Assembly (NCBI RefSeq): GCF_002952775.1
Contig: NZ_CP025066.1
Coordinates: 2,604,001-2,668,000 of the forward strand
Origin: Halalkaliarchaeum desulfuricum
Lineage (GTDB): Archaea; Halobacteriota; Halobacteria; Halobacteriales; Haloferacaceae
Direction: 5' to 3'
DNA length: 64,000 bases
Shown: positions 1 to 64,000 of the stretch, one piece after another
How the letters are laid out: every line of letters starts with the position of its first letter
Numbering within the stretch: the first letter of the stretch is position 1
Notes under the pieces: generated by a model
Databases searched by the model: none
Told to the model about the DNA's origin: nothing
The model's input: only the letters and a program-made list of their open reading frames with translations
Position numbers and translations under genes: made by a program

Positions 1-1
1 C

Positions 2-598
2 GATGCGCTGGAGGAGCGCCGGCCGATCGCCGAGACGTTCGAATCCGACCCCGGATCCGACCGCGATCGCGATCGTCGCGCTCGTGAGCAACAGCCCGAG
101 GCTACCGGCGTACGCCAGAAACACGGCGAGCGTCCCCGTCGTGGTGAACGAAAGCGACTGGACGACGACCCCGAAGAAGACGGGAGCGACACAGCCGGCG
201 GCCGCCGCGGCGTAGAGGCCGCCGAACAGCGCGAACCCCGAAACGGACGCCCGACGACCGGGAAGCTGGATGTGCCACCCCGGAGTCACCCGGAGGAGCG
301 TGGCGAGTCCGAATCCGATCAGCGCGATCCCGACGCCGACCTCGAGGAACGGCAGGGAGGTTCGGACCGCCTCGCCGGCGGCCGCCGCGAGCACGCCGAG
401 CGCGAGGACGATCCCCACCGCGCCGGCTGCGGCCGCGAGACCGCGGACGGCAGCCCCCGACAGCGTCGGCCCGCGATCGCCGGTCGCCGAGACGTAAAAC
501 CCGACGTAGCCCGGGAGCAGCGCGTACGCACACGGCGAAAAGAACGTCGCAACACCCGCGACACCCGCCACGCCGAGTGCGCTGACGAGCCCTGTCAT
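2..598 (-). CDS. CcdA-type cytochrome c biogenesis / thiol-disulfide transporter, 3' end outside window
   Basis: Polytopic membrane protein of the CcdA/DsbD family, which passes reducing equivalents across the membrane to extracytoplasmic thiol proteins. An N-terminal FFSPCAYALLPGY segment puts one conserved Cys near residue 23, and an AAGCVAPVF segment puts the second near residue 136; these are the paired redox cysteines of the family. Alternating Gly/Ala/Val/Leu-rich stretches are membrane segments. The ATG overlaps the stop of the upstream thioredoxin-like gene (ATGA), so the two are translationally coupled. About 199 codons are visible and the frame is open at the left edge. Its place after SCO1 and TlpA-like genes fits copper or heme-centre maturation. 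Confidence 0.85.
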   Translation of the reverse strand, partial: MTGLVSALGVAGVAGVATFFSPCAYALLPGYVGFYVSATGDRGPTLSGAAVRGLAAAAGAVGIVLALGVLAAAAGEAVRTSLPFLEVGVGIALIGFGLATLLRVTPGWHIQLPGRRASVSGFALFGGLYAAAAAGCVAPVFFGVVVQSLSFTTTGTLAVFLAYAGSLGLLLTSATIAIAVGSGVGFERLGDRPALLQRI

Positions 599-1131
599 GG
601 ATCGATCCCGAACGCCTCCTCGACAAGCGACCGCAGTTCCGATTCCGACTTGTATCCCCGGTCCGTCTCCAGCACTCTTCCGTCCGCGTCGAGGAGGATC
701 GTCGTCGGGGTGTCGGAGAGGTCGAGTTCGCGCGTCAGATCCAGGTCGGGATCGTATCCGACGGTCCAGTCGCCGCCGTGTTCTCGCCACCACGCACGAA
801 CGTCTTCCCGGGTGACCGTGTGGCCGATCGGCTCGTTCGTCACAGACACGAACCACACGTCGTCACCGAAATCCGCCTCCACCGCGGCGATGTCGGGCAT
901 CATCCGGGCACAGACGGTACACCACGTCGCGAAGAACTCGACGACAGTTGGCCGGTCGGCATCGGGAACGATCGCGGTCCCGGCATCGCTTCCGGGCGCG
1001 TCGATCGTCTCGATCTCGACGGGATCGATGCGGTCGTTCCTCTCGAACAGCCGCGACCGGAACGCGACCGCACCGCCGGCGCCGACGACCCCGAGGCTCG
1101 CGACGCCGGCGATCGCCTCCCGTCGCTTCAC
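595..1131 (-). CDS. TlpA/ResA-like thioredoxin-fold protein
   Basis: Membrane-anchored thioredoxin-fold protein of 178 residues, probably facing the outside and reduced by the neighbouring CcdA protein. The N terminus is a short hydrophobic anchor beginning VKRREAIAG. The redox motif WCTVC lies at about residues 70-74 in a VVEFFATW context, followed by the cis-Pro region SDTPTTILLD. The GTG at 1131 is preferred because its GTGA overlaps the stop of the SCO1 gene; the open frame continues upstream only as an overlap of that gene. Likely substrates are Cys pairs of cytochrome or CuA-site assembly factors; this is inferred from the family and the operon. Confidence 0.85.
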   Translation of the reverse strand: MKRREAIAGVASLGVVGAGGAVAFRSRLFERNDRIDPVEIETIDAPGSDAGTAIVPDADRPTVVEFFATWCTVCARMMPDIAAVEADFGDDVWFVSVTNEPIGHTVTREDVRAWWREHGGDWTVGYDPDLDLTRELDLSDTPTTILLDADGRVLETDRGYKSESELRSLVEEAFGIDP

Positions 1132-1823
1132 CGGTATCCCTCCCTCACGGTGTCGAGGTCGTCGATCACCTGTGCGGGCGACGGCGCTCCGGGGTTGTAG
1201 CCCCGCTCGACGAACCCGTCGCGGTTCGCGAGGATCGTGACCGAGGTGTGGACGAACTCCATCTCGTCGCTCACTTCGTCGGGTGTGTACGCGTCGGTTT
1301 TCTCGAATCCGACCCCGAACGTCTCCGCGACGACCTCCCGGGCGCGCTCTTCGGACTCCGGCCGGAGGAACTGCCAGTTCTCCGCCGTCGGATCCGCGCC
1401 GACGTACTCGGAGTACTCCCGAAGTACCTCGGGGGTGTCGTAGACCGGGTCGAACGTGATCGGCAACAGCGCGATCTCTCCCTCGAAACCCTCCTCTGTC
1501 GCATGGGCCTGTACTTGCGCCAGGTTGCCGGTGAGTGCGGGACAGACCATCGAACACCGGGTAAACACGAACGTCACGAGCGTCTCCCGCTCGCCCTCGA
1601 ACGCCGTGGTGGTCACCTCGCGGTCGTGCAGGGGAGACGGCAGCGTCACCTCCGGGAGTCGCTGGCCGTGTGCGGGAAACGAAAGCGCCTCGCTTTCGGC
1701 GTCCCGATCCTCGGGCGAGCCCAGGACGGTGTCGTCGTCGCCGAGACAGCCGGCCAGCGCTCCCCCGAAGCCGATGGCTCCCACCGTCGCGAGATAGGTA
1801 CGACGGCTCGTCGGTAGATCCAT
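1128..1823 (-). CDS. SCO1/SenC copper chaperone-like lipoprotein
   Basis: SCO1/SenC family protein of 231 residues that delivers copper to, or reduces, the CuA site of cytochrome oxidase. It shows a Tat-like start (SRRTYLA), a lipobox ending at Cys26 (LAGC), the Cu-binding CSMVC motif (Cys90, Cys94) and the distal ligand His192 in EFVHTS. It is first in a tightly overlapped operon with the TlpA-like and CcdA-like genes, consistent with a respiratory redox-maturation unit. It is a lipoprotein exported by Tat, as is usual in haloarchaea. Confidence 0.9.
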   Translation of the reverse strand: MDLPTSRRTYLATVGAIGFGGALAGCLGDDDTVLGSPEDRDAESEALSFPAHGQRLPEVTLPSPLHDREVTTTAFEGERETLVTFVFTRCSMVCPALTGNLAQVQAHATEEGFEGEIALLPITFDPVYDTPEVLREYSEYVGADPTAENWQFLRPESEERAREVVAETFGVGFEKTDAYTPDEVSDEMEFVHTSVTILANRDGFVERGYNPGAPSPAQVIDDLDTVREGYR

Positions 1824-1954
1824 TATCGTCCCTCAGGAGTGGAGCGTAAAAACGGGAGTGGTGCGACCGTCGAATCAATGGACTCTCGTCGACGCGGATA
1901 ACGGCGGTTCGGATCCGCCACAGGAACTACGATGATGGCCCTCCAACGTCTCGT

Positions 1955-2740
1955 ATGGAGTTTCACTTGCTCGACAGGGGACGCATCCACGCCGACCTGA
2001 ACTTCGCGCTCGACGCCGAGGTGGCCGCCGTTTACAGCGACCAGTCGCCGGCGCTTCAGTACGGGGAGTTCGCCGTCTGGAACCTCCTGATCGACCACCC
2101 GGACGCGACGGTGCTTTGGGACACCGGGTCACATCCCGAGGCAGCCGACGGACACTGGCCGGCGCCACTGTACGAGGCGTTCGCCCACGTCGACGCCGCC
2201 GAACGCGACCTCGAGACCGCGCTCGGGGAGGTCGGATACGACATCGGAGACGTCGACGTCGTCGTCCAGTCGCACCTTCACCTCGATCACGCCGGGGGGC
2301 TGTATCACTTCGAGGGAACTGACGTGCCGGTGTACGTCCACCGGCGGGAACTCGAACACGCCTACCTCAGCGCGAAAACGGCCGGGGGTGGCGACGCGTA
2401 CCTCGCGGCCGACTTCGACCGGGACCTGAACTGGCAGCTCGTCTCCGACGAGCGCCAACTGCTTCCGGGGATCGACCTCCTGCACCTTCCGGGACACACC
2501 CCCGGACTGCTGGGAGCGGAGATCGACCGAGAAGAGAAACGGTTGCTGATCGCCGGAGACGAGGCGTTCCTCGCGGAGAACTACGAGGAGGGTCGCTCGA
2601 TGGGATCGAGTCTGGTGTACGACTCCCGCGCGTGGGAACGGAGCCGTCGGAAGCTCAAAGAGCGCGAGCGACGGACCGACGCGACGGTGCTGTACGGACA
2701 CGACCCCGAGCAGTTCGAGCGCCTGCACGGACAACTGTAG
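1955..2740 (+). CDS. MBL-fold metallo-hydrolase, AHL-lactonase-like
   Basis: Metallo-beta-lactamase-fold hydrolase of 261 residues. The dinuclear metal motif HLHLDH is at residues 107-112, with further ligands His181 (LPGHTPG), Asp202 (IAGDEA) and His249 (YGHDPE). The arrangement resembles the AttM/AiiA N-acyl-homoserine-lactonase branch, but MBL substrates cannot be read from motifs alone, so the lactonase label is only a resemblance. It is a monocistronic gene, divergent from the SCO1 operon and convergent with the HD-domain gene. Confidence 0.8.
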   Translation: MEFHLLDRGRIHADLNFALDAEVAAVYSDQSPALQYGEFAVWNLLIDHPDATVLWDTGSHPEAADGHWPAPLYEAFAHVDAAERDLETALGEVGYDIGDVDVVVQSHLHLDHAGGLYHFEGTDVPVYVHRRELEHAYLSAKTAGGGDAYLAADFDRDLNWQLVSDERQLLPGIDLLHLPGHTPGLLGAEIDREEKRLLIAGDEAFLAENYEEGRSMGSSLVYDSRAWERSRRKLKERERRTDATVLYGHDPEQFERLHGQL

Positions 2741-2760
2741 CGGATCTCCGCGTACGTCGC

Positions 2761-3948
2761 TCAGGGACGTCCCGGCCGCAGTTCCAGCACTTGTTCGGCT
2801 GCGTCGGCAACCGATTCTCGGTGGGGTGCGGGACAGTAGACGCCGAGCCGCCAGTTCGCCCGCTGTGCGCCTCGCAGCCCGGAAACGAGTTCGCTGGCGT
2901 CCTCGAGACGTTGTGGCGTTCCGTCGACGACGACGGTGGCGTTGGACTCCTTCAGCGTCGGTCGGGGCGGAATGTCGACGATCACCTCCTCGGGGTCGAC
3001 ACCTGCCTCGTCGGCGATTTCCCGTGCTGCGGCGCGTTCCCCCGCCCGATCCACTTCGGACGTTCCGGCGGGAACCCGGGAGCGCTCGGCCCAGACGGCA
3101 CGCTTGAAGAGGTCGCGTCGTTCGAGCCTGCGGGCGAGGTCGGGGGCGGCCTCGCGGAGTCGGACCAGGAGATCGTGATCCGCCATCCGGCGGAACGTTT
3201 CGACGTCGACGTCGGCCGCGGGCTCGTCATCGGCGTGCAGCAGACGTTCGCTCGCCCGTTCCAGCATCGCGCCGGCGATCCGGGAGACGTGGTGTCGGTA
3301 GACGATCGCGTTCATCAACCCCCGGGCAAGCAGGAGGCTCTCCGCGGTCGGAACGTTGCCTTCAGCGAGGACGAGTCGGCCGTCCCGGAGCGTGAGTTCC
3401 CGGACGAGTCTCCCGTGGTCGATCGTCCCGTACGGCACCCCGGTGTGGTGGGCGTCCCGGACCAGGTAGTCCATCCGGTCGGCGTCGAGTTCGCCGGAGA
3501 TCAGATCGCCGAGCGGGCCGTCTCCACGGACGAGAGCGGCGATCCGTTCGGGTTCGAGATCGTGTCCTTCCAGCACCTGGCTCACCTCCCTGTCTGCGTC
3601 GGTGACGAGCCATTCGATGTCGTCGTGGTCCGTCCCGGTGTGGCGTCTGATCAGGTCCTCCGTCTGGTGGCCATATGGTCCGTGGCCGACGTCGTGCAAC
3701 AGCGCCGCAGCGCGGGCGTGTCGGGACCGATCCTCGTCGACTTCGAGGGTGTCGAGCGCCCGGGAGGTGAGGCGATACACGCCCAGGGAGTGTTCGAACC
3801 GCGTGTGGTTGGCGGACGGATACACCAGTCTGACCGTGGAAAGCTGCTTGATGTGACGGAGTCGCTGAAAGACGGGCGTGTCGATCAACTCCGCCGCAAC
3901 CGGATCCAGGGGGATGTAGTCGTGGACGCTGTCCTTGACCGGGTTCAT
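2761..3948 (-). CDS. HD-domain phosphohydrolase (COG1078, SAMHD1/dGTPase-like)
   Basis: Protein of 395 residues with the HD metal-dependent phosphohydrolase fold. The HD motif is LLHDVGHGPYGH (His85-Asp86, then His89 and His94), preceded by the metal ligand His53 in the RFEHSLG motif typical of COG1078. A downstream GELDADRMDYLVRD segment supplies the distal Asp. Relatives hydrolyse dNTPs or other phosphate esters. The C-terminal ~150 residues are less conserved. It is convergent with the MBL gene, 20 nt apart, and divergent from birA. Confidence 0.85.
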   Translation of the reverse strand: MNPVKDSVHDYIPLDPVAAELIDTPVFQRLRHIKQLSTVRLVYPSANHTRFEHSLGVYRLTSRALDTLEVDEDRSRHARAAALLHDVGHGPYGHQTEDLIRRHTGTDHDDIEWLVTDADREVSQVLEGHDLEPERIAALVRGDGPLGDLISGELDADRMDYLVRDAHHTGVPYGTIDHGRLVRELTLRDGRLVLAEGNVPTAESLLLARGLMNAIVYRHHVSRIAGAMLERASERLLHADDEPAADVDVETFRRMADHDLLVRLREAAPDLARRLERRDLFKRAVWAERSRVPAGTSEVDRAGERAAAREIADEAGVDPEEVIVDIPPRPTLKESNATVVVDGTPQRLEDASELVSGLRGAQRANWRLGVYCPAPHRESVADAAEQVLELRPGRP

Positions 3949-4042
3949 CGTCCGTCAATGCGCGGGCGATCGGTTTGGCCTTTCTGATCGCCGGCGACGC
4001 GGCGAACAGCTGCCGTGTGGTTCGGTGTGGCGATCCCGTACA

Positions 4043-4050
4043 GGTTTATC
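4043..4050 (+). promoter_or_regulatory. TATA box for birA
   Basis: GGTTTATC lies 25-32 nt upstream of the GTG at 4075, the spacing expected for an archaeal TATA element driving a leaderless transcript. This supports the downstream GTG over an in-frame ATG at 4015, which lies upstream of the TATA box. Confidence 0.6.
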
Positions 4051-4074
4051 ACCGCTCGGCACACAACGAGCAGC

Positions 4075-4956
4075 GTGGACGAAGAGACAGCCGACGACGG
4101 GGTGGCGGCGTTCGCAGCGACACTCCAGGGATCGACCGATGCGCCGTACGCCATCGAGGCCCACGAGTCGGTCCCGTCGACGAACGAGCGTGCCCGGGAG
4201 CTTGCAGCACTGGGGCGTACCGACGTCGCCGTGATCGCCGACGAACAGACCCGCGGCCGCGGCAGACGCGACAGGGGATGGACGGGGCCACCCGGCGGGA
4301 TCTACGCGTCGATACTGCTCTCGCCGGATCGGCCTCCTGCGGACGCGCCGCTTTTCACGCTTGCGGGGGCCGTGGCTGCGGTTCGCGCCTGTGAAGACGT
4401 CGGCGTCGACGCCGGTATCAAGTGGCCGAACGACGTGATCGTCGAGGCGGACGACGACCACAACGAAAACGGTACCGGCGACAGGGAAACGTCTGGTCGT
4501 GGTGGCCGGAAACTCGCCGGCGTCCTCACAGAAACTGAAACCGAAGGCGACCGGCTCTCGTGGCTCGTCGTCGGTGTGGGGATAAACGCAAACGTCGATC
4601 CCGGGGTGCTTCCGCCGGGAGCGACCAGCCTGCGAGGGACGTTGGGTGAAGACGTCGACCGTCAGGTGGCGATCAGGGAGTTGCTGGATCGGTTCCACGA
4701 ACTCGCGAGCGATCCCGACGCCGTGCTCCCGGCGTGGCGCGAGCGGGCGATCACGCTGGGGCGACGCGTCCGCGTCGAAACGGAAGACGGCACGATCGAG
4801 GGCACAGCCGTCGATGTCACTCGACCGGGAGCGCTCGTTATCGAGACGCCGACGGGCCGCAGAACGGTACACACTGGGGAGTGTTCGCACCTTCGTCGTG
4901 TCGCCTCCGGAACGGACGCAAGCGAAACAGACCCGACAGAAACGGACAGTTACTGA
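4075..4956 (+). CDS. birA: Biotin--[acetyl-CoA-carboxylase] ligase
   Basis: Activates biotin to biotinyl-AMP and transfers it to the biotin carrier domain of acyl-CoA carboxylase. About 293 residues, comprising only the catalytic and C-terminal domains: no N-terminal winged helix, so it is not expected to be a repressor. Visible motifs are ESVPSTNERARE, the biotinyl-AMP loop GRGRRDRGWTGPPGG and KWPNDVIV. The C-terminal SH3-like domain includes GTAVDVTRPGALVI. An insertion rich in Asp/Glu/Asn follows KWPNDV. The start was set from the TATA spacing. The island begins just after this gene. Confidence 0.9.
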   Translation: MDEETADDGVAAFAATLQGSTDAPYAIEAHESVPSTNERARELAALGRTDVAVIADEQTRGRGRRDRGWTGPPGGIYASILLSPDRPPADAPLFTLAGAVAAVRACEDVGVDAGIKWPNDVIVEADDDHNENGTGDRETSGRGGRKLAGVLTETETEGDRLSWLVVGVGINANVDPGVLPPGATSLRGTLGEDVDRQVAIRELLDRFHELASDPDAVLPAWRERAITLGRRVRVETEDGTIEGTAVDVTRPGALVIETPTGRRTVHTGECSHLRRVASGTDASETDPTETDSY

Positions 4957-5010
4957 GAAGCAAGGCGAAAGCCTCGCGGTTCACCGCGGGGATGAAGCCG
5001 ACATGACATT
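4953..5010 (+). mobile_element. Remnant resembling the 3' end of a tnpB gene / omega-RNA scaffold
   Basis: Two short hairpins lie in series: GGC-GAAA-GCC (4967-4976) and CGCGG-TTCA-CCGCG (4978-4991), then GGGATGAAGCC. From memory, this hairpin pair followed by GATGAAGCC resembles the right-end sequence of haloarchaeal IS200/IS605-type elements, which form the 3' part of the guide RNA of TnpB. No tnpB body precedes it: it abuts the end of birA, so only the tail is left. The assignment rests on recalled pattern and was not aligned. Confidence 0.4.
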
Positions 5011-5047
5011 CCATAATATACCTGACTCCGCCGGCCTGTAATCCGAA

Positions 5048-5058
5048 TATTTATTTTC
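5048..5058 (+). promoter_or_regulatory. AT-rich TATA region for the tnpB fragment
   Basis: TATTTATTTTC sits about 23-33 nt before the ATG at 5081, within a strikingly AT-rich stretch (5041-5080) unlike the surrounding GC-rich DNA. The promoter of the truncated transposon gene appears intact. Confidence 0.4.
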
Positions 5059-5080
5059 TTTCTATATATTATTATGTTGT

Positions 5081-5596
5081 ATGAGTAATCGGCTACAGCG
5101 AATAAATACCTACACTGTCGAACCCATAACCGAGCGGTATCGGCAGTGTCTGTTCGACTGGCTGGCCGCCCACGCGCCACTGTGGAACCAGTTCATCTAC
5201 CGACGCCGGCAACAGTACTTCGCTGAGAACGGCGACGTGTGGGATGCCGAATACACCGACCTCTACGACGAGTACGCGCCGGTCCTCGGGAAAGCGACGT
5301 GCCAGCAACTCGCGCGCAAAAACAGCGAGGCCTGGCGGAGTCACTTCTCGTTGCTCGAGACGTACCACGACGCGTCCGACACCAGAGTCACAGAAAAGCC
5401 AGCGCCACCGGGATACTGGGGCACCCGGGAGGACGGCTACCAGTTGCACGGGCTCGTCCGCAACGACCTGTACACCTTCGACTGGGAGGAGACCACGAGC
5501 ACACTCGCATTTGGCGTCGGGACGGTGCTCGAAGATCGATACGACTTCGAGCACAACGAACGGCTCACCCTGGAAGTCCGGGGGAACCCTAACTAT
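5081..5596 (+). pseudogene. 5' fragment of an IS1341-type tnpB (RNA-guided nuclease family)
   Basis: The reading frame encodes the N-terminal ~170 residues of a haloarchaeal TnpB/OrfB protein: PLWNQFIYRRRQQYF, then KATCQQLARKNSEAWRSHF, PPGYWGTREDGYQL, LVRNDLYTFDW and a LEVRGNPNY segment. Full-length relatives are about 400 residues and end with the RuvC nuclease and zinc ribbon, all absent here. The frame stays open to 5722, but after about 5596 the sequence no longer looks like TnpB; it runs into the att region and is probably random. The fragment could not encode a nuclease. It marks the distal edge of the tRNA-Arg island. Confidence 0.75.
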
Positions 5597-5668
5597 ACTG
5601 TGCATTCGGTCAAGGGTTTAAATGTACCCCCACGGAGTCGGTCGTATCCAAACCGTGATGCAGAATCA

Positions 5669-5681
5669 TGGGCGTTGCAGG
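5669..5681. repeat. Distal att-like core (copy 1)
   Basis: TGGGCGTTGCAGG, one mismatch to the last 13 nt of the tRNA-Arg gene at 15689-15701 (T-stem 3' strand, acceptor 3' strand and discriminator base). It is followed directly by left arm 1. No 170-bp right arm precedes it, so it marks the outer end of the tandem array. It is the most diverged of the four copies, in line with being the oldest junction. Confidence 0.7.
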
Positions 5682-5731
5682 CTCCAGTTCGACTATCGAA
5701 CGAATCGACCTTTCAGGCGTGAGGCGGCCGA
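5682..5731. repeat. Left arm 1 of the tRNA-Arg cassette
   Basis: A 50-bp segment shared, at the same position after the core, with 6674-6723 and 7681-7730. It contains the perfect hairpin GTTCG-ACTAT-CGAAC (5687-5701), identical in all three copies. Changes between copies fall at all three codon positions in every frame, so it does not look protein-coding. It probably serves as a recombinase arm or element terminus. Confidence 0.75.
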
Positions 5732-5823
5732 AATCGAGAATCTGAAAACGGACGATCACGACCTCGTTCATCCGTCTGGTCCACAGCAAAACCTACACTC
5801 TTCCGGCATCGACGTAGGACTGA

Positions 5824-6312
5824 ATGGCTGACTCGCTGTGGTATCCATCCGTTGAGGATGTTATTGTCATCCACGACGACATCGTTTCGGAGTACTCTAG
5901 TACACCATCAGGTGTCCAGAACCGAGGTGACATTGAATTCGCGCTGACCTACATCGAAGAGGGAAGTTTCGGTTCAGCACCGGAGACGATTCACGAGAAG
6001 TCGTATCACCTCCTCCGGCTTCTCGTCGCCAATCACCCCTTCGTCGATGCGAACAAGCGTACCGCACTCAACACGACGGTCGTCTTCTATTTCCTCAACG
6101 GCTATCGGTTCGAGTACGATGGCGAAATCAGGATGATATTGAAACAGTTCGGGACCGACGAGGCGGCTGTCGATGAAGATGAAGTCATCGAGTATCTTCG
6201 ATCTAACACCGAAGAGATAGATCTGGCCGGTGAAATCGAAGAGTGGCGAGACGATCTGATCCAGTACGGCATAGAGCAGTTGACCGAGAATTCATCGGAC
6301 CCGAACGATTAA
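5824..6312 (+). CDS. Death-on-curing (Doc/Fic-fold) toxin
   Basis: Doc-family protein of 162 residues; such toxins phosphorylate EF-Tu-like factors and arrest translation. The Fic/Doc signature HPFVDANKRTA is at residues 71-81, complete with the catalytic His and the NKR triad. Doc is normally preceded by a Phd antitoxin, but between left arm 1 and this ATG there is room for fewer than 35 codons of cassette sequence and no recognisable antitoxin. An ORF crossing the att core ends 7 nt inside this gene. The partner may instead be the 46-residue gene 25 nt downstream. A frameshifted copy of the last 25 codons survives at 15267-15340. Confidence 0.8.
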   Translation: MADSLWYPSVEDVIVIHDDIVSEYSSTPSGVQNRGDIEFALTYIEEGSFGSAPETIHEKSYHLLRLLVANHPFVDANKRTALNTTVVFYFLNGYRFEYDGEIRMILKQFGTDEAAVDEDEVIEYLRSNTEEIDLAGEIEEWRDDLIQYGIEQLTENSSDPND

Positions 6313-6337
6313 CCTGGTCCAAAGCATCTATTCAGGT

Positions 6338-6478
6338 ATGGCTACCGAGGAAGGAACCGAAACGAACTCTCCACTTGACGAGGTGATGGAAGACATCCGT
6401 CGGGAGCTGGTTAGACGGGTCGCGGCTGAAGACCGGAATGTGAATCGGGAGATCTACGACGCCCTCGAAGACGAGTAG
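6338..6478 (+). CDS. 46-residue acidic protein downstream of doc, candidate antitoxin
   Basis: Small acidic protein starting MATEEGTE, with a central helix-like segment DIRRELVRRVAAE and a C-terminal IYDALEDE. A homologue at 15366-15506 matches at 37 of 46 positions with identical length and no gap, which implies purifying selection or a recent duplication. Both copies sit between a doc 3' end and the 170-bp right arm. I know no family for it; an antitoxin role is inferred from position, size and charge only. Confidence 0.6.
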   Translation: MATEEGTETNSPLDEVMEDIRRELVRRVAAEDRNVNREIYDALEDE

Positions 6479-6490
6479 CTCGCTAGCGTT

Positions 6491-6660
6491 GCAATCGGCC
6501 ATTGATTTTCTCTGTTGCCACCAGTTTGGCTGCACGCGAACTCCCGTGGACACCACTCGCCCGGTTGCCCACCGAACGAAAGCAAACGCATTGCAACAGA
6601 AGAAAATTAAACGTCGTATTCAGGTGCTGTATTCCGTGATATCAAAGGGGTATCCGACTA
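6491..6660. repeat. Right arm 1 of the tRNA-Arg cassette (170 bp)
   Basis: Begins GCAATCGGCCATTGATTTTC and runs for exactly 170 bp to the att core at 6661. It is homologous to 7498-7667 and 15519-15688, which have the same length. The most conserved stretches are the first ~24 bp, ACGCGAACTCCCG, CGAACGAAAGCAAA and the final CTA before the core. No conserved ORF spans all three copies. It is read as the element terminus next to the attachment core. Confidence 0.8.
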
Positions 6661-6673
6661 TGGGCGCTGCAGG
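6661..6673. repeat. att-like core (copy 2) between cassettes 1 and 2
   Basis: TGGGCGCTGCAGG, a perfect match to the 3' end of tRNA-Arg(TCG) at 15689-15701. It is flanked by right arm 1 and left arm 2. Confidence 0.8.
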
Positions 6674-6723
6674 CTCTCGTTCGACTATCGAACGAATCGT
6701 CCTTTCAGGCGTGAGACTGCCGT
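6674..6723. repeat. Left arm 2 of the tRNA-Arg cassette
   Basis: Homologous to 5682-5731 and 7681-7730. The GTTCG-ACTAT-CGAAC hairpin is at 6679-6693. It diverges from the other copies only in the last ~10 bp and at scattered sites. Confidence 0.75.
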
Positions 6724-6835
6724 ATTCAGCAGCGTGAGACCAACAATTTTGCGACCGTGTTTGAGTCTTCAGCCTCGTTGATTGGCGAGGCGGTGCGGGC
6801 GAACGCTTTTGAGACACCACGCGGTACTAAAACGT

Positions 6836-7129
6836 ATGGCTGAACGGGAAACTCGCCGTATCGCCCACGATCTCATGGGCGAACCCCACATCGCTGGACA
6901 TCGTGTCAGCGTCCGCCAAGTGTACGCGCTTGTCGAAGAGCGTGATATCGATCCCGAAGCCGTTGCGGATCGATACGACTTGGACGTAGCAGATGTCTAC
7001 CACGCACTCGCATACTACCACGACCACCCACGCGAGATGAGCGACATCGAAGCTGAACGAGAGGATGCGATGGAAACGTTCCGGGAGTCAATTGAGCGTC
7101 CCGAGGGCGTCGGACCGGATACCGTCTGA
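6836..7129 (+). CDS. DUF433 antitoxin-like protein
   Basis: DUF433-family protein of 97 residues, a small helix-turn-helix-like family usually encoded before a PIN-like DUF5615 gene and thought to be the antitoxin. Recognisable features are the HIAGHRVSVRQVYALVEE segment, RYDLDVADVYHALAYYHDHP and the C-terminal helix. The ATG at 6836 is preferred over the upstream in-frame start because the extra 18 residues (basic, starting MARRCGR) do not resemble the family. It is followed 1 nt later by the DUF5615 gene, as an operon. Confidence 0.8.
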   Translation: MAERETRRIAHDLMGEPHIAGHRVSVRQVYALVEERDIDPEAVADRYDLDVADVYHALAYYHDHPREMSDIEAEREDAMETFRESIERPEGVGPDTV

Positions 7130-7130
7130 C

Positions 7131-7475
7131 ATGGCGGCGTGGCAGTTCCTTCTCGACGAAAATATCGACCCGAAAGTAGCGACGTACCTCGAAAAAGAGG
7201 AATTGGTAGCTGAGCACGTTCGAGACACGCTCGGACAAGGGGCGGATGACAAAGACGATGTCCTCCCTTATGCTCGTGAGAATGGCCGTATCATCGTCAC
7301 GAGTGATGTGAAAGATTTCGGCACTCTCCCGAGTGACACTCACACTGGCATTATTCTGCTCTACGACGATACGATGCCCGCCTACCGTGTCGCCTCCGCT
7401 CTGATACGGCTAGTCGATACCTATCCAAGCCGAGACGAATTTCCGGGCCGTGAAGAACTTGACGCGTGGGCCTGA
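7131..7475 (+). CDS. DUF5615 PIN-like toxin-type protein
   Basis: Protein of 114 residues of the DUF5615/Mut7-C-like PIN superfamily, predicted metal-dependent RNases. The N-terminal FLLDENID (Asp9-Glu10) and the later RIIVTSDVKDFG (two Asp) are the acidic-site motifs of the fold. It starts 1 nt after the DUF433 stop, the usual antitoxin-toxin order. Together they are the whole cargo of the 1007-bp cassette 2. Confidence 0.8.
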   Translation: MAAWQFLLDENIDPKVATYLEKEELVAEHVRDTLGQGADDKDDVLPYARENGRIIVTSDVKDFGTLPSDTHTGIILLYDDTMPAYRVASALIRLVDTYPSRDEFPGREELDAWA

Positions 7476-7497
7476 CTCGGATTACGCGGACGCCACA

Positions 7498-7667
7498 GCA
7501 ATCGGCCATTGATTTTCTCTCTTGTCACTAGATTAGCTGTACGCGAACTCCCGCGGACACCACTCGCCTCATACCTCATCGAACGAAAGCAAACACATTC
7601 CAACAGAAGAAAGCTAAATGACAGAAACAGGGTCTGTAACCGATGATTTCGGCAGGAAAACCAACTA
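7498..7667. repeat. Right arm 2 of the tRNA-Arg cassette (170 bp)
   Basis: Same start (GCAATCGGCCATTGATTTTC) and exactly the same 170-bp length as 6491-6660 and 15519-15688, ending at the core at 7668. The copy is substituted throughout but apparently without net indels. Confidence 0.8.
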
Positions 7668-7680
7668 TGGGCGCTGCAGG
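7668..7680. repeat. att-like core (copy 3) between cassettes 2 and 3
   Basis: TGGGCGCTGCAGG, identical to the tRNA-Arg 3' end. It lies between right arm 2 and left arm 3. Confidence 0.8.
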
Positions 7681-7730
7681 CTCCGGTTCGACTATCGAAC
7701 GAATCGTCCTTTCGGGCGTGACGCGGCCGA
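7681..7730. repeat. Left arm 3 of the tRNA-Arg cassette
   Basis: Homologous to left arms 1 and 2, with the hairpin GTTCG-ACTAT-CGAAC at 7686-7700. It begins the large (~8 kb) third interval. Confidence 0.75.
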
Positions 7731-7790
7731 ATTCGGGGGATCTGAGAGACACCGAAAGACACAGTAATCTGTGTATCCATAGGATTCTAT

Positions 7791-8021
7791 ATGCTCAGTA
7801 TTACAGTCAACGTGGACGACGACCTCAAAGAGCGCATGGAAAAGCACCCGGAAATCAACTGGAGCGAGGTCACGCGACAGGCCATCCAAGAGAAGGTCGA
7901 GACACTCGAAGTGATGGACGAACTCACCAGCGAGAGCGAACTCACCGAGAGCGACGTGCAAGAAATCGCTGACAAAATCAACGAGAGCGGGCGCAAGCGC
8001 GTTGACGAGGAATCAGCGTAG
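7791..8021 (+). CDS. VapB-type ribbon-helix-helix antitoxin
   Basis: Protein of 76 residues with an N-terminal ribbon (SITVNVDDDLKERM) and helices (INWSEVTRQAIQEKV), typical of the RHH antitoxins that precede VapC in archaea. The acidic C-terminal tail (SELTESDVQEIADKINES) would wrap the toxin. It lies 9 nt before a truncated vapC start, so its original toxin gene has been split. It probably still binds its own operator; the toxin partner is doubtful. Confidence 0.75.
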   Translation: MLSITVNVDDDLKERMEKHPEINWSEVTRQAIQEKVETLEVMDELTSESELTESDVQEIADKINESGRKRVDEESA

Positions 8022-8030
8022 AGACGACGA

Positions 8031-8111
8031 ATGAAGCTGGTCATCGACGCCAACGTCGTCATCTCCGCACTCATCGTCGATTCGAAAACGCGGAAGTTCG
8101 TTCGGAAGTAG
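8031..8111 (+). pseudogene. vapC 5' fragment (26 codons)
   Basis: Encodes MKLVIDANVVISALIVDSKT and six more residues before a TAG. This is the first beta strand of a PIN domain, including the catalytic Asp6. The rest of a PIN protein is found 1.2 kb downstream at 9238-9651, which begins with a near-copy of the same segment (37 of 40 nt identical, 8054-8093 and 9258-9297). The vapC gene thus appears split, with the DUF7342 pair in between. Confidence 0.7.
8054..8093 (+). repeat. Direct repeat flanking the insert in vapC, left copy
   Basis: 40 bp within vapC codons 8-21, repeated at 9258-9297 with three mismatches. It could be a duplication made on insertion, or the crossover point between two vapC homologues. 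Confidence 0.65.
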
Positions 8112-8160
8112 CAAGTGAATATCGTGGATTAATTATTCTATTCTCAAGTAGTTTTATTGA

Positions 8161-8182
8161 GCCTCAGTACATACCGTGAGGC
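8161..8182 (+). promoter_or_regulatory. Inverted repeat immediately before the DUF7342 gene
   Basis: GCCTCA (8161-8166) and TGAGGC (8177-8182) form a 6-bp inverted repeat with a 10-nt centre, ending at the base before the ATG. A TATA-like GTTTTATTG lies at 8151-8159. The position suits an operator through which the HTH protein could repress its own operon; this is inference. Confidence 0.35.
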
Positions 8183-8704
8183 ATGTCGGACTCAAGCCCT
8201 GGAGTCGCGGCGTGGAAAGAAGAAACGAGTGCATTTGATCGAGTTCAATCCGTTGCCAGTACGGTCGCAAGGCCACGTCCAGCGTCGTACATTGCGGAGC
8301 AAGCACACGTTGCCGAGAACACAGCACGGGACCATCTTGAGCGTCTCGTCGATCTGAACATCCTCTTGAAGAGTGACGAAAAGGGAACCACACACTACTC
8401 TCCCGATCCGTTGCACACGCGGATACAGACACTCCGTGACTTGCTAGATCAACACGACCGAAACGGTCTCATACAGTTGAAAGCTGATCTGCAAGAGCAG
8501 ATCGAGGAGTGGCGCGACGAGTATGGTGTTGACTCGCCGGCTGCCCTTCGTGACCGTGCCGCTGAGACGGACACAGCTGCAGACACGCGCGACATCAAAC
8601 AGACCGCACGTGACTGGGAACTCGTCGAGTATCGGCTCTCCATCGTCGAGGATGCTATCGAGAACTACACGACATACACGCAGGACTTCCGGGCGTCCGC
8701 ATAA
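8183..8704 (+). CDS. DUF7342-type winged-helix protein
   Basis: Protein of 173 residues. Residues ~15-75 form a winged helix (FDRVQSVASTVARPRPASYI, AENTARDHLERLVDLNILL) ending in a wing (TTHYSPDPLHTR). The remainder is helical and Glu/Gln-rich, suited to oligomerisation. It resembles haloarchaeal proteins I recall as DUF7342, usually followed by a second small gene as here (2 nt gap). The pair sits inside a disrupted vapC. Probable roles are autoregulator or antitoxin of the pair; function is not established. Confidence 0.65.
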   Translation: MSDSSPGVAAWKEETSAFDRVQSVASTVARPRPASYIAEQAHVAENTARDHLERLVDLNILLKSDEKGTTHYSPDPLHTRIQTLRDLLDQHDRNGLIQLKADLQEQIEEWRDEYGVDSPAALRDRAAETDTAADTRDIKQTARDWELVEYRLSIVEDAIENYTTYTQDFRASA

Positions 8705-8706
8705 CG

Positions 8707-9153
8707 ATGGGTGATCACGACGGGGGATATGATCCAACGGAAGCCTCTCATCAAGCGCTCCGCGGTATCCAGCGTGAACTAAGCCGTCACCCAATCGTCA
8801 CGCAGGTACGAGGGTTTCCAAGCGGTGAGTTCACGCAGGTTGTCGCAGAACTGGACCCAAAGCGATGGGACGTAGATCGGAGTGATGCTACGCTTACTGT
8901 TCGCTGGTTTGCGGGTGAAACTCCTGATTCCCGTCCCGAGTTTTCGTTCCATTACAGTGACGAGGCCCGTGATTTCGGCTGGCATCACGAGCCCAACCCC
9001 CATGTCGATGGCTGGGGGCATTTTCAGGAGTGGAACGTTGCTGAGAACGACTATTCCTACGAGCCATATACGTTTCCAACGGATAACCCGTCCCGACTTG
9101 TCTGGGAGATTATGTCTCTCCTGTCTTCCAAACTCAGTGCCGCACAAAGATAG
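8707..9153 (+). CDS. Conserved haloarchaeal partner of the DUF7342 gene, function unknown
   Basis: Protein of 148 residues. The centre has a beta-rich segment (LTVRWFAGE, FSFHYSDEARDFGWH) and a His-rich stretch (HHEPNPHVDGWGHFQEW), then a C-terminal helix. The His/Trp-rich middle faintly recalls TumE-type (DUF6516) toxins, but I cannot claim homology. It is coupled to the upstream HTH gene. A toxin-like role is a guess from the two-gene layout and its location among toxin-antitoxin modules. Confidence 0.5.
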   Translation: MGDHDGGYDPTEASHQALRGIQRELSRHPIVTQVRGFPSGEFTQVVAELDPKRWDVDRSDATLTVRWFAGETPDSRPEFSFHYSDEARDFGWHHEPNPHVDGWGHFQEWNVAENDYSYEPYTFPTDNPSRLVWEIMSLLSSKLSAAQR

Positions 9154-9237
9154 TGGGCCTTCAGTCGTGATCTGCTAGATATCCGCTACAGTCCGTTTAT
9201 CGGTTGTATCTAATTCATCTATTCAGGTGGATTTTCG

Positions 9238-9651
9238 GTGTTGATCTCGGGACAATTCGTCGTCATCTCTGCACTCATCGCTGATTCGAAAACGCGGGAG
9301 CTCATCGTCACGCTTGAACCCGACCTGCTGACACCTGCCTTCGTTTACGACGAAATTGAGAACTATGAAGAACTAATCGTACAGAAGTCGGGGATGAAAC
9401 CGGATCGAGTCGCACAGTTCATCGACCTTCTGTTCCAGTACATCGATGTCGTCTCTGCCAGCGAGTTCTATCCGGCTATCGAGAGAGCAGATGAAGCAAT
9501 CGGGGAGACCGACTCCGACGATGTACTCTATCTTGCGTGTGCGATAGCCTGTGATGCGGCCATCTGGAGCGACGATTCCGACTTCGAGGAGCAGAATTTG
9601 GTAGAGACGTACTCGACGGCTGATGTCATCAGCTCGTTCGAAAGGCGCTAA
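9238..9651 (+). CDS. PIN-domain (VapC-like) protein with damaged N terminus
   Basis: 137 residues from a GTG. From residue ~8 it follows a PIN domain: FVVISALIADSKTRELI, PAFVYDEIENYEEL, then the acidic motifs ETDSDDVLYLACA and AAIWSDDSDFEE. The N-terminal VIDAN motif, which supplies the first metal-binding Asp, is replaced by VLISGQ, so nuclease activity is doubtful. The intact motif survives in the fragment at 8031. Joining the two would give a normal VapC. It may now be inactive or act as a decoy. Confidence 0.65.
   Translation: MLISGQFVVISALIADSKTRELIVTLEPDLLTPAFVYDEIENYEELIVQKSGMKPDRVAQFIDLLFQYIDVVSASEFYPAIERADEAIGETDSDDVLYLACAIACDAAIWSDDSDFEEQNLVETYSTADVISSFERR
9258..9297 (+). repeat. 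Direct repeat flanking the insert in vapC, right copy
   Basis: Matches 8054-8093 at 37 of 40 positions. Together the copies bracket the DUF7342 two-gene module. Confidence 0.65.
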
Positions 9652-9749
9652 CACGATATACGGTGGATATCCTCTCTCGATACCAGTTCGGCGGTTTGCA
9701 AATCCCTATGACACTCACTCGTCTGGTCATCCATCGAGTGAAAACAAAA

Positions 9750-10215
9750 TTATATGCGTTGTGCCTGTTCGAGATATCGATCTACCGCCTTGTTTGCCCA
9801 CGTCAACATCGCGGGATTTGCACTTTCTACTATACCCTGTGACTCGCCTCCCCCGTCACACAGCCAGAGGTGGACTGTCTCGTCGAGAACGAGGAGGACG
9901 AACGAAATTGGTTCCTCGTAGCGTCGGACCGTAGACGAACTATCGGCAATTTCGCGCCACCGCTCTTTCAATTCGTGGTCGTCCCCGATATTGTCGAGAT
10001 ACGTGCCACCCAGAACACAGTCCGCAGTGAAACGACGTGTTACAACACCATTATGAATGGCTTCGACATACCGTGGCGGGGCAGTCCGTGCGACACACCG
10101 GAATCGGGAGCTCTTCTGGAGCTGTTCGATGCCGTAATCAAAGGGCGCAGTCGGTACCATCTCCGTCGGAGTGGCGAACTTTGCGTCCGCGAGATGTTCT
10201 CTACACGAACCGCCG
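9750..10215 (-). pseudogene. C-terminal fragment of a haloarchaeal HTH regulator (FilR1-like sensor domain)
   Basis: The frame encodes the distal ~155 residues of a regulator family in which a winged helix is followed by a FilR1-middle-like domain. Recognisable are HLADAKFATPTEM, FDYGIEQLQKSSRF, CVARTAPPRYVEAIH and FVLLVLDETVHLW. The DNA-binding N terminus is missing: homology stops near 10215, where an unrelated truncated gene on the other strand begins. The ATG at 10160 is internal to the domain. It cannot work as a DNA-binding regulator. Confidence 0.6.
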
Positions 10216-11212
10216 ATTAGTCGAGACGCTCCTTCATGTCAAAGCCGAGTTCCGGCAGGACGACGAACGGGCGCTTTTGATCGCGCCACAGCCTCACGCT
10301 GCCGGCGGTATCGGCGGCGGAACGACTCCCGTGTTCTTCGGCGGGACGGTAATTACCCTTCCTGACTTCCACCCCGTTCGCACGCTGGAGCGGATCGAGC
10401 AGGAATCGATCACTTATCTGCTGGCCGTGCCGGCGATGTTGCAGGCGATGATGAGCGCCGATCCATCCCGGTTCGATACCGACTCACTGGAGGTGCTCGT
10501 CTCGTTTGGATCGCCACTGTCCGCAGATCTCGCTCACCGCGTCGCAGAGGCGTTTGATCCGGACTATTTCGGGAACCATATGGGTGCGACAGAGATTGCC
10601 TGGTACCTGACCCGGGACGTCACCGCCGATCTCGATGCCGCTACCTCGCCGGGGACCGCTGCAATCAACGTCGAAACCCGCGTTGTCAAACTAGACGAGA
10701 ACGGGGAAGCAGGCGGTCCAGACGACCGCTGTGAGTCGGGTGAGACAGGGGAACTCATCGCAAACACGCCGTACGGCATGGATCGGTACTTCAATCGGGC
10801 GGAGGCAACCAACGAGGCATTTCGGGACGGCTGGTATTACACGGGGGACCTCGGCCATCTCGACGAGGACGGACGCTTCCGGCCCGAGGGGCGGAAGACC
10901 AACATGATCATCTCCGGCGGCATCAACGTCTCCGACGTCAACGTCGAACGTATCCTCGGGGAGCATCCCGCGGTCGTAGACGTTGCGGTAGTTGGTGTTC
11001 CCGACGAGAAGTGGGGAGAACGGGTTGTTGCATCCGTCACGAGGGAATCGGACTCGTCGCTGACTGAAGCGGAGCTATTGGAGTGGTGTCGTGAGCGGGA
11101 CGACCTCGCCGACTTCCAGCGTCCCAAAGCAGTCGAGTTCGTGGACGAACTCCCGCGGTCGGCGACGGGAAAGGTTCAGAAATTCAAGATCGAGAAGAGG
11201 ATCACGTCATAA
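10216..11212 (+). pseudogene. AMP-forming acyl-CoA synthetase, N-terminally truncated
   Basis: Encodes about 330 C-terminal residues of an acyl-CoA synthetase/AMP ligase. Present are the aromatic A5-like region, GATEIAWYLTRDV, WYYTGDLGHLDEDG, RKTNMIISGGINVS and the terminal LPRSATGKVQKFK with the catalytic Lys. The P-loop (TSGTTG-PKG) and the first third are missing. The open frame reaches back to 10037, but residues before RRLVETLLHVKAEF look unrelated. The break coincides with the break of the opposing regulator fragment. An intact ligase is not expected. A DUF4188 gene follows after 3 nt. Confidence 0.75.
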
Positions 11213-11215
11213 TCC

Positions 11216-11725
11216 ATGACCGAGATCACCGAGGAGCGGGTTGCTGCCGAACTGGAGGGAGATTTCGTCGTCTTCCGCATCGGAATGCGAGTGCACAGGC
11301 TCTGGAAAGTCCACAAGTGGTTCCCCATCTTTCGCGGAATGGCGAAGATGCTCGACGAACTGGAATCCGACCCGGATAGCGGGTTGTTGGCATATGATAC
11401 GAACCTTGGGATTCGTAATCACGAGTTCGTCCAGTACTGGGAATCGTTCGAGAAACTCCGTGAGTACGCGCTCGATCCGGAGGCCCGTCACGCTCCGGCA
11501 ATGAAGTGGACGAACCGGATTATAGAAGAGAGCGACGCGGTCGGGATCTGGCACGAGACCTATCTAGTGCGCGGGGATGAGTACGAGACTATCTACCACA
11601 ACATGCCAGCCACGGGACTGGGAAAGGCTGGAACACTCCATCCTGCGACGGGACTCCGTAAGACTGCTACCGGACGACTCGGAGAGACTGGCGATACAGA
11701 CGGTGTAGCGAGCGAACACCAATGA
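11216..11725 (+). CDS. DUF4188 family protein
   Basis: Protein of 169 residues matching DUF4188, a ferredoxin-like-fold family related to small monooxygenases: FVVFRIGMRVHRLWKVHKWF, LLAYDTNLGIRN, EFVQYWESFEKLREYA, IWHETYLVRGDEYETIYHNMP. The last ~30 residues are Gly/Thr-rich and poorly conserved. Its start lies 3 nt after the truncated synthetase, suggesting a former catabolic operon carried into the island. The next gene overlaps its stop (ATGA). Confidence 0.75.
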   Translation: MTEITEERVAAELEGDFVVFRIGMRVHRLWKVHKWFPIFRGMAKMLDELESDPDSGLLAYDTNLGIRNHEFVQYWESFEKLREYALDPEARHAPAMKWTNRIIEESDAVGIWHETYLVRGDEYETIYHNMPATGLGKAGTLHPATGLRKTATGRLGETGDTDGVASEHQ

Positions 11726-12066
11726 CGTTCGACACGATGCTTGAGCTATGTGGGGATGAACACCGTCCCATCATCCTCGCGGCACTTGCAGCAGAAGAGC
11801 GTCCGTTGACGGTGAATGACCTCAGAGGAATGATTCTCACCTACAATCATCACACGCCGGCTACCGAGGCTTCTGAAGAGATGCTAACGGAAATTCGGGT
11901 CTCGCTACACCACAACCACATTCCAAAGTTAGAATCGGCAGGCGTCATCGAATACGATTCGGAACGGCAACTCGTGGAACCGACGGAACAGTTCGACCAG
12001 TTACAGCCTCATCTCTCTGCGATCCTCGGCATCGCTCCGGACCTCGACGAATCAATTGAGCTGTGA
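11722..12066 (+). CDS. DUF7344-type small winged-helix protein
   Basis: Protein of 114 residues resembling the haloarchaeal winged-helix family I recall as DUF7344: MLELCGDEHRPIILAALAAEERP at the start, then LRVSLHHNHIPKLESAGVIEYDSERQLVEPT (recognition helix and wing). It overlaps the DUF4188 stop by 4 nt. Probably a transcriptional regulator; the target is unknown. Confidence 0.65.
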   Translation: MTFDTMLELCGDEHRPIILAALAAEERPLTVNDLRGMILTYNHHTPATEASEEMLTEIRVSLHHNHIPKLESAGVIEYDSERQLVEPTEQFDQLQPHLSAILGIAPDLDESIEL

Positions 12067-12144
12067 GTTTGCACAGGGGCTCGTTATCGATACGCCTTAC
12101 CGTCCACTGGAGTGTGAACCAATCAGTAACGGGTAGCGAACGCG

Positions 12145-12276
12145 TCAGTCTCCGGGTCTGACCAGAATCTTTCGCCGATTTCGAGCGCGCAAGTACACAA
12201 AATCGATCACCGCGAGGAGCAGGTGAACTTCCTCGGGGTCAAGCCCCGTGGTATTCTCCTTCTGGCTGATAAACAT
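12145..12276 (-). CDS. Possible 43-residue ORF
   Basis: ATG at 12276, starting MFISQKENTTGLDPEEVHLL and ending in a basic segment (RARNRRKILVRPGD). The composition is plausible for a small protein or for the tail of a lost gene, but there is no family match that I recognise and no clear promoter. Listed only as a candidate. Confidence 0.25.
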   Translation of the reverse strand: MFISQKENTTGLDPEEVHLLLAVIDFVYLRARNRRKILVRPGD

Positions 12277-12555
12277 CGGTGTCGCAGCAACTGCCTATCT
12301 TCGAGAACTCAATCAAGAGCGGAAGTCGGCCAGCGAGTCATGAATTCAGTATCGGCGTCCGAAATCACTCAGTCATTATCGAGATAATAATTATTCAGAG
12401 TAGGACCTTTTACGATCGAGACGACGAACTCGATGTACAAACGACAAATCTATCCACGTAATAGCGTTGCTGAGGCGTTCGGGATCGAGCATGGACACTC
12501 GGATTTCGAACGCCTCATTCTCTAACTTAACGCGACCTTGATTTCTGGCCAAACG

Positions 12556-12562
12556 CTTATAT
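12556..12562 (+). promoter_or_regulatory. TATA-like box separated from its gene by the IS
   Basis: CTTATAT. If the IS and one copy of its target duplication are removed, this box lies about 38-40 nt upstream of the zinc-finger gene ATG, a normal promoter distance. With the IS in place it is about 990 nt away. Confidence 0.4.
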
Positions 12563-12590
12563 CAGAAGGCGATACCAGAACCGTCAGTAG

Positions 12591-13530
12591 GGCTCCATTG
12601 AATCGCCAGACATCGCCGTAGTAAGTCGTAAAATCGAAGAAGTTGAGGCGAGTGAGTAGCAGTTTGGATGAACCTTACCACCCGCCTCACCGAGGAATTA
12701 GTCTCGCTCGCCAAAAGTTATTCCGACGATGCTGAGGAAGCTGCCGCCCCGGAAGGTGGCGGCAGCTTCGCTGAATGGGCGATGATTTCGCTTCACGGCT
12801 TGCGAATTTTCCTTGAGAAGTCCTACGTGATGACAATCGACCTGTTAGAGACAATGACGCAAATTCTGGAGATTATTGGCCTTGAACCGGACGATCTCCC
12901 GGCTCCATCCACGTTGAATAAGTGGCTCGATAGGATTGAGATGGCAGTCTGGCGAGTGCTGCTGCGCCACTCGGCGCAGCTGCACAATCCCTCTCCCGAC
13001 GCTGCCGTTGACGCTACCTACTACGAACGCTCTCCGGCCAGCAAACACTACTGCGACCGCACGAACTACCGCGTTCAGACCATCGAGGCGACGAAACTCG
13101 TCGATACAGAGACGCAAGCGATCCTTGACGTACACTGCACCACGACCAGAGAAGGGAGTGACGCCGATGTCTGTGCGCAACTCGCCCGGCGCTACCCGGG
13201 CGAGTTACGCACGCTTGCCGCCGATAAGGGCTATGACAGCCAAGAGTTACGCGAGCAACTCCGTGAACTCGGCATCAGACCACTCGTCAAACATCGTGTG
13301 TTCGCGCCCTACGATCACGCACACAACGCCCGAATTAACGACGATCTCTACAATCAGCGCTCGATGACCGAAACCGCCAACTCCTCGGTCAAGCGCTCGT
13401 ACGGCTCGGCCGTCCGAGCGCGTGAATGGTACCGCGAGTTCCGCGAGATTGCCCTGATGTGTCTCGTCTACAACATCAAACGCTACGTCAAACCATGAAT
13501 TCTAACGCCTTATAGCGATTCAATGGAGCC
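12591..13530 (+). mobile_element. IS5-family (ISH1-group-like) insertion sequence, complete, 940 bp
   Basis: Bounded by perfect 16-bp terminal inverted repeats GGCTCCATTGAATCGC (12591-12606) and its complement (13515-13530), and flanked by an 8-bp target duplication GTCAGTAG (12583-12590 and 13531-13538). It contains one uninterrupted transposase gene. Perfect ends, an intact ORF and an intact duplication indicate a recent insertion. It lies just upstream of the zinc-finger gene. Confidence 0.95.
12668..13498 (+). CDS. IS5-family DDE transposase
   Basis: Transposase of 276 residues with an intact DDE catalytic triad: Asp115 (AAVDATYYERS), Asp186 (LAADKGYDS) and Glu235 in the MTETANSSVKRSYG Y-2-R-3-E-like block. 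The N-terminal ~90 residues are the helical DNA-binding region (STLNKWLDRI). It occupies nearly the whole IS. It should be active. Confidence 0.95.
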   Translation: MNLTTRLTEELVSLAKSYSDDAEEAAAPEGGGSFAEWAMISLHGLRIFLEKSYVMTIDLLETMTQILEIIGLEPDDLPAPSTLNKWLDRIEMAVWRVLLRHSAQLHNPSPDAAVDATYYERSPASKHYCDRTNYRVQTIEATKLVDTETQAILDVHCTTTREGSDADVCAQLARRYPGELRTLAADKGYDSQELREQLRELGIRPLVKHRVFAPYDHAHNARINDDLYNQRSMTETANSSVKRSYGSAVRAREWYREFREIALMCLVYNIKRYVKP

Positions 13531-13546
13531 GTCAGTAGGGTTTATC

Positions 13547-15262
13547 ATGCTCGCTACCACCAAAATACGACGGTATCAATGTGCTCTCTGTGACGGTAAG
13601 TACCCGTCGAAGAGCGCCCTCCGCGACCATCTGAAAGAGTTACATACGGGATCAGAATCCTCGCTCTGGAACTCCATACTCACCTTCCAAGACCGGTTTG
13701 TCTGTGGAAACTGTGGCAAGGAGTCGTCCCGAAAAGGAGTGAAACGCCACATGGCTGATAAGCGAGATCGAGATCATCCTCTCAGGGATGTGGAAGAAGC
13801 CAGTCAGCTTGATGAAAATCCACTGCGAAACTACATTGCAAACGAAACAACCGAAGTGAGATGCGAGATCTGCGGCAGGATCGAAGAATCGGAGGAAGGC
13901 CTTGTCGGTGTTCCATGCAGTCATGGCGAAAAACACGTAGATGAAGCCCTCGACATTGGTGATGGAGGATGCGTCTCCGTGACGGAGGTACTCTCATCCG
14001 AAACGCCTCGGCTCGACGATGTACCTGACAACATAGCAGAGACCCTCATCGAAACTGACCACTCGTACGTCCGAATCGATATCCTCGGGGGGGCCCTATC
14101 GGTTCCAGCGGAAGCATACACGTCAACCACGCACGATGTTCAGCTCAACTCGTTTTATGCATACTTGCGTGATGCTACGGAGGAAGACGGAGGGGGCTCA
14201 TTCATGGGACTTCTCAAAATCTCAGAGCAAATGGCAAGACATCTCCAGATCGACAACGTTGGAGAGGACAAAGAGCCGCTCACTTCCATAGATATCTGGA
14301 CTTCCAGACCGGAATTGGCGCTCGGAGATGAGTTGAAAGGATACAGAGACGCACCAAAGACCCAGGTCTTGTCTGCCCTTGGATTATCCGATGACGGCCC
14401 CTACATCCACCACCTCGAGGAGGCAATAAAAGAAGGTCACCCAGTGTCTCCGCTGAACCCGCCAAAGTTGCAAATCCACTACCCTACTTCAGAGCCTTCC
14501 CCGCGTTCGTATCGGTCTCACACCTACACGCACTCGAGATATGTCACGGAATCAATCGGACAAATTGCAGGCGTAGAACCCCTCTCTCGCTCTGAAGTTC
14601 CCGACTATAGCATTGTTGACGAAGAACCAGAAAAGAAAGGGCCAGAACCGCCGTACATCTCCCCCTTCGCATCGCACCCTACGATCGGTTGGGACACTCT
14701 CGAGTCGCTTGAGCCAACGGAAACCATCATCGACGCCCTGTATACAATAAACAAATACGCAAAAGAAGAAGCGGAGAACGGCACAAAATGTTACAAAAGT
14801 GGCGAGAAAGCTCGGGCGAAGGTTCACTCGGTGAGGAAAACTGCCCTGTATGCAGTGAAATCAATCGCCATCCACCGGCTTGTCAAAGCAGATCCCGACA
14901 ACGTCACCGTTAAGAAGCATGAAATCGACGGTAACGAGTTTTGGTGTTTCTGCTTCGAGGCGTTTGGTCAGTCCTTCCATCAGCCAGTCGAAGCGGTCGT
15001 CTCGGACGCTATTGACACAATCGCAAACTCGGATGGAACAGTCGAATCCGACGACGCAGCTGAGATCGAGCTGAAATCTGACATTCCTGGAAATCTTGCA
15101 GATCTGGAATCGGCGCTGGAAACGCTCGCTACGGACCACGGAATTGATGCGAACGACTATCTGACCCAACACCGGGTAACTGAATCCACGGGCCACCTTC
15201 CATCCGAATTTGTTGAGCATTCAACTAAATTCGACATCGACATCAGTTCGCAATGGCTGTAA
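13547..15262 (+). CDS. Large zinc-finger protein of unknown function
   Basis: Protein of 571 residues with three metal-binding clusters at the N terminus: a C2H2 finger (Cys12, Cys15, His28, His33), a second (Cys53, Cys56, His68, His77), and a CxxC...CSHGEKH cluster (Cys106, Cys109, Cys124, His126, His130). The remaining ~430 residues have no motif I recognise; a basic segment lies near CYKSGEKARAKVHSVRKTA. The frame is open back into the IS end (ATG at 13523), but the ATG at 13547 is the ancestral start. Lower GC than the chromosome. The gene abuts a decayed doc 3' end. Confidence 0.7.
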   Translation: MLATTKIRRYQCALCDGKYPSKSALRDHLKELHTGSESSLWNSILTFQDRFVCGNCGKESSRKGVKRHMADKRDRDHPLRDVEEASQLDENPLRNYIANETTEVRCEICGRIEESEEGLVGVPCSHGEKHVDEALDIGDGGCVSVTEVLSSETPRLDDVPDNIAETLIETDHSYVRIDILGGALSVPAEAYTSTTHDVQLNSFYAYLRDATEEDGGGSFMGLLKISEQMARHLQIDNVGEDKEPLTSIDIWTSRPELALGDELKGYRDAPKTQVLSALGLSDDGPYIHHLEEAIKEGHPVSPLNPPKLQIHYPTSEPSPRSYRSHTYTHSRYVTESIGQIAGVEPLSRSEVPDYSIVDEEPEKKGPEPPYISPFASHPTIGWDTLESLEPTETIIDALYTINKYAKEEAENGTKCYKSGEKARAKVHSVRKTALYAVKSIAIHRLVKADPDNVTVKKHEIDGNEFWCFCFEAFGQSFHQPVEAVVSDAIDTIANSDGTVESDDAAEIELKSDIPGNLADLESALETLATDHGIDANDYLTQHRVTESTGHLPSEFVEHSTKFDIDISSQWL

Positions 15263-15266
15263 TTTC

Positions 15267-15340
15267 GAGGAGTGGCGAGAAGGCTGATCCAGCACGGAAT
15301 TGATCAGTTGGACGCCGATTCGTCGGGCCCAAACGAGTAA
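15267..15340 (+). pseudogene. Frameshifted remnant of the doc 3' end
   Basis: 74 nt aligning with the last 75 nt of the doc gene (6238-6312), with one base lost inside GAGTGGCGAGA..GATCCAG, so the frame is broken. It begins 5 nt after the zinc-finger stop and is followed by the second copy of the 46-residue gene, in the order seen in cassette 1. It shows that cassette 3 once ended with its own doc gene. Confidence 0.75.
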
Positions 15341-15365
15341 TCCCGTTCGGAGGATCAATTCAGAT

Positions 15366-15506
15366 ATGGCTACCGAAGAGGGGACAGAAACATCTTCTCC
15401 GGTTGACGAGATGATGGAAGACATCCGTCGGGAACTGGTTAGGAGGGTCGCGGCTGAAGTTCGGAATATTAATCCGGACATCTACGACGGCCTTGAAAAT
15501 GAGTAA
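15366..15506 (+). CDS. 46-residue acidic protein, second copy
   Basis: Paralogue of the gene at 6338-6478: same length, 37 of 46 residues identical. Differences are mostly conservative. It remains intact although its doc neighbour is a broken stub, which argues that it has a function without the toxin (for example protection against the other Doc) or that the decay is recent. The ATG at 15366 matches the start of the other copy; the frame is open upstream to 15300 through the doc stub. Confidence 0.6.
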   Translation: MATEEGTETSSPVDEMMEDIRRELVRRVAAEVRNINPDIYDGLENE

Positions 15507-15518
15507 CTCGCTAGCGTT

Positions 15519-15688
15519 GCAATCGGCCATTGATTTTCTCTCTTGCCACCTGTCTGGACGTACGCGAACTCCCGTGGATATCACCCGCCGATATGCCTAT
15601 CGAACGAAAGCAAATGCATTGTGATAGCAGAGAATAAAACACTGAATCTCGGCCTTCTACCCCATGATCTCGGGCGGTAACCCCACTA
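15519..15688. repeat. Right arm 3 of the tRNA-Arg cassette (170 bp)
   Basis: Third copy of the 170-bp arm, directly abutting the 3' end of the tRNA-Arg gene. Same start and length as 6491-6660 and 7498-7667. Homology with cassette 1 extends further upstream, through the 46-residue gene and the doc stub (about 422 bp in all). Confidence 0.8.
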
Positions 15689-15763
15689 TGGGCGCTGCAG
15701 GATTTGAACCCGCGACATCTTGGTCCGAAGCCAAGCACTCTATCCAGGCTGAGTTAAGCGCCC
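15689..15763 (-). tRNA. tRNA-Arg (anticodon TCG)
   Basis: 75 nt that fold as a cloverleaf: acceptor GGGCGCT/AGCGCCC, D stem ACTC/GAGT, anticodon stem CTTGG/CCAAG with loop CTTCGGA (anticodon TCG, reading CGA), T stem GCGGG/CCTGC with loop TTCAAAT, discriminator A, no encoded CCA. Its last 13 nt are the core repeated at 5669, 6661 and 7668, making it the insertion target of the island. Confidence 0.95.
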
Positions 15764-15790
15764 TTCGAAAGCCGATTGTAGACTCACCCG

Positions 15791-15796
15791 CTTAAG
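15791..15796 (-). promoter_or_regulatory. TATA-like box of tRNA-Arg
   Basis: CTTAAG, 28-33 nt upstream of the mature tRNA 5' end on the minus strand. The promoter is on the side away from the insertions and so is unaffected by them. Confidence 0.5.
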
Positions 15797-15812
15797 TTCC
15801 GCGGTTCACCGG

Positions 15813-16244
15813 CTACCGATCGGCAGTCCCCGGATTCGACTGCCGACGCTCTGCGGGATGTACCCGGCGCACGCCGCGACCGAGGGCCGTCCCAATTCCA
15901 CCGACGACGATCCCGATCACTAGTGCGATCGAAAGCTCCCACGCAAGTTGACCCTCGGCGGGGGCCGCCGTCGGAACCAGCGGTGCAACCGCCCCCACAA
16001 TAGAAACGGACCCGACTGCGCCGATTAGTGGAGCCACCGCGAGCAATACTGATCCTGCAACGCCGCCGTGGGCGTAGCCGTATCCCGCCGCTGCGATGGC
16101 TCCGAGAACTGCGAGCGCGAAAACCACCGTGTATCCTTCGGGGGTAAACCGAGCGATCGCTTCCGGAAGAGTAACCCAAACGGTGAGCCCAATTGCGATC
16201 GCCCAGACGAAGGCCCGTTCGCTTCCTGTCGTTCCGAACGTCAT
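15813..16244 (-). CDS. Small integral membrane protein, unknown function
   Basis: 143 residues from the ATG at 16244, chosen because the 36 residues upstream in frame are basic and unlike the protein. About four hydrophobic segments: FVWAIAIGLTVWVTL, TVVFALAVLGAIAAAGYGYA, VLLAVAPLIGAVGSVSIVGA and LSIALVIGIVVGGIGTALG. The C-terminal tail is short and charged. It resembles no named family I can place. Its 3' end lies 50 nt upstream of tRNA-Arg on the same strand. Confidence 0.65.
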   Translation of the reverse strand: MTFGTTGSERAFVWAIAIGLTVWVTLPEAIARFTPEGYTVVFALAVLGAIAAAGYGYAHGGVAGSVLLAVAPLIGAVGSVSIVGAVAPLVPTAAPAEGQLAWELSIALVIGIVVGGIGTALGRGVRRVHPAERRQSNPGTADR

Positions 16245-16272
16245 GTTCTGCTCCGGTTGGTATGAACTTCGT

Positions 16273-16776
16273 TCATTTCGCTGTCTCGTCCCGAGTCGCA
16301 GTCCGACCGTCGCGGTCGGGCGTGAGATTCCCGTGGCGGTCGATCTCGCCACGAACGATCCGCGTCGAGGAGATTCGTTCGCCGTCGTCGGCGGGGACGT
16401 GGTCGACCACCTCGATCTGCAGCGGCGGCAGCCCGCGCTCGACCCTGAGGTCGTTGATTCGCTTGCCGCCGTCGACAGTTTCCGGTGACACGATCAGCAC
16501 GTCGAATCCCGGCTCCGTCGCGATCCCGGTCGGCCGTTCGAGCTTCCTGATCTCGAACTTCCGCCCGTGCTCCTCGGCGAGCGGTTCGAGTTCCGCTTTC
16601 AGGTCGCGTTTGCGTTCCTCGTACGGGCGAACGTAGCGATCGACGTGACGGGTCTGAGGTGCGAGCTCGTCCGACGTCAACCCGACGGTGACGTCCCCGA
16701 GTTCGAACGCCCGCCTGAATAACGCGAGATGGCCGTCGTGAACGGGATCGAAGGTCCCGCCCAGCGCGACGTTCAT
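16273..16776 (-). CDS. coaD: Phosphopantetheine adenylyltransferase
   Basis: Transfers AMP from ATP to 4'-phosphopantetheine, the penultimate step of CoA synthesis. 167 residues; nucleotidyltransferase motif GGTFDPVHDGHLALFRRA at the N terminus and the ISSTRIVRGEID signature at the C terminus. The archaeal type, with the distinctive ERGLPPLQIEVVDHV stretch. It lies 93 nt downstream of an HTH gene on the same strand. Confidence 0.92.
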   Translation of the reverse strand: MNVALGGTFDPVHDGHLALFRRAFELGDVTVGLTSDELAPQTRHVDRYVRPYEERKRDLKAELEPLAEEHGRKFEIRKLERPTGIATEPGFDVLIVSPETVDGGKRINDLRVERGLPPLQIEVVDHVPADDGERISSTRIVRGEIDRHGNLTPDRDGRTATRDETAK

Positions 16777-16869
16777 ACAGGTGGGTTGACGCCGTATCCC
16801 TTAAATTGACGCATCCAGCTCAACGCGAGAAAATCGGAACGATCGCAGGGCGGCCTCTTCGACGTCGGT

Positions 16870-17529
16870 CTATTCCTCGTCGGGTTTCTCGCCGTTCTCG
16901 TCTTCAGGCTGCGTCTCGTCTCCAGCCTCTTCACCGTCCGTCTCCTCATCGCCGTTGTCGTCGTCTCCTTCGACCGTAATCCGCACCGGCTCGGAGTCTT
17001 CCCCCTCTTTTTCGCCGAGACGACGATCGAGGTTGAACACCGCGTTGAGCTCGGACTGGACCTGATCGACGACGCTGTGGACCAGTTCGCTCGGCGGGAT
17101 CGCCTGGTACTCGTAGGGATTGTTGCCCGCGCCGGCGCTTTCGCGTTTCCGGCGCTCGACTGTTCCATCGTCGTGGAGCTCTGCCAGTGCCTCGCGCACC
17201 GTACTTGGATACAGTCCGGTCCCGTCGGCTACTTCCTCGCTCGTACTGTCGGGGTTCTCCCGAAGGTACACGTAGATCCGTGCTTTCGTTTCCGTTTCGA
17301 GGAGCCACGAGAGCAGGTCGACGATTCCGCGGTCGAACTCCTCGACCGCGCGATCGGCCTCCTCTTCGATCCGTTCGCGGGTCTTTTTCAACTCCTCTTT
17401 CGCGGTTTCGCTGGGCGACTTCTCGCCGTCATCAAACTCCTCGTCGAACTCGCCTTCCTCGCCTTCGCTTTCGAACTCCTCGTACTCGAACTCGTTGTCT
17501 CTGTCGTCGGGGGCATCTTCGGGTGTCAT
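16870..17529 (-). CDS. HTH transcription regulator with acidic tails
   Basis: 219 residues from the ATG at 17529. Acidic N terminus (EFEYEEFESEGEEGEFDEE), a coiled-coil-like helix (AKEELKKTRERIEEEADRAVEEF), then a winged helix at ~85-150 (ARIYVYLRENPDSTSEEVADGTGLYPSTVREALAELHDDG, wing with RRKRESAGAG). The C terminus is again Glu/Asp-rich. It belongs to the broad TrmB/MarR-like haloarchaeal regulators. The longer frame upstream to 17700 lacks this character and overlaps gshA, so it was rejected. Confidence 0.75.
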   Translation of the reverse strand: MTPEDAPDDRDNEFEYEEFESEGEEGEFDEEFDDGEKSPSETAKEELKKTRERIEEEADRAVEEFDRGIVDLLSWLLETETKARIYVYLRENPDSTSEEVADGTGLYPSTVREALAELHDDGTVERRKRESAGAGNNPYEYQAIPPSELVHSVVDQVQSELNAVFNLDRRLGEKEGEDSEPVRITVEGDDDNGDEETDGEEAGDETQPEDENGEKPDEE

Positions 17530-17620
17530 GTGTTCTGTGTCGTAGGTCAGAACCCTGCGGGCAAAAGAGTTTCTCGTCGCTTTCCCTCCGACGGGACGCT
17601 TCAGCGCCGACGAATTCGGG

Positions 17621-18700
17621 TTACCACTCCGAGAGCAAAAGCTTTCGACACAGTGCATCGACGCCCTCTTCCGCGTGGATGCGTCGCTGACGTGTCGCAC
17701 CGCTTTCCCGATCGAGGACGTCGACGAGTCCGTCGACGCCGAGTCGATCGCACTCTCGGTCGACGAATTCCTCGAGGGTCATCGTTCCGGAGTCGGCGGT
17801 CAGGAACGTGGCGTCGTGGCCGTGCCGAAGCGCGCGCCACTTGTTCTCGTCGAGGAGTTCCCGCCGGATCTCCGTCCCCGCTTCGCCGTCCTCGTAGCGC
17901 TCTGCGAGGTCCATCACCAGAGCGTGGACGTATTCGGCAAACGCGAGGACGATTTCCGGGTCGCGCTGTCCGTCGGGTGCCCGCATCTCGACGGAACCGT
18001 GGCCGCTGTGGGGACGCACGTCGAACCAGAGCCCGCCCCGGTCCTCGATCGACCCCTCCGTTACCATGCGGCGTTCGAACCGCTCGAATGCGTCGTAGTC
18101 CTCGAAGGCGGTGGGCATTCCGGTGTTGGGCAACCCCTCGAATATCTTCGCCCGGGCCGACGCCAGCCCGGTGTCGTAGCCGTTCCAGAACGGGGAGTTC
18201 GCCGACAGCGCGAGCAGCACTGGGGCGTACCACCGGAGTTCGTTTGCGACCCAGACGGCCTTGTCCGGATCGTCGACGCCGACGTGGAGATGTAATCCGG
18301 CAGTGGTGTTGCGGTGCTGGGGGTACTGGATTCGATCCAGCTGCGCTTTGTACCGTGGCTTTTGCGTGTGGTCGAGTTCCCGCCACCGGGCCTCGGGATG
18401 CAGCCCGGCGCCAGCGATCTGGAACCCCTGCGATTCGGCGTGTTCGAGGAGCGCCGTCCGGACACGTTCGAGTTCCTGACTCGCGTTTGCGGGATCTTCG
18501 ATCAGGCGCGTCTGCGTCTCGATCGTGCACTTGAACAGCTCGTGATCGATCCGACCGTCCAGCGCCTCCGGCGGATCCGTTTCGTAGACGAGTTCGTCCG
18601 TCCCGGATGTCGGACGTCCCGTCCCGTCGACGATAAAAAACTCCTCTTCGATTCCGAGAACGCCCATCCGATCGAAGGCGTCACGAGACCCGAGATCCAT
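17621..18700 (-). CDS. gshA: Glutamate--cysteine ligase (gamma-glutamylcysteine synthetase), GCS2 type
   Basis: Makes gamma-glutamylcysteine, the main low-molecular-weight thiol of haloarchaea, which lack glutathione. 359 residues; typical GCS2 motifs [71 protein letters not shown] and [22 protein letters not shown] element at 18723-18731 about 27 nt before the ATG (leaderless). Monocistronic. Confidence 0.92.
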
Positions 18701-18722
18701 TACCCTCGGTTCGGGATGAAAG

Positions 18723-18731
18723 CCTAAATAT
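18723..18731 (-). promoter_or_regulatory. TATA box of gshA
   Basis: ATATTTAGG on the minus strand, centred ~27 nt upstream of the ATG at 18700. Confidence 0.55.
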
Positions 18732-18799
18732 GTCGTGAAGGCGGTCGTCCAGTCCGCTATACGGACCCGATTTTGCAGAAACTGCTCGGCGGCGCAGTC

Positions 18800-19447
18800 T
18801 CACCGTGGCCGGGCGACCACGCCCAGGTGATCCTCGTGATACGGCGCCAACTGTCGCGTCTCGAGCGTCTCGTACTCGCGTTCGAGATCGTCGAGAACGG
18901 ACTCGAAGACAGCATCGGGCGTTGCCGTGACGTCCTCGCTTCTGGCTTTCACCGAAAGCAGGAGCCGCCCCTCGTCATGCAGGAACTGCCTGTTTCGGTT
19001 CGCGACGGCCGCCTGGCCCCGGGTCGCGACGTCCTGGACGACGACGTCGATGTCGGATTCGACGACGTGGGCGTACGTCTCCGGCTTCCGTGCGTCCTTC
19101 AACAGTGGAAAGAGGTTGTCACGACTCTCGACAACGTCCAGGAGGTCCCGCATCGGCCTCGCAGCGAACTCCACGGCGTACGTGGGACCCGCGAAATCCG
19201 CGACGTGGCTGACCGTCGTTCCGTTCGCCGCCCCGAGATACAGCACCGTATCGCTCTCCTCGAGTCCGGTCCCCATTCCGAGTTCGAGCATCGCCCCGAG
19301 TTTGGAGCGCCCGGCGTCCCAGACCCGCCAACCGTCTGCTGTCGGTTCCCCGTAGACGGGCTCCCCTCGCGTTGCGAGCCGTTCTGCGCCGTCGATCGAT
19401 CGGCGCGTCACGCCCTCTGGCAGCGAATCGGATAACGAGTCAGTCAT
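18800..19447 (-). CDS. flpA: Fibrillarin-like rRNA/tRNA 2'-O-methyltransferase
   Basis: SAM-dependent methyltransferase of the C/D-box sRNP, which methylates ribose 2'-OH at guide-specified sites in rRNA and tRNA. 215 residues; SAM motif VLYLGAANGTTVSHVAD, then TYAVEFAARPMRDLL, DVVVQDVATRGQA and the catalytic-region Lys in LLLSVKARSEDVT. The start overlaps the nop5 stop (ATGA), giving the universally paired nop5-flpA operon. Confidence 0.95.
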   Translation of the reverse strand: MTDSLSDSLPEGVTRRSIDGAERLATRGEPVYGEPTADGWRVWDAGRSKLGAMLELGMGTGLEESDTVLYLGAANGTTVSHVADFAGPTYAVEFAARPMRDLLDVVESRDNLFPLLKDARKPETYAHVVESDIDVVVQDVATRGQAAVANRNRQFLHDEGRLLLSVKARSEDVTATPDAVFESVLDDLEREYETLETRQLAPYHEDHLGVVARPR

Positions 19448-20334
19448 GCGCTCCCCCCGGAGGAACCGTCCGAACGACGTGCCCGGATCGTTTCGATCCG
19501 GTCGCGAATTTCCTCGTGGATCTCGGGACGGTACTCGCCGCTGTAGTGATCGATTCGGGCGGCGATGGCGAGTTTGCCGGCGAACGCGCGTGCCGCGGAG
19601 CCGCGGTCGTCCGGATGTGTCCCCTTGACGTATTCGTGCGTGTAGATCACGCCGTGTTTCGGCGAGGGCGCCCGCCCCGCGAGGTGGGCAAAGAGCGCGT
19701 CTTCGGCGCCGAGAAGCTGGACGGTGCCCGCTGGCTTTTTCGCCAGCGTCTCGAGCCCGCCTGCGAGTGAAATCAGCCGCGCAGCGAGCACCGGACCGGC
19801 CATCTCAGCGAGGTTCGGCGCGACCGCCGGCGCCTGGCGCTCGATGAACGCCCTGTGTTCGTCGGCCTCCGTTGCGAGATCGGCCGCGATCCCGGCCAGG
19901 GAGAGCAACCGCTCGTCTGCAGGGCCGTCCGGCTCCCGGTCCGCGAGCCACTCCACGCCGGCGGAGCCGTCCGGGACGTCGTCGAATCGGCTCCCCGCCC
20001 ATTCGAGAACCCGTTCCGCGAGTTCGTTGGAGACGCGCTCGGCGTCGTCCATCGCGCGAACTGCCTGAACCAGCTGTGCGTCGTCGGCACGTTCCCGTTC
20101 GCGGACTGCCGCACGCGCGGCTGCAATCGTCGCGTCGTGGAGTCGGCGATAGTAGTCGTCCTCCGAGTCGGCGTAACCGGCCTCGATGGCGAGCCGCGGC
20201 CAGTCGGCCGGCTCTTCGGCGGTACCCTCGTCGATCGCGGTCCGGGCAGCCTCAAGGTCCGCCGGATCCAGGCCCGAAAACCAGCCTGTGTCCGGGGCGT
20301 CGGTCACGTCCGTCGAGTCGGTCGTGTCGGTCAT
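19444..20334 (-). CDS. nop5: Nop5/Nop56-type C/D-box sRNP core protein
   Basis: Scaffold that binds L7Ae-sRNA and recruits fibrillarin. 296 residues: an N-terminal fibrillarin-binding part, a long coiled coil in the middle, and the diagnostic Nop domain (AEMAGPVLAARLISLAGGLETLAKKPAGTVQLLGAEDALF and PKHGVIYTHEYVKG) near residues 175-235. Translationally coupled to flpA. The charged C-terminal tail of eukaryotic Nop56 is reduced here to a short Gly/Ser end. Confidence 0.94.
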   Translation of the reverse strand: MTDTTDSTDVTDAPDTGWFSGLDPADLEAARTAIDEGTAEEPADWPRLAIEAGYADSEDDYYRRLHDATIAAARAAVRERERADDAQLVQAVRAMDDAERVSNELAERVLEWAGSRFDDVPDGSAGVEWLADREPDGPADERLLSLAGIAADLATEADEHRAFIERQAPAVAPNLAEMAGPVLAARLISLAGGLETLAKKPAGTVQLLGAEDALFAHLAGRAPSPKHGVIYTHEYVKGTHPDDRGSAARAFAGKLAIAARIDHYSGEYRPEIHEEIRDRIETIRARRSDGSSGGSA

Positions 20335-20766
20335 TACGGTGCGTTACATCCCCTGGTCGTATATCAGTTGTTGGCAATGTGATCTACTTTACTCGGGTTG
20401 GAACGTGCAAACTACCGTTCCAGGCTCAGCTGATCCGGATTTATATGACGGACATCCCGCACCCGGACGCGTCGAGTGGGAAGGTGGTGTCACAGGGGGC
20501 AGACGAGAAGGTTCGGCTCGTCTCTTCGCCGGGCTGGAGCGGCTCGTCGTCGAGGGGGGAAACCGTCGAATTCTCGATCGTGACCGAACCGTCCGAGAGG
20601 TCAGTCCCGGGCGCAAACTGGTTTTTGACCGTTATGCGTGGTCTGTTCGAACCCGGGGAACGCGTTTCGGTCGTCGGCGATTTGGACGTTGACGCTCGAC
20701 GCTCTCCCATCCACGCCCTCTTAAAAGGTGGGAAAGCATACGTACCCGGAACACGAACCAATCACC
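20335..20766. other. Divergent intergenic region nop5 / pcm
   Basis: 432 bp. It contains the nop5 promoter region (AT-richer, 20340-20410), a GATTTATATG element at 20436-20445 and a TTAAAAGG box at 20721-20728 that may drive pcm. A plus-strand frame from the ATG at 20444 stays open through the pcm start with fairly acidic composition, but it overlaps pcm by 86 nt and resembles nothing known, so it is not annotated as a gene. Confidence 0.4.
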
Positions 20767-21435
20767 ATGTTCGGGTTCAGGGACGACTCGAACGCCGTCG
20801 ACGACGGCGACTTCGAGGCCGCCCGCGACCGGATGGTCGACCGGCTCGATGAGCGGGGTTCCATCCAGCGCTCGTCGACTGAGCGGGCGCTCCGGAACGT
20901 CCCTCGCCACGAATTCGTCCCCGAATCCCGGCGACGGAACGCCTACGCCGATCGACCGCTCCCGATCGGGCACGACCAGACCATCAGCGCGCCCCACATG
21001 GTCGCGGTGATGACCGATCTGCTCGAACTCCAGGAAGGCGACCGCGTCCTGGAGATCGGAACCGGCTGCGGCTATCACGCGGCCGTCGTCGCGGAGATCG
21101 TCGGCCCGGGTAACGTCTACACCGTCGAGTACGTCGAGGAACACGCAAGGGAGGCCAGGGAACGCCTCGACGCGCTGGGATATGACGTCCACGTCAGACA
21201 GGGGGACGGTCACCACGGCTGGCCGGAACACGCTCCCTATGACGCCGCCTACCTCACCTGTGCGACGCCGGAGATTCCGGACGCGATAATCGAACAGGTT
21301 CGGGAGGGGGGCGTGATCGTCGGACCAGTGGGTCGCGGCTATCAGGAACTGGTCCGGCTCCATGTCGGCGCCGATGGAGTCGACCGGGAGAGTCACGGCG
21401 GAGTTCGGTTCGTTCCGATGCAGGGTGGGAAGTAA
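20767..21435 (+). CDS. pcm: Protein-L-isoaspartate O-methyltransferase
   Basis: Methylates isoaspartyl residues so that damaged proteins can be repaired. 222 residues from the ATG at 20767. It has the PCMT signature PLPIGHDQTISAPHMVAVM, SAM motif I VLEIGTGCGYHAAVVAEIVG, VYTVEYVEEHARE and the C-terminal GVIVGPVGRGYQEL. A second, divergent family member begins 69 nt downstream on the same strand. Confidence 0.92.
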   Translation: MFGFRDDSNAVDDGDFEAARDRMVDRLDERGSIQRSSTERALRNVPRHEFVPESRRRNAYADRPLPIGHDQTISAPHMVAVMTDLLELQEGDRVLEIGTGCGYHAAVVAEIVGPGNVYTVEYVEEHAREARERLDALGYDVHVRQGDGHHGWPEHAPYDAAYLTCATPEIPDAIIEQVREGGVIVGPVGRGYQELVRLHVGADGVDRESHGGVRFVPMQGGK

Positions 21436-21504
21436 CGCGCTCGTGCGTTCCACCCCCGCCGGTGGAGCGCACAGTTCAAGAGGAACGGGAACAGAGTGCC
21501 GGGT

Positions 21505-22257
21505 ATGGATCCCGCGGTGCTCCGGGACGACATGGTCGAGGGGCTCGAATACAGCCTCGACGAGCCGCTGGACCCGGAGGTCACCCGGGCGATGCGGACG
21601 GTTCCCCGACACGTGTTTCTGGACGCCGCCGCCTACGAGAACCGAGCCACAGAGGCGTACGGGACGCGGGTGCTCGCACCGAAGACGGCCGCACAGTTGC
21701 TCGACGCGCTCGCCGTCGACGAGGGCGACGACGTGCTCGTCGTCGGGGCTGGAATCGGATACACCGTGGCGGTGGTCGCGGAGCTGGCTGGCGACCGACA
21801 CGTTCACGCCGTCGATATCGACCGCCAGGTCGTCTCAGCCGCCCGGTCGAACCTCGAATCTGCCGGATACGGCGATGTCCTGGTCGACCGCCGGGACGGC
21901 GCCGACGGCCTCCCGGAGTACGCCCCATACGACCGGATCCTCCTGGAGGCGGCAGTCGTTCGGCCGCCGAACGCGCTCCTCGAACAGCTCACCCCCGAGG
22001 GTACCATCGTGTTCCCCCGTGGAATGGGTAGCCAGCAGATCGTCGTTGGGGAACGTGATCGTTCGGCACCCGACGGCTACCACGTCCTCGACGAGTACGG
22101 CTTCGTCCAGCTCGGACCGCTGCTCGCGAAGGGTGAACGGCGAAACGGTCCGGCCCGGAACCGGACGGTTCGCGAGGACGCCGAGATCCGGGAGCAGGGC
22201 TACTTCGCGCCCAGCGGCTGGGAGTACGAGTGGGTCGACTGGGAGGAGCAGCTATAG
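21505..22257 (+). CDS. PCMT-family methyltransferase paralogue, divergent
   Basis: About 250 residues from the ATG at 21505 (a GTG at 21496 is the alternative). It keeps the SAM-binding shape (VLVVGAGIGYTVAVVAELAG, VHAVDIDRQVV, APYDRILLEAAV) and the PCMT N-terminal domain (VPRHVFLDAAAYENRATEAYG). The GHDQTISAP active-site loop of its neighbour is replaced by GTRVLAPKTA, so isoaspartyl specificity is doubtful. The C terminus is longer and Trp-rich (WEYEWVDWEEQL). Such tandem pairs occur in haloarchaea; the role of the second member is not known. Confidence 0.8.
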   Translation: MDPAVLRDDMVEGLEYSLDEPLDPEVTRAMRTVPRHVFLDAAAYENRATEAYGTRVLAPKTAAQLLDALAVDEGDDVLVVGAGIGYTVAVVAELAGDRHVHAVDIDRQVVSAARSNLESAGYGDVLVDRRDGADGLPEYAPYDRILLEAAVVRPPNALLEQLTPEGTIVFPRGMGSQQIVVGERDRSAPDGYHVLDEYGFVQLGPLLAKGERRNGPARNRTVREDAEIREQGYFAPSGWEYEWVDWEEQL

Positions 22258-22294
22258 CCCGTTTTATTGTCAAGCGATCCTGCACCCGACCGAA

Positions 22295-22816
22295 TCATTC
22301 CGCAATTACGAGGATCTCCGTGTTCGACCGTTCGTCGGCGTAGTTCGATCCGGCGGGGGGTTTGATGTCGATCGTCAACGTTCCGTCGGGTTGGTTCGCC
22401 CGGAGTTCGGGATCGATCTCTACGGTCGCGACGCCGGTTTCGTCGGTGGTGGCGTACGCGACGCCGTCGTGACGCGCAGTTCCGCCGCGGATCACCACTG
22501 TCGCGTCCGCGACTGGCGTCCCGTCGGGATCGATCACGGTCACCTCGATCGACTGTTCGCCGGGCGTGACGATCTCCGGTTCGGGTTGTGCGTCGAGTTC
22601 GGTGACTGCCAGTCCGTCTATTCCCGAGAGCATCCCCATCATGACGCTGAGGGAGGCGACGCCGACCACGAGCGCAATGACGAGCCGGACGGGCAGACCC
22701 TCGATCGCGCGGCGATCCGACAGAAACTTCCGGTCGGTCGGTTCCTCGACGGAGTGTCTGTCGCTGTCGCTGAATGCGGTTGGGGATCGCCTCGAGGGTG
22801 AGGCCTGTTCGGTCAT
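22295..22816 (-). CDS. Membrane-anchored protein with one Ig-like / CarbopepD-regulatory-like domain
   Basis: 173 residues from the ATG at 22816. A cytoplasmic N terminus rich in Ser and Arg, one transmembrane helix (LPVRLVIALVVGVASLSVMMGML, about residues 41-64), then an extracellular beta-sandwich: SIEVTVIDPDGTPVADATVVIRGG and GVAYATTDETGVATVEIDPEL. The repeated 'VADATV...TDETGVATV' pattern is typical of Ig-like/CNA-B folds in haloarchaeal surface proteins. The longer upstream frame is antisense to the ATPase gene and was rejected. Confidence 0.7.
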   Translation of the reverse strand: MTEQASPSRRSPTAFSDSDRHSVEEPTDRKFLSDRRAIEGLPVRLVIALVVGVASLSVMMGMLSGIDGLAVTELDAQPEPEIVTPGEQSIEVTVIDPDGTPVADATVVIRGGTARHDGVAYATTDETGVATVEIDPELRANQPDGTLTIDIKPPAGSNYADERSNTEILVIAE

Positions 22817-22861
22817 GACCTGGGTTGTCCCCGCTTTCCCATTTGAATCCCCGGACGCGGC

Positions 22862-22870
22862 CTTATATAT
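22862..22870 (+). promoter_or_regulatory. TATA box of the HerA-like ATPase gene
   Basis: CTTATATAT centred 26 nt before the GTG at 22892; fixes a leaderless GTG start. Confidence 0.65.
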
Positions 22871-22891
22871 CAGAGCGCGGCACGTCTCCCC

Positions 22892-24052
22892 GTGCACGTT
22901 CTCGGACGGGACGGTGAGGGAACCGATCGCCCGACGGCGACGCTCGGCCGGTTTCTGGCCAGGGACGGAAGCACCGGTGCGCCTGTCGAACTCGACATCG
23001 ACACCCCGCATGCCGGTCTCGTCGTCGGAAAGCGAGGGAGTGGAAAGTCGTACACGCTCGGCGTCCTGGCGGAGGCGCTCGCGGAGACGCCGGGCGTGAC
23101 GCCGATCGTGGCCGATCCGATGGGTGCTTTCGAGGGGCTGATCGACGACCAGTCGGACGGTTCCATCGGAGACAGGAAGGGGAACGGTTCGTCCTCGACG
23201 GCCGAGGGAGGGGTCAGGGTTGTGTCCGACCCCCGAGTCCCGGCAGACGCGCTCCCCCCGCGGATCTGGCCGGAGCTGTTCGGGATCGAGCCGACCTCGG
23301 CAGCCGGAAGTCTCCTGTGGCGCGTCGCCGAACGGCGCTCCACACTCGCTGAAATGCTCGCGGCCGTCGATGACGGGGTCGACCAGACCGTCGCGGACGG
23401 GGGCGACCAACCCGTCGCCGACGGGACTGCCCCAACCGTCGCCGACGCGCGCCCCGAAACCCGGCGTGCGGTACGGAACTACCTCCGGCTCGCGCAATCG
23501 TGGGGCGTGTTCGATCCCGATGGGCTCTCGTCTGAAACCCTGTTGTCGGCCGATGCGACGGTTATCGACCTCTCGGGAATACCCGACGCCCCGATGGGGG
23601 TGCTCCTCCGATCGATCGCGACGGGACTGTACGAAACGTGTCTTGCCGGCCGTCCCGACCGGCTGCCGTGGCTCCTCGCCGACGAGGCTCACGTCGCGTT
23701 CGACAGTGTCGCCGCCCCGGCACTGAAGATACTTTCGACCCGCGGCCGCACACCGGGGGTGAGCTTCGTCGCCGCCACGCAGCGTCCGGGCGCGATACCG
23801 CCGGTCGTCGTTTCACAGGCGGACATGATCGTCGCCCACCAGCTCACCGCCGAAGACGACCTCGCGGCGCTGTCGGCTGCTTCCCCGACGTATCTCGCCG
23901 GTGACGTGCGCGAAAAACTTCCCCGAACGACCGGCACCGCGCTCGTGATCGACGACGCCACCGAGAGCGCCCACACCGTCGCGATCCGGAACAGACGGAC
24001 CTCCCACGGTGGTGGCTCCCCGCGGGTGAGCGGTTCCGACGGCGATAGCTGA
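22892..24052 (+). CDS. HerA/VirD4-like ATPase (DUF87 type)
   Basis: 386 residues. P-loop GKRGSGKS at 46-53, Walker B with DEAH at 264-267 (PWLLADEAHVAF), sensor-like STRGRTPGVSFVAATQRPGAIPP and a C-terminal arginine-finger-like region. It belongs to the FtsK/HerA superfamily of hexameric translocases. It lacks the NurA neighbour of canonical HerA, so the substrate is unknown. An acidic low-complexity insert (DQTVADGGDQPVADGTAPTV) contains a repeated VADG motif. A small membrane protein gene follows after 41 nt. Confidence 0.8.
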   Translation: MHVLGRDGEGTDRPTATLGRFLARDGSTGAPVELDIDTPHAGLVVGKRGSGKSYTLGVLAEALAETPGVTPIVADPMGAFEGLIDDQSDGSIGDRKGNGSSSTAEGGVRVVSDPRVPADALPPRIWPELFGIEPTSAAGSLLWRVAERRSTLAEMLAAVDDGVDQTVADGGDQPVADGTAPTVADARPETRRAVRNYLRLAQSWGVFDPDGLSSETLLSADATVIDLSGIPDAPMGVLLRSIATGLYETCLAGRPDRLPWLLADEAHVAFDSVAAPALKILSTRGRTPGVSFVAATQRPGAIPPVVVSQADMIVAHQLTAEDDLAALSAASPTYLAGDVREKLPRTTGTALVIDDATESAHTVAIRNRRTSHGGGSPRVSGSDGDS

Positions 24053-24093
24053 GAGGCGACAGCTAAAGGAGGCTCGCACACGTACGGGAATCG

Positions 24094-24429
24094 ATGAGCG
24101 AGCGGACGCACGACCGCCCGGACGAACCGTCGGAGTCCACGGCCGATGGAACGACGACCGCTGTCGAGGAGTCGCGACCGGCCGAGGAGTCGCCGTCGCT
24201 GGAGGATCTCACACTTCCCGAACGCGTACTCCTCGCGGCGATCCAGGATCCGGTTCGCGGAGTCGTCGTCGTCGTCCTGCTTTTGTTTGCAATTTCGTTT
24301 CTGATCGCGCTTGCGTTCATCTATCCACTCGTTGCAGCCGCGTTCTTCCTGTTTTCCGCGATCGTCCTCCTCGCGTTCGTCGGCTACGGAATTCGGCAGT
24401 TTCGGGCCCGGGAACGGCCAGAGCAATAG
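24094..24429 (+). CDS. Small membrane protein with two transmembrane helices
   Basis: 111 residues: an acidic N-terminal half (residues 1-50), then two adjacent hydrophobic helices (VRGVVVVVLLLFAISFLIAL and VAAAFFLFSAIVLLAFVGYG) and a short basic tail. Unknown family. It follows the HerA-like ATPase gene closely and may be co-transcribed with it. Confidence 0.65.
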   Translation: MSERTHDRPDEPSESTADGTTTAVEESRPAEESPSLEDLTLPERVLLAAIQDPVRGVVVVVLLLFAISFLIALAFIYPLVAAAFFLFSAIVLLAFVGYGIRQFRARERPEQ

Positions 24430-24517
24430 CCGGATCGGCACTGACCATCCCTCGATTTCTCCGGCCAGCGACCCCAGGTAGCAAAGACCTTATCACCTCA
24501 ATGATCGATCATCCAAT

Positions 24518-27500
24518 ATGGCTGTGGACGACACACAGACGGGGACGGGCGACCGGGCATCGTCAGTCACGAAGTGGGACGATCTGGATACGTCGGCAGC
24601 TGCGCTCGGACACGATCGGCCGGACGTGCCGGCGTACCGGGCGCTGGCGTCGGATCTCAGGAACCGGGTGGCCGGTGACGTCGCGTTCGACGAGTACGCC
24701 CAGGTCCTGTACGCGAGCGACGGGAGCATCTACGAGGCGCTCCCCGCCGGGGTCGTCGTTCCGAAATCCGTCGACGACGTACAGGCGACCCTCGAGGTCG
24801 CCGCCGAACACGAGGTGCCGGTTCTTCCCCGCGGGGCGGGATCGTCGCTCGCCGGACAGACGGTCGGACCGGGCTGTGTCGTTCTGGACTTCACCCAGTA
24901 CATGGACGAAATCCTCGAGGTCGATCCCGAGAACCGACGGGCGGTGGTCGAGGCGGGCGTCGTCCAGGATCGGCTCGACGAAAGGCTGGTGGAACACGGA
25001 CTGAAGTTCGCTCCCGATCCGGCGTCCTCGGGCCGGGCGACCGTCGTCGGCGGGATCGGCAACAACTCCACCGGGGCACACTCGGTCCGGTACGGCATCA
25101 CCGACGCGTACACGGAGGAACTGGACGTCGTGCTTGCGGACGGCTCCCTGATCCACACCAGGGAGATCGTGCTCGACTCACCCGAGTGGGAGGAGGTCAC
25201 GGACGGCGACAGTCTCGAAGCGGAACTGTACAGAACTGTCCGCCGGGCGGTCGAAGACAACCGCGAGGAGATCGACTCCCGGTATCCGGAACTGAAACGG
25301 TGTGTCTCCGGGTACAATCTCCACAAGGTGATCTACGAGAACGACGACGGGGAGGAGGTCATTAACCTCTCGAAGCTGTTCGTCGGTTCCGAGGGGACGC
25401 TCGGGGTGATCGTCCGCGCGGAGGTGTCGCTGGTCACTCGCCCGGAGGAGACGGCGCTCGCACTCTACTGCTTCGACGACCTGGTCGACTCGATGAAGGC
25501 GGTCCCGGAGGCGCTGGACTACCCCGTGAGCGCGGTGGAACTGATGGACGAGGAGGTGTTCCGGCTCGCAAGCGAGTCCGAGGAGTTCGCACAGTACGCA
25601 GAGCCGCTCCCGGAGGGAGCAACCGCCGCACTCATGCTGGAGTGGGATTCGGAGCTCGTCGACGACTTCGAGGCGGCAGTCGCCGACACGAACGCGCACT
25701 TCGTCGAGGAGGGTGACGCCTTCGATGTCCTCGAGGCGTACTCCGACGAGGAGCAGGGCAAACTGTGGAAGCTTCGCAAGGCGGCGATTCCGCTGTTGAT
25801 GAGCCTCGAGGGTGACCCGAAACCCTACCCGTTCATCGAGGACGCAACGGTCCCGCCGGCGGAGCTCGCGGAGTACGTCCAGGGCTTTCAGGAAATTCTC
25901 ACGGCCCACGACACGTCGGCTGCGCACTTCGCTCACGCCGGTTCCGGGACGCTTCACATCCGACCGATCCTCAATCTCAAGAAGGAGGAAGGCGTCGAAA
26001 AGATGCACTCGATCGCCGACGACGTCACCGATCTCGTGCTGGAGCACCACGGGGCGTTCTCGGGCGAACACGGGGACGGCCTCGCCCGAACGGAGTTCAA
26101 CCCCAAGATGTACGGGGAGGATCTGTGGGCTGCGTTCCAGGAGGTCAAAAGCGCCGCCGACCCCGAGTGGCGGATGAACCCCGGCAAAGTCGTGTACGTC
26201 GACGACGAAACCGCCGAAGAACGTGGCTACCCCGACTCGGCGGCGTCGACGGACATGCGGGAGAACCTCCGATACGGCCCGGAATATCGGAGCCTGGAGC
26301 CGCAGACGACGCTGGATTTCGAGGACGACGGCGGCTTTTCCCACCTCGTGGAGCTTTGCAACGGCTGTGGCACCTGCCGGGAGACGCACTCGGACGTGAT
26401 GTGTCCGACCTACCGCGCCTCTCGGGAGGAGATCCAGTCTACCCGCGGACGGGCGAACCTGCTCCGGGCGGCGATCTCGGGGGAACTCTCCGAAGAGGAG
26501 ATCCACTCGGATCGGTTCCAGGAGGAGGTGCTCAAGCTCTGTATCGGCTGCAAGGGCTGTAAAAGCGACTGCCCGACCGGCGTCGACATGGCGAAGCTGA
26601 AAACGGAACTGAAACACCAGCACCACGAACGGGATGGCGCCGATCTGCGCGAACGGCTGTTCCGCGACATCGACCGATGGTCGCAGCTAGGGAGTCGGTT
26701 CGCCCTGCTTTCGAATCTGGGACAGAAGCTGCCGGGATCCCGCACTGTGCTGTCGAAAGCGCTCGGGATCGCGTCCGACCGAGAGCTCCCTCCGTTCAAA
26801 AGCGAGAGCCTGGAGGACTGGTTCGAATCCCGCGGCGGCTGTCGGGTTCCGGAGTCGGAGGCGACCGACCGGGTCGTCCTCTTCCCAGACACCTATACTA
26901 ACTACAGCTATCCGTCGGCCGGAAAGGCCGCAGTCGAAGTGCTCGAGACGGCCGGCGTCCACATCGAAATACCGGATGGACTCGCTGCCTCCGGTCGCGC
27001 GGCGTTCTCGCAGGGATTCCTCGATGAAGTGTGCGAACGGGCAGAGACCAACGTGAGTTTGCTCGCGCCATACGTCGAGGACGGCCGGTCGATCGTGTTC
27101 ACCGAACCGTCCGACGCCGTGATGTTCCAGGACGAGTACCTCGATCTGCTCTCCGGGCCCGAGGTCGAAGCGGTCTCGGCCGCCTCGTACGGCGTCCTGG
27201 AATATCTGGACGTCGCCCGAGTTGACGAACGGCTCTCCTTCGACGCCCCCGACGAACATCTCACCTATCACGGGCACTGCAACCAGAAGGCGACGAACAA
27301 GGACCACCACGCGGTGGGCGTCCTGCGGCGGGCCGGCTACGAGGTGGATCCGCTCGATTCCGGATGTTGTGGGATGGCAGGCTCATTCGGCTACGAGTCG
27401 GAGCATTACGAGCTTTCAAAGGCGATCGGGCGAATACTCTTCGGGCAGGTCGACGAGAGCCCCGGCGAGGAGGTCACCGCTCCGGGTGCATCGTGTCGCT

Positions 27501-27595
27501 CACAGCTCGGCGATCGGCCGGGCGCCGATCACCCGCCCCATCCGATCGAAAAGGTGGCCAGGGCGGCAACGGGGCCGGCTGAACCTGCAGACTGA
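24518..27595 (+). CDS. FAD-linked and Fe-S dehydrogenase fusion (D-lactate/glycolate dehydrogenase type)
   Basis: 1025 residues joining two subunits that are separate elsewhere. Residues ~70-580: an FAD-binding PCMH domain (VLPRGAGSSLAGQTVG, GGIGNNSTGAHSVRYG) and the GlcD/Dld C-terminal domain (HFAHAGSGTLHIRP, GEHGDGLAR). Residues ~610-690: two ferredoxin-like [4Fe-4S] motifs, CNGCGTCRETHSDVMCP from Cys614 and CIGCKGCKSDCP from Cys675. Residues ~730-1010: GlpC/HdrB-like, with a CCG motif at Cys950-Cys951. It probably oxidises D-lactate or a similar 2-hydroxyacid and passes electrons to quinone at the membrane. The exact substrate cannot be read from sequence. Confidence 0.85.
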   Translation: MAVDDTQTGTGDRASSVTKWDDLDTSAAALGHDRPDVPAYRALASDLRNRVAGDVAFDEYAQVLYASDGSIYEALPAGVVVPKSVDDVQATLEVAAEHEVPVLPRGAGSSLAGQTVGPGCVVLDFTQYMDEILEVDPENRRAVVEAGVVQDRLDERLVEHGLKFAPDPASSGRATVVGGIGNNSTGAHSVRYGITDAYTEELDVVLADGSLIHTREIVLDSPEWEEVTDGDSLEAELYRTVRRAVEDNREEIDSRYPELKRCVSGYNLHKVIYENDDGEEVINLSKLFVGSEGTLGVIVRAEVSLVTRPEETALALYCFDDLVDSMKAVPEALDYPVSAVELMDEEVFRLASESEEFAQYAEPLPEGATAALMLEWDSELVDDFEAAVADTNAHFVEEGDAFDVLEAYSDEEQGKLWKLRKAAIPLLMSLEGDPKPYPFIEDATVPPAELAEYVQGFQEILTAHDTSAAHFAHAGSGTLHIRPILNLKKEEGVEKMHSIADDVTDLVLEHHGAFSGEHGDGLARTEFNPKMYGEDLWAAFQEVKSAADPEWRMNPGKVVYVDDETAEERGYPDSAASTDMRENLRYGPEYRSLEPQTTLDFEDDGGFSHLVELCNGCGTCRETHSDVMCPTYRASREEIQSTRGRANLLRAAISGELSEEEIHSDRFQEEVLKLCIGCKGCKSDCPTGVDMAKLKTELKHQHHERDGADLRERLFRDIDRWSQLGSRFALLSNLGQKLPGSRTVLSKALGIASDRELPPFKSESLEDWFESRGGCRVPESEATDRVVLFPDTYTNYSYPSAGKAAVEVLETAGVHIEIPDGLAASGRAAFSQGFLDEVCERAETNVSLLAPYVEDGRSIVFTEPSDAVMFQDEYLDLLSGPEVEAVSAASYGVLEYLDVARVDERLSFDAPDEHLTYHGHCNQKATNKDHHAVGVLRRAGYEVDPLDSGCCGMAGSFGYESEHYELSKAIGRILFGQVDESPGEEVTAPGASCRSQLGDRPGADHPPHPIEKVARAATGPAEPAD

Positions 27596-27637
27596 TCGAC
27601 GGTTCGGTCGATCCATTCGGACGATCCAGGATCCGGC

Positions 27638-27790
27638 GACTGTTTCGTCAGCGAATTCCAGCTTTCTGGCATGGACGGCGTCGAATTCCTTCGGGAACTG
27701 AACCGCAGATATCCGGAGCTATCTCCCCCGTTCGTCCTGTTTCTGGAGGAGGGTTCCGAAGAAGTCGCGGCTCAAGAGTTCGAGCGGCGG
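27638..27790 (+). pseudogene. Remnant of a response-regulator receiver domain
   Basis: Translating from 27638 gives DCFVSEFQLSGMDGVEFLREL, then ELSPPFVLFLEEGSEEVAAQEF. This follows the second half of haloarchaeal receiver domains (usual pattern VSDYDMPGMDGLEFL, then FVLFTGKGSEEVA). The phosphorylated Asp is replaced by Glu, the first half is gone and the frame runs on into unrelated sequence. It is a gene ghost about 40 nt after the dehydrogenase. Confidence 0.5.
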
Positions 27791-27861
27791 GGCACGCTTC
27801 GAGTTCCGGGGCGTCACCTGGGAGGGAAAAAGGGACGGTCCAGGGGAACCGAAGTGAGGGT

Positions 27862-28242
27862 ATGGCTCCGCACGATCTCTCGATCGCGATCGACGGGCGC
27901 GAACTCGCTGCCGACTGGACCGACGACGCTCCGGAGACGCGGGCGGCGATCGCCGACGCGCTTCCGGTTTCCGGCGACGCTGCCAGGTGGGGTGACGAAC
28001 TGTACTTCGAGGTCCCGGTGGACGTTCCCGCCGAAAACGCCCGAGCGGAGGTTCCGGTCGGCGCGGTCGCCTACTGGCCGCAGGGGAACGCACTGTGTCT
28101 GTTCTGGGGGAAAACACCCGCAAGCCACGGGTCCGAGCCTCGGGCTGCCTCGCCGGTGAACGTCGTCGCTCAAATCGAGGACGTGTCGCAGTTGTCCGAT
28201 CTCGATGGCGGGGCGACGGTACGGGTCGAAACTGCCGACTGA
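27862..28242 (+). CDS. Cyclophilin-like family protein (TM1367 type)
   Basis: 126 residues. The pattern DLSIAIDGRELAADWTDDAPETRAAIADALP, then WGDELYFEVPVDVP, VGAVAYWPQGNALCLFWGKTP is that of archaeal cyclophilin-like beta-barrel proteins, a fold with no proven isomerase activity. An acidic, compact cytosolic protein. Function unknown. The fructosamine-kinase gene follows after ~90 nt. Confidence 0.75.
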   Translation: MAPHDLSIAIDGRELAADWTDDAPETRAAIADALPVSGDAARWGDELYFEVPVDVPAENARAEVPVGAVAYWPQGNALCLFWGKTPASHGSEPRAASPVNVVAQIEDVSQLSDLDGGATVRVETAD

Positions 28243-28334
28243 TCTCGGGCGCTCACGCCCGCTTCCAGGTGACGTCGACGTCGGTCGGGCTCCCGAATCC
28301 GAATCTTGAACCCGGTCGGCGTCGGACACCAAAC

Positions 28335-29195
28335 GTGGACGGGACCACCCGAAACCGGGTTCGATCGATCGTCGACGCCGAAATCGACATCGTGCGGGAA
28401 CTCGAAGGGGGGATGATCGGCGTCGTCGAGCGCGTCGACCTCGCGGACGGTCGGACGCTGGTCGCCAAGACGGGCGAGACACCGCTGTCGGTGGAGGGCC
28501 GGATGCTCTCGTATTTGTGTGATCGAGGACTTCCGGTGCCGGACGTTCACCACGCGAGCGACGAGCTCATGCTTCTGGACTACCTCGAGGGTGACTCCCG
28601 GGTGTCGCCGTCGGTCGAACGCGACGCTGCCGAGCGGTTGGCCGCGCTACACGATCACACCGCCCGAGGGTTCGGGTTCCCGTTCGATACGCTCACCGGC
28701 CCGGTCGAGCAGCCGAACCCTTGGACCGACGACTGGGCGGACTTTTATATCGAACACCGGTTGCGGAGGGTACTCGAGGTGGGCGGGGAAGCCGGAACGA
28801 TCGACGACTGCCTGGCAGCTCGGGTGGAGGAAGCCTTCGACGCGGTCGCGGCCGCGATCGAGCGGGCCGTCGAACCGGGCTTGATCCACGGCGACGTCTG
28901 GCGGACGAACCTGCTCGCAAGCGACGGGCGGGTCGTCGCGTTCCTGGATCCAGCCTGCTACTACGCCGATCCGGAAATCGAACTCGCCTACGCCGACTGG
29001 ACCGGGACGTTCGGGGAGGCGTTCTTCGATCGGTACGACGAGTTGCGTGGTATCGCACCCGGGTTCTTCGAGCACCGCCGATTCGTCTACCGTCTGTATC
29101 CCCTCCTCGTTCACGTTCACCTGTTCGGGGGATCGTATCAGTCGGAGCTCGGGGAGACGCTCCAGCGGATACGCGAGTTGGACGGTCAGACGTGA
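28335..29195 (+). CDS. Fructosamine kinase family protein
   Basis: About 286 residues from a GTG at 28335, chosen for family length; the frame is open to 28095 over the neighbouring gene, which I reject. Motifs: GGMIGVVERVDLADGRTLVAKTGE (nucleotide loop and Lys), the catalytic HGDVWRTNLL and VAFLDPACYYADPEIELAYADW (metal-binding Asp). Family members phosphorylate ketosamines on glycated proteins or small molecules, starting their repair. Confidence 0.85.
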   Translation: MDGTTRNRVRSIVDAEIDIVRELEGGMIGVVERVDLADGRTLVAKTGETPLSVEGRMLSYLCDRGLPVPDVHHASDELMLLDYLEGDSRVSPSVERDAAERLAALHDHTARGFGFPFDTLTGPVEQPNPWTDDWADFYIEHRLRRVLEVGGEAGTIDDCLAARVEEAFDAVAAAIERAVEPGLIHGDVWRTNLLASDGRVVAFLDPACYYADPEIELAYADWTGTFGEAFFDRYDELRGIAPGFFEHRRFVYRLYPLLVHVHLFGGSYQSELGETLQRIRELDGQT

Positions 29196-29373
29196 CTTTT
29201 TAAGCCGTTCGGCGGTTACGTTTCCCCGGCCGATGACGAGACACCGTTCTGAGCCGGCTGGCACCCGGCGGTGAAGAGCCCTATGAGTGCAGAGGCCACC
29301 GTATTCCACACAGTACGTGGATTCGCTACCGGATGCCCACACTCCAGGGACGTCACAGATCTCCACTGAATCG

Positions 29374-29817
29374 TCACTGGTTCATCCGATCGCTGTAATC
29401 CCAACTGTACACATCTTGCATGTCGATTCGGATGCTCACTTCCGAGCGGTCCTCGCTGAGCAACCACTTCGCGAGTGAGGAGTCAGTGTCTCCGAGATAT
29501 CGGTCGACGAGATCCCGGAGTACGCGCTTGTCGCTGTCTGTCGATACTGTTGTCACCCCGGTTCCTCTGATCCCACGGTAGGGTATCTGATTCGTCGAAA
29601 CCTCGAACGCCACCTCCGGATCATTACGCAAGAATCGCACGACAGCCGAGTTTTCCTGCGTTGCGCATTCGAGAGAGCCGTCGCGATACCTGAACCACAA
29701 TGTGACAATCCACATCGACCCGTCAGGTCTGGTTGTCGCGAGTCTGACTGGGATTTTTGCCTCTTCGAGGAAGTCCTCGACTTCTTCGGCCGTCCAACTG
29801 CCGCGGTATTCGGTCAT
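29374..29817 (-). CDS. Pyridoxamine 5'-phosphate oxidase-fold (FMN-binding split barrel) protein
   Basis: 147 residues from the ATG at 29817. Split-barrel features: FLEEAKIPVRLATTRPDGSMWIVTLWFRYRDGSLECATQ, then VRFLRNDPEVAFEVSTN and RGIRGTGVTTVSTD. The family binds FMN, F420 or heme; members are often annotated PPOX without evidence of vitamin B6 activity. The start at MTEYRG is preferred over the much longer upstream frame, which is basic and low in complexity. Divergent from the DUF5995 gene. Confidence 0.8.
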   Translation of the reverse strand: MTEYRGSWTAEEVEDFLEEAKIPVRLATTRPDGSMWIVTLWFRYRDGSLECATQENSAVVRFLRNDPEVAFEVSTNQIPYRGIRGTGVTTVSTDSDKRVLRDLVDRYLGDTDSSLAKWLLSEDRSEVSIRIDMQDVYSWDYSDRMNQ

Positions 29818-29950
29818 GTATCTCCTATTTATGTTGGGTTCCTCAAAACTTACTTGATGGAATGAGGCGAGTCCGTATTGTGGTAGGGTACGAAACAGAG
29901 AGGAGAAAACCAGGAGGAACGCGCGAGCCACGAAACAACGGTGAGTCGAG

Positions 29951-30871
29951 ATGATCCACGCGAGCGTTTCCCCATGGTGGCTCGATACCGGTGTTGTTCG
30001 CCGGCTGTGGCGCGGCATACGACTGGATACCACGCAGTTCACAGTCGGTGGTTCGGCAAATCCGGACTTGCTCGAACTCGTCGCCGAACCGTTCGAATCC
30101 GTCGAGGACGTTGCCGACCGACTGGGGGAACTCGAGGCCAGGCTCGTCGAACGGGCAGATCGCCGTTGTGTTTTCCTCACGGTTTACACAGAGATGACGG
30201 CACAGACGGCACAGGAGATCGCCGAGGGAGCATTCGACGACTCCGAATGGATGCGCAGCTATCTGGTTCGCTTTGCGGAGTACTACCGCCGGGCGTTCCG
30301 CGACTTCGAGATCGGTAGATACTCGGACGTGCCTGATCCGTGGATCGTCGCGTTCGGGACCGCGATTCGGGGCGACGCACTCGTGGTCCAGGACGCGTTC
30401 CTGGGCATCAACGCCCACATCGTCTACGACCTCGCGTTGACCCTCTCGGACGTCGGCCTCGATCCGAACCGGGAATCGAAGTACGCGGATCACCGACGTG
30501 TGGACGACACCCTCGCGCGGCTGGTTGCCATCCAGCGGGAACTCCTCGCAGAGCGATACGCACCCGGGCTTTCGCGGGTCGGAGAAAACCTGGCCGGGCT
30601 CGACGACCGGTGGTCGGCCTCCGCGCTGCGAGGGGCCCGCGAGACCGCCTGGCGGGCGGCCGTGGTTCGTACTGGCGCGCGGTGGAGGCCGGTCGAGGCG
30701 TCCACCGACTGGCTGCTGTCCCGGACCGCGACCGGCGGCGCGTCCCTCTTGTTGTCGCCGACCGTCAGCCCGTTAACGATGCGGGCGCTCCACGACGTCG
30801 AAGCCAACCGGTTCGATCTCGCCTCGTACGCGAGAGCGTTCCACGATCGGTCGACGGTCGAACTCCCGTAA
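29951..30871 (+). CDS. DUF5995 family protein
   Basis: 306 residues, mostly helical. Family signature region DALVVQDAFLGINAHIVYDLALTLSDVG; the His in NAHIVYD and the Asp residues could bind a metal, but no activity is known. Basic and Trp-rich at the start (SPWWLDTGVVRRLWRG). A single gene between divergent and convergent neighbours. Confidence 0.75.
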   Translation: MIHASVSPWWLDTGVVRRLWRGIRLDTTQFTVGGSANPDLLELVAEPFESVEDVADRLGELEARLVERADRRCVFLTVYTEMTAQTAQEIAEGAFDDSEWMRSYLVRFAEYYRRAFRDFEIGRYSDVPDPWIVAFGTAIRGDALVVQDAFLGINAHIVYDLALTLSDVGLDPNRESKYADHRRVDDTLARLVAIQRELLAERYAPGLSRVGENLAGLDDRWSASALRGARETAWRAAVVRTGARWRPVEASTDWLLSRTATGGASLLLSPTVSPLTMRALHDVEANRFDLASYARAFHDRSTVELP

Positions 30872-30973
30872 CCGGCCAAATTCGCGTTTGCGCCCCGCAG
30901 GCCCGGAATCGCCCATCTCCATTCTCGTCCCTCAAGTGGTGGGACTCGTTCGGTTGCTGATGTCCACCGTCGC

Positions 30974-31606
30974 CTACCGCCGACAGTGTCGAGTGAGAAT
31001 GCCGTTTTTCGAACGGAACTGGCCGCCGCAGTCGACGCAGGTGACGTGACTCTCGCCGGGCTCGGTCCGGATCCGGTGGTCGCCGAGCTCGAAAGGGCGG
31101 TCGACGGCCCGGGGCCGGATTCGATCTGGAACCTGTTTCTCTGGCGATTCGCTGAGGTCCGCCCGGAGCTGGATCGTGTTGACGTCCGTCGGCGTCCACC
31201 GACCGGAGCCGACCGCGGTCTCCCAGTCGTCGATCTCGGTCCACCCAGTCACCACGACTGGGGAGGACGTGTCGGTGTCGCCGACCACGACGACGAACCT
31301 GACCCCGTCACGAACGAGGGCGAAGCGCCAGCCGTCGCTCGTGTTCCACCGGATCTGGCCACGCTCGATCGCTTCGCTCGCGACCGACGGAGAGACGTAT
31401 CTCCCTTGCTGGTGGATTCTGCCGCGGAAATGGTCCGTCTGCGCGTAGATTGCGGGATCGCGAACTGGTGGATCCTCCGGACCTCGCCGAACCGGGGTCG
31501 GGGAATCGCCCGTACGGGGAGGCGAACGCGGCGGTGTTCCAACAGTACCCTGCGTACCGATACCGGGCGCCTTTTCAGCACCCGAACGACGCTGTCGGGA
31601 TGCCAC
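30974..31606 (-). CDS. Haloarchaeal protein with C-terminal zinc-finger-like motif
   Basis: 210 residues. The N-terminal ~45 residues are Pro/Arg-rich and may not be translated, but no later in-frame start is convincing. The core (DPAIYAQTDHFRGRIHQQGRYVSPSVASEAIERG, WRFALVRDGVRFVVVVGD) is beta-rich. The C terminus CVDCGGQFRSKNGILTRHCRR is a C2H(C)-type zinc knuckle. Function unknown. It follows hisD by 78 nt on the same strand. Confidence 0.55.
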   Translation of the reverse strand: MASRQRRSGAEKAPGIGTQGTVGTPPRSPPRTGDSPTPVRRGPEDPPVRDPAIYAQTDHFRGRIHQQGRYVSPSVASEAIERGQIRWNTSDGWRFALVRDGVRFVVVVGDTDTSSPVVVTGWTEIDDWETAVGSGRWTPTDVNTIQLRADLSESPEKQVPDRIRPRAVDRPFELGDHRIRTEPGESHVTCVDCGGQFRSKNGILTRHCRR

Positions 31607-31684
31607 TACCGGGCCATACGGGGTCTCCCGTTAAGTGTATTGTGGCGGAGTGGGGCCTTTTTGCACTGTTTCGACGTCCGGAGT

Positions 31685-32953
31685 TCACTCGAATCGCTTT
31701 CGAACGCTTTCGGCGTGAGCGTCCAGCCCTTCGGCCTCCGCGAGCGTCGTGATCGTCTCGGAGAGCGCCGAAAGCGACTCCTCGTCGAGGCGCTGGACGG
31801 TCGTCGAGCGGAGGAAGCTGTCGACTGACAACCCGCCGTACAGCTTTGCGCTCCCGTTTGTTGGCAGGACGTGGTTCGTCCCCGAGGCGTAATCACCGGC
31901 GGCGACGGGGGTGAACGGACCCATGAACGCGCTCCCGGCGCTGGGGATCCGGTCGAGTATCGCCTCGTCGTCGTCCGCGAGGATGACGAGGTGTTCTGCG
32001 GCGTACTCTTCGGCAAACAGCGTCGCCTCCGACATCGACCGGGCGACCACCACGCCGCTCGCGTCGTGGCCGAACGCCTCCCGAATGATCTCTTCCCGCG
32101 TTCGTTCCCCTGCCTGTCTGTCGGCTTCCGTCGCGATCTCGGCGCCGAGGTCGGGATCGTCGGTGACGGCCACAACTGACGCGTTCGGGTCGTGTTCGGC
32201 CTGGGTTACGAGTTCGGCGGCGACGAGTGCCGGATCCGCGGTTTCGTCGGCCACAACGAGGACCTCGCTGGGTCCCGCGAGGAAGTCGATCTCGACGTCG
32301 CCCCGCACTTCGGCCTTGGCGGCGGTGACCCACTTGTTGCCCGGCCCCACGACCTTCTGGACCGCGGAGACGGTTTCGGTCCCGTACGCGAGCGCGCCGA
32401 CCGCCTGTGCACCTCCGACCGCGTAGACGGCGTCGGCGCCCGCCTCGTGAATCGCCGCAAGCGTCGCGGGGTTCATCTCCTCGGCGGGCGGGGTCGCCAC
32501 CGCCACGTGATCGACGCCGGCGACGCGGGCCGGTACAATCCCCATGATCGCTGAAGAGGGGTAGGCCGCGGTCCCGCCGGGGACGTAGACGCCGGCCCGC
32601 TCGATCGGACGGAACCGTCGCCCCAGTTCCCGCCCGTCGATCTCCTCCCGCCAGTCGTCGGGCACCTGACGCGCGTGGAACGTCTCGACGTTGTCGATCG
32701 CGGTCCGGATCGCCGCGAGCACGTCGCCGTCGACCTCCTCGATTGCGCGTTCTGCCTCGGCAGCGACGTCGATGTTTCCGACGTCGACGCCGTCGAACCG
32801 GCTCGAGAACTCCCGGAGTGCGACGTCGCCCTCGTCTCGAACCCGGTCGAGTATCTCCCGGACGTCACCGCGAATCGACTCCACGCCGGCGTCGCGCTCG
32901 AAGAACGCCCGCCTTCGCTCTGGCGACAGCGACTCCACCGTTTGTACGTCCAT
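31685..32953 (-). CDS. hisD: Histidinol dehydrogenase
   Basis: NAD- and zinc-dependent oxidation of L-histidinol to L-histidine, the last step of the pathway. 422 residues, normal length. Motifs: YVPGGTAAYPSSAIMGIVPARVAG, GGAQAVGALAYGTETV, VVGPGNKWVTAAKAEVRG, FLAGPSEVLVVADETADP, and the C-terminal LPTNGSAKLYGGLSVDSFLR. It lies 74 nt downstream of purM on the same strand; other his genes are not in the window. Confidence 0.95.
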   Translation of the reverse strand: MDVQTVESLSPERRRAFFERDAGVESIRGDVREILDRVRDEGDVALREFSSRFDGVDVGNIDVAAEAERAIEEVDGDVLAAIRTAIDNVETFHARQVPDDWREEIDGRELGRRFRPIERAGVYVPGGTAAYPSSAIMGIVPARVAGVDHVAVATPPAEEMNPATLAAIHEAGADAVYAVGGAQAVGALAYGTETVSAVQKVVGPGNKWVTAAKAEVRGDVEIDFLAGPSEVLVVADETADPALVAAELVTQAEHDPNASVVAVTDDPDLGAEIATEADRQAGERTREEIIREAFGHDASGVVVARSMSEATLFAEEYAAEHLVILADDDEAILDRIPSAGSAFMGPFTPVAAGDYASGTNHVLPTNGSAKLYGGLSVDSFLRSTTVQRLDEESLSALSETITTLAEAEGLDAHAESVRKRFE

Positions 32954-33027
32954 ACGTCAGGTGGGGACCGGGACCGGGAAATCGATTCCGGAAGTCGTTG
33001 CAGCGGTTCCCAAAGACCGACGTTCGC

Positions 33028-34053
33028 TCACTCCGATGAAAGCTCGATTCCCTCGATGACGACGCCTTCGCCCTCCTCGACGCGCCCGATTACCCGGCCG
33101 TCGACCGCTGCCGCGAGTTCGTCACCCCGGTCGGCGTCGACGGCAGCCACGAACCCCGTCCCCATGTTGAAGGTGGCATACATCTCCTCGTCGGTGACGT
33201 TCCCTTCACGCTGGACGAACCCGAACACCGGATGGGGATCGAACGCGTCCTCGATCGCGTACCGGTACTCCCCGAGCCGCGTCAGGTTGCGCCATCCACC
33301 GCCTGTCACGTGGGCGGCACCTCGAACGCCGTGGTCCCGCATCGGCTCCAGCAGGCCGGTGTAGATCCGCGTCGGCTCCAGTAGCGCCTCGCCGATCGTC
33401 TCGTAACCCGTAAACGGACACGGATCCGTGTACTTGTGGTTTGCCGTCGTCGCCGCGCGCGCAAGCGTCAGTCCGTTGGAGTGGATCCCCGAAGACCGGA
33501 ACCCGACAAGCGCGTCCCCCGGTTCGGCTTCCCCCTCGAAGAGCGCGTCCTTGTGGGCGAGCCCTGCGGCAGTTCCAGCGAGGTCCAGACCCTTGATGAC
33601 CTCCGGCATCACCGCGGTCTCTCCCCCGACGAGTTCGATGTCCGCGCGTTCGGCACCATCTGCGAGCCCTCGACCGACCTGGGCGGAGACGTCGTCGTCT
33701 GGCTCGTCGACTGCGAGATAATCGACGAACGCGACCGGCCTGATCCCGGCGGCGACCAGGTCGTTTACGTTCATCGCGATGCAGTCGATCCCGATCGTCG
33801 TGTAGTCTCCGAGCGCCTCCGCGACGAGCAGTTTGGTACCCACGCCGTCGGTCGCGAGACCCAGATATCGGTCGCCGATGTCGAGCAGGCCGGCGTAGTC
33901 GCCGGCGGTCTCCCCGACTGCGTCGACGAGCGCTGCCGTCGCCGCCTCGCTTTCGGCGATGTCGACGCCGGCGTCGGCGTAGGTCAGCCCGTCGTCTTCG
34001 TCCGTGCTGTTTTTCCCCTGCTCGCTGGAGCCTTCGTCGGCGTCGTCGCTCAT
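33028..34053 (-). CDS. purM: Phosphoribosylformylglycinamidine cyclo-ligase (AIR synthetase)
   Basis: ATP-dependent ring closure giving aminoimidazole ribotide in purine synthesis. 341 residues from the ATG at 34053. Motifs: TYADAGVDI at the N terminus, GVGTKLLVAEALGDYTTIGIDCIAMNVND, VGGETAVMPEVI, GFRSSGIHSNGLTLAR and AAHVTGGGWRNLTRLG. The first ~20 residues are an acidic haloarchaeal extension. In a minus-strand run with the site-2 protease and hisD. Confidence 0.94.
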   Translation of the reverse strand: MSDDADEGSSEQGKNSTDEDDGLTYADAGVDIAESEAATAALVDAVGETAGDYAGLLDIGDRYLGLATDGVGTKLLVAEALGDYTTIGIDCIAMNVNDLVAAGIRPVAFVDYLAVDEPDDDVSAQVGRGLADGAERADIELVGGETAVMPEVIKGLDLAGTAAGLAHKDALFEGEAEPGDALVGFRSSGIHSNGLTLARAATTANHKYTDPCPFTGYETIGEALLEPTRIYTGLLEPMRDHGVRGAAHVTGGGWRNLTRLGEYRYAIEDAFDPHPVFGFVQREGNVTDEEMYATFNMGTGFVAAVDADRGDELAAAVDGRVIGRVEEGEGVVIEGIELSSE

Positions 34054-34128
34054 GCTTCGAGGAGCGACCGGCACCGAGAAAAGAACACCGTTCCGGCGGG
34101 AACCGACCGCCCGCCCGACGATCGGGTC

Positions 34129-34812
34129 TTAAAAGCTCCCGCCGAAGCCGAGCCCGTAGCCGAACACGGAGACGACGGCGATGACGACCGTCGGGACGAA
34201 GAAGACGACCCAGATGAGCTTGCTCCACTGGATGACGGTCTTGCCGTCGAGCGGGCCATAGGGGATCAGGTTGAAGGCCGCGAGGAAGATGTTGATCGCG
34301 AATCCGCGGGAGCCGAGCAGCCAGACCAGATCCGAGCCCATCAGGACCCCAAGCACCATGACCGGAATGAACAGCGCCGTCAGGACAACGTTCGTCACCG
34401 GCCCTGCCAGGGCAATCAGGCCATGCTGGCGGACCGTGAGTCGTCCACGATGGACGACGGCGCCGGGGGCGGCGAAGATGAAGCCCAACATGGCGCTCAT
34501 GATCGCGAGAAACAGCATTCCGTAGTCGGCCTCGAAGGCGGCGATCTGGTCGTAGTGAACCGCGACCACCTTGTGCGCCAGTTCGTGCAACAGGAAGCCG
34601 ATCCCGGCCGTAAAGAGGCTCACCAGCACCGGAATCACGATTCCGCCGGCGAGCAGTCGGTCGAGGTTGGCGGCCCCACCGACGAAAAACAGCGCGAACG
34701 CGATCCCGAGCGCCAGCCACGCGACGAGCAGGTCCTGGAGTTCCGACTGGCTGAACTGGAGTCGGCCGATTTGTACACCGTAGACATCGCGTCCGCGACC
34801 GTGTCGGCTCAT
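34129..34812 (-). CDS. Site-2 protease (M50) family membrane metalloprotease
   Basis: 227 residues, five or six transmembrane segments. Zinc motif HELAH at residues 76-80 inside a helix (GIGFLLHELAHKVVAVHY), third ligand in FNLIPYGPLDGKTVIQW. Intramembrane proteases of this type release regulators by cutting membrane helices. The start overlaps the stop of the TraB-like gene (ATGA), so the two are translated together. Confidence 0.88.
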   Translation of the reverse strand: MSRHGRGRDVYGVQIGRLQFSQSELQDLLVAWLALGIAFALFFVGGAANLDRLLAGGIVIPVLVSLFTAGIGFLLHELAHKVVAVHYDQIAAFEADYGMLFLAIMSAMLGFIFAAPGAVVHRGRLTVRQHGLIALAGPVTNVVLTALFIPVMVLGVLMGSDLVWLLGSRGFAINIFLAAFNLIPYGPLDGKTVIQWSKLIWVVFFVPTVVIAVVSVFGYGLGFGGSF

Positions 34813-36479
34813 GTGATCGTCCTCCAGATCAGGTCCGCACTGTTTTGAGCCCCACGGATCATCTCCCGGCCGACCGCCTCGACGCCGCCCAGTTCGGCAA
34901 AGAACATCGGCAGCACGTACGTCGCAAACAGGAACGTGGCGATCATGCTCCCGACGTTCGTCATCGCGACGATCATGATGAGCCGGAACAGCGGGACGTC
35001 GAACATGTCGGAGACGATATCGGAGGCCGGCCTGGTTTCGTCCGAAAGGATGTCGTTGAGCCGCGAGATGTCGCCGACGTTCACCCTGAGGTGACGGAGT
35101 TCGGCGTAGCCCGCAAACCAACCGGGCGCAAGCATCGGGTTGATCGACGTGAGCCACGCGACCGCGCCGCCGACGCCGGCCGAGGACCACCGCGCCCCCG
35201 CGAGCTTCGCGAGCGAGAACGCGAAGACGGCGTTTATCAGGAACCACGCCGCGAACAGCCGCAGCAGGAACCCGTCCCGAACTCCCGCCATCGCGAGCAA
35301 CACGAAGAAGGCGATGAATCCGATCGAGAAGACGACACCGATTACCTTGAACCACGGAATACCGCGCCCCCGTTCGGTACCGGTGATATCCTCCATCGGC
35401 GGCAGCGTCTCCGGCTCCCGAAGATACCGTTCGATTCCGTCCCGGTGACCGGCACCCACCACGGCGACGACGTGGTAACCGGCATCCCGAAGCGCGACCA
35501 GCTTGTGGGCGATGAACGCGTCGCGTTCGTCGATGAGTGCTTCCGCCCCGCCGGGACTGAACTGTCTGAACTCCTCCATCATCATCGTCACCACGTCGGT
35601 GTCGGTGAGCTCCTCCATCGAGAGGTCATCCAGTCCACCCTCGGCGGGTCGGTCGTCCTCGAACAGGCCGAGAAACAGCGCGACGACACTGCCGACCAGG
35701 ATGCCGGCGGTGATCCCGAGCGCCAGCGAGCCGACCGCGTTGACCACAAACCCGCCGAGATACGCCTCGACGTACGTGTCCACGATTCCGGTCAGGAGGA
35801 GCCCGATCCCGAGCAGTCCACCGCCACCGATCGCCGCGAACAACCGGCCATCCGGCGTGAGTCGCCCGCGACCGAGGCGGTCGAGGAGATAGCCGGCGGC
35901 GATCCCGAGGACGGCGGCGCCGGTCACCCGGACGAGCAGCGCGTCGGTGACACCGAAGGAACCGCCGAACAGCGCGATGATCGGCCCCGCGATGATCCCG
36001 ATCGCGATCCCGAGGACGAGCCCGGCCGCCCGGCTGTCGCCGACGCCGAAGGCCAGCCCGCCGATCATGCGGAGTTTCTCCGAGAGGGTCATCCGGGCCC
36101 AGAACCGCTGGATCGTCGTCTGGATGTCGCGATCGACCAGTGCGACGTCCAGGTCGAACCCCTCTGCGGTCTCGATCGCGGCCATCATGTCCGCACCCGG
36201 CGTGACGTCGAACCGTTCGCCCATCTTCGTCTGCACGTACGAGAGCATCCAGTACGCGAGAAACTGGAAGACGGTGTTGCCACGCAACAGGTCAGACGCG
36301 TCCAGATCTTCGGGGGTCTCTCCCTGCAGTTGTCGATATCGCCCTTCGTCGAGTTCGACCGCGACGACGTCCGGTCGTTCGCGCTCGATCGTCTCTTCGA
36401 CTTCTTCGACGCTCGCCGAGGAGATGTGGGCGGTTCCGACGACCGTGACGCTCCCCTCACGGTCGGCCGTGTCGCTCAT
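34809..36479 (-). CDS. TraB/PrgY family membrane protein
   Basis: 556 residues. The N-terminal TraB domain starts with VTVVGTAHISSASVEEVEETI (residues 11-31) and DVVAVELDEGRYRQL; a later VVAVVGAGHRDGIERYL carries the second conserved motif. Several hydrophobic blocks between residues 160 and 270 and in the C-terminal third make it polytopic. TIKI/TraB relatives are metalloproteases or pheromone inhibitors, but archaeal function is unknown. Coupled to an M50 protease gene. Confidence 0.85.
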   Translation of the reverse strand: MSDTADREGSVTVVGTAHISSASVEEVEETIERERPDVVAVELDEGRYRQLQGETPEDLDASDLLRGNTVFQFLAYWMLSYVQTKMGERFDVTPGADMMAAIETAEGFDLDVALVDRDIQTTIQRFWARMTLSEKLRMIGGLAFGVGDSRAAGLVLGIAIGIIAGPIIALFGGSFGVTDALLVRVTGAAVLGIAAGYLLDRLGRGRLTPDGRLFAAIGGGGLLGIGLLLTGIVDTYVEAYLGGFVVNAVGSLALGITAGILVGSVVALFLGLFEDDRPAEGGLDDLSMEELTDTDVVTMMMEEFRQFSPGGAEALIDERDAFIAHKLVALRDAGYHVVAVVGAGHRDGIERYLREPETLPPMEDITGTERGRGIPWFKVIGVVFSIGFIAFFVLLAMAGVRDGFLLRLFAAWFLINAVFAFSLAKLAGARWSSAGVGGAVAWLTSINPMLAPGWFAGYAELRHLRVNVGDISRLNDILSDETRPASDIVSDMFDVPLFRLIMIVAMTNVGSMIATFLFATYVLPMFFAELGGVEAVGREMIRGAQNSADLIWRTIT

Positions 36480-36555
36480 TGGGGCGTGATAATCTCGCAG
36501 GCGGTAAACGTGTGTCGAAACGGGAGCTTCCGGGCGAGTGGGTATCCGTTGGGAA

Positions 36556-36723
36556 CTACTTGTCTACGGGGACGAACGATCCGTTGATGTCCCACTCGTG
36601 GATACAGAACGGCTCCCCCGAGGCGGTGCTGACGCGCCATGACTCGGCCTCGTCGTTCCACTCTTCCGTGCGGCCGCAGCGCTCGCACGTACGGACGGTC
36701 GGTTTGCGGATTTTCGCGCCCAT
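36556..36723 (-). CDS. HEWD family small zinc-binding protein
   Basis: 55 residues with a CxxC pair (RTCERCGRTEEW), a Cys upstream of the family motif CIHEWDINGSF, and a short tail. It matches the haloarchaeal HEWD family; the function is unknown, with a rubredoxin-knuckle-like fold likely. It lies upstream of the TraB gene on the same strand, 76 nt apart. Confidence 0.8.
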   Translation of the reverse strand: MGAKIRKPTVRTCERCGRTEEWNDEAESWRVSTASGEPFCIHEWDINGSFVPVDK

Positions 36724-36845
36724 AATATTCTCTGGGATGCCGGGTTACAAAAACGTGACTCCGGGCCCGCAGCTACGGGTGGTTCGATGCAGGTCACCGG
36801 TTCGTCGCCGATAGAACGAAGGGTTCGGCCATGGGAGTCGTGCGT

Positions 36846-37166
36846 ATGATCAAGCTAGTCGAGTTCCTCGTGAAAAAGCCCGAACTCACTCACGACGAGT
36901 TCGCGGAGTACTGGCTGGAGACGCACAGTCCACTCGCCGCTGATCTTCCCGGCGTGAAACGCTACGTGACCTCCGTGCCGACCGATCCGGAGAAAAGCGA
37001 GTACGACGGAGTTCTCGAACTGTACTTCGAGGACCAGCAGGCGCTTTCGGCTGCGTTCGACTCCGAGATCGGTGAGACTGTTCTCTCCGACGCCGAGGAG
37101 TTCATCGAGGTCGGCGCGGGACCGAGCATGATCGTCGAGGAGACCGTGCAGGTGGATCGAACTTGA
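36846..37166 (+). CDS. EthD-like dimeric alpha-beta barrel protein
   Basis: 106 residues from the ATG at 36846; an in-frame ATG at 36831 is the alternative. EthD pattern: IKLVEFLVKKPELTHDEFAEYWLETHSPLAADLPGVKRYV, with a central DGVLELYFEDQQALSAAFDS and the C-terminal MIVEE strand. Members are small oxygenase- or cyclase-like dimers. No catabolic neighbours suggest a substrate. Confidence 0.8.
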   Translation: MIKLVEFLVKKPELTHDEFAEYWLETHSPLAADLPGVKRYVTSVPTDPEKSEYDGVLELYFEDQQALSAAFDSEIGETVLSDAEEFIEVGAGPSMIVEETVQVDRT

Positions 37167-37390
37167 GGACAGTCAGCGAAGCCGAACCTGACGAGCGCCC
37201 ACTATATACGATCGAGATCAAAACATGTAGGACTATTTCCCCCGATCCGAAAGATTATTTTATATTCGTCCAATATAGGCGCATGTACCTGGGTTTCCCG
37301 CCACCAAATATTAATTGAGTATTATTATTTTAAGGTCTTTCCGGGTATTTATGGGGAAATGTAATAAGTAAACTACCGTCATGGTGTGTC

Positions 37391-37546
37391 GTGACAGTAT
37401 ACAATTCGCGTATCGATCCGTACGAAGCTTCCTACGACTACTACGAGTGTGTCACCTGTGGATACAGGGAGGTTCCAAGCGACGGCCCATCCGAGTGCCC
37501 CGACTGTGGCGGCTGGATGCGTGACATCGCCGTGTCCCGGGAGTGA
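37391..37546 (+). CDS. Rubrerythrin-like (rubredoxin-type) zinc ribbon protein
   Basis: 51 residues from a GTG. Two CxxC pairs (YECVTCGYRE and SECPDCGGWM) form a rubredoxin-like knuckle. It corresponds to the short haloarchaeal rubrerythrin-like domain proteins. The preceding 224 bp (37167-37390) are markedly AT-rich, with several TATA-like tracts, so the gene seems to have an elaborate promoter region. Metal is likely Zn or Fe. Confidence 0.75.
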   Translation: MTVYNSRIDPYEASYDYYECVTCGYREVPSDGPSECPDCGGWMRDIAVSRE

Positions 37547-37563
37547 GCGACTGATTCGGGCCG

Positions 37564-38535
37564 TCACACCGACTGGTCGTCGGTGTAATAATCCATGACG
37601 CCAGCGTAGTGATCGAGGACGAGCACGATTGCCGCGCCGACGGCGGCAGCCGCGAGAAACGTCGCCAGCACCGACGGCGTCCAGGCGCGACCACTTTCAG
37701 CGAGCGCCAGGTCGGCCTGGACCACCGGGGCCCGCAGTGCTCCCGCCACCAGCGCGACGAGGAAAGCGAACGTGGCGCCCCGATACCGCGCCAGCGCGAA
37801 ACGCACCCCGTGGGCGACCGTAAAGAGGCCGACGACGGCGCCCGAAAGAAAGATGACGACCGGCGGTGCCGTCTCCAGGACAGTGGTGGTCGATCCACCC
37901 ATCCCGAACCCGAACAGCGCGTCCACGAACCCCTCGAGTGCTCTGGACATGTATTCGTACTGTCCGAGCAGGATCAACAGTAGCGAGCCGGACACGCCCG
38001 GGAGCACCATCGCGCTCACGGCGATCGCCCCGGCGACAAAAATGAACAGCCCACCCGTGTCAGCGGCGGCTGCCGTCTCACCCGAGAGGAGAAACGCCAC
38101 GAGGAACCCGGCCACTGCGGCTGCCTTCCGTCCCCGGGTGTCGAGCGAGAGATCCGCAAAGAGAACGACCGCCGAGGCGCCGATCAACCCGAAGAAGAAC
38201 GCGAACGTGGCCACCGGGACGGTGTCGAGCAGAAACACGACCGTCCGGAGGACGGTGATCACCGCGGTCATGATCCCGACCCCGAGCGCGAGCAGGAACG
38301 GGCCGTCCATCTCGAGGAACGCCGCCCGCGCGTCCGGCAGGTTCCGGGGGTTGATCCCGGACAGGAGACGTCGAATTCGATCGGTATCGATCGCCGTAAT
38401 CGCGGCGACGAGTCGCTCGTAGATCCCTGTGATCAACGCGATCGTCCCTCCGGAAACCCCGGGGACTGCATCGGCGGCGCCCATACACGCGCCTTTCAGG
38501 AACACCGACGCCAGGTTACGGAGCGGGGACGTCAC
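37564..38535 (-). CDS. DUF368 polyprenyl-phosphate transporter (PopT-like)
   Basis: 323 residues, eight or more transmembrane segments. Two inverted PGVSGG-type repeats characterise the family: GAADAVPGVSGGTIALITGIYERL near the N terminus and SAMVLPGVSGSLLLILLGQYEYM in the middle. Bacterial DUF368 proteins recycle undecaprenyl phosphate by moving it back to the cytoplasmic leaflet. Here the gene begins 9 nt after aglB on the same strand, so the likely cargo is dolichyl phosphate released by AglB. That cargo is inference. Confidence 0.85.
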   Translation of the reverse strand: MTSPLRNLASVFLKGACMGAADAVPGVSGGTIALITGIYERLVAAITAIDTDRIRRLLSGINPRNLPDARAAFLEMDGPFLLALGVGIMTAVITVLRTVVFLLDTVPVATFAFFFGLIGASAVVLFADLSLDTRGRKAAAVAGFLVAFLLSGETAAAADTGGLFIFVAGAIAVSAMVLPGVSGSLLLILLGQYEYMSRALEGFVDALFGFGMGGSTTTVLETAPPVVIFLSGAVVGLFTVAHGVRFALARYRGATFAFLVALVAGALRAPVVQADLALAESGRAWTPSVLATFLAAAAVGAAIVLVLDHYAGVMDYYTDDQSV

Positions 38536-38544
38536 GATCGGGGG

Positions 38545-41500
38545 TCACCCGACGAGCGTCGGTGCCGCAAGCGATCCCTCGGTGTCGTCGTTACCTTCGG
38601 TTTCTTCTTCCTCGTCACCGTTGGTTTCTTCGTCACCGTCGGTTTCACCGTCAGTACCGTTTTCTTCCTCGTCTTCATCCGGCGCTTGTCCAAGATCGAG
38701 CGCTTCCGGTTCCAGCGTTACGCTCACGGGTTCGGGATCGTCGCCCACGACCTGTCCCTCGTGGACGTCTGTCGTGTCGACGAACTGAACGAGTTCCCCG
38801 TCCTGCTCTTCGATACCCTCCTCCATAACGACGTACTCGCCGGTCGCACGGACACTCACGTTGGTGTAGCCGTTTTCGGGCCCGTACTCGTCGTATCCGA
38901 TCGTCGAGTACGGCACGACGAACTCGAACTCGCCGTCCTCGTCGGCGGTCGCGTGCTGGGTGTAGGTGAACGTCTCGCCAGTGGCTGGCACCTCCATCGG
39001 CACCTGGGCGGTGACCTCCTGGCCGGGCGTGGCGTTTTCACCCTGGATCGTCGCCCCGGGAACGCGTTCGAACGTCTTCACCCACTGGGGCTGGGTTTCG
39101 ATCAGGTCTCCGGGATCGAGCCCGGTCATCTGTGCGGTCCGCTGGAGGTTGTTCGCGTATTCGGTTCCGGGGATCATCGCCGAACTCTGGCTCGCCTTCA
39201 CCAGGCGGTAGTGCTGGAGTGCGGGAACCCGCTCGCTGGGGTGCGGTCCGACGCCGCCGATCTGGGCGTTGTCGTTCTCCTCGACGTACGCTTCGGCTTC
39301 TTCCATCGTGTCGAACTCGAGGACGAACTCCTCGTCGCCGGTGGGCATCTGCTTGACCTCGATTTCCTCGCCGGTTTCGACGTTGGTGTACGTCTGTTCC
39401 TCCCACTGGACGACGATCGGGCGCGGATCCTTGGCGCTGCCGTGATACTCGTACAGCCGGACCATCAGGCTCTCGTAGTAGCGCTGGTCCTGGATGTACC
39501 CGACCGGCTGGGCCCCGCCTTCCTGTGGCCCCTCCTGGATCTGCTGCCACATCGTGAAGTAGAAGTCCTCCTGCTCGAGGTCGGGATCCTCGTCGTACCA
39601 GACGATCGGCGCGCCGAACTTCGAGCCGGGCGTGGTCATCTGGTAGTCGACCATCACGTATCGGGTGTTCTCGCCCTCGTCGCTCTGGCGAGCGAGTACG
39701 TCCCGGGCGTCGTCCTCGCTGGGCGCGAGCAGGAAGTTCGCGGCCTCTGTGGCGTGTTGCTGGAACGGGTTGGCGTTCGGTATGCGTTCTCCGATTGCGG
39801 TTATCCAGTGTCCATAGTCCCACCACGACTGCACGCCGTAGGCGCCATCGGGATAGTCGAAGTCGCCATCAGCCGGGCGCTCGTACGTGCCGTAGTACTC
39901 CATCCTGTTGTCGTACCCTTCGAGTTCGCCCGGATGAGGCGTCTCCTCGCTCATCCAGTCGAGGCTGTCGTCCCACTGGGTGACTGCACCCGGACCGGTG
40001 CCGGCGCCGGCCGCCCACGCCGGGGTGGCGACGGCCACGAGCGGAACCAAAAGCAGGACGACGACGGTCCCGACGACCATCACCTGCCAGCCCTTGACGT
40101 TCTTGAGATCGGCAAGCGACGGCTCTGCGAGGTCGATCCGGACGAGAAGCTCCTGCAGGAAGTAAGCGGTGAGAACGACGACGACGATCGCGAGATAGTA
40201 GTTGAACCGGGTCTGGGTAAACGCCGCGCTCGCGATGAACGCCGCCCAGACGACCAGGAACGTCTCCTCGACGCCGTACTCGACCCGATAGAACGCGCCG
40301 ACGATGACGCCGGCCGCGATCAGGAGACCGACAAGTTGCCAGGCCATCCCAACGACACTGCCGATCGCCGCGGGGATCGCCGGCAGCAGCAGAATCGTCC
40401 CGATGATCGCCATTCCGGCGACCGTGTATCCGGTGTCGTTCGTGTCCTCGCTTTTTATGAGCGGTTTCGCGAGCAGGGTGATCGCACCCAGCGCGGCGAC
40501 GAAGAACGCGAGGCCGTACTCGTCGATTATCCGCTCGACGGGCGTGACTCCTCGCTGCTGGAGGACGCTTTCCGCGAGGAACGGTTGTGCCTCGCCGATC
40601 GTTCGCGTCTCGGCCCCGGCGCTGAATCCGACGGTCCGCAGGAGGTTCGTCTCGATCGTGCTCCAGGCGTCCGGCAAGACGAGCGCGAAGACAGCGACAG
40701 AGAGCCCGATCAGACCGAAGGTGGCGGCCGGGTATGCGAGCGGTTGAATATCCCTCTGTTCCCACTGTCGAGCGAGAAATGCGAGGAAGATCGCACCGCC
40801 AGCCACAGCGAGCGGCAGGAACACCTGAGTGAGCGAGTAGTCGGTGACGCCGAACGTGAACTGATCGAGCGGGATCACCATCAACAGGCCCGTCACACCC
40901 ATCGAGACGGCGGCGGCGAAGGCGGCCGGCTCGGGACTATCGCCGTGGACGACGTCGCTCGTCATCTTGAGGACGACGAACACGCCGGTGATACCGACGA
41001 GGAGCACACCGGGCTGCCAGGTGTACATGTAGAGTGCCACGAGCACGCCGGCCAGGGCGGCCCACTTCGCGGGATTTCGAAGCGCTTCCACGTCGCGGTC
41101 GAGGACGAGTTCCCAGACGGGCTTTTCTCGTTCCGCCACCGCGAAGGCGACGAGCAGCCCGATCACCGCCGCAGCCATGAAGAACACTTCGCCCGCGTGG
41201 TGGTCGTAGAACCCGACGTTAGTGTAGCTAAGGAACGTTCCCGGAAGGAGTGCGAGCACGAGAATCCCGACGAGGCTCGCCACACGTCCGGCGAACCGGC
41301 GACAGATGAGATACGCCGGGATCGCTGCGGCAGCCCCGAACAGGGGCGACATCACGAGCATCACGCGCAATGCTTCAGCTTCGGTTGGGCTGCCGAGACC
41401 GACGAGGAGAATGATCGTCGCGGTAATCTGGTCGTACAGCGTTCCGAACTGGCCGACGAGACGGCCGTATGGGAACCCGGTCCACGGGTCGAACGGTAAC

Positions 41501-41727
41501 GTGTTCGGATAGTTCTCGACGGCGTACATCGTCTCCCGGTAGTGATACCACGGGTCGTTACCCCGGAAGTACACGTCGCCACCGACGATGAAGTTGTCGT
41601 ACGCCTGCAGACGGATCCACAGCATCACGCCGACGAGGAATCCCAGAACCGGAACGTGATAGTACTCCTGGAGGGTTTCGAGGACCGACGTCCCGATATC
41701 GTCGGCATCCTCACTCGATTCACTCAT
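38545..41727 (-). CDS. aglB: Oligosaccharyltransferase AglB (STT3 family)
   Basis: Transfers glycans from dolichyl phosphate to Asn of surface proteins such as the S-layer and archaellins. 1060 residues: an N-terminal multispan region (to ~570) with the first-loop acidic motif in GNDPWYHYRE, the catalytic WWDYGHWI motif at 635-642, then an extracellular soluble domain with beta-rich Ig-like repeats (PMEVPATGETFTY, VSVRATGEYVV). The C-terminal tail is Glu/Gly/Asp-rich. TATA at 41749-41758. Followed after 9 nt by the DUF368 transporter; aglG is divergent. Confidence 0.95.
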   Translation of the reverse strand: MSESSEDADDIGTSVLETLQEYYHVPVLGFLVGVMLWIRLQAYDNFIVGGDVYFRGNDPWYHYRETMYAVENYPNTLPFDPWTGFPYGRLVGQFGTLYDQITATIILLVGLGSPTEAEALRVMLVMSPLFGAAAAIPAYLICRRFAGRVASLVGILVLALLPGTFLSYTNVGFYDHHAGEVFFMAAAVIGLLVAFAVAEREKPVWELVLDRDVEALRNPAKWAALAGVLVALYMYTWQPGVLLVGITGVFVVLKMTSDVVHGDSPEPAAFAAAVSMGVTGLLMVIPLDQFTFGVTDYSLTQVFLPLAVAGGAIFLAFLARQWEQRDIQPLAYPAATFGLIGLSVAVFALVLPDAWSTIETNLLRTVGFSAGAETRTIGEAQPFLAESVLQQRGVTPVERIIDEYGLAFFVAALGAITLLAKPLIKSEDTNDTGYTVAGMAIIGTILLLPAIPAAIGSVVGMAWQLVGLLIAAGVIVGAFYRVEYGVEETFLVVWAAFIASAAFTQTRFNYYLAIVVVVLTAYFLQELLVRIDLAEPSLADLKNVKGWQVMVVGTVVVLLLVPLVAVATPAWAAGAGTGPGAVTQWDDSLDWMSEETPHPGELEGYDNRMEYYGTYERPADGDFDYPDGAYGVQSWWDYGHWITAIGERIPNANPFQQHATEAANFLLAPSEDDARDVLARQSDEGENTRYVMVDYQMTTPGSKFGAPIVWYDEDPDLEQEDFYFTMWQQIQEGPQEGGAQPVGYIQDQRYYESLMVRLYEYHGSAKDPRPIVVQWEEQTYTNVETGEEIEVKQMPTGDEEFVLEFDTMEEAEAYVEENDNAQIGGVGPHPSERVPALQHYRLVKASQSSAMIPGTEYANNLQRTAQMTGLDPGDLIETQPQWVKTFERVPGATIQGENATPGQEVTAQVPMEVPATGETFTYTQHATADEDGEFEFVVPYSTIGYDEYGPENGYTNVSVRATGEYVVMEEGIEEQDGELVQFVDTTDVHEGQVVGDDPEPVSVTLEPEALDLGQAPDEDEEENGTDGETDGDEETNGDEEEETEGNDDTEGSLAAPTLVG

Positions 41728-41748
41728 TGTTCCCTACGACTGGCAAAA

Positions 41749-41758
41749 GTCGCATAAG
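41749..41758 (-). promoter_or_regulatory. TATA-like box of aglB
   Basis: CTTATGCGAC region on the minus strand about 22-31 nt before the aglB ATG. Confidence 0.4.
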
Positions 41759-41763
41759 CCTTG

Positions 41764-41809
41764 TCATCTCGCATCTCTCAGTCGCTTCATCTCGCATCTC
41801 TCAGTCGCT
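41764..41809. repeat. Perfect 23-bp tandem duplication between aglB and aglG
   Basis: Two adjacent identical 23-bp units (41764-41786 and 41787-41809), each containing CATCTCGCATCTCTCAGTCG. They sit between the divergent aglB and aglG TATA boxes, where a regulator could bind, or they may be a recent slippage product. Confidence 0.85.
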
Positions 41810-41846
41810 GTTTTTCGTCGGCGACTGGACACTGATCGGAAGGAAA

Positions 41847-41854
41847 TTCTTATT
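41847..41854 (+). promoter_or_regulatory. TATA-like box of aglG
   Basis: TTCTTATT centred ~30 nt upstream of the ATG at 41880; suggests a leaderless or nearly leaderless transcript. Confidence 0.5.
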
Positions 41855-41879
41855 CGCCGCAGGCGTGAATCGGCGAGCA

Positions 41880-42854
41880 ATGAAGGTCTCGGTCGTCGTC
41901 TGTACGTATTCGATGGATCGGCTGGATCCCTTCTTCGAAGCGGTCGACAGCGTGCTCGCACAGACGTACGACCCGCTGGAGGTCGTGCTTGTCGTCGACG
42001 GCAACCAGGAGGTTTTCGAACACGTCGAGAAGAGATATGGCGCCGAAAGCGAAGTGGCGACCGAGTTTTCCGGCGAGATCGTGCGTCACTGTAACGAGGA
42101 GAACCGGGGGATCTCTTACAGCAGGACGAAGGGCGCAGAACTCGCGTCCGGCGACGTCGTCGCCTTCATCGACGACGACGGCGTCGCCGAACCCGAGTGG
42201 ATCGAGACGCTCGTCGACACCTACGAGCGCACGGACGCCATCGCAGTCGGTGGGTACGTCGCGCCCGACTGGGTGACCGAGAAGCCGGACTTCTTCCCGG
42301 AAGAGTTCTACTGGCTCGTCGGTTGCACTGAAAAGGGATTCGCCGACCACATGGAGGAAGTGCGGAACACGTACGGATCGAACATCTCGTACAAGCGGGA
42401 GGTGTTCCTCTCGGTCGGCGGATACGATCCCAACACCGGTCGGAAGGGCGACCGACACATCCAGGCACACGAGGCACCGGTCGGCATCCGACTGCGGGAC
42501 CGATACGGCAAAGGCGTCGTGTACAACAGAAACGCCGTCGTTCACCACAAACTGTTCGAGTATCGTGGGGAGTTCCGCTGGCTGGTGTTCCGGTCGTTCT
42601 GGCAGGGGTACTCGAAGCGGATCATGAGCGTGTTGTATCCCGATTCGCAGGGCGACGAGTCGGCGTTCCTCGGCAAGCTGCTGTTTTCGTTCCTGCCGGG
42701 CCGGCTGTGGTCGCTTGTGAAATCCCCTTCATCGGCGAACGCGAAACAGATCGCCGCGATCGCCGTCTTCACCGCAGCTGTCGGGTTCGGATACGTGTAC
42801 GGGCTGACGAAGTCGGAGCGGGAGGTGCTCCGGGAGGATATCGACGACGGCTGA
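41880..42854 (+). CDS. aglG: Family-2 glycosyltransferase, AglG-like
   Basis: 324 residues from the ATG at 41880. GT-A fold: KVSVVVCTYSMDRLDPFFEAVDSVLAQTYD, nucleotide-sugar DxD-type FIDDDGVAEPEWI, and GSNISYKREVFLSVGGYD. A membrane anchor (IAAIAVFTAAVGFGYVYG) is near the C terminus. In Haloferax, AglG adds a hexuronic acid to the dolichyl-phosphate-linked glycan. The adjacent UDP-glucose dehydrogenase gene would supply UDP-glucuronate. Divergent from aglB and convergent with aglM. Confidence 0.85.
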   Translation: MKVSVVVCTYSMDRLDPFFEAVDSVLAQTYDPLEVVLVVDGNQEVFEHVEKRYGAESEVATEFSGEIVRHCNEENRGISYSRTKGAELASGDVVAFIDDDGVAEPEWIETLVDTYERTDAIAVGGYVAPDWVTEKPDFFPEEFYWLVGCTEKGFADHMEEVRNTYGSNISYKREVFLSVGGYDPNTGRKGDRHIQAHEAPVGIRLRDRYGKGVVYNRNAVVHHKLFEYRGEFRWLVFRSFWQGYSKRIMSVLYPDSQGDESAFLGKLLFSFLPGRLWSLVKSPSSANAKQIAAIAVFTAAVGFGYVYGLTKSEREVLREDIDDG

Positions 42855-42919
42855 ACGTGTTCTTCCTCCGGCCCGCGGTAAAACGACCCCGTCCGGTGCC
42901 GAGATCCCGATTCCGGTGA

Positions 42920-44308
42920 TCACCACGTCAATCCTTCATACGTAATCCCGTCGCGCCGCTCGATGACCCGTCGGCCGTCGACCACCACGGGCTCGGCCAT
43001 CGAATCGAACTCCGAATCCAGCGCCGCGAACTCGTCCCAGTCTGTAACAACCACCGCAGCGTGAGCACCCGACAGCGCTACCCTAGCCGATTCGGCCGCC
43101 TCGAACCTCAGGTGGGGGTACCGATCACGGATGTCGTCCACTGCAACAGGATCGTACGCGACCACGTCGGCACCGCGCTCGGTCAAACCCTCGATGACGG
43201 GCACCGCCCGGGAGTTGCGCGTGTCGTCGGTGCCGGGCTTGAACGCCAGGCCGAGGACGGCCACCCGCTTGCCGTCCACGTCGACGTGCTCGTCAAGCAA
43301 CGCCAGCAGCCGAGCCGGCTGGGTGTCGTTCACCGCGACGGCGGCATCGAGGAGCGCGGGCTCGTAGCCGCGATCGCGGGCCGCCGCCCGGAGCGCGTCG
43401 ACGTCTTTGTTGAAGCAGCTTCCGCCCCATCCCACGCCAGAGCGCAGGAACTGCTCGCCGATCCGGTCGTCCAGGCCGATCGCGTCGGCCACCTCGTAGG
43501 CGTCGATGCCGTACTCCTTGCAGACGTTCCCGAGTTCGTTTATCAGGCTGATCTTCGATGCGAGGAACGCGTTGTTGGCGTACTTGATCATCATCGCCGT
43601 CGCGGGATCGGTCCGCACGATCGGAACCTCGTCGGTGAGCAGGGGTTCGAAGACGCCTTCGAGGCGGTCGCCGGCCCACTCGGCGTCGTAGCCGAACACC
43701 ATCTTGTCGGGGTTCAGCAGGTCCGAGACGGCCGTCCCCTCCCGCAGGAACTCGGGGTTGGTCGCCATGCCGACTTCGAACTGGCCCGGTGTGTCGCTAT
43801 CGTCGGCTCCGTTCCCTTCTTGGTCGCTGGTCGACAGTTCGGGTTTGAGTGCCCGACCGAGTCCGCGTTCGATCGCGGGCACGACGACTTCTTCTGGTAC
43901 CGCTGGCGTGACGGTGCTCTTGATGACGACCAGGTGGCGAGCGATCTCGCCGTCTGGGACGGCGCCCGCCTGTTCGGCTCTCGCGAGCGCCTCTCCGACC
44001 GATTCGGACCCGCTCTCGATTGCGGCGATGTCGAGGCTCCCGTCGTCTCTGGCGGGCGTTGGCAGCGCGAGGAACGTGACTTCGGCGTCGGCGACGGCGG
44101 CGTAGTCCTTCGTCGCCGTGAGGTTCTCTCCGGCGTGTTCGGCGACGAGTTCGTCCAGCCCGGGCTCGTGAATTGGTGCTTCCCCGGCGTTGATCGCCCG
44201 CACGGGGTCCTCGTCGATGTCGATCGCGACGACCTCGTGACCGAAGTCCGCGAGACAGGCTGCAAGCGTGGTGCCGACGTAGCCGCTGCCGACGATAGTG
44301 ATGTTCAT
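42920..44308 (-). CDS. aglM: UDP-glucose 6-dehydrogenase AglM
   Basis: Two-step NAD-dependent oxidation of UDP-glucose to UDP-glucuronate, the donor for hexuronic acids in the N-glycan. 462 residues from the ATG at 44308. Rossmann motif [46 protein letters not shown], the [21 protein letters not shown] helix, catalytic Cys in [14 protein letters not shown] and the C-terminal [14 protein letters not shown]. An acidic insert ([12 protein letters not shown]) interrupts the catalytic domain. Upstream in-frame sequence to 44404 is outside the family and rejected. Confidence 0.93.
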
Positions 44309-44387
44309 GCTATCCTGAACTTGGGCGATCGCAATCAGCCTTCGGTTGTTTTCTGGCGGGTATTTTAACAGCGGTTGTGAGCTAACT

Positions 44388-44431
44388 CGCTTCGCCTCTT
44401 CCATCGCTTCGCCTCACACCCGCTTCGCCTC
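44388..44431. repeat. Three phased copies of CGCTTCGCCTC upstream of aglM
   Basis: 11-bp motif at 44388-44398, 44405-44415 and 44421-44431, spaced 16-17 bp. Similar GAGGCGAAGCG/GAGCGAAC-rich low-complexity runs are scattered in haloarchaeal intergenic regions. They could be binding sites for a regulator of aglM or simple repeats. The rest of 44309-44602 is GC-rich and gene-free. Confidence 0.6.
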
Positions 44432-44571
44432 ATACCTCCCCAGCCGATTCGTTCGCTCGGTTCGCGGCTCGTGCCGCTCACCTCGCGAACTCATCCCTCG
44501 CGCGCGGGTGTCTCGGCAAAACAGCCTCGACAGCGCGCGCCACTTAAAAACGGGGGGATCAACGTCGGTGA

Positions 44572-44581
44572 CTATTAAAAG
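44572..44581 (+). promoter_or_regulatory. TATA box for the RNase H-like gene
   Basis: CTATTAAAAG centred 27 nt before the GTG at 44603. Confidence 0.6.
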
Positions 44582-44602
44582 ACAGATCGCCTACCTCGCG
44601 GC

Positions 44603-45385
44603 GTGATCGTCGTCGCCACAGAAGATTTCGAGCTCTACCACGAGGCCGTCTCCGCGTTACGGGATCGCGGGACCACGTTCACGACCGTCCAGCCGGGCGA
44701 ACCGCTCCCGGAGGGAACCACGGTCGTGCTCACCGGTCCCGACGACGACCTGTCCCCCGTGGACCTGGCTGGTCCCGGGGACCGACCGTCGCCACCGGAG
44801 ATCGTCCGCGTCGATCCTGGGAACGTACGACGCGGGATCGAGGAGGCACTTTCGATCCTGCGCGGTGGCGCCGGGCGCACGGTGATCGGAATCGATTCCG
44901 GCCCGCGCCCCGGGGTTGCAGTCCTGTCTGGGAAGACCGTCACCGCCGCGTTTTCGGTGCCGATCGACGAGGTGGTCGACCTGGTGGCCGACGAGCTGTC
45001 GGATGTCGCCGATCCGCTCGTGCGCGTCGGCGACGGCGACCGTCTCAAAAGCGCCCGGATCGTGAACGAACTCGCGGAGCTCGAGGGCGTCGAGGTGGAA
45101 CTCGTCGACGAGACGGGGACCACCCCCGCGCTCGGTGCCGGCGCTCGTGGGGGCTCCGACGTCCTGGCTGCAGTCAACATCGCGCTCCGGCCGGGGGAAC
45201 CCGTCTCCGGTCGGGAGATCGAGCCAACACCCGGCGAACTCGAGCGCATCAAAACCACCTCGCGGGAGCGATCCGCCGGGGATCGAACGATCGACGAGGA
45301 ACTCGCCCGCCGGGTCGCCGACGGGGAACTGACGATCGACGAAGCGCTGCAATTGCACCGCGAGCGCGACGGATCTGGACCCTGA
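44603..45385 (+). CDS. Predicted RNase H-fold (RuvC/YqgF-like) protein
   Basis: 260 residues from a leaderless GTG. A central strand-turn GRTVIGIDSGPRPGVAVLSGKTV with a conserved Asp looks like the first strand of the RNase H/RuvC fold; VDLVADELSDVADPLVRVGDGDRLKSARIVNEL follows. The C-terminal ~60 residues are helical and charged (RTIDEELARRVADGELTIDEALQLH). It is a conserved haloarchaeal protein of unknown role; nuclease activity is not shown. Confidence 0.6.
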   Translation: MIVVATEDFELYHEAVSALRDRGTTFTTVQPGEPLPEGTTVVLTGPDDDLSPVDLAGPGDRPSPPEIVRVDPGNVRRGIEEALSILRGGAGRTVIGIDSGPRPGVAVLSGKTVTAAFSVPIDEVVDLVADELSDVADPLVRVGDGDRLKSARIVNELAELEGVEVELVDETGTTPALGAGARGGSDVLAAVNIALRPGEPVSGREIEPTPGELERIKTTSRERSAGDRTIDEELARRVADGELTIDEALQLHRERDGSGP

Positions 45386-45423
45386 GTAGCAGTCGCGAAC
45401 AAGGGACGAGAATTTAAAAGGGA

Positions 45424-46689
45424 CTACTGTCGCGCGTCTGGAACGTCGTCGACCAGACGCTCGGCGCGCCGGGCGACCTCCCTGGTCGCCAGTCCGGTCT
45501 CTTCGGCGACGACAGCGGCGTCATCGTATTCGGCGCTCGTGTCGTACACCTCGCCGTCGGCCGTGCTCGCGATCTTGACGCCGACCTCGTAGTGCCGCCC
45601 GTCGATTTCCAGCTCGACGGTCCGGTGTCGTCTGTTCGCGATCCAGCGGTGGCCCGCCCCGTGTTCGCGGACGCCGAGCGTCCCGGTTTCGAGCGCGAGC
45701 GCCCGGGCGACCCGTCGGGCGTCCCCGGGCCGACAGATCACCTTCACCAGGTGGCCCGGCCGCGACTTCTTCATCGTCGTCGACACCACTGACACGTCGA
45801 GTGCGCCCGCCTCCTGCAGCCGGTCGTGGAGCCCGCCGAGCGTCTCCGGGGTCGCGTCGTCGAGGTTCGTCTCCAGGACGGTGATCTCCTCGCGCTCGAG
45901 GCGACCCGTCTCCCGGCCGACGATCGCCCGGAGCACGTTCGGTCGATCGGCGCGGTCGGGGTCCCCGGCCCCGAATCCCGATGCGGTCACCGACAGTTCC
46001 GGGAGGACGTCCACACCCTCGGCGAAATGCGCCAGGATTGCCGCCCCCGTCGGGGTCAGGAGCTCCCGGTCGACGGGGCCGCCGACCAGGTTCCAGTCGG
46101 CCCGCTCGGCGAGTTGGACGACTGCGGGCGCTGGAACCGGATACGTGCCGTGGCTCGTGGCCACCTCCCCGCCCCCTGCGGAAACCGGCGTCGTCACGAC
46201 GCGCTCCGTCCCCAGATCAGCAAACAGGAGGCAGGCACCGACCACGTCCGCAATCGCGTCGTCCGCGCCCACTTCGTGAAAGTGGACCTCGGGAACGTCG
46301 ACGCCGTGAATTTCCGCCTCGGCCGCTGCGAGGAGTTCGAAGACCGCCAGGGCGTCGCGTTCCACCGGCTCCGGCAACTCCAGCCCCTCGACGATCTCGA
46401 TTACCTCGTCGTAGCTTCGCGAGGGGCCGTGGCCCTCCGCGTGCTTTGCTCCGGATTCGTCATCGGTCTCCTCTTCGGACTCATGGTCGTGGGCCCCGTC
46501 ATCACGTTCCAGCAACACGTCGACATTGGTCGCGGTGATCCCGGATCTCATGACGCGGGAGACGTCATACCTGATCGGCAGTCCCTCCTCGACCGGTCCG
46601 AGTGCGTTGCGGTCGGCCCCTGCTGCGAGCAGCGCGCCGAGGATCATGTCGCCGGCGGCGCCGGTTCGACCGTCGAAAGCGATAATCAT
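45424..46689 (-). CDS. larC: Nickel-pincer cofactor biosynthesis protein LarC
   Basis: CTP-dependent nickel insertase that completes the NPN cofactor of lactate racemase and related enzymes. 421 residues from the ATG at 46689. Motifs: IIAFDGRTGAAGDMILGALLAAGAD, VHFHEVGADDAIADVVG, TPVSAGGGEVATSHGTYPVPAPA, LLTPTGAAIL and the C-terminal ETNLDDATPETLG. A His/Glu-rich acidic insert (DDGAHDHESEEETDDESG) may sequester metal. ATGA overlap with ileS. Confidence 0.92.
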   Translation of the reverse strand: MIIAFDGRTGAAGDMILGALLAAGADRNALGPVEEGLPIRYDVSRVMRSGITATNVDVLLERDDGAHDHESEEETDDESGAKHAEGHGPSRSYDEVIEIVEGLELPEPVERDALAVFELLAAAEAEIHGVDVPEVHFHEVGADDAIADVVGACLLFADLGTERVVTTPVSAGGGEVATSHGTYPVPAPAVVQLAERADWNLVGGPVDRELLTPTGAAILAHFAEGVDVLPELSVTASGFGAGDPDRADRPNVLRAIVGRETGRLEREEITVLETNLDDATPETLGGLHDRLQEAGALDVSVVSTTMKKSRPGHLVKVICRPGDARRVARALALETGTLGVREHGAGHRWIANRRHRTVELEIDGRHYEVGVKIASTADGEVYDTSAEYDDAAVVAEETGLATREVARRAERLVDDVPDARQ

Positions 46690-49600
46690 GCCGTCGCGGC
46701 GACGCGCTCGACGCCGATGGTGACGGTCACGCCCTCGACCTCCCACTCCTCGGCGAGGTCGGCAGCCTCGTCGGGGGCGTCGAGCCACGACTCGGTTCTG
46801 GTTTCCTCGGCGACGAAGTCGCGGTGTCGATCGACCAGGTCGGCGATCCGGTCGTCCTCGATGTCGAATCCGACGCGAATCGGCTCCTCGACGTCCAGAT
46901 CCAGCTCCTTGCGCATTTCCTGGATTCGCCGGATCACGTCGCGGGCGTAGCCTTCGGCCTCGATATCCTCCGTGAGGGTGGTGTCGACGTACACCGTCCC
47001 CCCGTCGAAGTCGGCCGCCGAAACGTTCTCCGGGGGTTCGGCGACGTACTCGACCATTTCCTCGTCGAGTTCGACCGTCTCGCCGTCGATTTCGACGCCC
47101 GATTCCACTTCGGCTCGCTTCGCGCCGTCGACGGCCTCCATCACCTGCTGTGCCTCGGCCCCGAACGCTGGACCGATCGCCCCCATCTGTGGTTCGGCGC
47201 GCTCGATGAGCTCGTCGAACGTCTCGACCACCTCGATCTGTCGGGCGTTGACCCGCGCTTCGAGCAGGTCCGAAAGCGACCTTACGGCGTCCCGCACTGC
47301 CTCGGTATCGCTCTGGACGACGACCCGCGTGACCGGCCACCGAAGCTTCCGGCCGCCCTGCTGCCGGGCGGTGGCGGCCGCCTCTTCGACCTCCCGAAGG
47401 ACCTCGATCTCCCCTTCGAGTTCCGGGTCGTGCCAGCCGTCGTCCGGCGTCGGATACGACAGCGCGTGGACAGTCGTCTCCCGGCCGTCGAGCGTCTGGT
47501 ACATCCGTTCGGCAAGGTACGGCACGAACGGCGCCAGCAGCCGGATCGTCTCCGAGAGCACCGTCGCGAGCGTGCCGTACGCACCGCGTTTGCTCGCGGA
47601 GTCGGATTCTTCCCACATGCGCTCCCGGACCGCCTTCACGTAAAAGCGGGAGACATCCTGGGTGACGAACTCGAGGACCGCGGTGAGCGCGTCGTGTGGC
47701 GCGTACTCCCCCCAGGCGTCCTCGACCTCTCGTTCGACCGACTGGAGCCGCGAGAGCACCCACCGATCGACGGTGGCGAGTTCGACGTCGTTGTCAGTTG
47801 CGCCGGGACCGGACGCCGGCAGCAGCAGGTCGGCCGCGTCGTAGCCGTCCAGCCGCATGTACGGCACCGGGAACCGGAACACGTTCCAGAAGATGTTCAG
47901 CTTCCGTTCGGTCTCCGAGAGGCCGTCCCATTCGAAGGCGAGGTCCTCGCCGTGCTGGTTGTGCGACAGCAGATACGCCCGGAGGGGGTCCCGGCCGGCC
48001 CGATCGATCGCCTCCTCGGGCGTGACGATGTTCCCCAGCGACTTCGACATCTTCCGGCCGTCGCTGTCGTTGGCGAACCCGTGCATCAACACTCGTTTGT
48101 AGGGGATCTCCCCCATCGCAGCCGTCCCCATGCCCAGCTGGGACCAGAACCAGCCCCGGGTCTGGTCGTGGGCTTCAATGATGAGGTCGGCGGGCCACAG
48201 CTCCTCGAACGCCTCGGTCTCGCCAGGATAGCCGAGCGTCCCCCACGTCGCCACCGACGAATCCAGCCAGACGTCGAACACGTCGGGGACGCGCTCGTAG
48301 GTGATCCCGCTTTCGGTGATCGTGATGTCGTCGACCGTCGGCCGATGGAGATCGATCTCGTCGGGGTCGACGTCCTGATCTGCTCGTGCCGCGAGCTCCT
48401 CGCGGGAGCCGATCACGACGACGTCGCTTGCGTCGGGGTCGATCGTCTCCACCTCGAGCCGTTCGGGGTCGCCCTCCGGCACCCAGATCGGGATCGGAAT
48501 CCCCCAGTAGCGCTGCCGGGAGACGTTCCAGTCGGGGGCGTCCTCGATGAAGTCCCGGAAGCGATTGTCCCGCGCCCACTGTGGATGCCACTCCGACTTC
48601 TCCATGTTCTCGAGGAGGTCGTCCTTGATGTCGGTGATGGAGATGAACCACTGGTCGGTTACGAGCTGCACGATACCGGTGTCACACCGCCAGCAGTGGC
48701 CGTAGGAGTGTTCGTACGTCTCGTCGGCCAGGAGTAGCCCTCTGTCGTCGAGGTCCGCCCGGATCTCTGTGTTCGCGTCGCGGACGAATTCGCCCGCGTA
48801 CTCGCCGGCCAGTTCGGTGAACTTCCCGTCGGGGCCCACGGGACAGAACACGTCGAGATCGAGCTCCTGGCCGCGCTCGAAGTCCTCCTCCCCGTGCCCG
48901 GGTGCAGAGTGCACGAGTCCCGTCCGGTCGGCCTCAACGTAGTCGGCGAGATAGACCGTTCCAGCACCCTCGAAGTCGGGGTGATCGGGCACCTCCGCCG
49001 AAAGCGGATGGTCGTACTCCCAGCCGACGAGATCGGCGCCGTCGAACTCCTCGCGCACCTCGTAGGAGTCGTACCGACCCTTACGCAGTACGTCCTCGAC
49101 GCACGACTCGGCGACGTACAGAACCTCGGTTTCGCCGTCCGTTGTCGCCTCGACGGCCTGGTAGGTGAGGTCCTCGCCGACGGCGACGAACGTGTTCCCG
49201 GGGATCGTCCACGGGGTCGTCGTCCAGATGACGAGATACCCCTCGCGACCGGACAGCGGGAACTTCACGTAGATTGAGGGGTCCTCGACTTCGTCGTACT
49301 CGACCTCGTTGTTGGCAAGCGCCGTCTCACACCGAGGACACTGGGAGATTGATCGCTTCCCACGCTCGACGAGGCCGCGTTCGGCCACCTGCTGGAACCC
49401 CCACCAGGCGGCCTCCATGTACTCCGGCGAAACGGTCTTGTACGGGTCCTCCCAGTCCATCCAGGCGCCGATCGACTGGAAGTCCTCGTTCATCGACTCG
49501 AGGTTGCGCTCGGCGAAGGACTTGCACTCCTCGATGAACGCCTCCATCCCGTACTCCTCGATGTCGCGTTTCGACTCGAAGCCGAGTTCCTCCTCGACTT

Positions 49601-49883
49601 TCACCTCGATCGGGAGCCCGTGCATGTCATAGCCCGGTCGGTCGGTGACATTGTAGCCGCTCATCCGCTTGTACCGGATGACGGCGTCCTTCAGAGTCTT
49701 GTTCCAGGCTGTCCCGAGATGCATCTGGCCGCTGGTGTACGGCGGGCCGTCGACGAAGAAGAAGGCGGGATCGTCGGCGTGAGCCTCCTTCGCCGCCTCG
49801 TAGGCGTCGTGTTCCTCCCAGTACGACTCGACCGCGGACTCGACGTCCGCGGGCGTGTACTGGTCCTCGACTGTGTCGTCCAT
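46686..49883 (-). CDS. ileS: Isoleucyl-tRNA synthetase
   Basis: Class I aminoacyl-tRNA synthetase charging tRNA-Ile. 1065 residues. HIGH-equivalent motif HLGT at 55-58 (YTSGQMHLGTAWNKTLKD), editing domain with GNTFVAVGEDL and APGHGEEDFERG, KMSKS at about 612-616 (GRKMSKSLGNIVTPEEAI), and the tRNA-binding C-terminal region. The N terminus begins with an acidic haloarchaeal extension. TATA at 49902-49911. larC is coupled to its stop. Confidence 0.96.
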   Translation of the reverse strand: MDDTVEDQYTPADVESAVESYWEEHDAYEAAKEAHADDPAFFFVDGPPYTSGQMHLGTAWNKTLKDAVIRYKRMSGYNVTDRPGYDMHGLPIEVKVEEELGFESKRDIEEYGMEAFIEECKSFAERNLESMNEDFQSIGAWMDWEDPYKTVSPEYMEAAWWGFQQVAERGLVERGKRSISQCPRCETALANNEVEYDEVEDPSIYVKFPLSGREGYLVIWTTTPWTIPGNTFVAVGEDLTYQAVEATTDGETEVLYVAESCVEDVLRKGRYDSYEVREEFDGADLVGWEYDHPLSAEVPDHPDFEGAGTVYLADYVEADRTGLVHSAPGHGEEDFERGQELDLDVFCPVGPDGKFTELAGEYAGEFVRDANTEIRADLDDRGLLLADETYEHSYGHCWRCDTGIVQLVTDQWFISITDIKDDLLENMEKSEWHPQWARDNRFRDFIEDAPDWNVSRQRYWGIPIPIWVPEGDPERLEVETIDPDASDVVVIGSREELAARADQDVDPDEIDLHRPTVDDITITESGITYERVPDVFDVWLDSSVATWGTLGYPGETEAFEELWPADLIIEAHDQTRGWFWSQLGMGTAAMGEIPYKRVLMHGFANDSDGRKMSKSLGNIVTPEEAIDRAGRDPLRAYLLSHNQHGEDLAFEWDGLSETERKLNIFWNVFRFPVPYMRLDGYDAADLLLPASGPGATDNDVELATVDRWVLSRLQSVEREVEDAWGEYAPHDALTAVLEFVTQDVSRFYVKAVRERMWEESDSASKRGAYGTLATVLSETIRLLAPFVPYLAERMYQTLDGRETTVHALSYPTPDDGWHDPELEGEIEVLREVEEAAATARQQGGRKLRWPVTRVVVQSDTEAVRDAVRSLSDLLEARVNARQIEVVETFDELIERAEPQMGAIGPAFGAEAQQVMEAVDGAKRAEVESGVEIDGETVELDEEMVEYVAEPPENVSAADFDGGTVYVDTTLTEDIEAEGYARDVIRRIQEMRKELDLDVEEPIRVGFDIEDDRIADLVDRHRDFVAEETRTESWLDAPDEAADLAEEWEVEGVTVTIGVERVAATA

Positions 49884-49901
49884 ACCTGTTCTCTATGGAC
49901 C

Positions 49902-49911
49902 GGTATATATC
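49902..49911 (-). promoter_or_regulatory. TATA box of ileS
   Basis: GATATATACC (minus strand) 20-29 nt before the ATG at 49883, so the transcript is leaderless or nearly so. Confidence 0.6.
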
Positions 49912-49990
49912 AAAACGGTGGTCCCGCGGCGTGGGGACAGTCGCGTTTTTCGTCGGCTCCGTGTGGGTGGGAGCGGCCGCAGTTCCAACG

Positions 49991-50449
49991 CTACTCGAAA
50001 TCCGGAAGGTCGTCCGGGGCGTCGTACTCCGCCTCCCAGTCGATGTACTCCGTTTTGAGTACCTCACAGACGATCTGTCCGAGTTCGGTGAGACCGGCGT
50101 TGATCCCGGAGACGGTCCCCCACGAGTCGAGTTCCGGGTGCAGGTCGCGGTGTTTCCAGTCCTCCGGGATCCCGGGCGCGTGATAGCCGACCCGATCGGC
50201 GAAATCGTCCCAGAAAAAGTCGTACTCTCGGATCAACCCCAGGTCGAGTACGATCTGCCACTCCGATTCCTCAAGGTCACTGGAGGCGGCCCACTCTTCG
50301 AAGGCGTCCTCCCAGGCTCCTTCCCGGAGGAGCTGCTCGAGTTCTGTCCGGCGGTAGTCGGTGTCGCCGACGATCTCAGCGTCCTCGTACTGGTTCGGGT
50401 CGATCTCCTCGAGTTCGGGGGGATCCGGCGGTTCGACGTCGAGACTCAT
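49991..50449 (-). CDS. Conserved acidic haloarchaeal protein, function unknown
   Basis: 152 residues from the ATG at 50449; the upstream open frame to 50839 is antisense to the protease gene and rejected. Very acidic (PDPPELEEIDPNQYEDAEIVG), with Trp-rich helices (EGAWEDAFEEWAASSDLEESEW) and a central YHAPGIPEDWKHRDLHPELDSW. No catalytic motif seen. Divergent from the HtrA gene. Confidence 0.65.
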   Translation of the reverse strand: MSLDVEPPDPPELEEIDPNQYEDAEIVGDTDYRRTELEQLLREGAWEDAFEEWAASSDLEESEWQIVLDLGLIREYDFFWDDFADRVGYHAPGIPEDWKHRDLHPELDSWGTVSGINAGLTELGQIVCEVLKTEYIDWEAEYDAPDDLPDFE

Positions 50450-50507
50450 ACCGTCCGGTGGGCTCCGAGACACAAAAAGACGACCGCCTCGGACGAATCC
50501 CGGCAGA

Positions 50508-50516
50508 GGATTTACC
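50508..50516 (+). promoter_or_regulatory. TATA-like box of the HtrA gene
   Basis: The AGGATTTAC region centred 28 nt before the ATG at 50540. Confidence 0.45.
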
Positions 50517-50539
50517 CGCCAAGAGCACGATGATAACAC

Positions 50540-51655
50540 ATGAAAAATACCCGACGTGGGTTTCTCGCTGCGGCCGGCGCGGTCGCGATCGCGGGCTGTA
50601 CGGGTCCGGCGTCCGAGGTCGGCCCGGAGGAGGATCCGAACGGTACCGAGTCGCCTGCCGGTGCCGGCGAGGGGAACGCGGCGGATCTGGCCGTCGAAGA
50701 GAGCAGTTCGGACACGTACGCCGCCGTCGCAGAGAGCGTCTCTAAGTCGGTCGTCAGGGTACAGATCTACGAGGACGGGTTCGAGGCAGGTCAGGGATCG
50801 GGCTTCCTTCATCGGGGCCACGTCGTCACGAACGAACACGTTGTCTACGGCGGAGAGACCGTCCGATTACAGTACTCCGACGGCTCCTGGTACGAGGCCG
50901 AGATCGTCGGGACGGATCCGTACAGCGACCTGGCGGTGTTGTCTTCAGGACGGGATCTCTCGGATGCGGACGCTCCCCCCGAACTGGAACTTGTCGACCG
51001 GACGCCCGAAATCGGGACCGAAGTGCTCGCGTTCGGCGCCCCGTTCGGACTCGGAGGGTCGGTGACACAGGGGATCGTAAGCGGCCGGAACCGGTCGCTT
51101 CCCGCGCCGAACAACTACCAGATCCCGGACGCGGTCCAGACCGACGCCGCCGTCAATCCGGGCAACAGCGGCGGCCCCCTCGTCACACTCGAGGCGGAGG
51201 TCGCCGGCGTAGTCACCGCGACCCGTGGGGAGAACGTCGGGTTCGCGGTGTCGGCACCGCTTGCAGACCGCATCGTTCCATCGCTCATCGAGGACGGCGA
51301 GTACGAACACTCCCGGCTCGGGGTACAGGTCCGACCAGTCACGCCCACTGTCGCGGAGGTAAACGACCTCGAGGAGGTTCGCGGCGTCTACGTCGTCGAG
51401 GTGGTTTCCGACGGCCCTGCCGACGGGGTTCTCGAGGGCGCCACCGGCTCGGAGACGGTCGGCGGTCAGTCGGTGCCGACCGGCGGAGACGTGATCGTCG
51501 GGTTCGCGGACACCGAGATCGATACGAACGAGGACCTCGCGCGGTTCCTGGCGCTCGAAACCTCACCGGACGAGACGATCGACGTTCACGTGATCCGCGA
51601 GGGGGAGCGAGTGACCGAATCGCTCACCCTGGGGACACGCCCCCCGGCACGGTAG
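50540..51655 (+). CDS. HtrA/DegP-type serine protease, Tat lipoprotein
   Basis: 371 residues. Tat motif TRRGFLA with lipobox ending at Cys20 (AIAGC), then a Ser/Asp/Glu-rich linker. Trypsin-fold protease with a complete triad: His100 (VTNEHVV), Asp130 (YSDLAVL), Ser210 (NPGNSGGPLV). One PDZ domain from ~255 to the end (RLGVQVRPVTP, GGDVIVGFADTEIDTNEDL). Works outside the membrane in quality control. Divergent from the small acidic protein gene. Confidence 0.92.
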   Translation: MKNTRRGFLAAAGAVAIAGCTGPASEVGPEEDPNGTESPAGAGEGNAADLAVEESSSDTYAAVAESVSKSVVRVQIYEDGFEAGQGSGFLHRGHVVTNEHVVYGGETVRLQYSDGSWYEAEIVGTDPYSDLAVLSSGRDLSDADAPPELELVDRTPEIGTEVLAFGAPFGLGGSVTQGIVSGRNRSLPAPNNYQIPDAVQTDAAVNPGNSGGPLVTLEAEVAGVVTATRGENVGFAVSAPLADRIVPSLIEDGEYEHSRLGVQVRPVTPTVAEVNDLEEVRGVYVVEVVSDGPADGVLEGATGSETVGGQSVPTGGDVIVGFADTEIDTNEDLARFLALETSPDETIDVHVIREGERVTESLTLGTRPPAR

Positions 51656-51683
51656 GCGGCGTCGGTTTCCGGTCGAAACAACG

Positions 51684-52082
51684 TCACTCCGATTCGAGCC
51701 TGTCGACGACGTCCTCGAGCTGTCGTCTGCGCTCCTCTTTTGCCCCGTCCCGTAGCGCGACCTCCTCGTCGGTCGGGCAGTCGACATCCGGGACCGGCGT
51801 CGGATCGCCCTCGTCGTCGAGGCTCGTCCGTCCGGTGTTGAACACGTAGCCCTCGATGATTGCGACCTCGCCGAGATCGATCGGGCTGATAAAGTCGACG
51901 TGGTCCATCGAGGCGGTCACCACGCCCCTGTTCGCGAACCGCATCGCCGCGATCGCGCCACAGACGTCCATCCAGTGCAGCACGACCCCACCCAGCGCAC
52001 GGCCGTAGGTGTTGGTGTCGTTCGGCAGCAGGATCTCGGTCATCTCGGTGTGTGATTCCGCGAGTGTTGCCGTCTCGTCCAT
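51684..52082 (-). CDS. Hotdog-fold acyl-CoA thioesterase with apparent internal deletion
   Basis: 132 residues from the ATG at 52082. The first part follows archaeal acyl-CoA thioesterases (NTYGRALGGVVLHWMDVCGAIAAMRFA, VTASMDHVDFISPIDLGEVAIIEGYVFNTGRTS), then jumps directly to the C-terminal DDEGDPTPVPDV. The two central beta strands, which in relatives run through a VRVRVRA...TTDSHFVFVAVD segment of about 30 residues, are missing in frame. The residual hotdog sheet would be incomplete. It may be non-functional. Confidence 0.7.
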   Translation of the reverse strand: MDETATLAESHTEMTEILLPNDTNTYGRALGGVVLHWMDVCGAIAAMRFANRGVVTASMDHVDFISPIDLGEVAIIEGYVFNTGRTSLDDEGDPTPVPDVDCPTDEEVALRDGAKEERRRQLEDVVDRLESE

Positions 52083-52126
52083 GGTAGGTGCTTTCGGGGA
52101 CGGATGCAAGAAAGTGGGCGTCGAGC

Positions 52127-52163
52127 GCCGACTCGGACACCGAGTGCCGACTCGGACACCGAG
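52127..52163. repeat. Tandem 19-bp repeat with hairpin potential
   Basis: GCCGACTCGGACACCGAG occurs at 52127-52144 and 52146-52163. Each copy contains CTCGG-ACA-CCGAG, able to form a stem-loop. It lies between the DUF151 gene and the thioesterase on the minus strand, so it could be a terminator for the former or a regulator of the latter. Confidence 0.6.
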
Positions 52164-52229
52164 CGCGGAGACGGGCGTCACCCCCGTCAGAACGGGGGAA
52201 TCGGGGGAGGAGGCGACAATACGTGACAG

Positions 52230-52862
52230 CTACTGCTCGTCGGATTCGTCGTCGGGATCGTCGGGATCCAGATCCCCGAACTCGTCGGAGGGATCGTCCC
52301 CGAACGGACCGTCATCGAAGGTGTCCCCTCCGAACTCTTCCTCGCCGAGATCCTCGAAATCGTCGGGATCGTCGAACGGATCGCCGACTTCTTCGAAGGG
52401 ATCCCCTCCAGGCATACCCTCCTCTTCGCCGGCCGGGGCGATCTCCTCGGGCGGGCGTCCGGCCTCGTCGATTATCTCGTCGCTCACGGTGATCGTACAG
52501 TCGACCCGGACCGCAAGCGCGATCGCATCGCTCGGGCGCGCATCGAAGACGAACGGCTCGGGTTCCCCGTTTTCGTACCGCTGTGCGTCCACCTTCGCGT
52601 AGAAGGTGCCGTCCGAGAGATCGTCGATTCGGATCCCATCGATCGCGCCGCCGAACTCGGTGACCATCTCGACCATCAGGTCGTGCGTCAGGGGGCGTTC
52701 GAACGGCTCCCCGGAGAGGGCGAGACGGATCGAGTCGGCCTGGTCGTGCGTGACGAAGATCGGCAGATACTCCCCGCGGACGTCGAGCACGATCGCGGGA
52801 ATGCGGCTCCCTTCCGGGCCGAGCCCGACACCGATCCCTTCCACTTCGGCCTCGTGATCCAT
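52230..52862 (-). CDS. DUF151 bifunctional nuclease-like protein with acidic tail
   Basis: 210 residues from the ATG at 52862. DUF151 domain in the first ~140: IPAIVLDVRGEYLPIFVTHDQADSIRLAL, LTHDLMVEMV, FVFDARPSDAIALAVRVDCTI. The last ~70 residues are low-complexity Asp/Glu/Gly/Pro repeats (GDPFEEVGDPFDDPDDFED). Plant and bacterial relatives have reported RNase/DNase activity, but no catalytic residue is defined. Confidence 0.8.
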   Translation of the reverse strand: MDHEAEVEGIGVGLGPEGSRIPAIVLDVRGEYLPIFVTHDQADSIRLALSGEPFERPLTHDLMVEMVTEFGGAIDGIRIDDLSDGTFYAKVDAQRYENGEPEPFVFDARPSDAIALAVRVDCTITVSDEIIDEAGRPPEEIAPAGEEEGMPGGDPFEEVGDPFDDPDDFEDLGEEEFGGDTFDDGPFGDDPSDEFGDLDPDDPDDESDEQ

Positions 52863-52936
52863 GTTTCCGGATTGGGCAGGGAAGTATGAATAGCTGTTCC
52901 TCGGGAGACGAAACGCGGACGCCCCGGGCTGTCGCG

Positions 52937-53725
52937 TCAGGGCCACCCGTATCGTGAACCGAGATACTGGATCGCGAATATGGCGAGCAGAACGCTCAAC
53001 CCGCCGAGGAAGAACACGACCCCGGGCGGCAACGCCGAGAACGTTCCCTCCGCGAGCGCCGACACCTGGTCGGCCGTCGTCGAGTAAAACTCGACGTCCT
53101 CGACGGCACGTTCGGCGACCTCTTCTTCCTCGGGAACTGGTGTCGGTTCGGGAGTGGGGGCGGGTGTTTCTTCGGGGGCAGGCGTCGGTGTCTCCTCGGG
53201 CACGGGGGTCTCTTCCGGCTCATCTTCGGCAACGGCAGGTCCCACGTCGTCATCGACGTCGTCGACGGTCGGAACGACACCAGGGGGCTCTGTCGCGAGC
53301 ATCGCGTGGGCGACGGCGCTGGCGGCCGCAAGCGCCCCAATCCCACCCAAAAGCCGGGTGAGTGCCGTTTTCAACCCGGTGCTTTCGGATTCCCGTCCAG
53401 CGAAAAGCACCAGGGGTTGATCAGACGGCGCGTACACGTTCATCTCTCTGCCTTTCTCGGAGTACACCGTGTCGACGACGTCGACGAGGTCGGCGTCTTC
53501 GAGTTTGGCGAGGTGATACTGGGTGTTCTGGAGCGTGGTGTCGACCCGGTTCGAGAGTTCGGAGGGCGTCCCCGGCTCCTCGTGCATCTCGGTGAGCAGG
53601 GCTCGAGCGGTGTCAGAGGAGAGCGCAGCGATCAGATCGTCGGCGTCGTCGCTGTCGACGCCGACTACGCGGGGATCTCCGTCCGACGGCTGTGGGTCGG
53701 ATCTGGAGGGCAACAGCCGGGACAT
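52937..53725 (-). CDS. ArsR-like winged-helix protein with membrane segments
   Basis: 262 residues from the ATG at 53725. N-terminal winged helix (ALSSDTARALLTEMHEEPGTPSELSNRVDTTLQNTQYHLAKLEDADLV) with wing KGREMNVYAPSDQPLVLFA; a hydrophobic segment (LLGGIGALAAASAVAHAML); a Pro/Glu/Thr spacer (EETPTPAPEETPAPTPEP); and a C-terminal helix (LPPGVVFFLGGLSVLLAIFAIQYLG). A membrane-tethered regulator. Haloarchaea have several such proteins, mostly uncharacterised. Confidence 0.75.
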   Translation of the reverse strand: MSRLLPSRSDPQPSDGDPRVVGVDSDDADDLIAALSSDTARALLTEMHEEPGTPSELSNRVDTTLQNTQYHLAKLEDADLVDVVDTVYSEKGREMNVYAPSDQPLVLFAGRESESTGLKTALTRLLGGIGALAAASAVAHAMLATEPPGVVPTVDDVDDDVGPAVAEDEPEETPVPEETPTPAPEETPAPTPEPTPVPEEEEVAERAVEDVEFYSTTADQVSALAEGTFSALPPGVVFFLGGLSVLLAIFAIQYLGSRYGWP

Positions 53726-53850
53726 ATCCGATCGGAGGAGACGGGAGTACACAAATCTTCTCCCTTTTCGTCCCTTCTGGTGCCGTTCGCCCAGTACCCG
53801 GTGTCGTCGCGTCGAACCGCTTGAAACAGCCTTCAGACGCGAAACAGCAT

Positions 53851-54411
53851 TCAGACGCCGAAGACTCGTGCCAACCCGCGAACACCGGCCGCGGCGGCGA
53901 GCAACAGCGTGATATATGCGACGTTTCCGATCCCAGCCGCAAGCAGGTACCGCCCGGCCGGATAGCTCCCGAGTCCCGCTGGAATCGCCATCACGCCCCG
54001 TATTCCCGGGACCAGGTTCGAGACGGCCACGGCCCAGCCGCCGTACGCGTCGAAGTATCGCTCGACGATCGACAGTCGGCGATCACCCACGCGTCGTTCG
54101 ACGATCTCGGGTAGACGATCGAGCCCCGGGACGGTCCGCCTGACCCCGAACAGTTCCGTCGCCTCCTCGTCGAATCCGCGTGCGAGGGTCCACTGTCCCA
54201 GTGTGGCGGCGACTGCGACGGCACCCCCGAGAACCGCCATCTCCGTCCGGGTGGGGACTGTCGCTGCGACGTAGCCGACGAACACCAGCGGCGGTTGCAG
54301 GATCTTCCCGACGAACATCCCCTCGGCGTAAAAGAGGATCACGAGGATCGGACCACCGACTGTGACTGCGACCGCGAGCGTTCGCGAGACGAGATCGAGT
54401 TCCGGCAGCAC
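53851..54411 (-). CDS. DedA / VTT-domain membrane protein
   Basis: 186 residues from a GTG. About five hydrophobic segments. DedA features: FYAEGMFVGKILQPPLVFVGYVAA (re-entrant loop with conserved Glu) and YFDAYGGWAVAVSNLVPGIRGVMAIPAGLGSY, matching the F-x-R-x-x-PG-x-R motif. Some bacterial DedA proteins flip undecaprenyl phosphate (UptA) or phosphatidylethanolamine, so it may move polyisoprenyl phosphates here too; specificity is unknown. Confidence 0.8.
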   Translation of the reverse strand: MLPELDLVSRTLAVAVTVGGPILVILFYAEGMFVGKILQPPLVFVGYVAATVPTRTEMAVLGGAVAVAATLGQWTLARGFDEEATELFGVRRTVPGLDRLPEIVERRVGDRRLSIVERYFDAYGGWAVAVSNLVPGIRGVMAIPAGLGSYPAGRYLLAAGIGNVAYITLLLAAAAGVRGLARVFGV

Positions 54412-54446
54412 AGCCTACCCGAGACCTGGAGATTCGTCGACGGCGT

Positions 54447-55634
54447 TCATTCGTTTTCGGGACTGCTGGGGTGGTAGTCGGTGTCGTATTCGCCGGGGCG
54501 ATCGTCGAGGCGGTCGGGATTGATCCGGCCGGAAAGCAGCATGAAATCCAGGATCGTGAGGTTCACCATCGCTTCCACGACCGGAACCGCACGCGGCGGC
54601 AGCGACGGGTCGTGCCGGCCGACGACCTGGATCTCTTTTTCTTCACCGGTCTCCCAGTCGGCGGTTCGTTGCGTTTTGGGGATCGACGTGGGCGCGTGGA
54701 GCGTCACTTCCCCGCAAATCGGCTGACCTGTGGTGATTCCACCCTGCAGGCCGCCGTGATCGTTGCCGACCGGTACTGGATCGCCCTCCTCGCTTACGGT
54801 TTCGGGATGCGACTCGCCGTCGTCGAACGTCCAGTCGTCGTTGCGTTCCGATCCAGTGACCGATGCCGCGTCCCGCCCGAGTCCGAACTCGAAGGCGGTC
54901 GTGGCTGGAACCGACAGCATAGCCTGTCCCAACCGTGCAGGGAACGCGTCGAACCGCGGGGCGCCGAGCCCGCGGGGCACCCCACGGGCCTCGAACTGGA
55001 CGGAACCGCCGATCGAATCGCCTTCCTTCTGGTACCGCTCGATCGCCTCGCGCATCCGCTCTGCCGTCTCGGGGTCGGCACACCGGACCTCGTTTTCTTC
55101 GCTGTGTTCCAGCAACTGATCGAAGCTTACGTCGGGTGCTTCGATGTCGCCGATTCGGTTGACGTGGGCTTTCACGCGCACGTCGTACTCGCTCTGTTCG
55201 AGCACCGCCTCGGCGACGGCGCCGGCGGCGACCCAGTTTACGGTTTCGCGTGCCGACGAGCGGCCACCCCCGCCCCAGTTGCGGGTGCCGAACTTCGCCG
55301 AATAGGTGTAATCGCCGTGGGAGGGACGTGGCGCCGTCACGTAGGGTTCGTACTTGCCCGACCGCGCGTCCTTGTTCTGGATCACCATCCCGATCGGCGT
55401 TCCGGTGGTATAGCCGTCCTGGAGCCCGGAGTTGATGACGACCTCGTCGGGCTCCCCTCTCGAGGTGGTGATCATCGACTGACCCGGCTTTCGCCGGTCG
55501 AGCTCCCGCTGGATGCGCTCCTCGTCGAGTTCGACGCCGGCGGGACAGCCCGAGACGGTGACGCCCATCGCCGGCCCGTGGCTCTCGCCGTACGTGGTGA
55601 CCTGGAACAGTCGGCCGAACCGATTTCCGTTCAT
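54447..55634 (-). CDS. aroC: Chorismate synthase
   Basis: Forms chorismate from EPSP, using reduced FMN. 395 residues. Signatures GESHGPAMGVTVSGCPAGVELDEE, RRKPGQSMITTSRGEPD, GGGGRSSARETVNWVAAGAVAEA and FEFGLGRDAASVTGSERNDDW. TATA at 55659-55667. Only 71 nt separate it from the 3' end of aroA, which lies upstream on the same strand; the two act consecutively in the shikimate pathway. Confidence 0.95.
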   Translation of the reverse strand: MNGNRFGRLFQVTTYGESHGPAMGVTVSGCPAGVELDEERIQRELDRRKPGQSMITTSRGEPDEVVINSGLQDGYTTGTPIGMVIQNKDARSGKYEPYVTAPRPSHGDYTYSAKFGTRNWGGGGRSSARETVNWVAAGAVAEAVLEQSEYDVRVKAHVNRIGDIEAPDVSFDQLLEHSEENEVRCADPETAERMREAIERYQKEGDSIGGSVQFEARGVPRGLGAPRFDAFPARLGQAMLSVPATTAFEFGLGRDAASVTGSERNDDWTFDDGESHPETVSEEGDPVPVGNDHGGLQGGITTGQPICGEVTLHAPTSIPKTQRTADWETGEEKEIQVVGRHDPSLPPRAVPVVEAMVNLTILDFMLLSGRINPDRLDDRPGEYDTDYHPSSPENE

Positions 55635-55658
55635 TACCCGTTGTGGGGTCCCCCAGGT

Positions 55659-55667
55659 AATTTAAGT
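55659..55667 (-). promoter_or_regulatory. TATA box of aroC
   Basis: ACTTAAATT on the minus strand, centred ~29 nt upstream of the ATG. aroC therefore has a promoter of its own, although aroA is just upstream. Confidence 0.55.
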
Positions 55668-55705
55668 ATTTGTTCGTCGATCGGTATCTCGATACCGAGA
55701 GTCTC

Positions 55706-57085
55706 TCACTCAGATCGCGATACCGACGCACCGAGATCGTACAGCGCGTCGAAGAACCCCGGGAACGAGACGTCGACGTGCTCTGCGCCGCGGATCGTCG
55801 TCGATCCGTCCGCGACGAGTCCGGCAACTGCAAGCGCCATCACGAGCCGGTGATCGCCTCGCCCGTCGACTGTCGCTCCCGTCAGGTCGGTTTCCTCGCC
55901 GTGGACGGTGAGGACGTCCCGCTCTTCGGTCACCTCCGCGCCCATCCGACCGAGCTCCTCGGCCATCGCCGTAACCCGATCCGTTTCCTTGTATCGAACG
56001 TGCTCGCAGTTGACGATCCGTGTGTCCCCGTCGGCGACGGCCCCCAGCGTTGCGATCGTCGGCAGCAGATCGGGGGTGTCGCCGACGTCGACGTCGACGC
56101 CCGAAAGCGCCGACTGTGCTACCCGAACCTGTCCGTTCTCGCGGTCCCACTCGATCGTCGCCCCCATCCGATCCAGTATGTCGACGATCGCGGCGTCGCC
56201 CTGCGCGCTCGGATGAGCACCGGCGACCAGAACGTCCTCGCCCGGGTCGCCCGCGACGGCGCCAGCGGCGAGCAGATACGACATCGACGAGAAGTCGCCC
56301 GGAACTGAGTACTCGCCCTCGGCTGGTTCGTACGACTGGCCCCCGGGAACGCAGAACCCGTCGGCACCCGCACTCACGACGTCGCCCGCACTCACGACGT
56401 CGCCCGCGCTCGCGACGTCGCCGTCGTCGGCCCCGCCGATCACGTCCACGGCTACACCGAACGAATCGAGCACGTCCAGCGTGATGTCGACGTACGGCGC
56501 CGACTTCAGCTCCGTCGTCAGCTCGATGTCGATTCCGTCCGTCGTGACCGCCCCGGCCATCAAAAGCGCCGTGACGTACTGGGAGGAGACGTCCCCCGGA
56601 ATCGATACCTCGCCGCCATCGACCGGCCCGAACACGACCAGGGGAGCCTGTCCGTTTCTCCGGGTGCTCTCTGCCCGGGCACCCAACTGTCCGAGCGCAT
56701 CCAGTAACGGCCCCTGCGGACGCGATCTGAGCGAGGCGTCCCCGGTCAGGACGGTGCCGCCGTCGGCGAGGGCGGCTGTCGCCGTCGTCAACCGCATCGT
56801 CGTCCCCGAGTTCGCACAGTCGATGACCTCCGCCGGCACGTCCGGTCGACCGTCGAATCCGGTGATCTCGAGGGTGCCGTCCTCCTTCAGGGATGCACGA
56901 TCGACCCCGCCGCCGTACCGTTCGACGGCCCGGGCCGTTGCTTTCGTGTCGGCGCTCCACAGCGGGTTCCGGACCAGCGCGCCGGCGCTGTACCCGGCCG
57001 CGAGGATCGCCCGATGGGTGTAGCTCTTCGAGGGCGGGGCGCGTACCCGCCCGGAGACGGACGATCGGGAGACGTGTGCGTCCAT
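55706..57085 (-). CDS. aroA: 3-phosphoshikimate 1-carboxyvinyltransferase (EPSP synthase)
   Basis: Transfers enolpyruvate from PEP to shikimate 3-phosphate. 459 residues from the ATG at 57085. Motifs: [98 protein letters not shown] and [17 protein letters not shown]. An insert of three near-identical six-residue repeats (SAGDVV type, 56367-56420) lies in a likely surface loop between [11 protein letters not shown] and [10 protein letters not shown]. Confidence 0.94.
56367..56420. repeat. 18-bp triplicate tandem repeat inside aroA
   Basis: CCCGCACTCACGACGTCG twice without change and once with two substitutions, in frame. It encodes a DVxSAG x3 surface loop. Typical replication slippage; it lengthens the enzyme by up to 18 residues without frameshift. 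Confidence 0.9.
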
Positions 57086-57164
57086 GTCGCTATTCTCCAC
57101 CGGACGGAGGAAAGGGGTTCCGGCCGCGGCCAGGTTTCCGGGACGTCGCCTCGCCATGTCCGGC

Positions 57165-59843
57165 TCAATCGTCTCCTGCAAGGGACGGAATCGCCGGCAT
57201 CTCCTCGCGTCGGACGCTCGAGCGGTTCGTCGTCGCGTCCTTCTCGACGGTGAGCAGGTCGTCTGCGGCCGCGACGAGCTCCTCGTCGTGACTCACGATC
57301 ACGATCTGGCGGACCCCGAATTCCCGCATCTCCTCCACGAGCGTGACCAGCCGGGAAACGTGGCCGGCGTCGAGGAACACGGTCGGTTCATCGAGAATGA
57401 GTGGCGGTGTCGGTGCGGCCCCTTCGATCCCGGCCGACAACAGCCGGTAGATCGCGACCCGCAACGCCAGGTTGAAAAGCGCCCGCTCTCCCCCTGAAAG
57501 CTGTGCGGGCTCGAGCGGTTCGCCGTCCTTCTGGTACACTGTGAGTTCGTACTCGCCGTCGAGTTCGATGTGCGAGTAGGCATCGTTGCCGTACACGAGT
57601 TCGAACGTCTCGTTGAGCATCCCCTCGAGTGTCTCGACGTTCCGCTGGCGCAACTCCGCACGGAGATCGCCGTACAGCTGTTCGAGCGACTCGGCCTCCT
57701 CGTGGACCGACTCCAGGGCGTCGACCCGTTCGGCCAACTGGTCCCGCTCTTCCCGCAGGCGTTCGAGTTCCGACAGCTCCTTTTTTACGCCGCCGATCGA
57801 GTTCTGGAGTTCGTCTCTCGTCTCCTCGAGCCCCTCGAGTTCGGGTTTCGCTTCTTCGAGGTACGCCTCGGCCGTTCGTTTGTTCTCTCTGGCCGCTTCG
57901 ACCCGGTCGTCGTCGAACGACTCCCGGAGTTCGTCCCTCGCCTCGCGCTTTTCCCGGAGACGCTCTCGCCGTTCGTCGTTCAGTTCCTCGAGTGTCGACC
58001 GCCGTTCGCGGTGGCGGTCGATTCTCTCCTCCAGTTCGTCGATCTCTTCGAGCGTGGACTCGATCGACGAGAGCGTCTCCCGTTCGGACTCGATCGTTTC
58101 AAGTTTTCCTTCGAGGTGCTCGATGCGCTCTCGGGTCTCGGCTGCCTCCTCCCGTTTCGTCTCGGCGACCTCCGCGGCCTCGGCGGCCTGTTCCCGCAGC
58201 TCATCGGCCTTCTCACGAAGCGTTTCGGCCCGCTCTCGTCGCTCTTCGGCCGTCTCCCGGGCGTTCGTGAGCCGCTCCTCGCGGAGCTCTTTGGCGTTTT
58301 CCAGCTCCGCGAGACGCTGTTCGGCCTCGCGGAGTTCTTCAGCGTCCGCCAGTCGCTCTTCGAGACGGCTCACCGCATCGCGTGCGTCGGACAGTTCGGT
58401 CTCGAGTTCGGCGACGCGTTCGCGGTCCTCGTCGATCGAATCCACGTGCGGGGAGCCTTCGACCGGCTGTCCACACTCCGGGCACTTGCCGGCCGCGAGC
58501 AACTCTTCGACCTCCGCGACGCGCTCGCGAGCGTTCGACAGTTCGGTCTCGAGTTCGGCGACGCGTTCGCGGGCGGTCGACAGTTCCGACTGGATCTCCT
58601 CGCGCAGGCCGTCGGCGGTACCGGGTTCGACGTCCGCCTCGTCGAACTGATCCCGGACAGTGTCGATCTCGCCGTCGATCGACTCCAGCTTTTCCTCGTG
58701 TTCCTGTGCCGTCCGGTCGGCCGTCGCCGCGTCGGATTCTGCCTCCGCTGCGTCCGATTCGGTCTCCTCGGCCCGGTTTTCGAGCGTCGTCGCCTTCTCG
58801 GCGAGGTTCGTTGCCTGGTTCCGGAACCCCTCCTGGGTTACCCGAAGATCGCTCAGTTGCTCTTCGAGGTCGGCCTCCCTGTCGTCGAGTACGTCCCGAC
58901 GGGCGGCGATCGCCTCGTCGGTCGCAGCCTCGAGCTCTGCGTCGTCCCGGGCCGTCTCGAGTTCGCTTTCGAGGTCGTCGATGCGTTCTCTGGTCTCGGT
59001 GATCCGTTCTCGGAGCGTTTCTCGCTCGGTTTCGGCCTCCCGTATCGTTTCCTCTATTTCCTCGATTTCGCCGTCTAACGCCTCGATCTCGGCCGTTTTC
59101 TCTTCGTACTCTTCGAGTACGCGCTCTGCGTTGGCTTTCGTCTCTTCGGCCTCGTCGATCTGCGATTCGACCCGTTCGATCTCGTCGTCGACCTCGCCGA
59201 GCCGCGATTCGAGTTCGTTGAGCCGGCCGTGGAGGTCGGCGTTTTCCTTCCGTTCGATTCGGTCGGTTTTGTCCTCCAGTAACGTCCGTTTGGAATTGAG
59301 CAGGTCCTCGACCCCGAGCCGCGCATCGCCGGCCCGCTCGCGGTAGGTTTCGAGTTTCCCGAGCTGCAGCAGGTCGTCGATCATGTCCTGTCGCTGACTC
59401 GGGCTCGCGTTGATCAGCTTGTTCACCTCCCCCTGTCGGACGTACGCGCAGTTGAGAAACGCCTCCGCGTCCATCCGGAGCAGTTCGGTGACGAACCGCC
59501 GGACGTCGCGCGCCCCGTCGACGGTGACGTCCGGTCCGTCGAGGGTGCAATCGACGGTGCTCACCCGGTCGCCGCTCGCGCGGATCCGGCGGTAGATCCG
59601 GTAGTCATTACCGTCGTGGTGAAACGCCAGTTCGATTTCGGTCTCCTCTTGCCCGTTGGTGACCACCTCCTCGAGGGTGCCGTCGAGCGCCTTCGCGCCG
59701 TACAGCGCGAAGAAACACGCCTCCAGGAGCGACGATTTCCCGCTGCCGTTGAGCCCGTGAATCACAGTGACGCCGTCCCGGAGTCGTACCTCCGCGTCGG
59801 CATACGGCTTGAAGTTCGTTAGTTCGAGGCGCTCGAACCTCAT
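57165..59843 (-). CDS. rad50: Rad50 DNA double-strand break repair ATPase
   Basis: SMC-like ATPase of the Mre11-Rad50 complex, which processes and tethers broken DNA ends. 892 residues. Walker [14 protein letters not shown] at 30-42, long antiparallel coiled coils (~170-420 and ~480-720), zinc hook KCPECGQPV with Cys454/Cys457, signature [21 protein letters not shown] and Walker [16 protein letters not shown] near the C terminus. The start overlaps mre11 by 4 nt (ATGA). Confidence 0.96.
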
Positions 59844-61156
59844 AGGTACTCCTCCATTGATCGTTGTCCGTCGGTTCCAGTTGCGTCCGATTCCTCTTTG
59901 CCGTCTCCGCTCCGGTCGACGTGCTCGTCCTTGCCGTCGTCCGTCTGGTTGACGTTCCCGTCCTTGCCGTCATTCGGTACATCGGGTTCAGTCGCCGTCA
60001 GCGCCTTCAGTCCCTCCGATTCGATCCGGTCGGACAGTCGGTTTTTCACCTCGGCACGAACGTTCGAATCCGGAATCTCCTCCGTGCGAACCACGTCGTC
60101 GAACTCCCGGGCGGCCGAAGAGAACCCCTCCTCCCGGATCCGTTCCCGAACCGCCTCGTCCGGGTCGCCGAACGAAACCGAAATCTCCTCCGCCGGGTCG
60201 ACCTCCCGACGGTCGGTTACCCGCACGATCAACGCGCCTTTCTTTTGTGCTTTCTCTTCGATGGACGCCGGCGTCACCGGCTCACCACCTCCCTCGATCC
60301 GGACGATCACGACGGCGTCCTCGAGGTCGTGCTGTGTTACGCGTTCGCGAACACGTTCGACGCCCTCGCCGTCGGCCAGTTCGACCTCGACGAACACGAA
60401 CGGTCTGGTCTCGATCGTCCGCCGGCGGATCTCGACGCCGTCCGGCCCCAGGGTGTCGGCGTCGAAGGTGACGAGGTTGTAGCCCCGGGGAGACTCCTCG
60501 CTCGCGCTGGTTCGTTCGGTCGAACCGCAGTAGGTCACTCGGGTTCCGTCGACCGTCGCGGTGTCTGGAACGTGGTTGTCGCCCAAAAGTATCGCGTCGA
60601 ACGCGACCGTCGACTCCGAGAGCACGGTTTCGGTGTCCCAGTTCGCGTGGGCAAAGGGGGTAAACAGGCCGTGGCTCACGAGCGCGGCGTGAGGGGCATC
60701 GGTGGGTTCGAACTCGTACTCGAGTTCGTCCCGCCGGGATTCCGGCACGTGATCGAGGCCGTAAAACGCGGTTCCGCCGATCACGACTGGCTCCTCGCCG
60801 AGTCTGGTCGCGAGATCCATGCTCTCGAAGAGGTCCAGCCACTGTCCACCCCGCGTCGACTCGTGGTTTCCGACGACCGCGAGGAATGGAATCTCGGCCG
60901 CGTCGAGCCGCCGGAGCAACTCGAGCGTTCCCAGCAGATCCGGCAGCGACGGCCGACGGTCGTGAAACAGGTCGCCGGCGTGGACGACGGCGTCGACGTC
61001 CTCCTCGGTCGCGTCGTCGACGACCTGCTCGAACGCCTCGAGGAAGTCACGTCGTCGCTCGGGGGAGTGGTACTGCTCGTAGCCGACGTGGGTGTCGCCG
61101 GTGTGGATCACCCGCGTCGTTCCCTCGGGTGAGTCCGATCCGTCAGCCGGTGTCAT
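59840..61156 (-). CDS. mre11: Mre11 nuclease
   Basis: Mn-dependent 3'-5' exonuclease and endonuclease partner of Rad50. 438 residues. Calcineurin-like phosphoesterase motifs: [21 protein letters not shown] (Asp21, His23), [33 protein letters not shown] and [11 protein letters not shown]. The C-terminal ~60 residues carry repeats of [20 protein letters not shown] type, an acidic low-complexity tail. The small upstream gene overlaps its start by 14 nt. Confidence 0.95.
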
Positions 61157-61541
61157 TCGTCGAACGTTGCACCTTCTGTGGTATATGGGTTCCGCGAACG
61201 CTCCGGTTTGGCTCGCTGGGGCTTCCCTTTTCGGGGGGAGTTCGGCCCCGGTGTTCGGGTGACCGCGTCACATCCCCGGCTGCTGCCTCCCGGAGCCGCT
61301 GGTAGGCTCCGAGCGCCGTTTCTCCCCGCTCGGCGAGTTCCTCGCGCTCGTCGCGGCGGGCGGAGTCGGTCGCCTCGGAGAGCCGGATCAGTCCGTCGGT
61401 GTCGACGAACGATGCGGCGCGGTCGAGCTCTCCGAGTGCTGCATCGGCCTCCTCGATCACGCCGGCGTAGGGCGGTTTCGCGGTGGCTGTGCGTTCGGCG
61501 AGTGTTCGAAGCGTCCGGGCTATCGCGTCCGTGGTGACCAC
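61143..61541 (-). CDS. Small helical protein preceding mre11
   Basis: 132 residues from the leaderless GTG at 61541. Predominantly helical: TTDAIARTLRTLAERTAT, VIEEADAALGELDRAASF, SARRDEREELAERGETALGAYQRLREAAA. The C-terminal ~40 residues are Pro/Ser/Arg-rich and overlap mre11 by 14 nt. Its conserved position at the head of the mre11-rad50 operon suggests a DNA-repair-linked function, but no family is known to me. Confidence 0.65.
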   Translation of the reverse strand: MVTTDAIARTLRTLAERTATAKPPYAGVIEEADAALGELDRAASFVDTDGLIRLSEATDSARRDEREELAERGETALGAYQRLREAAAGDVTRSPEHRGRTPPEKGSPSEPNRSVRGTHIPQKVQRSTNDTG

Positions 61542-61560
61542 GGCGAGTGTGTTCCCGGTA

Positions 61561-61572
61561 TCGTATATAAAC
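61561..61572 (-). promoter_or_regulatory. TATA box of the mre11-rad50 operon
   Basis: GTTTATATACGA on the minus strand, ~20-31 nt before the GTG at 61541; this decides the start of the leading small gene. Confidence 0.65.
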
Positions 61573-61639
61573 GATCTCCCGGAGCGCAACGCGGCTCCGG
61601 CATCGAAACCCTTACTCTCGCGCCGAAACACCTCCGCGT

Positions 61640-61918
61640 ATGAGCGAACCGACGGTTACGACCGACGACGTCGAACACGTCGCCGCACTCGCGCGGGTCG
61701 CGCTGGACGAGGGTGAGCCCGGGGAGTTCGCCGAGCAGTTCTCCGAGGTACTCGAGTACTTCGACACGCTGGACGAGGTGCCGGAGGTCGACCGCGAAAC
61801 GGAACTCGTGAACGTCCTCCGCGAGGACGAAGTCGAAGACGGGCTGTCCCAGGAGGACGCGCTCGCGAACGCACCCGAGTCGGAGGACGGGAAGTTCAAG
61901 GGACCGCGGGTGTCGTGA
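61640..61918 (+). CDS. gatC: Glu/Asp-tRNA amidotransferase subunit C
   Basis: Small structural subunit of GatCAB, which amidates misacylated Glu-tRNA-Gln and Asp-tRNA-Asn. 92 residues: VTTDDVEHVAALARVALDEGE, LEYFDTLDEVPEVDRETEL, then LSQEDALANAPESEDGKFKGPRV, the belt segment that wraps GatA. gatA begins 1 nt after its stop. gatB is not in the window. Confidence 0.93.
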   Translation: MSEPTVTTDDVEHVAALARVALDEGEPGEFAEQFSEVLEYFDTLDEVPEVDRETELVNVLREDEVEDGLSQEDALANAPESEDGKFKGPRVS

Positions 61919-61919
61919 G

Positions 61920-63227
61920 ATGAGCACAGACCTCAACCTCTACATCACCGAGGAGACGGTCGACCGCGGGGCGGAGGGACCGCTCGCCGGGGAGACCATC
62001 GCGATCAAGGACAACATCTCCACAGAGGGCGTTCGAACCACCTGCGGCTCGGAGATGCTCGCAGACTACGTGCCACCGTACGACGCCACCGTCGTGGAGC
62101 GTGCCCTGGCGGCCGGGGCGACGATGGTCGGAAAGGCGAACATGGACGAGTTCGGGATGGGGACGACGACCGAGACGTCGGCGTTCGGCCCGACGCGAAA
62201 CCCTGCCGACACCGATCGCGTTCCGGGCGGCTCCTCGGGCGGGTCGGCGGCGGCGGTCGCGGCGGGGGCTGCCGACCTCGCGCTCGGTTCCGACACCGGC
62301 GGATCGGTCCGGTGTCCGGCCGCGTTCTGTGGCGTCGTCGGCATCAAGCCCACCTACGGACTCGTCTCCAGGTACGGACTGGTAGCGTACGCCAACTCCC
62401 TGGAGCAGATCGGGCCGATCGCGTCCACTGTCGAGGACACCGCCGCGCTGCTGGACGCGATCGCCGGTCCCGACGAACGCGACGCGACGACCCGGTACGA
62501 CGAAATCGACGAGTTCGACCGTCATCCAGCCGAAGCAACTGACTACGCGGCCGCCGCGGACGGCGACGTCGACGGGATGACGATCGGGATCCCGACGGAG
62601 CTTTTCGACGGCGCAGACGAACGCGTCGTCGAAACCGTCGATCACGCGATCGGATCCCTCGAGTCGAGGGGCGCAGAAACCGTCGAGGTGTCCCTTCCCT
62701 CGGTGGATCACGCGGTACAGGCGTATTACGTTATCGCGATGTCGGAGGCGTCCTCGAACCTTGCGCGGTTCGACGGCGTCAGGTACGGCCATTCGGCGGG
62801 TCACGACGGCAACTGGAACGAGACGTTCGCCGAGACGCGGGAGGCGTTCGGCGCGGAGGTCAAACGCCGGATCCTTCTGGGGACGTACGCCCTCTCGGAG
62901 GGGTATCACGACAAGTACTACAAGAAGGCCCAGGACGCTCGCGCGTGGGTGAAACAGGACTTCGACGCCGCCTTCGAGGAGGTGGACGTGCTGGCGTCGC
63001 CGACGATGCCGGTGTTGCCGTTCGAACTCGGCGAGAGCCTCGAGGATCCCTTACAGATGTATCTCGCCGACGCGAACACGACGCCAGTCAATCTCGCGAA
63101 CCTGCCCGCCATCTCCGTCCCTGCGGGGACTGCCGACGGCCTTCCGGTCGGGCTCCAGTTCGTCGGTCCACGGTTCGGCGAGGAGACGATCATCCGGGCG
63201 GCAAGCGCCGTGGAAGACGCCGTCTGA
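61920..63227 (+). CDS. gatA: Glu/Asp-tRNA amidotransferase subunit A
   Basis: Amidase subunit releasing ammonia from glutamine. 435 residues. Ser-cisSer-Lys triad visible: Lys30 (TIAIKDNIS), Ser104 (PGGSSGGSAA) and Ser128 in LGSDTGGSVRCPAAFCG. The C-terminal half includes LLGTYALSEGYHDKYYKKAQ. Normal length for archaeal GatA. Operon with gatC. The frame ends at 63227, 38 nt before the convergent trkH stop. Confidence 0.95.
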   Translation: MSTDLNLYITEETVDRGAEGPLAGETIAIKDNISTEGVRTTCGSEMLADYVPPYDATVVERALAAGATMVGKANMDEFGMGTTTETSAFGPTRNPADTDRVPGGSSGGSAAAVAAGAADLALGSDTGGSVRCPAAFCGVVGIKPTYGLVSRYGLVAYANSLEQIGPIASTVEDTAALLDAIAGPDERDATTRYDEIDEFDRHPAEATDYAAAADGDVDGMTIGIPTELFDGADERVVETVDHAIGSLESRGAETVEVSLPSVDHAVQAYYVIAMSEASSNLARFDGVRYGHSAGHDGNWNETFAETREAFGAEVKRRILLGTYALSEGYHDKYYKKAQDARAWVKQDFDAAFEEVDVLASPTMPVLPFELGESLEDPLQMYLADANTTPVNLANLPAISVPAGTADGLPVGLQFVGPRFGEETIIRAASAVEDAV

Positions 63228-63265
63228 TCCGTCGTCTCCTTTCAGGTGGTCGACTCGTACTGAAG

Positions 63266-64000
63266 CTACGACTGCCAGTACGATCTGGTCAACAGCACGA
63301 GGACCGGGATGATTTCGATTCGGCCCACCCACATCAACAGGATCATCGCGACCTTGGTCGCGTCCGAAAACGGGTAGTAGTTGTCGAACGGGCCGGCGAT
63401 GCCGAACGCCGGGCCGATGTTGAAGAAGGTCGCCGCCGCCGCACCGAGCGCCTCGAACTCGTCGATCCCGAGTCCGATCCGGGCGCTGTCGACGGCGACG
63501 AAGATCGCGAGTCCGAAAAAGAGCAAGAGGGACAACAAGGTGAACGCGTAGGTGTCCCGGATCGTCTCCTCGTCGACGACCTGACCGCTGAGTCGCACCG
63601 GTCTGATGGCGTCGGGATGTGCCGCAGTAAACAGGTCCCGACGGAGCGCCTTGACGACGATGAGCCAGCGGAGCAGTTTGATCGAACAGGTGGTGGATCC
63701 GGCCATGCCGCCGAGGAACATCAACACGAACAGGACGTGTTTGGCGGCCGGCGACCAGGTGTTGAAGTCGGCGGTCGCAAAGCCGGTCGTCGTCATGATC
63801 GAGACGACCTGGAACGTCGCGTGTCGGAGCCGCTCTTCGAAGGGATACGAGATGGATGGGTCCGTCAACAGCAACAGCACGACAAGCACCACCGTCCCGG
63901 CGAGCACGCCGAGATAAAACCGGAATTCCTCGTTTTCGGCCGGGCGCCCCCAGTCCCCCTGGACGAAGTAGTAGATGAGAATGAAGTTGGTCGCGCCGAT
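63266..64000 (-). CDS. TrkH-type K+ transporter subunit, 5' end outside window
   Basis: Integral membrane K+ uptake protein of the Trk/Ktr/HKT superfamily. 244 residues are visible, open to the right edge. Selectivity-filter-like loops: TFQVVSIMTTTGFATADFNTW and ATFFNIGPAFGIAGP, with the conserved GGMAGSTTCSIKLLRW segment between. Four or five hydrophobic segments are included. Such proteins use a TrkA/KtrA partner that is outside the window. Potassium uptake is central to salt-in osmotic adaptation. Confidence 0.9.
   Translation of the reverse strand: MGATNFILIYYFVQGDWGRPAENEEFRFYLGVLAGTVVLVVLLLLTDPSISYPFEERLRHATFQVVSIMTTTGFATADFNTWSPAAKHVLFVLMFLGGMAGSTTCSIKLLRWLIVVKALRRDLFTAAHPDAIRPVRLSGQVVDEETIRDTYAFTLLSLLLFFGLAIFVAVDSARIGLGIDEFEALGAAAATFFNIGPAFGIAGPFDNYYPFSDATKVAMILLMWVGRIEIIPVLVLLTRSYWQS

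Follow-up and report, generated by a model that had tools for sequence, protein, structure and literature searches.

Undecaprenyl-phosphate translocases have been described in two unrelated bacterial families. PopT and VCA0040, from Staphylococcus and Vibrio, belong to the DUF368 family (PF04018), and the V. cholerae protein acts as a C55-P translocase (PMC9876793); the UptA/DedA transporters of undecaprenyl phosphate (PF09335) serve the same recycling step, likewise in bacteria, and are unrelated to DUF368 in sequence. DUF368 is enriched in Halobacteria, and the Haloferax volcanii homologue, the only haloarchaeal one tested for polyprenyl-phosphate transport, complements, at least in part, a V. 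cholerae DUF368 mutant whose growth is defective under alkaline conditions (PMC9876793). The text of that study contains no match for N-glycosylation or oligosaccharyltransferase. Haloarchaeal N-glycans are assembled on dolichol phosphate (DolP) and passed to protein by the oligosaccharyltransferase AglB (PMC3871713; PMC11980604). In the literature searched we found no experiment on N-glycosylation or DolP for any DUF368 protein, no mention of DolP recycling in the agl papers, and no paper containing both 'DUF368' and 'aglB'; the companion PopT paper and older aglB-cluster surveys lay outside this search.

In the window, the 64,000-nt stretch of Halalkaliarchaeum desulfuricum DNA analyzed here, the two genes lie next to each other on the minus strand. 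aglB (38545..41727) is complete and encodes 1060 amino acids from an ATG start; DUF368 (37564..38535) encodes 323 amino acids from a GTG start, both start codons being inferred. The TGA stop codon of aglB is followed by CCCCCGATC (9 nt, 38536..38544) and then by the GTG of DUF368, a gap too short for a promoter of its own. The stop codon lies inside a GGGTGA sequence, in which a Shine-Dalgarno-like GGTGA overlaps it, and this element can act as a ribosome-binding site of that type for DUF368. The pair looks translationally coupled, because the putative site contains the aglB stop.

The archaeal AglB was assigned to the archaeosortase-A-associated STT3/AglB subfamily by a TIGR04154 score of 916 bits, above the cut-off of 450, together with its WWDYG motif (QSWWDYGHWI). 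Its domains are STT3, the AglB core and AglB_L1, and it ends in an acidic C-terminal tail. Its neighbor matched PF04018 ('undecaprenyl phosphate translocase-like') over residues 21-273 with 211.6 bits (E 1.7e-62; curated cut-off 26) and is present in one copy only in the 3.31-Mb single-contig genome. Against the two NCBIfam equivalogs for named polyprenyl-phosphate transporter groups it reached 172 and 81 bits, below their cut-offs of 400. It is thus a member of the PF04018 family, that of PopT and VCA0040, outside these two named groups. The sequence-only reading had placed a DUF368 gene 9 nt behind aglB on the same strand, and the coordinates and both profile matches bear this out.

Identity to the DUF368 proteins of Vibrio and Salinivibrio is 34-37% over the aligned length, and both PG[VI]SG motifs are retained; two such motifs were present in all 183 of the 183 archaeal DUF368 sequences examined. 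In the window protein they read PGVSG (residues 25-29 and 179-183) and coincide, one per half, with helix breaks at residues 24-28 and 178-182 of the predicted structure (pLDDT 91.5, pTM 0.86). The model predicts a polytopic membrane protein whose two halves each contain a broken-helix hairpin, and the helix breaks suggest an inverted-repeat topology. Solved structures gave no sequence match, and the PDB no significant fold match (best E 0.12). In ten linked copies, all from one family (f4; e.g., L004 and L041), the first motif is PGVSGAT and not PGVSGGT. Unlike PopT and VCA0040, the window protein is archaeal, is encoded with an oligosaccharyltransferase, has dolichyl phosphate as its presumed substrate, and comes from cells without peptidoglycan.

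A family-2 glycosyltransferase gene (41880..42854, plus strand) diverges from aglB, and its cluster is the commonest 5' neighbor of aglB in the class. An AglM-like UDP-glucose/GDP-mannose dehydrogenase gene, also a glycosylation gene, follows (42920..44404, minus strand); with these two genes beside aglB, the surroundings of the pair are those of a glycosylation locus. Between aglB and the glycosyltransferase gene, the intergenic DNA contains an exact 23-nt tandem duplication (TCATCTCGCATCTCTCAGTCGCT twice, 41764-41809). At the other end a tiny open reading frame (about 37376-37546, plus strand), convergent with DUF368, encodes a CxxC...CxxC zinc ribbon (YECVTCGYREVPSDGPSECPDCGGWMRDIAVSRE). 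The sequence-only reading had also pointed to a DedA protein in the window as a second carrier-lipid transporter. This gene exists (53851..54411, minus strand) and encodes a distant DedA/VTT-domain protein. It scored below the curated cut-offs (PF09335, 31.3 against 33.9; UptA, 25.5 against 250), gives the weakest match among the genome's five VTT-domain genes, and lies outside the aglB operon, beside chorismate synthase and EPSP synthase genes, 12 kb beyond aglB and 15 kb from DUF368. As corroboration of carrier recycling it was therefore dropped.

To establish how widely the two genes occur together, 145 Halobacteria genomes were searched with the PF04018 and TIGR04154 profiles and the coordinates of the matches compared; a pair was scored as linked when aglB preceded DUF368 on the same strand at a distance of less than 1 kb. 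DUF368 was found in 144 genomes and aglB in all 145, one of them (G118) having only a weak match under the cut-off. A linked pair, such as that of the window, was present in 95 of the 145 genomes; these belong to 40 of the 59 genera and to 9 of the 10 families. Five further genomes had the two genes 2-3 kb apart. The gaps between linked genes ranged from -17 to 157 nt. In 64 of the 95 genomes they did not exceed 9 nt when the start nearest the stop was favored, and in 53 of the 95 they were at most 6 nt when only the first in-frame ATG was accepted; overlap of the stop and start codons is common. The adjacency is thus conserved across the Halobacteria, and its recurrence in 95 of the 145 surveyed genomes excludes both a feature peculiar to a single genome and a chance neighborhood. 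Roughly one genome in three, among them whole genera of two families, has DUF368 apart from aglB, and adjacency is therefore not required.

Neighboring genes served as a control, in the 33 genera with a linked pair for which flanking sequence was at hand. Downstream of DUF368 no gene recurred in more than four of these genera, and upstream of aglB the maximum was 11, for the divergent glycosyltransferase. Median identity between genera was 45% for AglB (domain part) and 48% for DUF368, so that the pair has been kept together over distances at which other neighbors turned over. The identities of the two proteins correlated with r = 0.63; computed without a control, this value was set aside.

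A search for related loci found aglB directly followed by DUF368 in Halopenitus malekzadehii, Halohasta salina, Halolamina rubra, Halolamina pelagica and Halostagnicola sp. A56. When gene order around the AglM-like gene was compared, an oppositely oriented AglM-like gene was seen between aglB and DUF368 in Haloferax marinum and Halogeometricum limi. In Haloferax profundi, whose locus is 92% identical to that of surveyed genome G078, the AglM-like gene adjoins DUF368, and the DUF368 gene of H. volcanii, HVO_RS12060, probably occupies the same place as in these relatives. The window locus resembles the agl clusters of H. volcanii and Halobacterium salinarum in uniting aglB, glycosyltransferase and AglM-like genes. 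The published clusters are drawn from aglJ to aglM or aglB (PMC5867893), or with aglB (Hlac_1062) as their edge (PMC10384203). Unlike the window locus as described here, they leave out the gene just past the boundary, which in the species examined is DUF368; this position offers a reason why it may have been overlooked in studies of the pathway.

The history of the pair was followed in a tree of 188 DUF368 proteins, made with a quick method and containing several long branches, because of which deep placements are uncertain. Linked copies are class-wide and basal in this tree. The main unlinked clade (44 copies, support 98) is nested within the linked assemblage and confined to a few genera of two large families plus one more genome, and only six changes between the linked and unlinked states are needed. 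Both kinds of copy occur together in six genomes, and genomes without a linked copy carry an unlinked one, with a single exception (G021). In the f4 genomes that have no linked copy, the gene beyond the DUF368 position is still there, as though DUF368 had been excised from its site. One genome of this family (G116) retains a decayed DUF368 immediately after aglB (locus L198, 4100-4850, minus strand), disrupted by an internal deletion and a stop codon, and has an intact unlinked copy elsewhere. As the linked copy was lost in genomes that kept another, and given this remnant, the class behaves as if at least one DUF368 were needed per cell. The exceptional genome G021 (family f5, 120 contigs), the only one of the 145 without DUF368, has aglB and two VTT/DedA genes. 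Conversely, G118 (family f4, genus g23; 100% complete) is the only genome without an AglB above the cut-off (best E 1.3e-22); its DUF368 is unlinked only, and it is possibly a natural case of aglB loss.

Outside the Halobacteria, DUF368 is absent from most archaea of the phylum, in which DolP recycling therefore needs another protein. No adjacency of DUF368 to aglB/STT3 was found in 37 DUF368-bearing genomes of other classes. One non-halobacterial family (G208, G216, G232 and G294) has STT3 and DUF368 on one strand at a distance of 13-15 kb, but with no glycosylation genes in the neighborhood of DUF368, and this linkage was given no weight. Elsewhere in the phylum, many genomes from other classes (L204-L236) have DUF368 in a conserved block that also contains genes for a UDP-sugar epimerase and a phosphoglycerate-mutase-like protein. 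It is also common in Methanobrevibacter, Methanosphaera and Methanovirga (L257-L296), archaea with pseudomurein walls.

Taken together, these observations make DUF368 the best candidate for the recycling step of archaeal N-glycosylation, as it lies directly behind aglB in most haloarchaea and its relatives carry a used lipid carrier back across the membrane. We consider it probable that DUF368 returns DolP to the inner leaflet after its use by AglB. According to this model, aglB and DUF368 would form one transcriptional and translational unit, the two genes presumably being co-transcribed. On the outer side of the membrane, AglB would transfer the glycan of dolichyl monophosphate to protein; from the chemistry of this transfer, free DolP, a direct analog of the bacterial DUF368 substrate, should be left in the outer leaflet. 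DUF368, with DolP as its likely natural substrate and inward as its likely direction, would return it to the inner leaflet for reloading by the Agl glycosyltransferases, and N-glycosylation would be the main pathway served. Of the case made for such recycling by the sequence-only reading, the part that stands is the conserved adjacency, and the idea of recycling also fits both the assembly of glycans on DolP and the partial complementation by the H. volcanii protein; the argument from DedA has fallen away.

In the main rival explanation DUF368 serves all DolP pathways, including N-glycans, DolP-mannose and exopolysaccharides, as a general scramblase or translocase of polyprenyl phosphates, and stands beside aglB because both are constitutive envelope genes and not through any particular service to AglB. 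Conserved operons can indeed reflect shared regulation without a direct mechanistic link. A general role would suit the free-standing DUF368 copies, which have no common glycosylation neighbor. It would also suit the other demands on DolP, which is used by DolP-mannose and, as DolP-GlcA donors, in exopolysaccharide synthesis in Haloarcula hispanica (PMC9943897), as well as the bacterial DUF368, which serves the bulk carrier flux of peptidoglycan (PMC9876793). However, the linkage is specific to aglB and has been kept across nearly the whole class while other neighbors turned over, and we regard a general translocase as rather unlikely. It is extremely improbable that the two genes are neighbors through an accident of inheritance that has no bearing on function: a single ancestral joining would explain the pattern, with its six changes on the tree, but the pair was kept in 40 of 59 genera, compared to at most 11 of 33 for any other neighbor, and stop and start codons overlap in many genomes.

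An additional scenario is that DUF368 has another substrate or works in the opposite direction, for instance by moving glycan-charged DolP outwards as the main pentasaccharide flippase, or that it serves Na+/pH adaptation. The direction and energy source of DUF368 transport have been stated to be open (PMC9876793), and the flippase of the main Haloferax tetrasaccharide-DolP was left unnamed (PMC3871713). Arguments against this are the partial complementation of a C55-P translocase mutant by the H. volcanii protein (PMC9876793) and the assignment of Agl15, AglR and Agl29 as candidate flippases for charged DolP (PMC3871713; PMC11980604), which make such a role very unlikely. Recycling of DolP after AglB, the reading that we prefer, also has a stronger form, in which AglB and DUF368 would make up one membrane unit and the released DolP would be handed directly to the translocase. 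We hold this form to be unlikely; if it is true, the return of the carrier would be tied to each round of N-glycosylation. We know of no dedicated carrier-recycling step of this kind in other N-glycosylation pathways.

The class-wide pair brings together the oligosaccharyltransferase and a family whose bacterial proteins have been shown to transport polyprenyl phosphates. The question that it addresses is by which route dolichyl phosphate gets back to the cytoplasmic face after archaeal N-glycosylation, and for this route the pair names one candidate gene.
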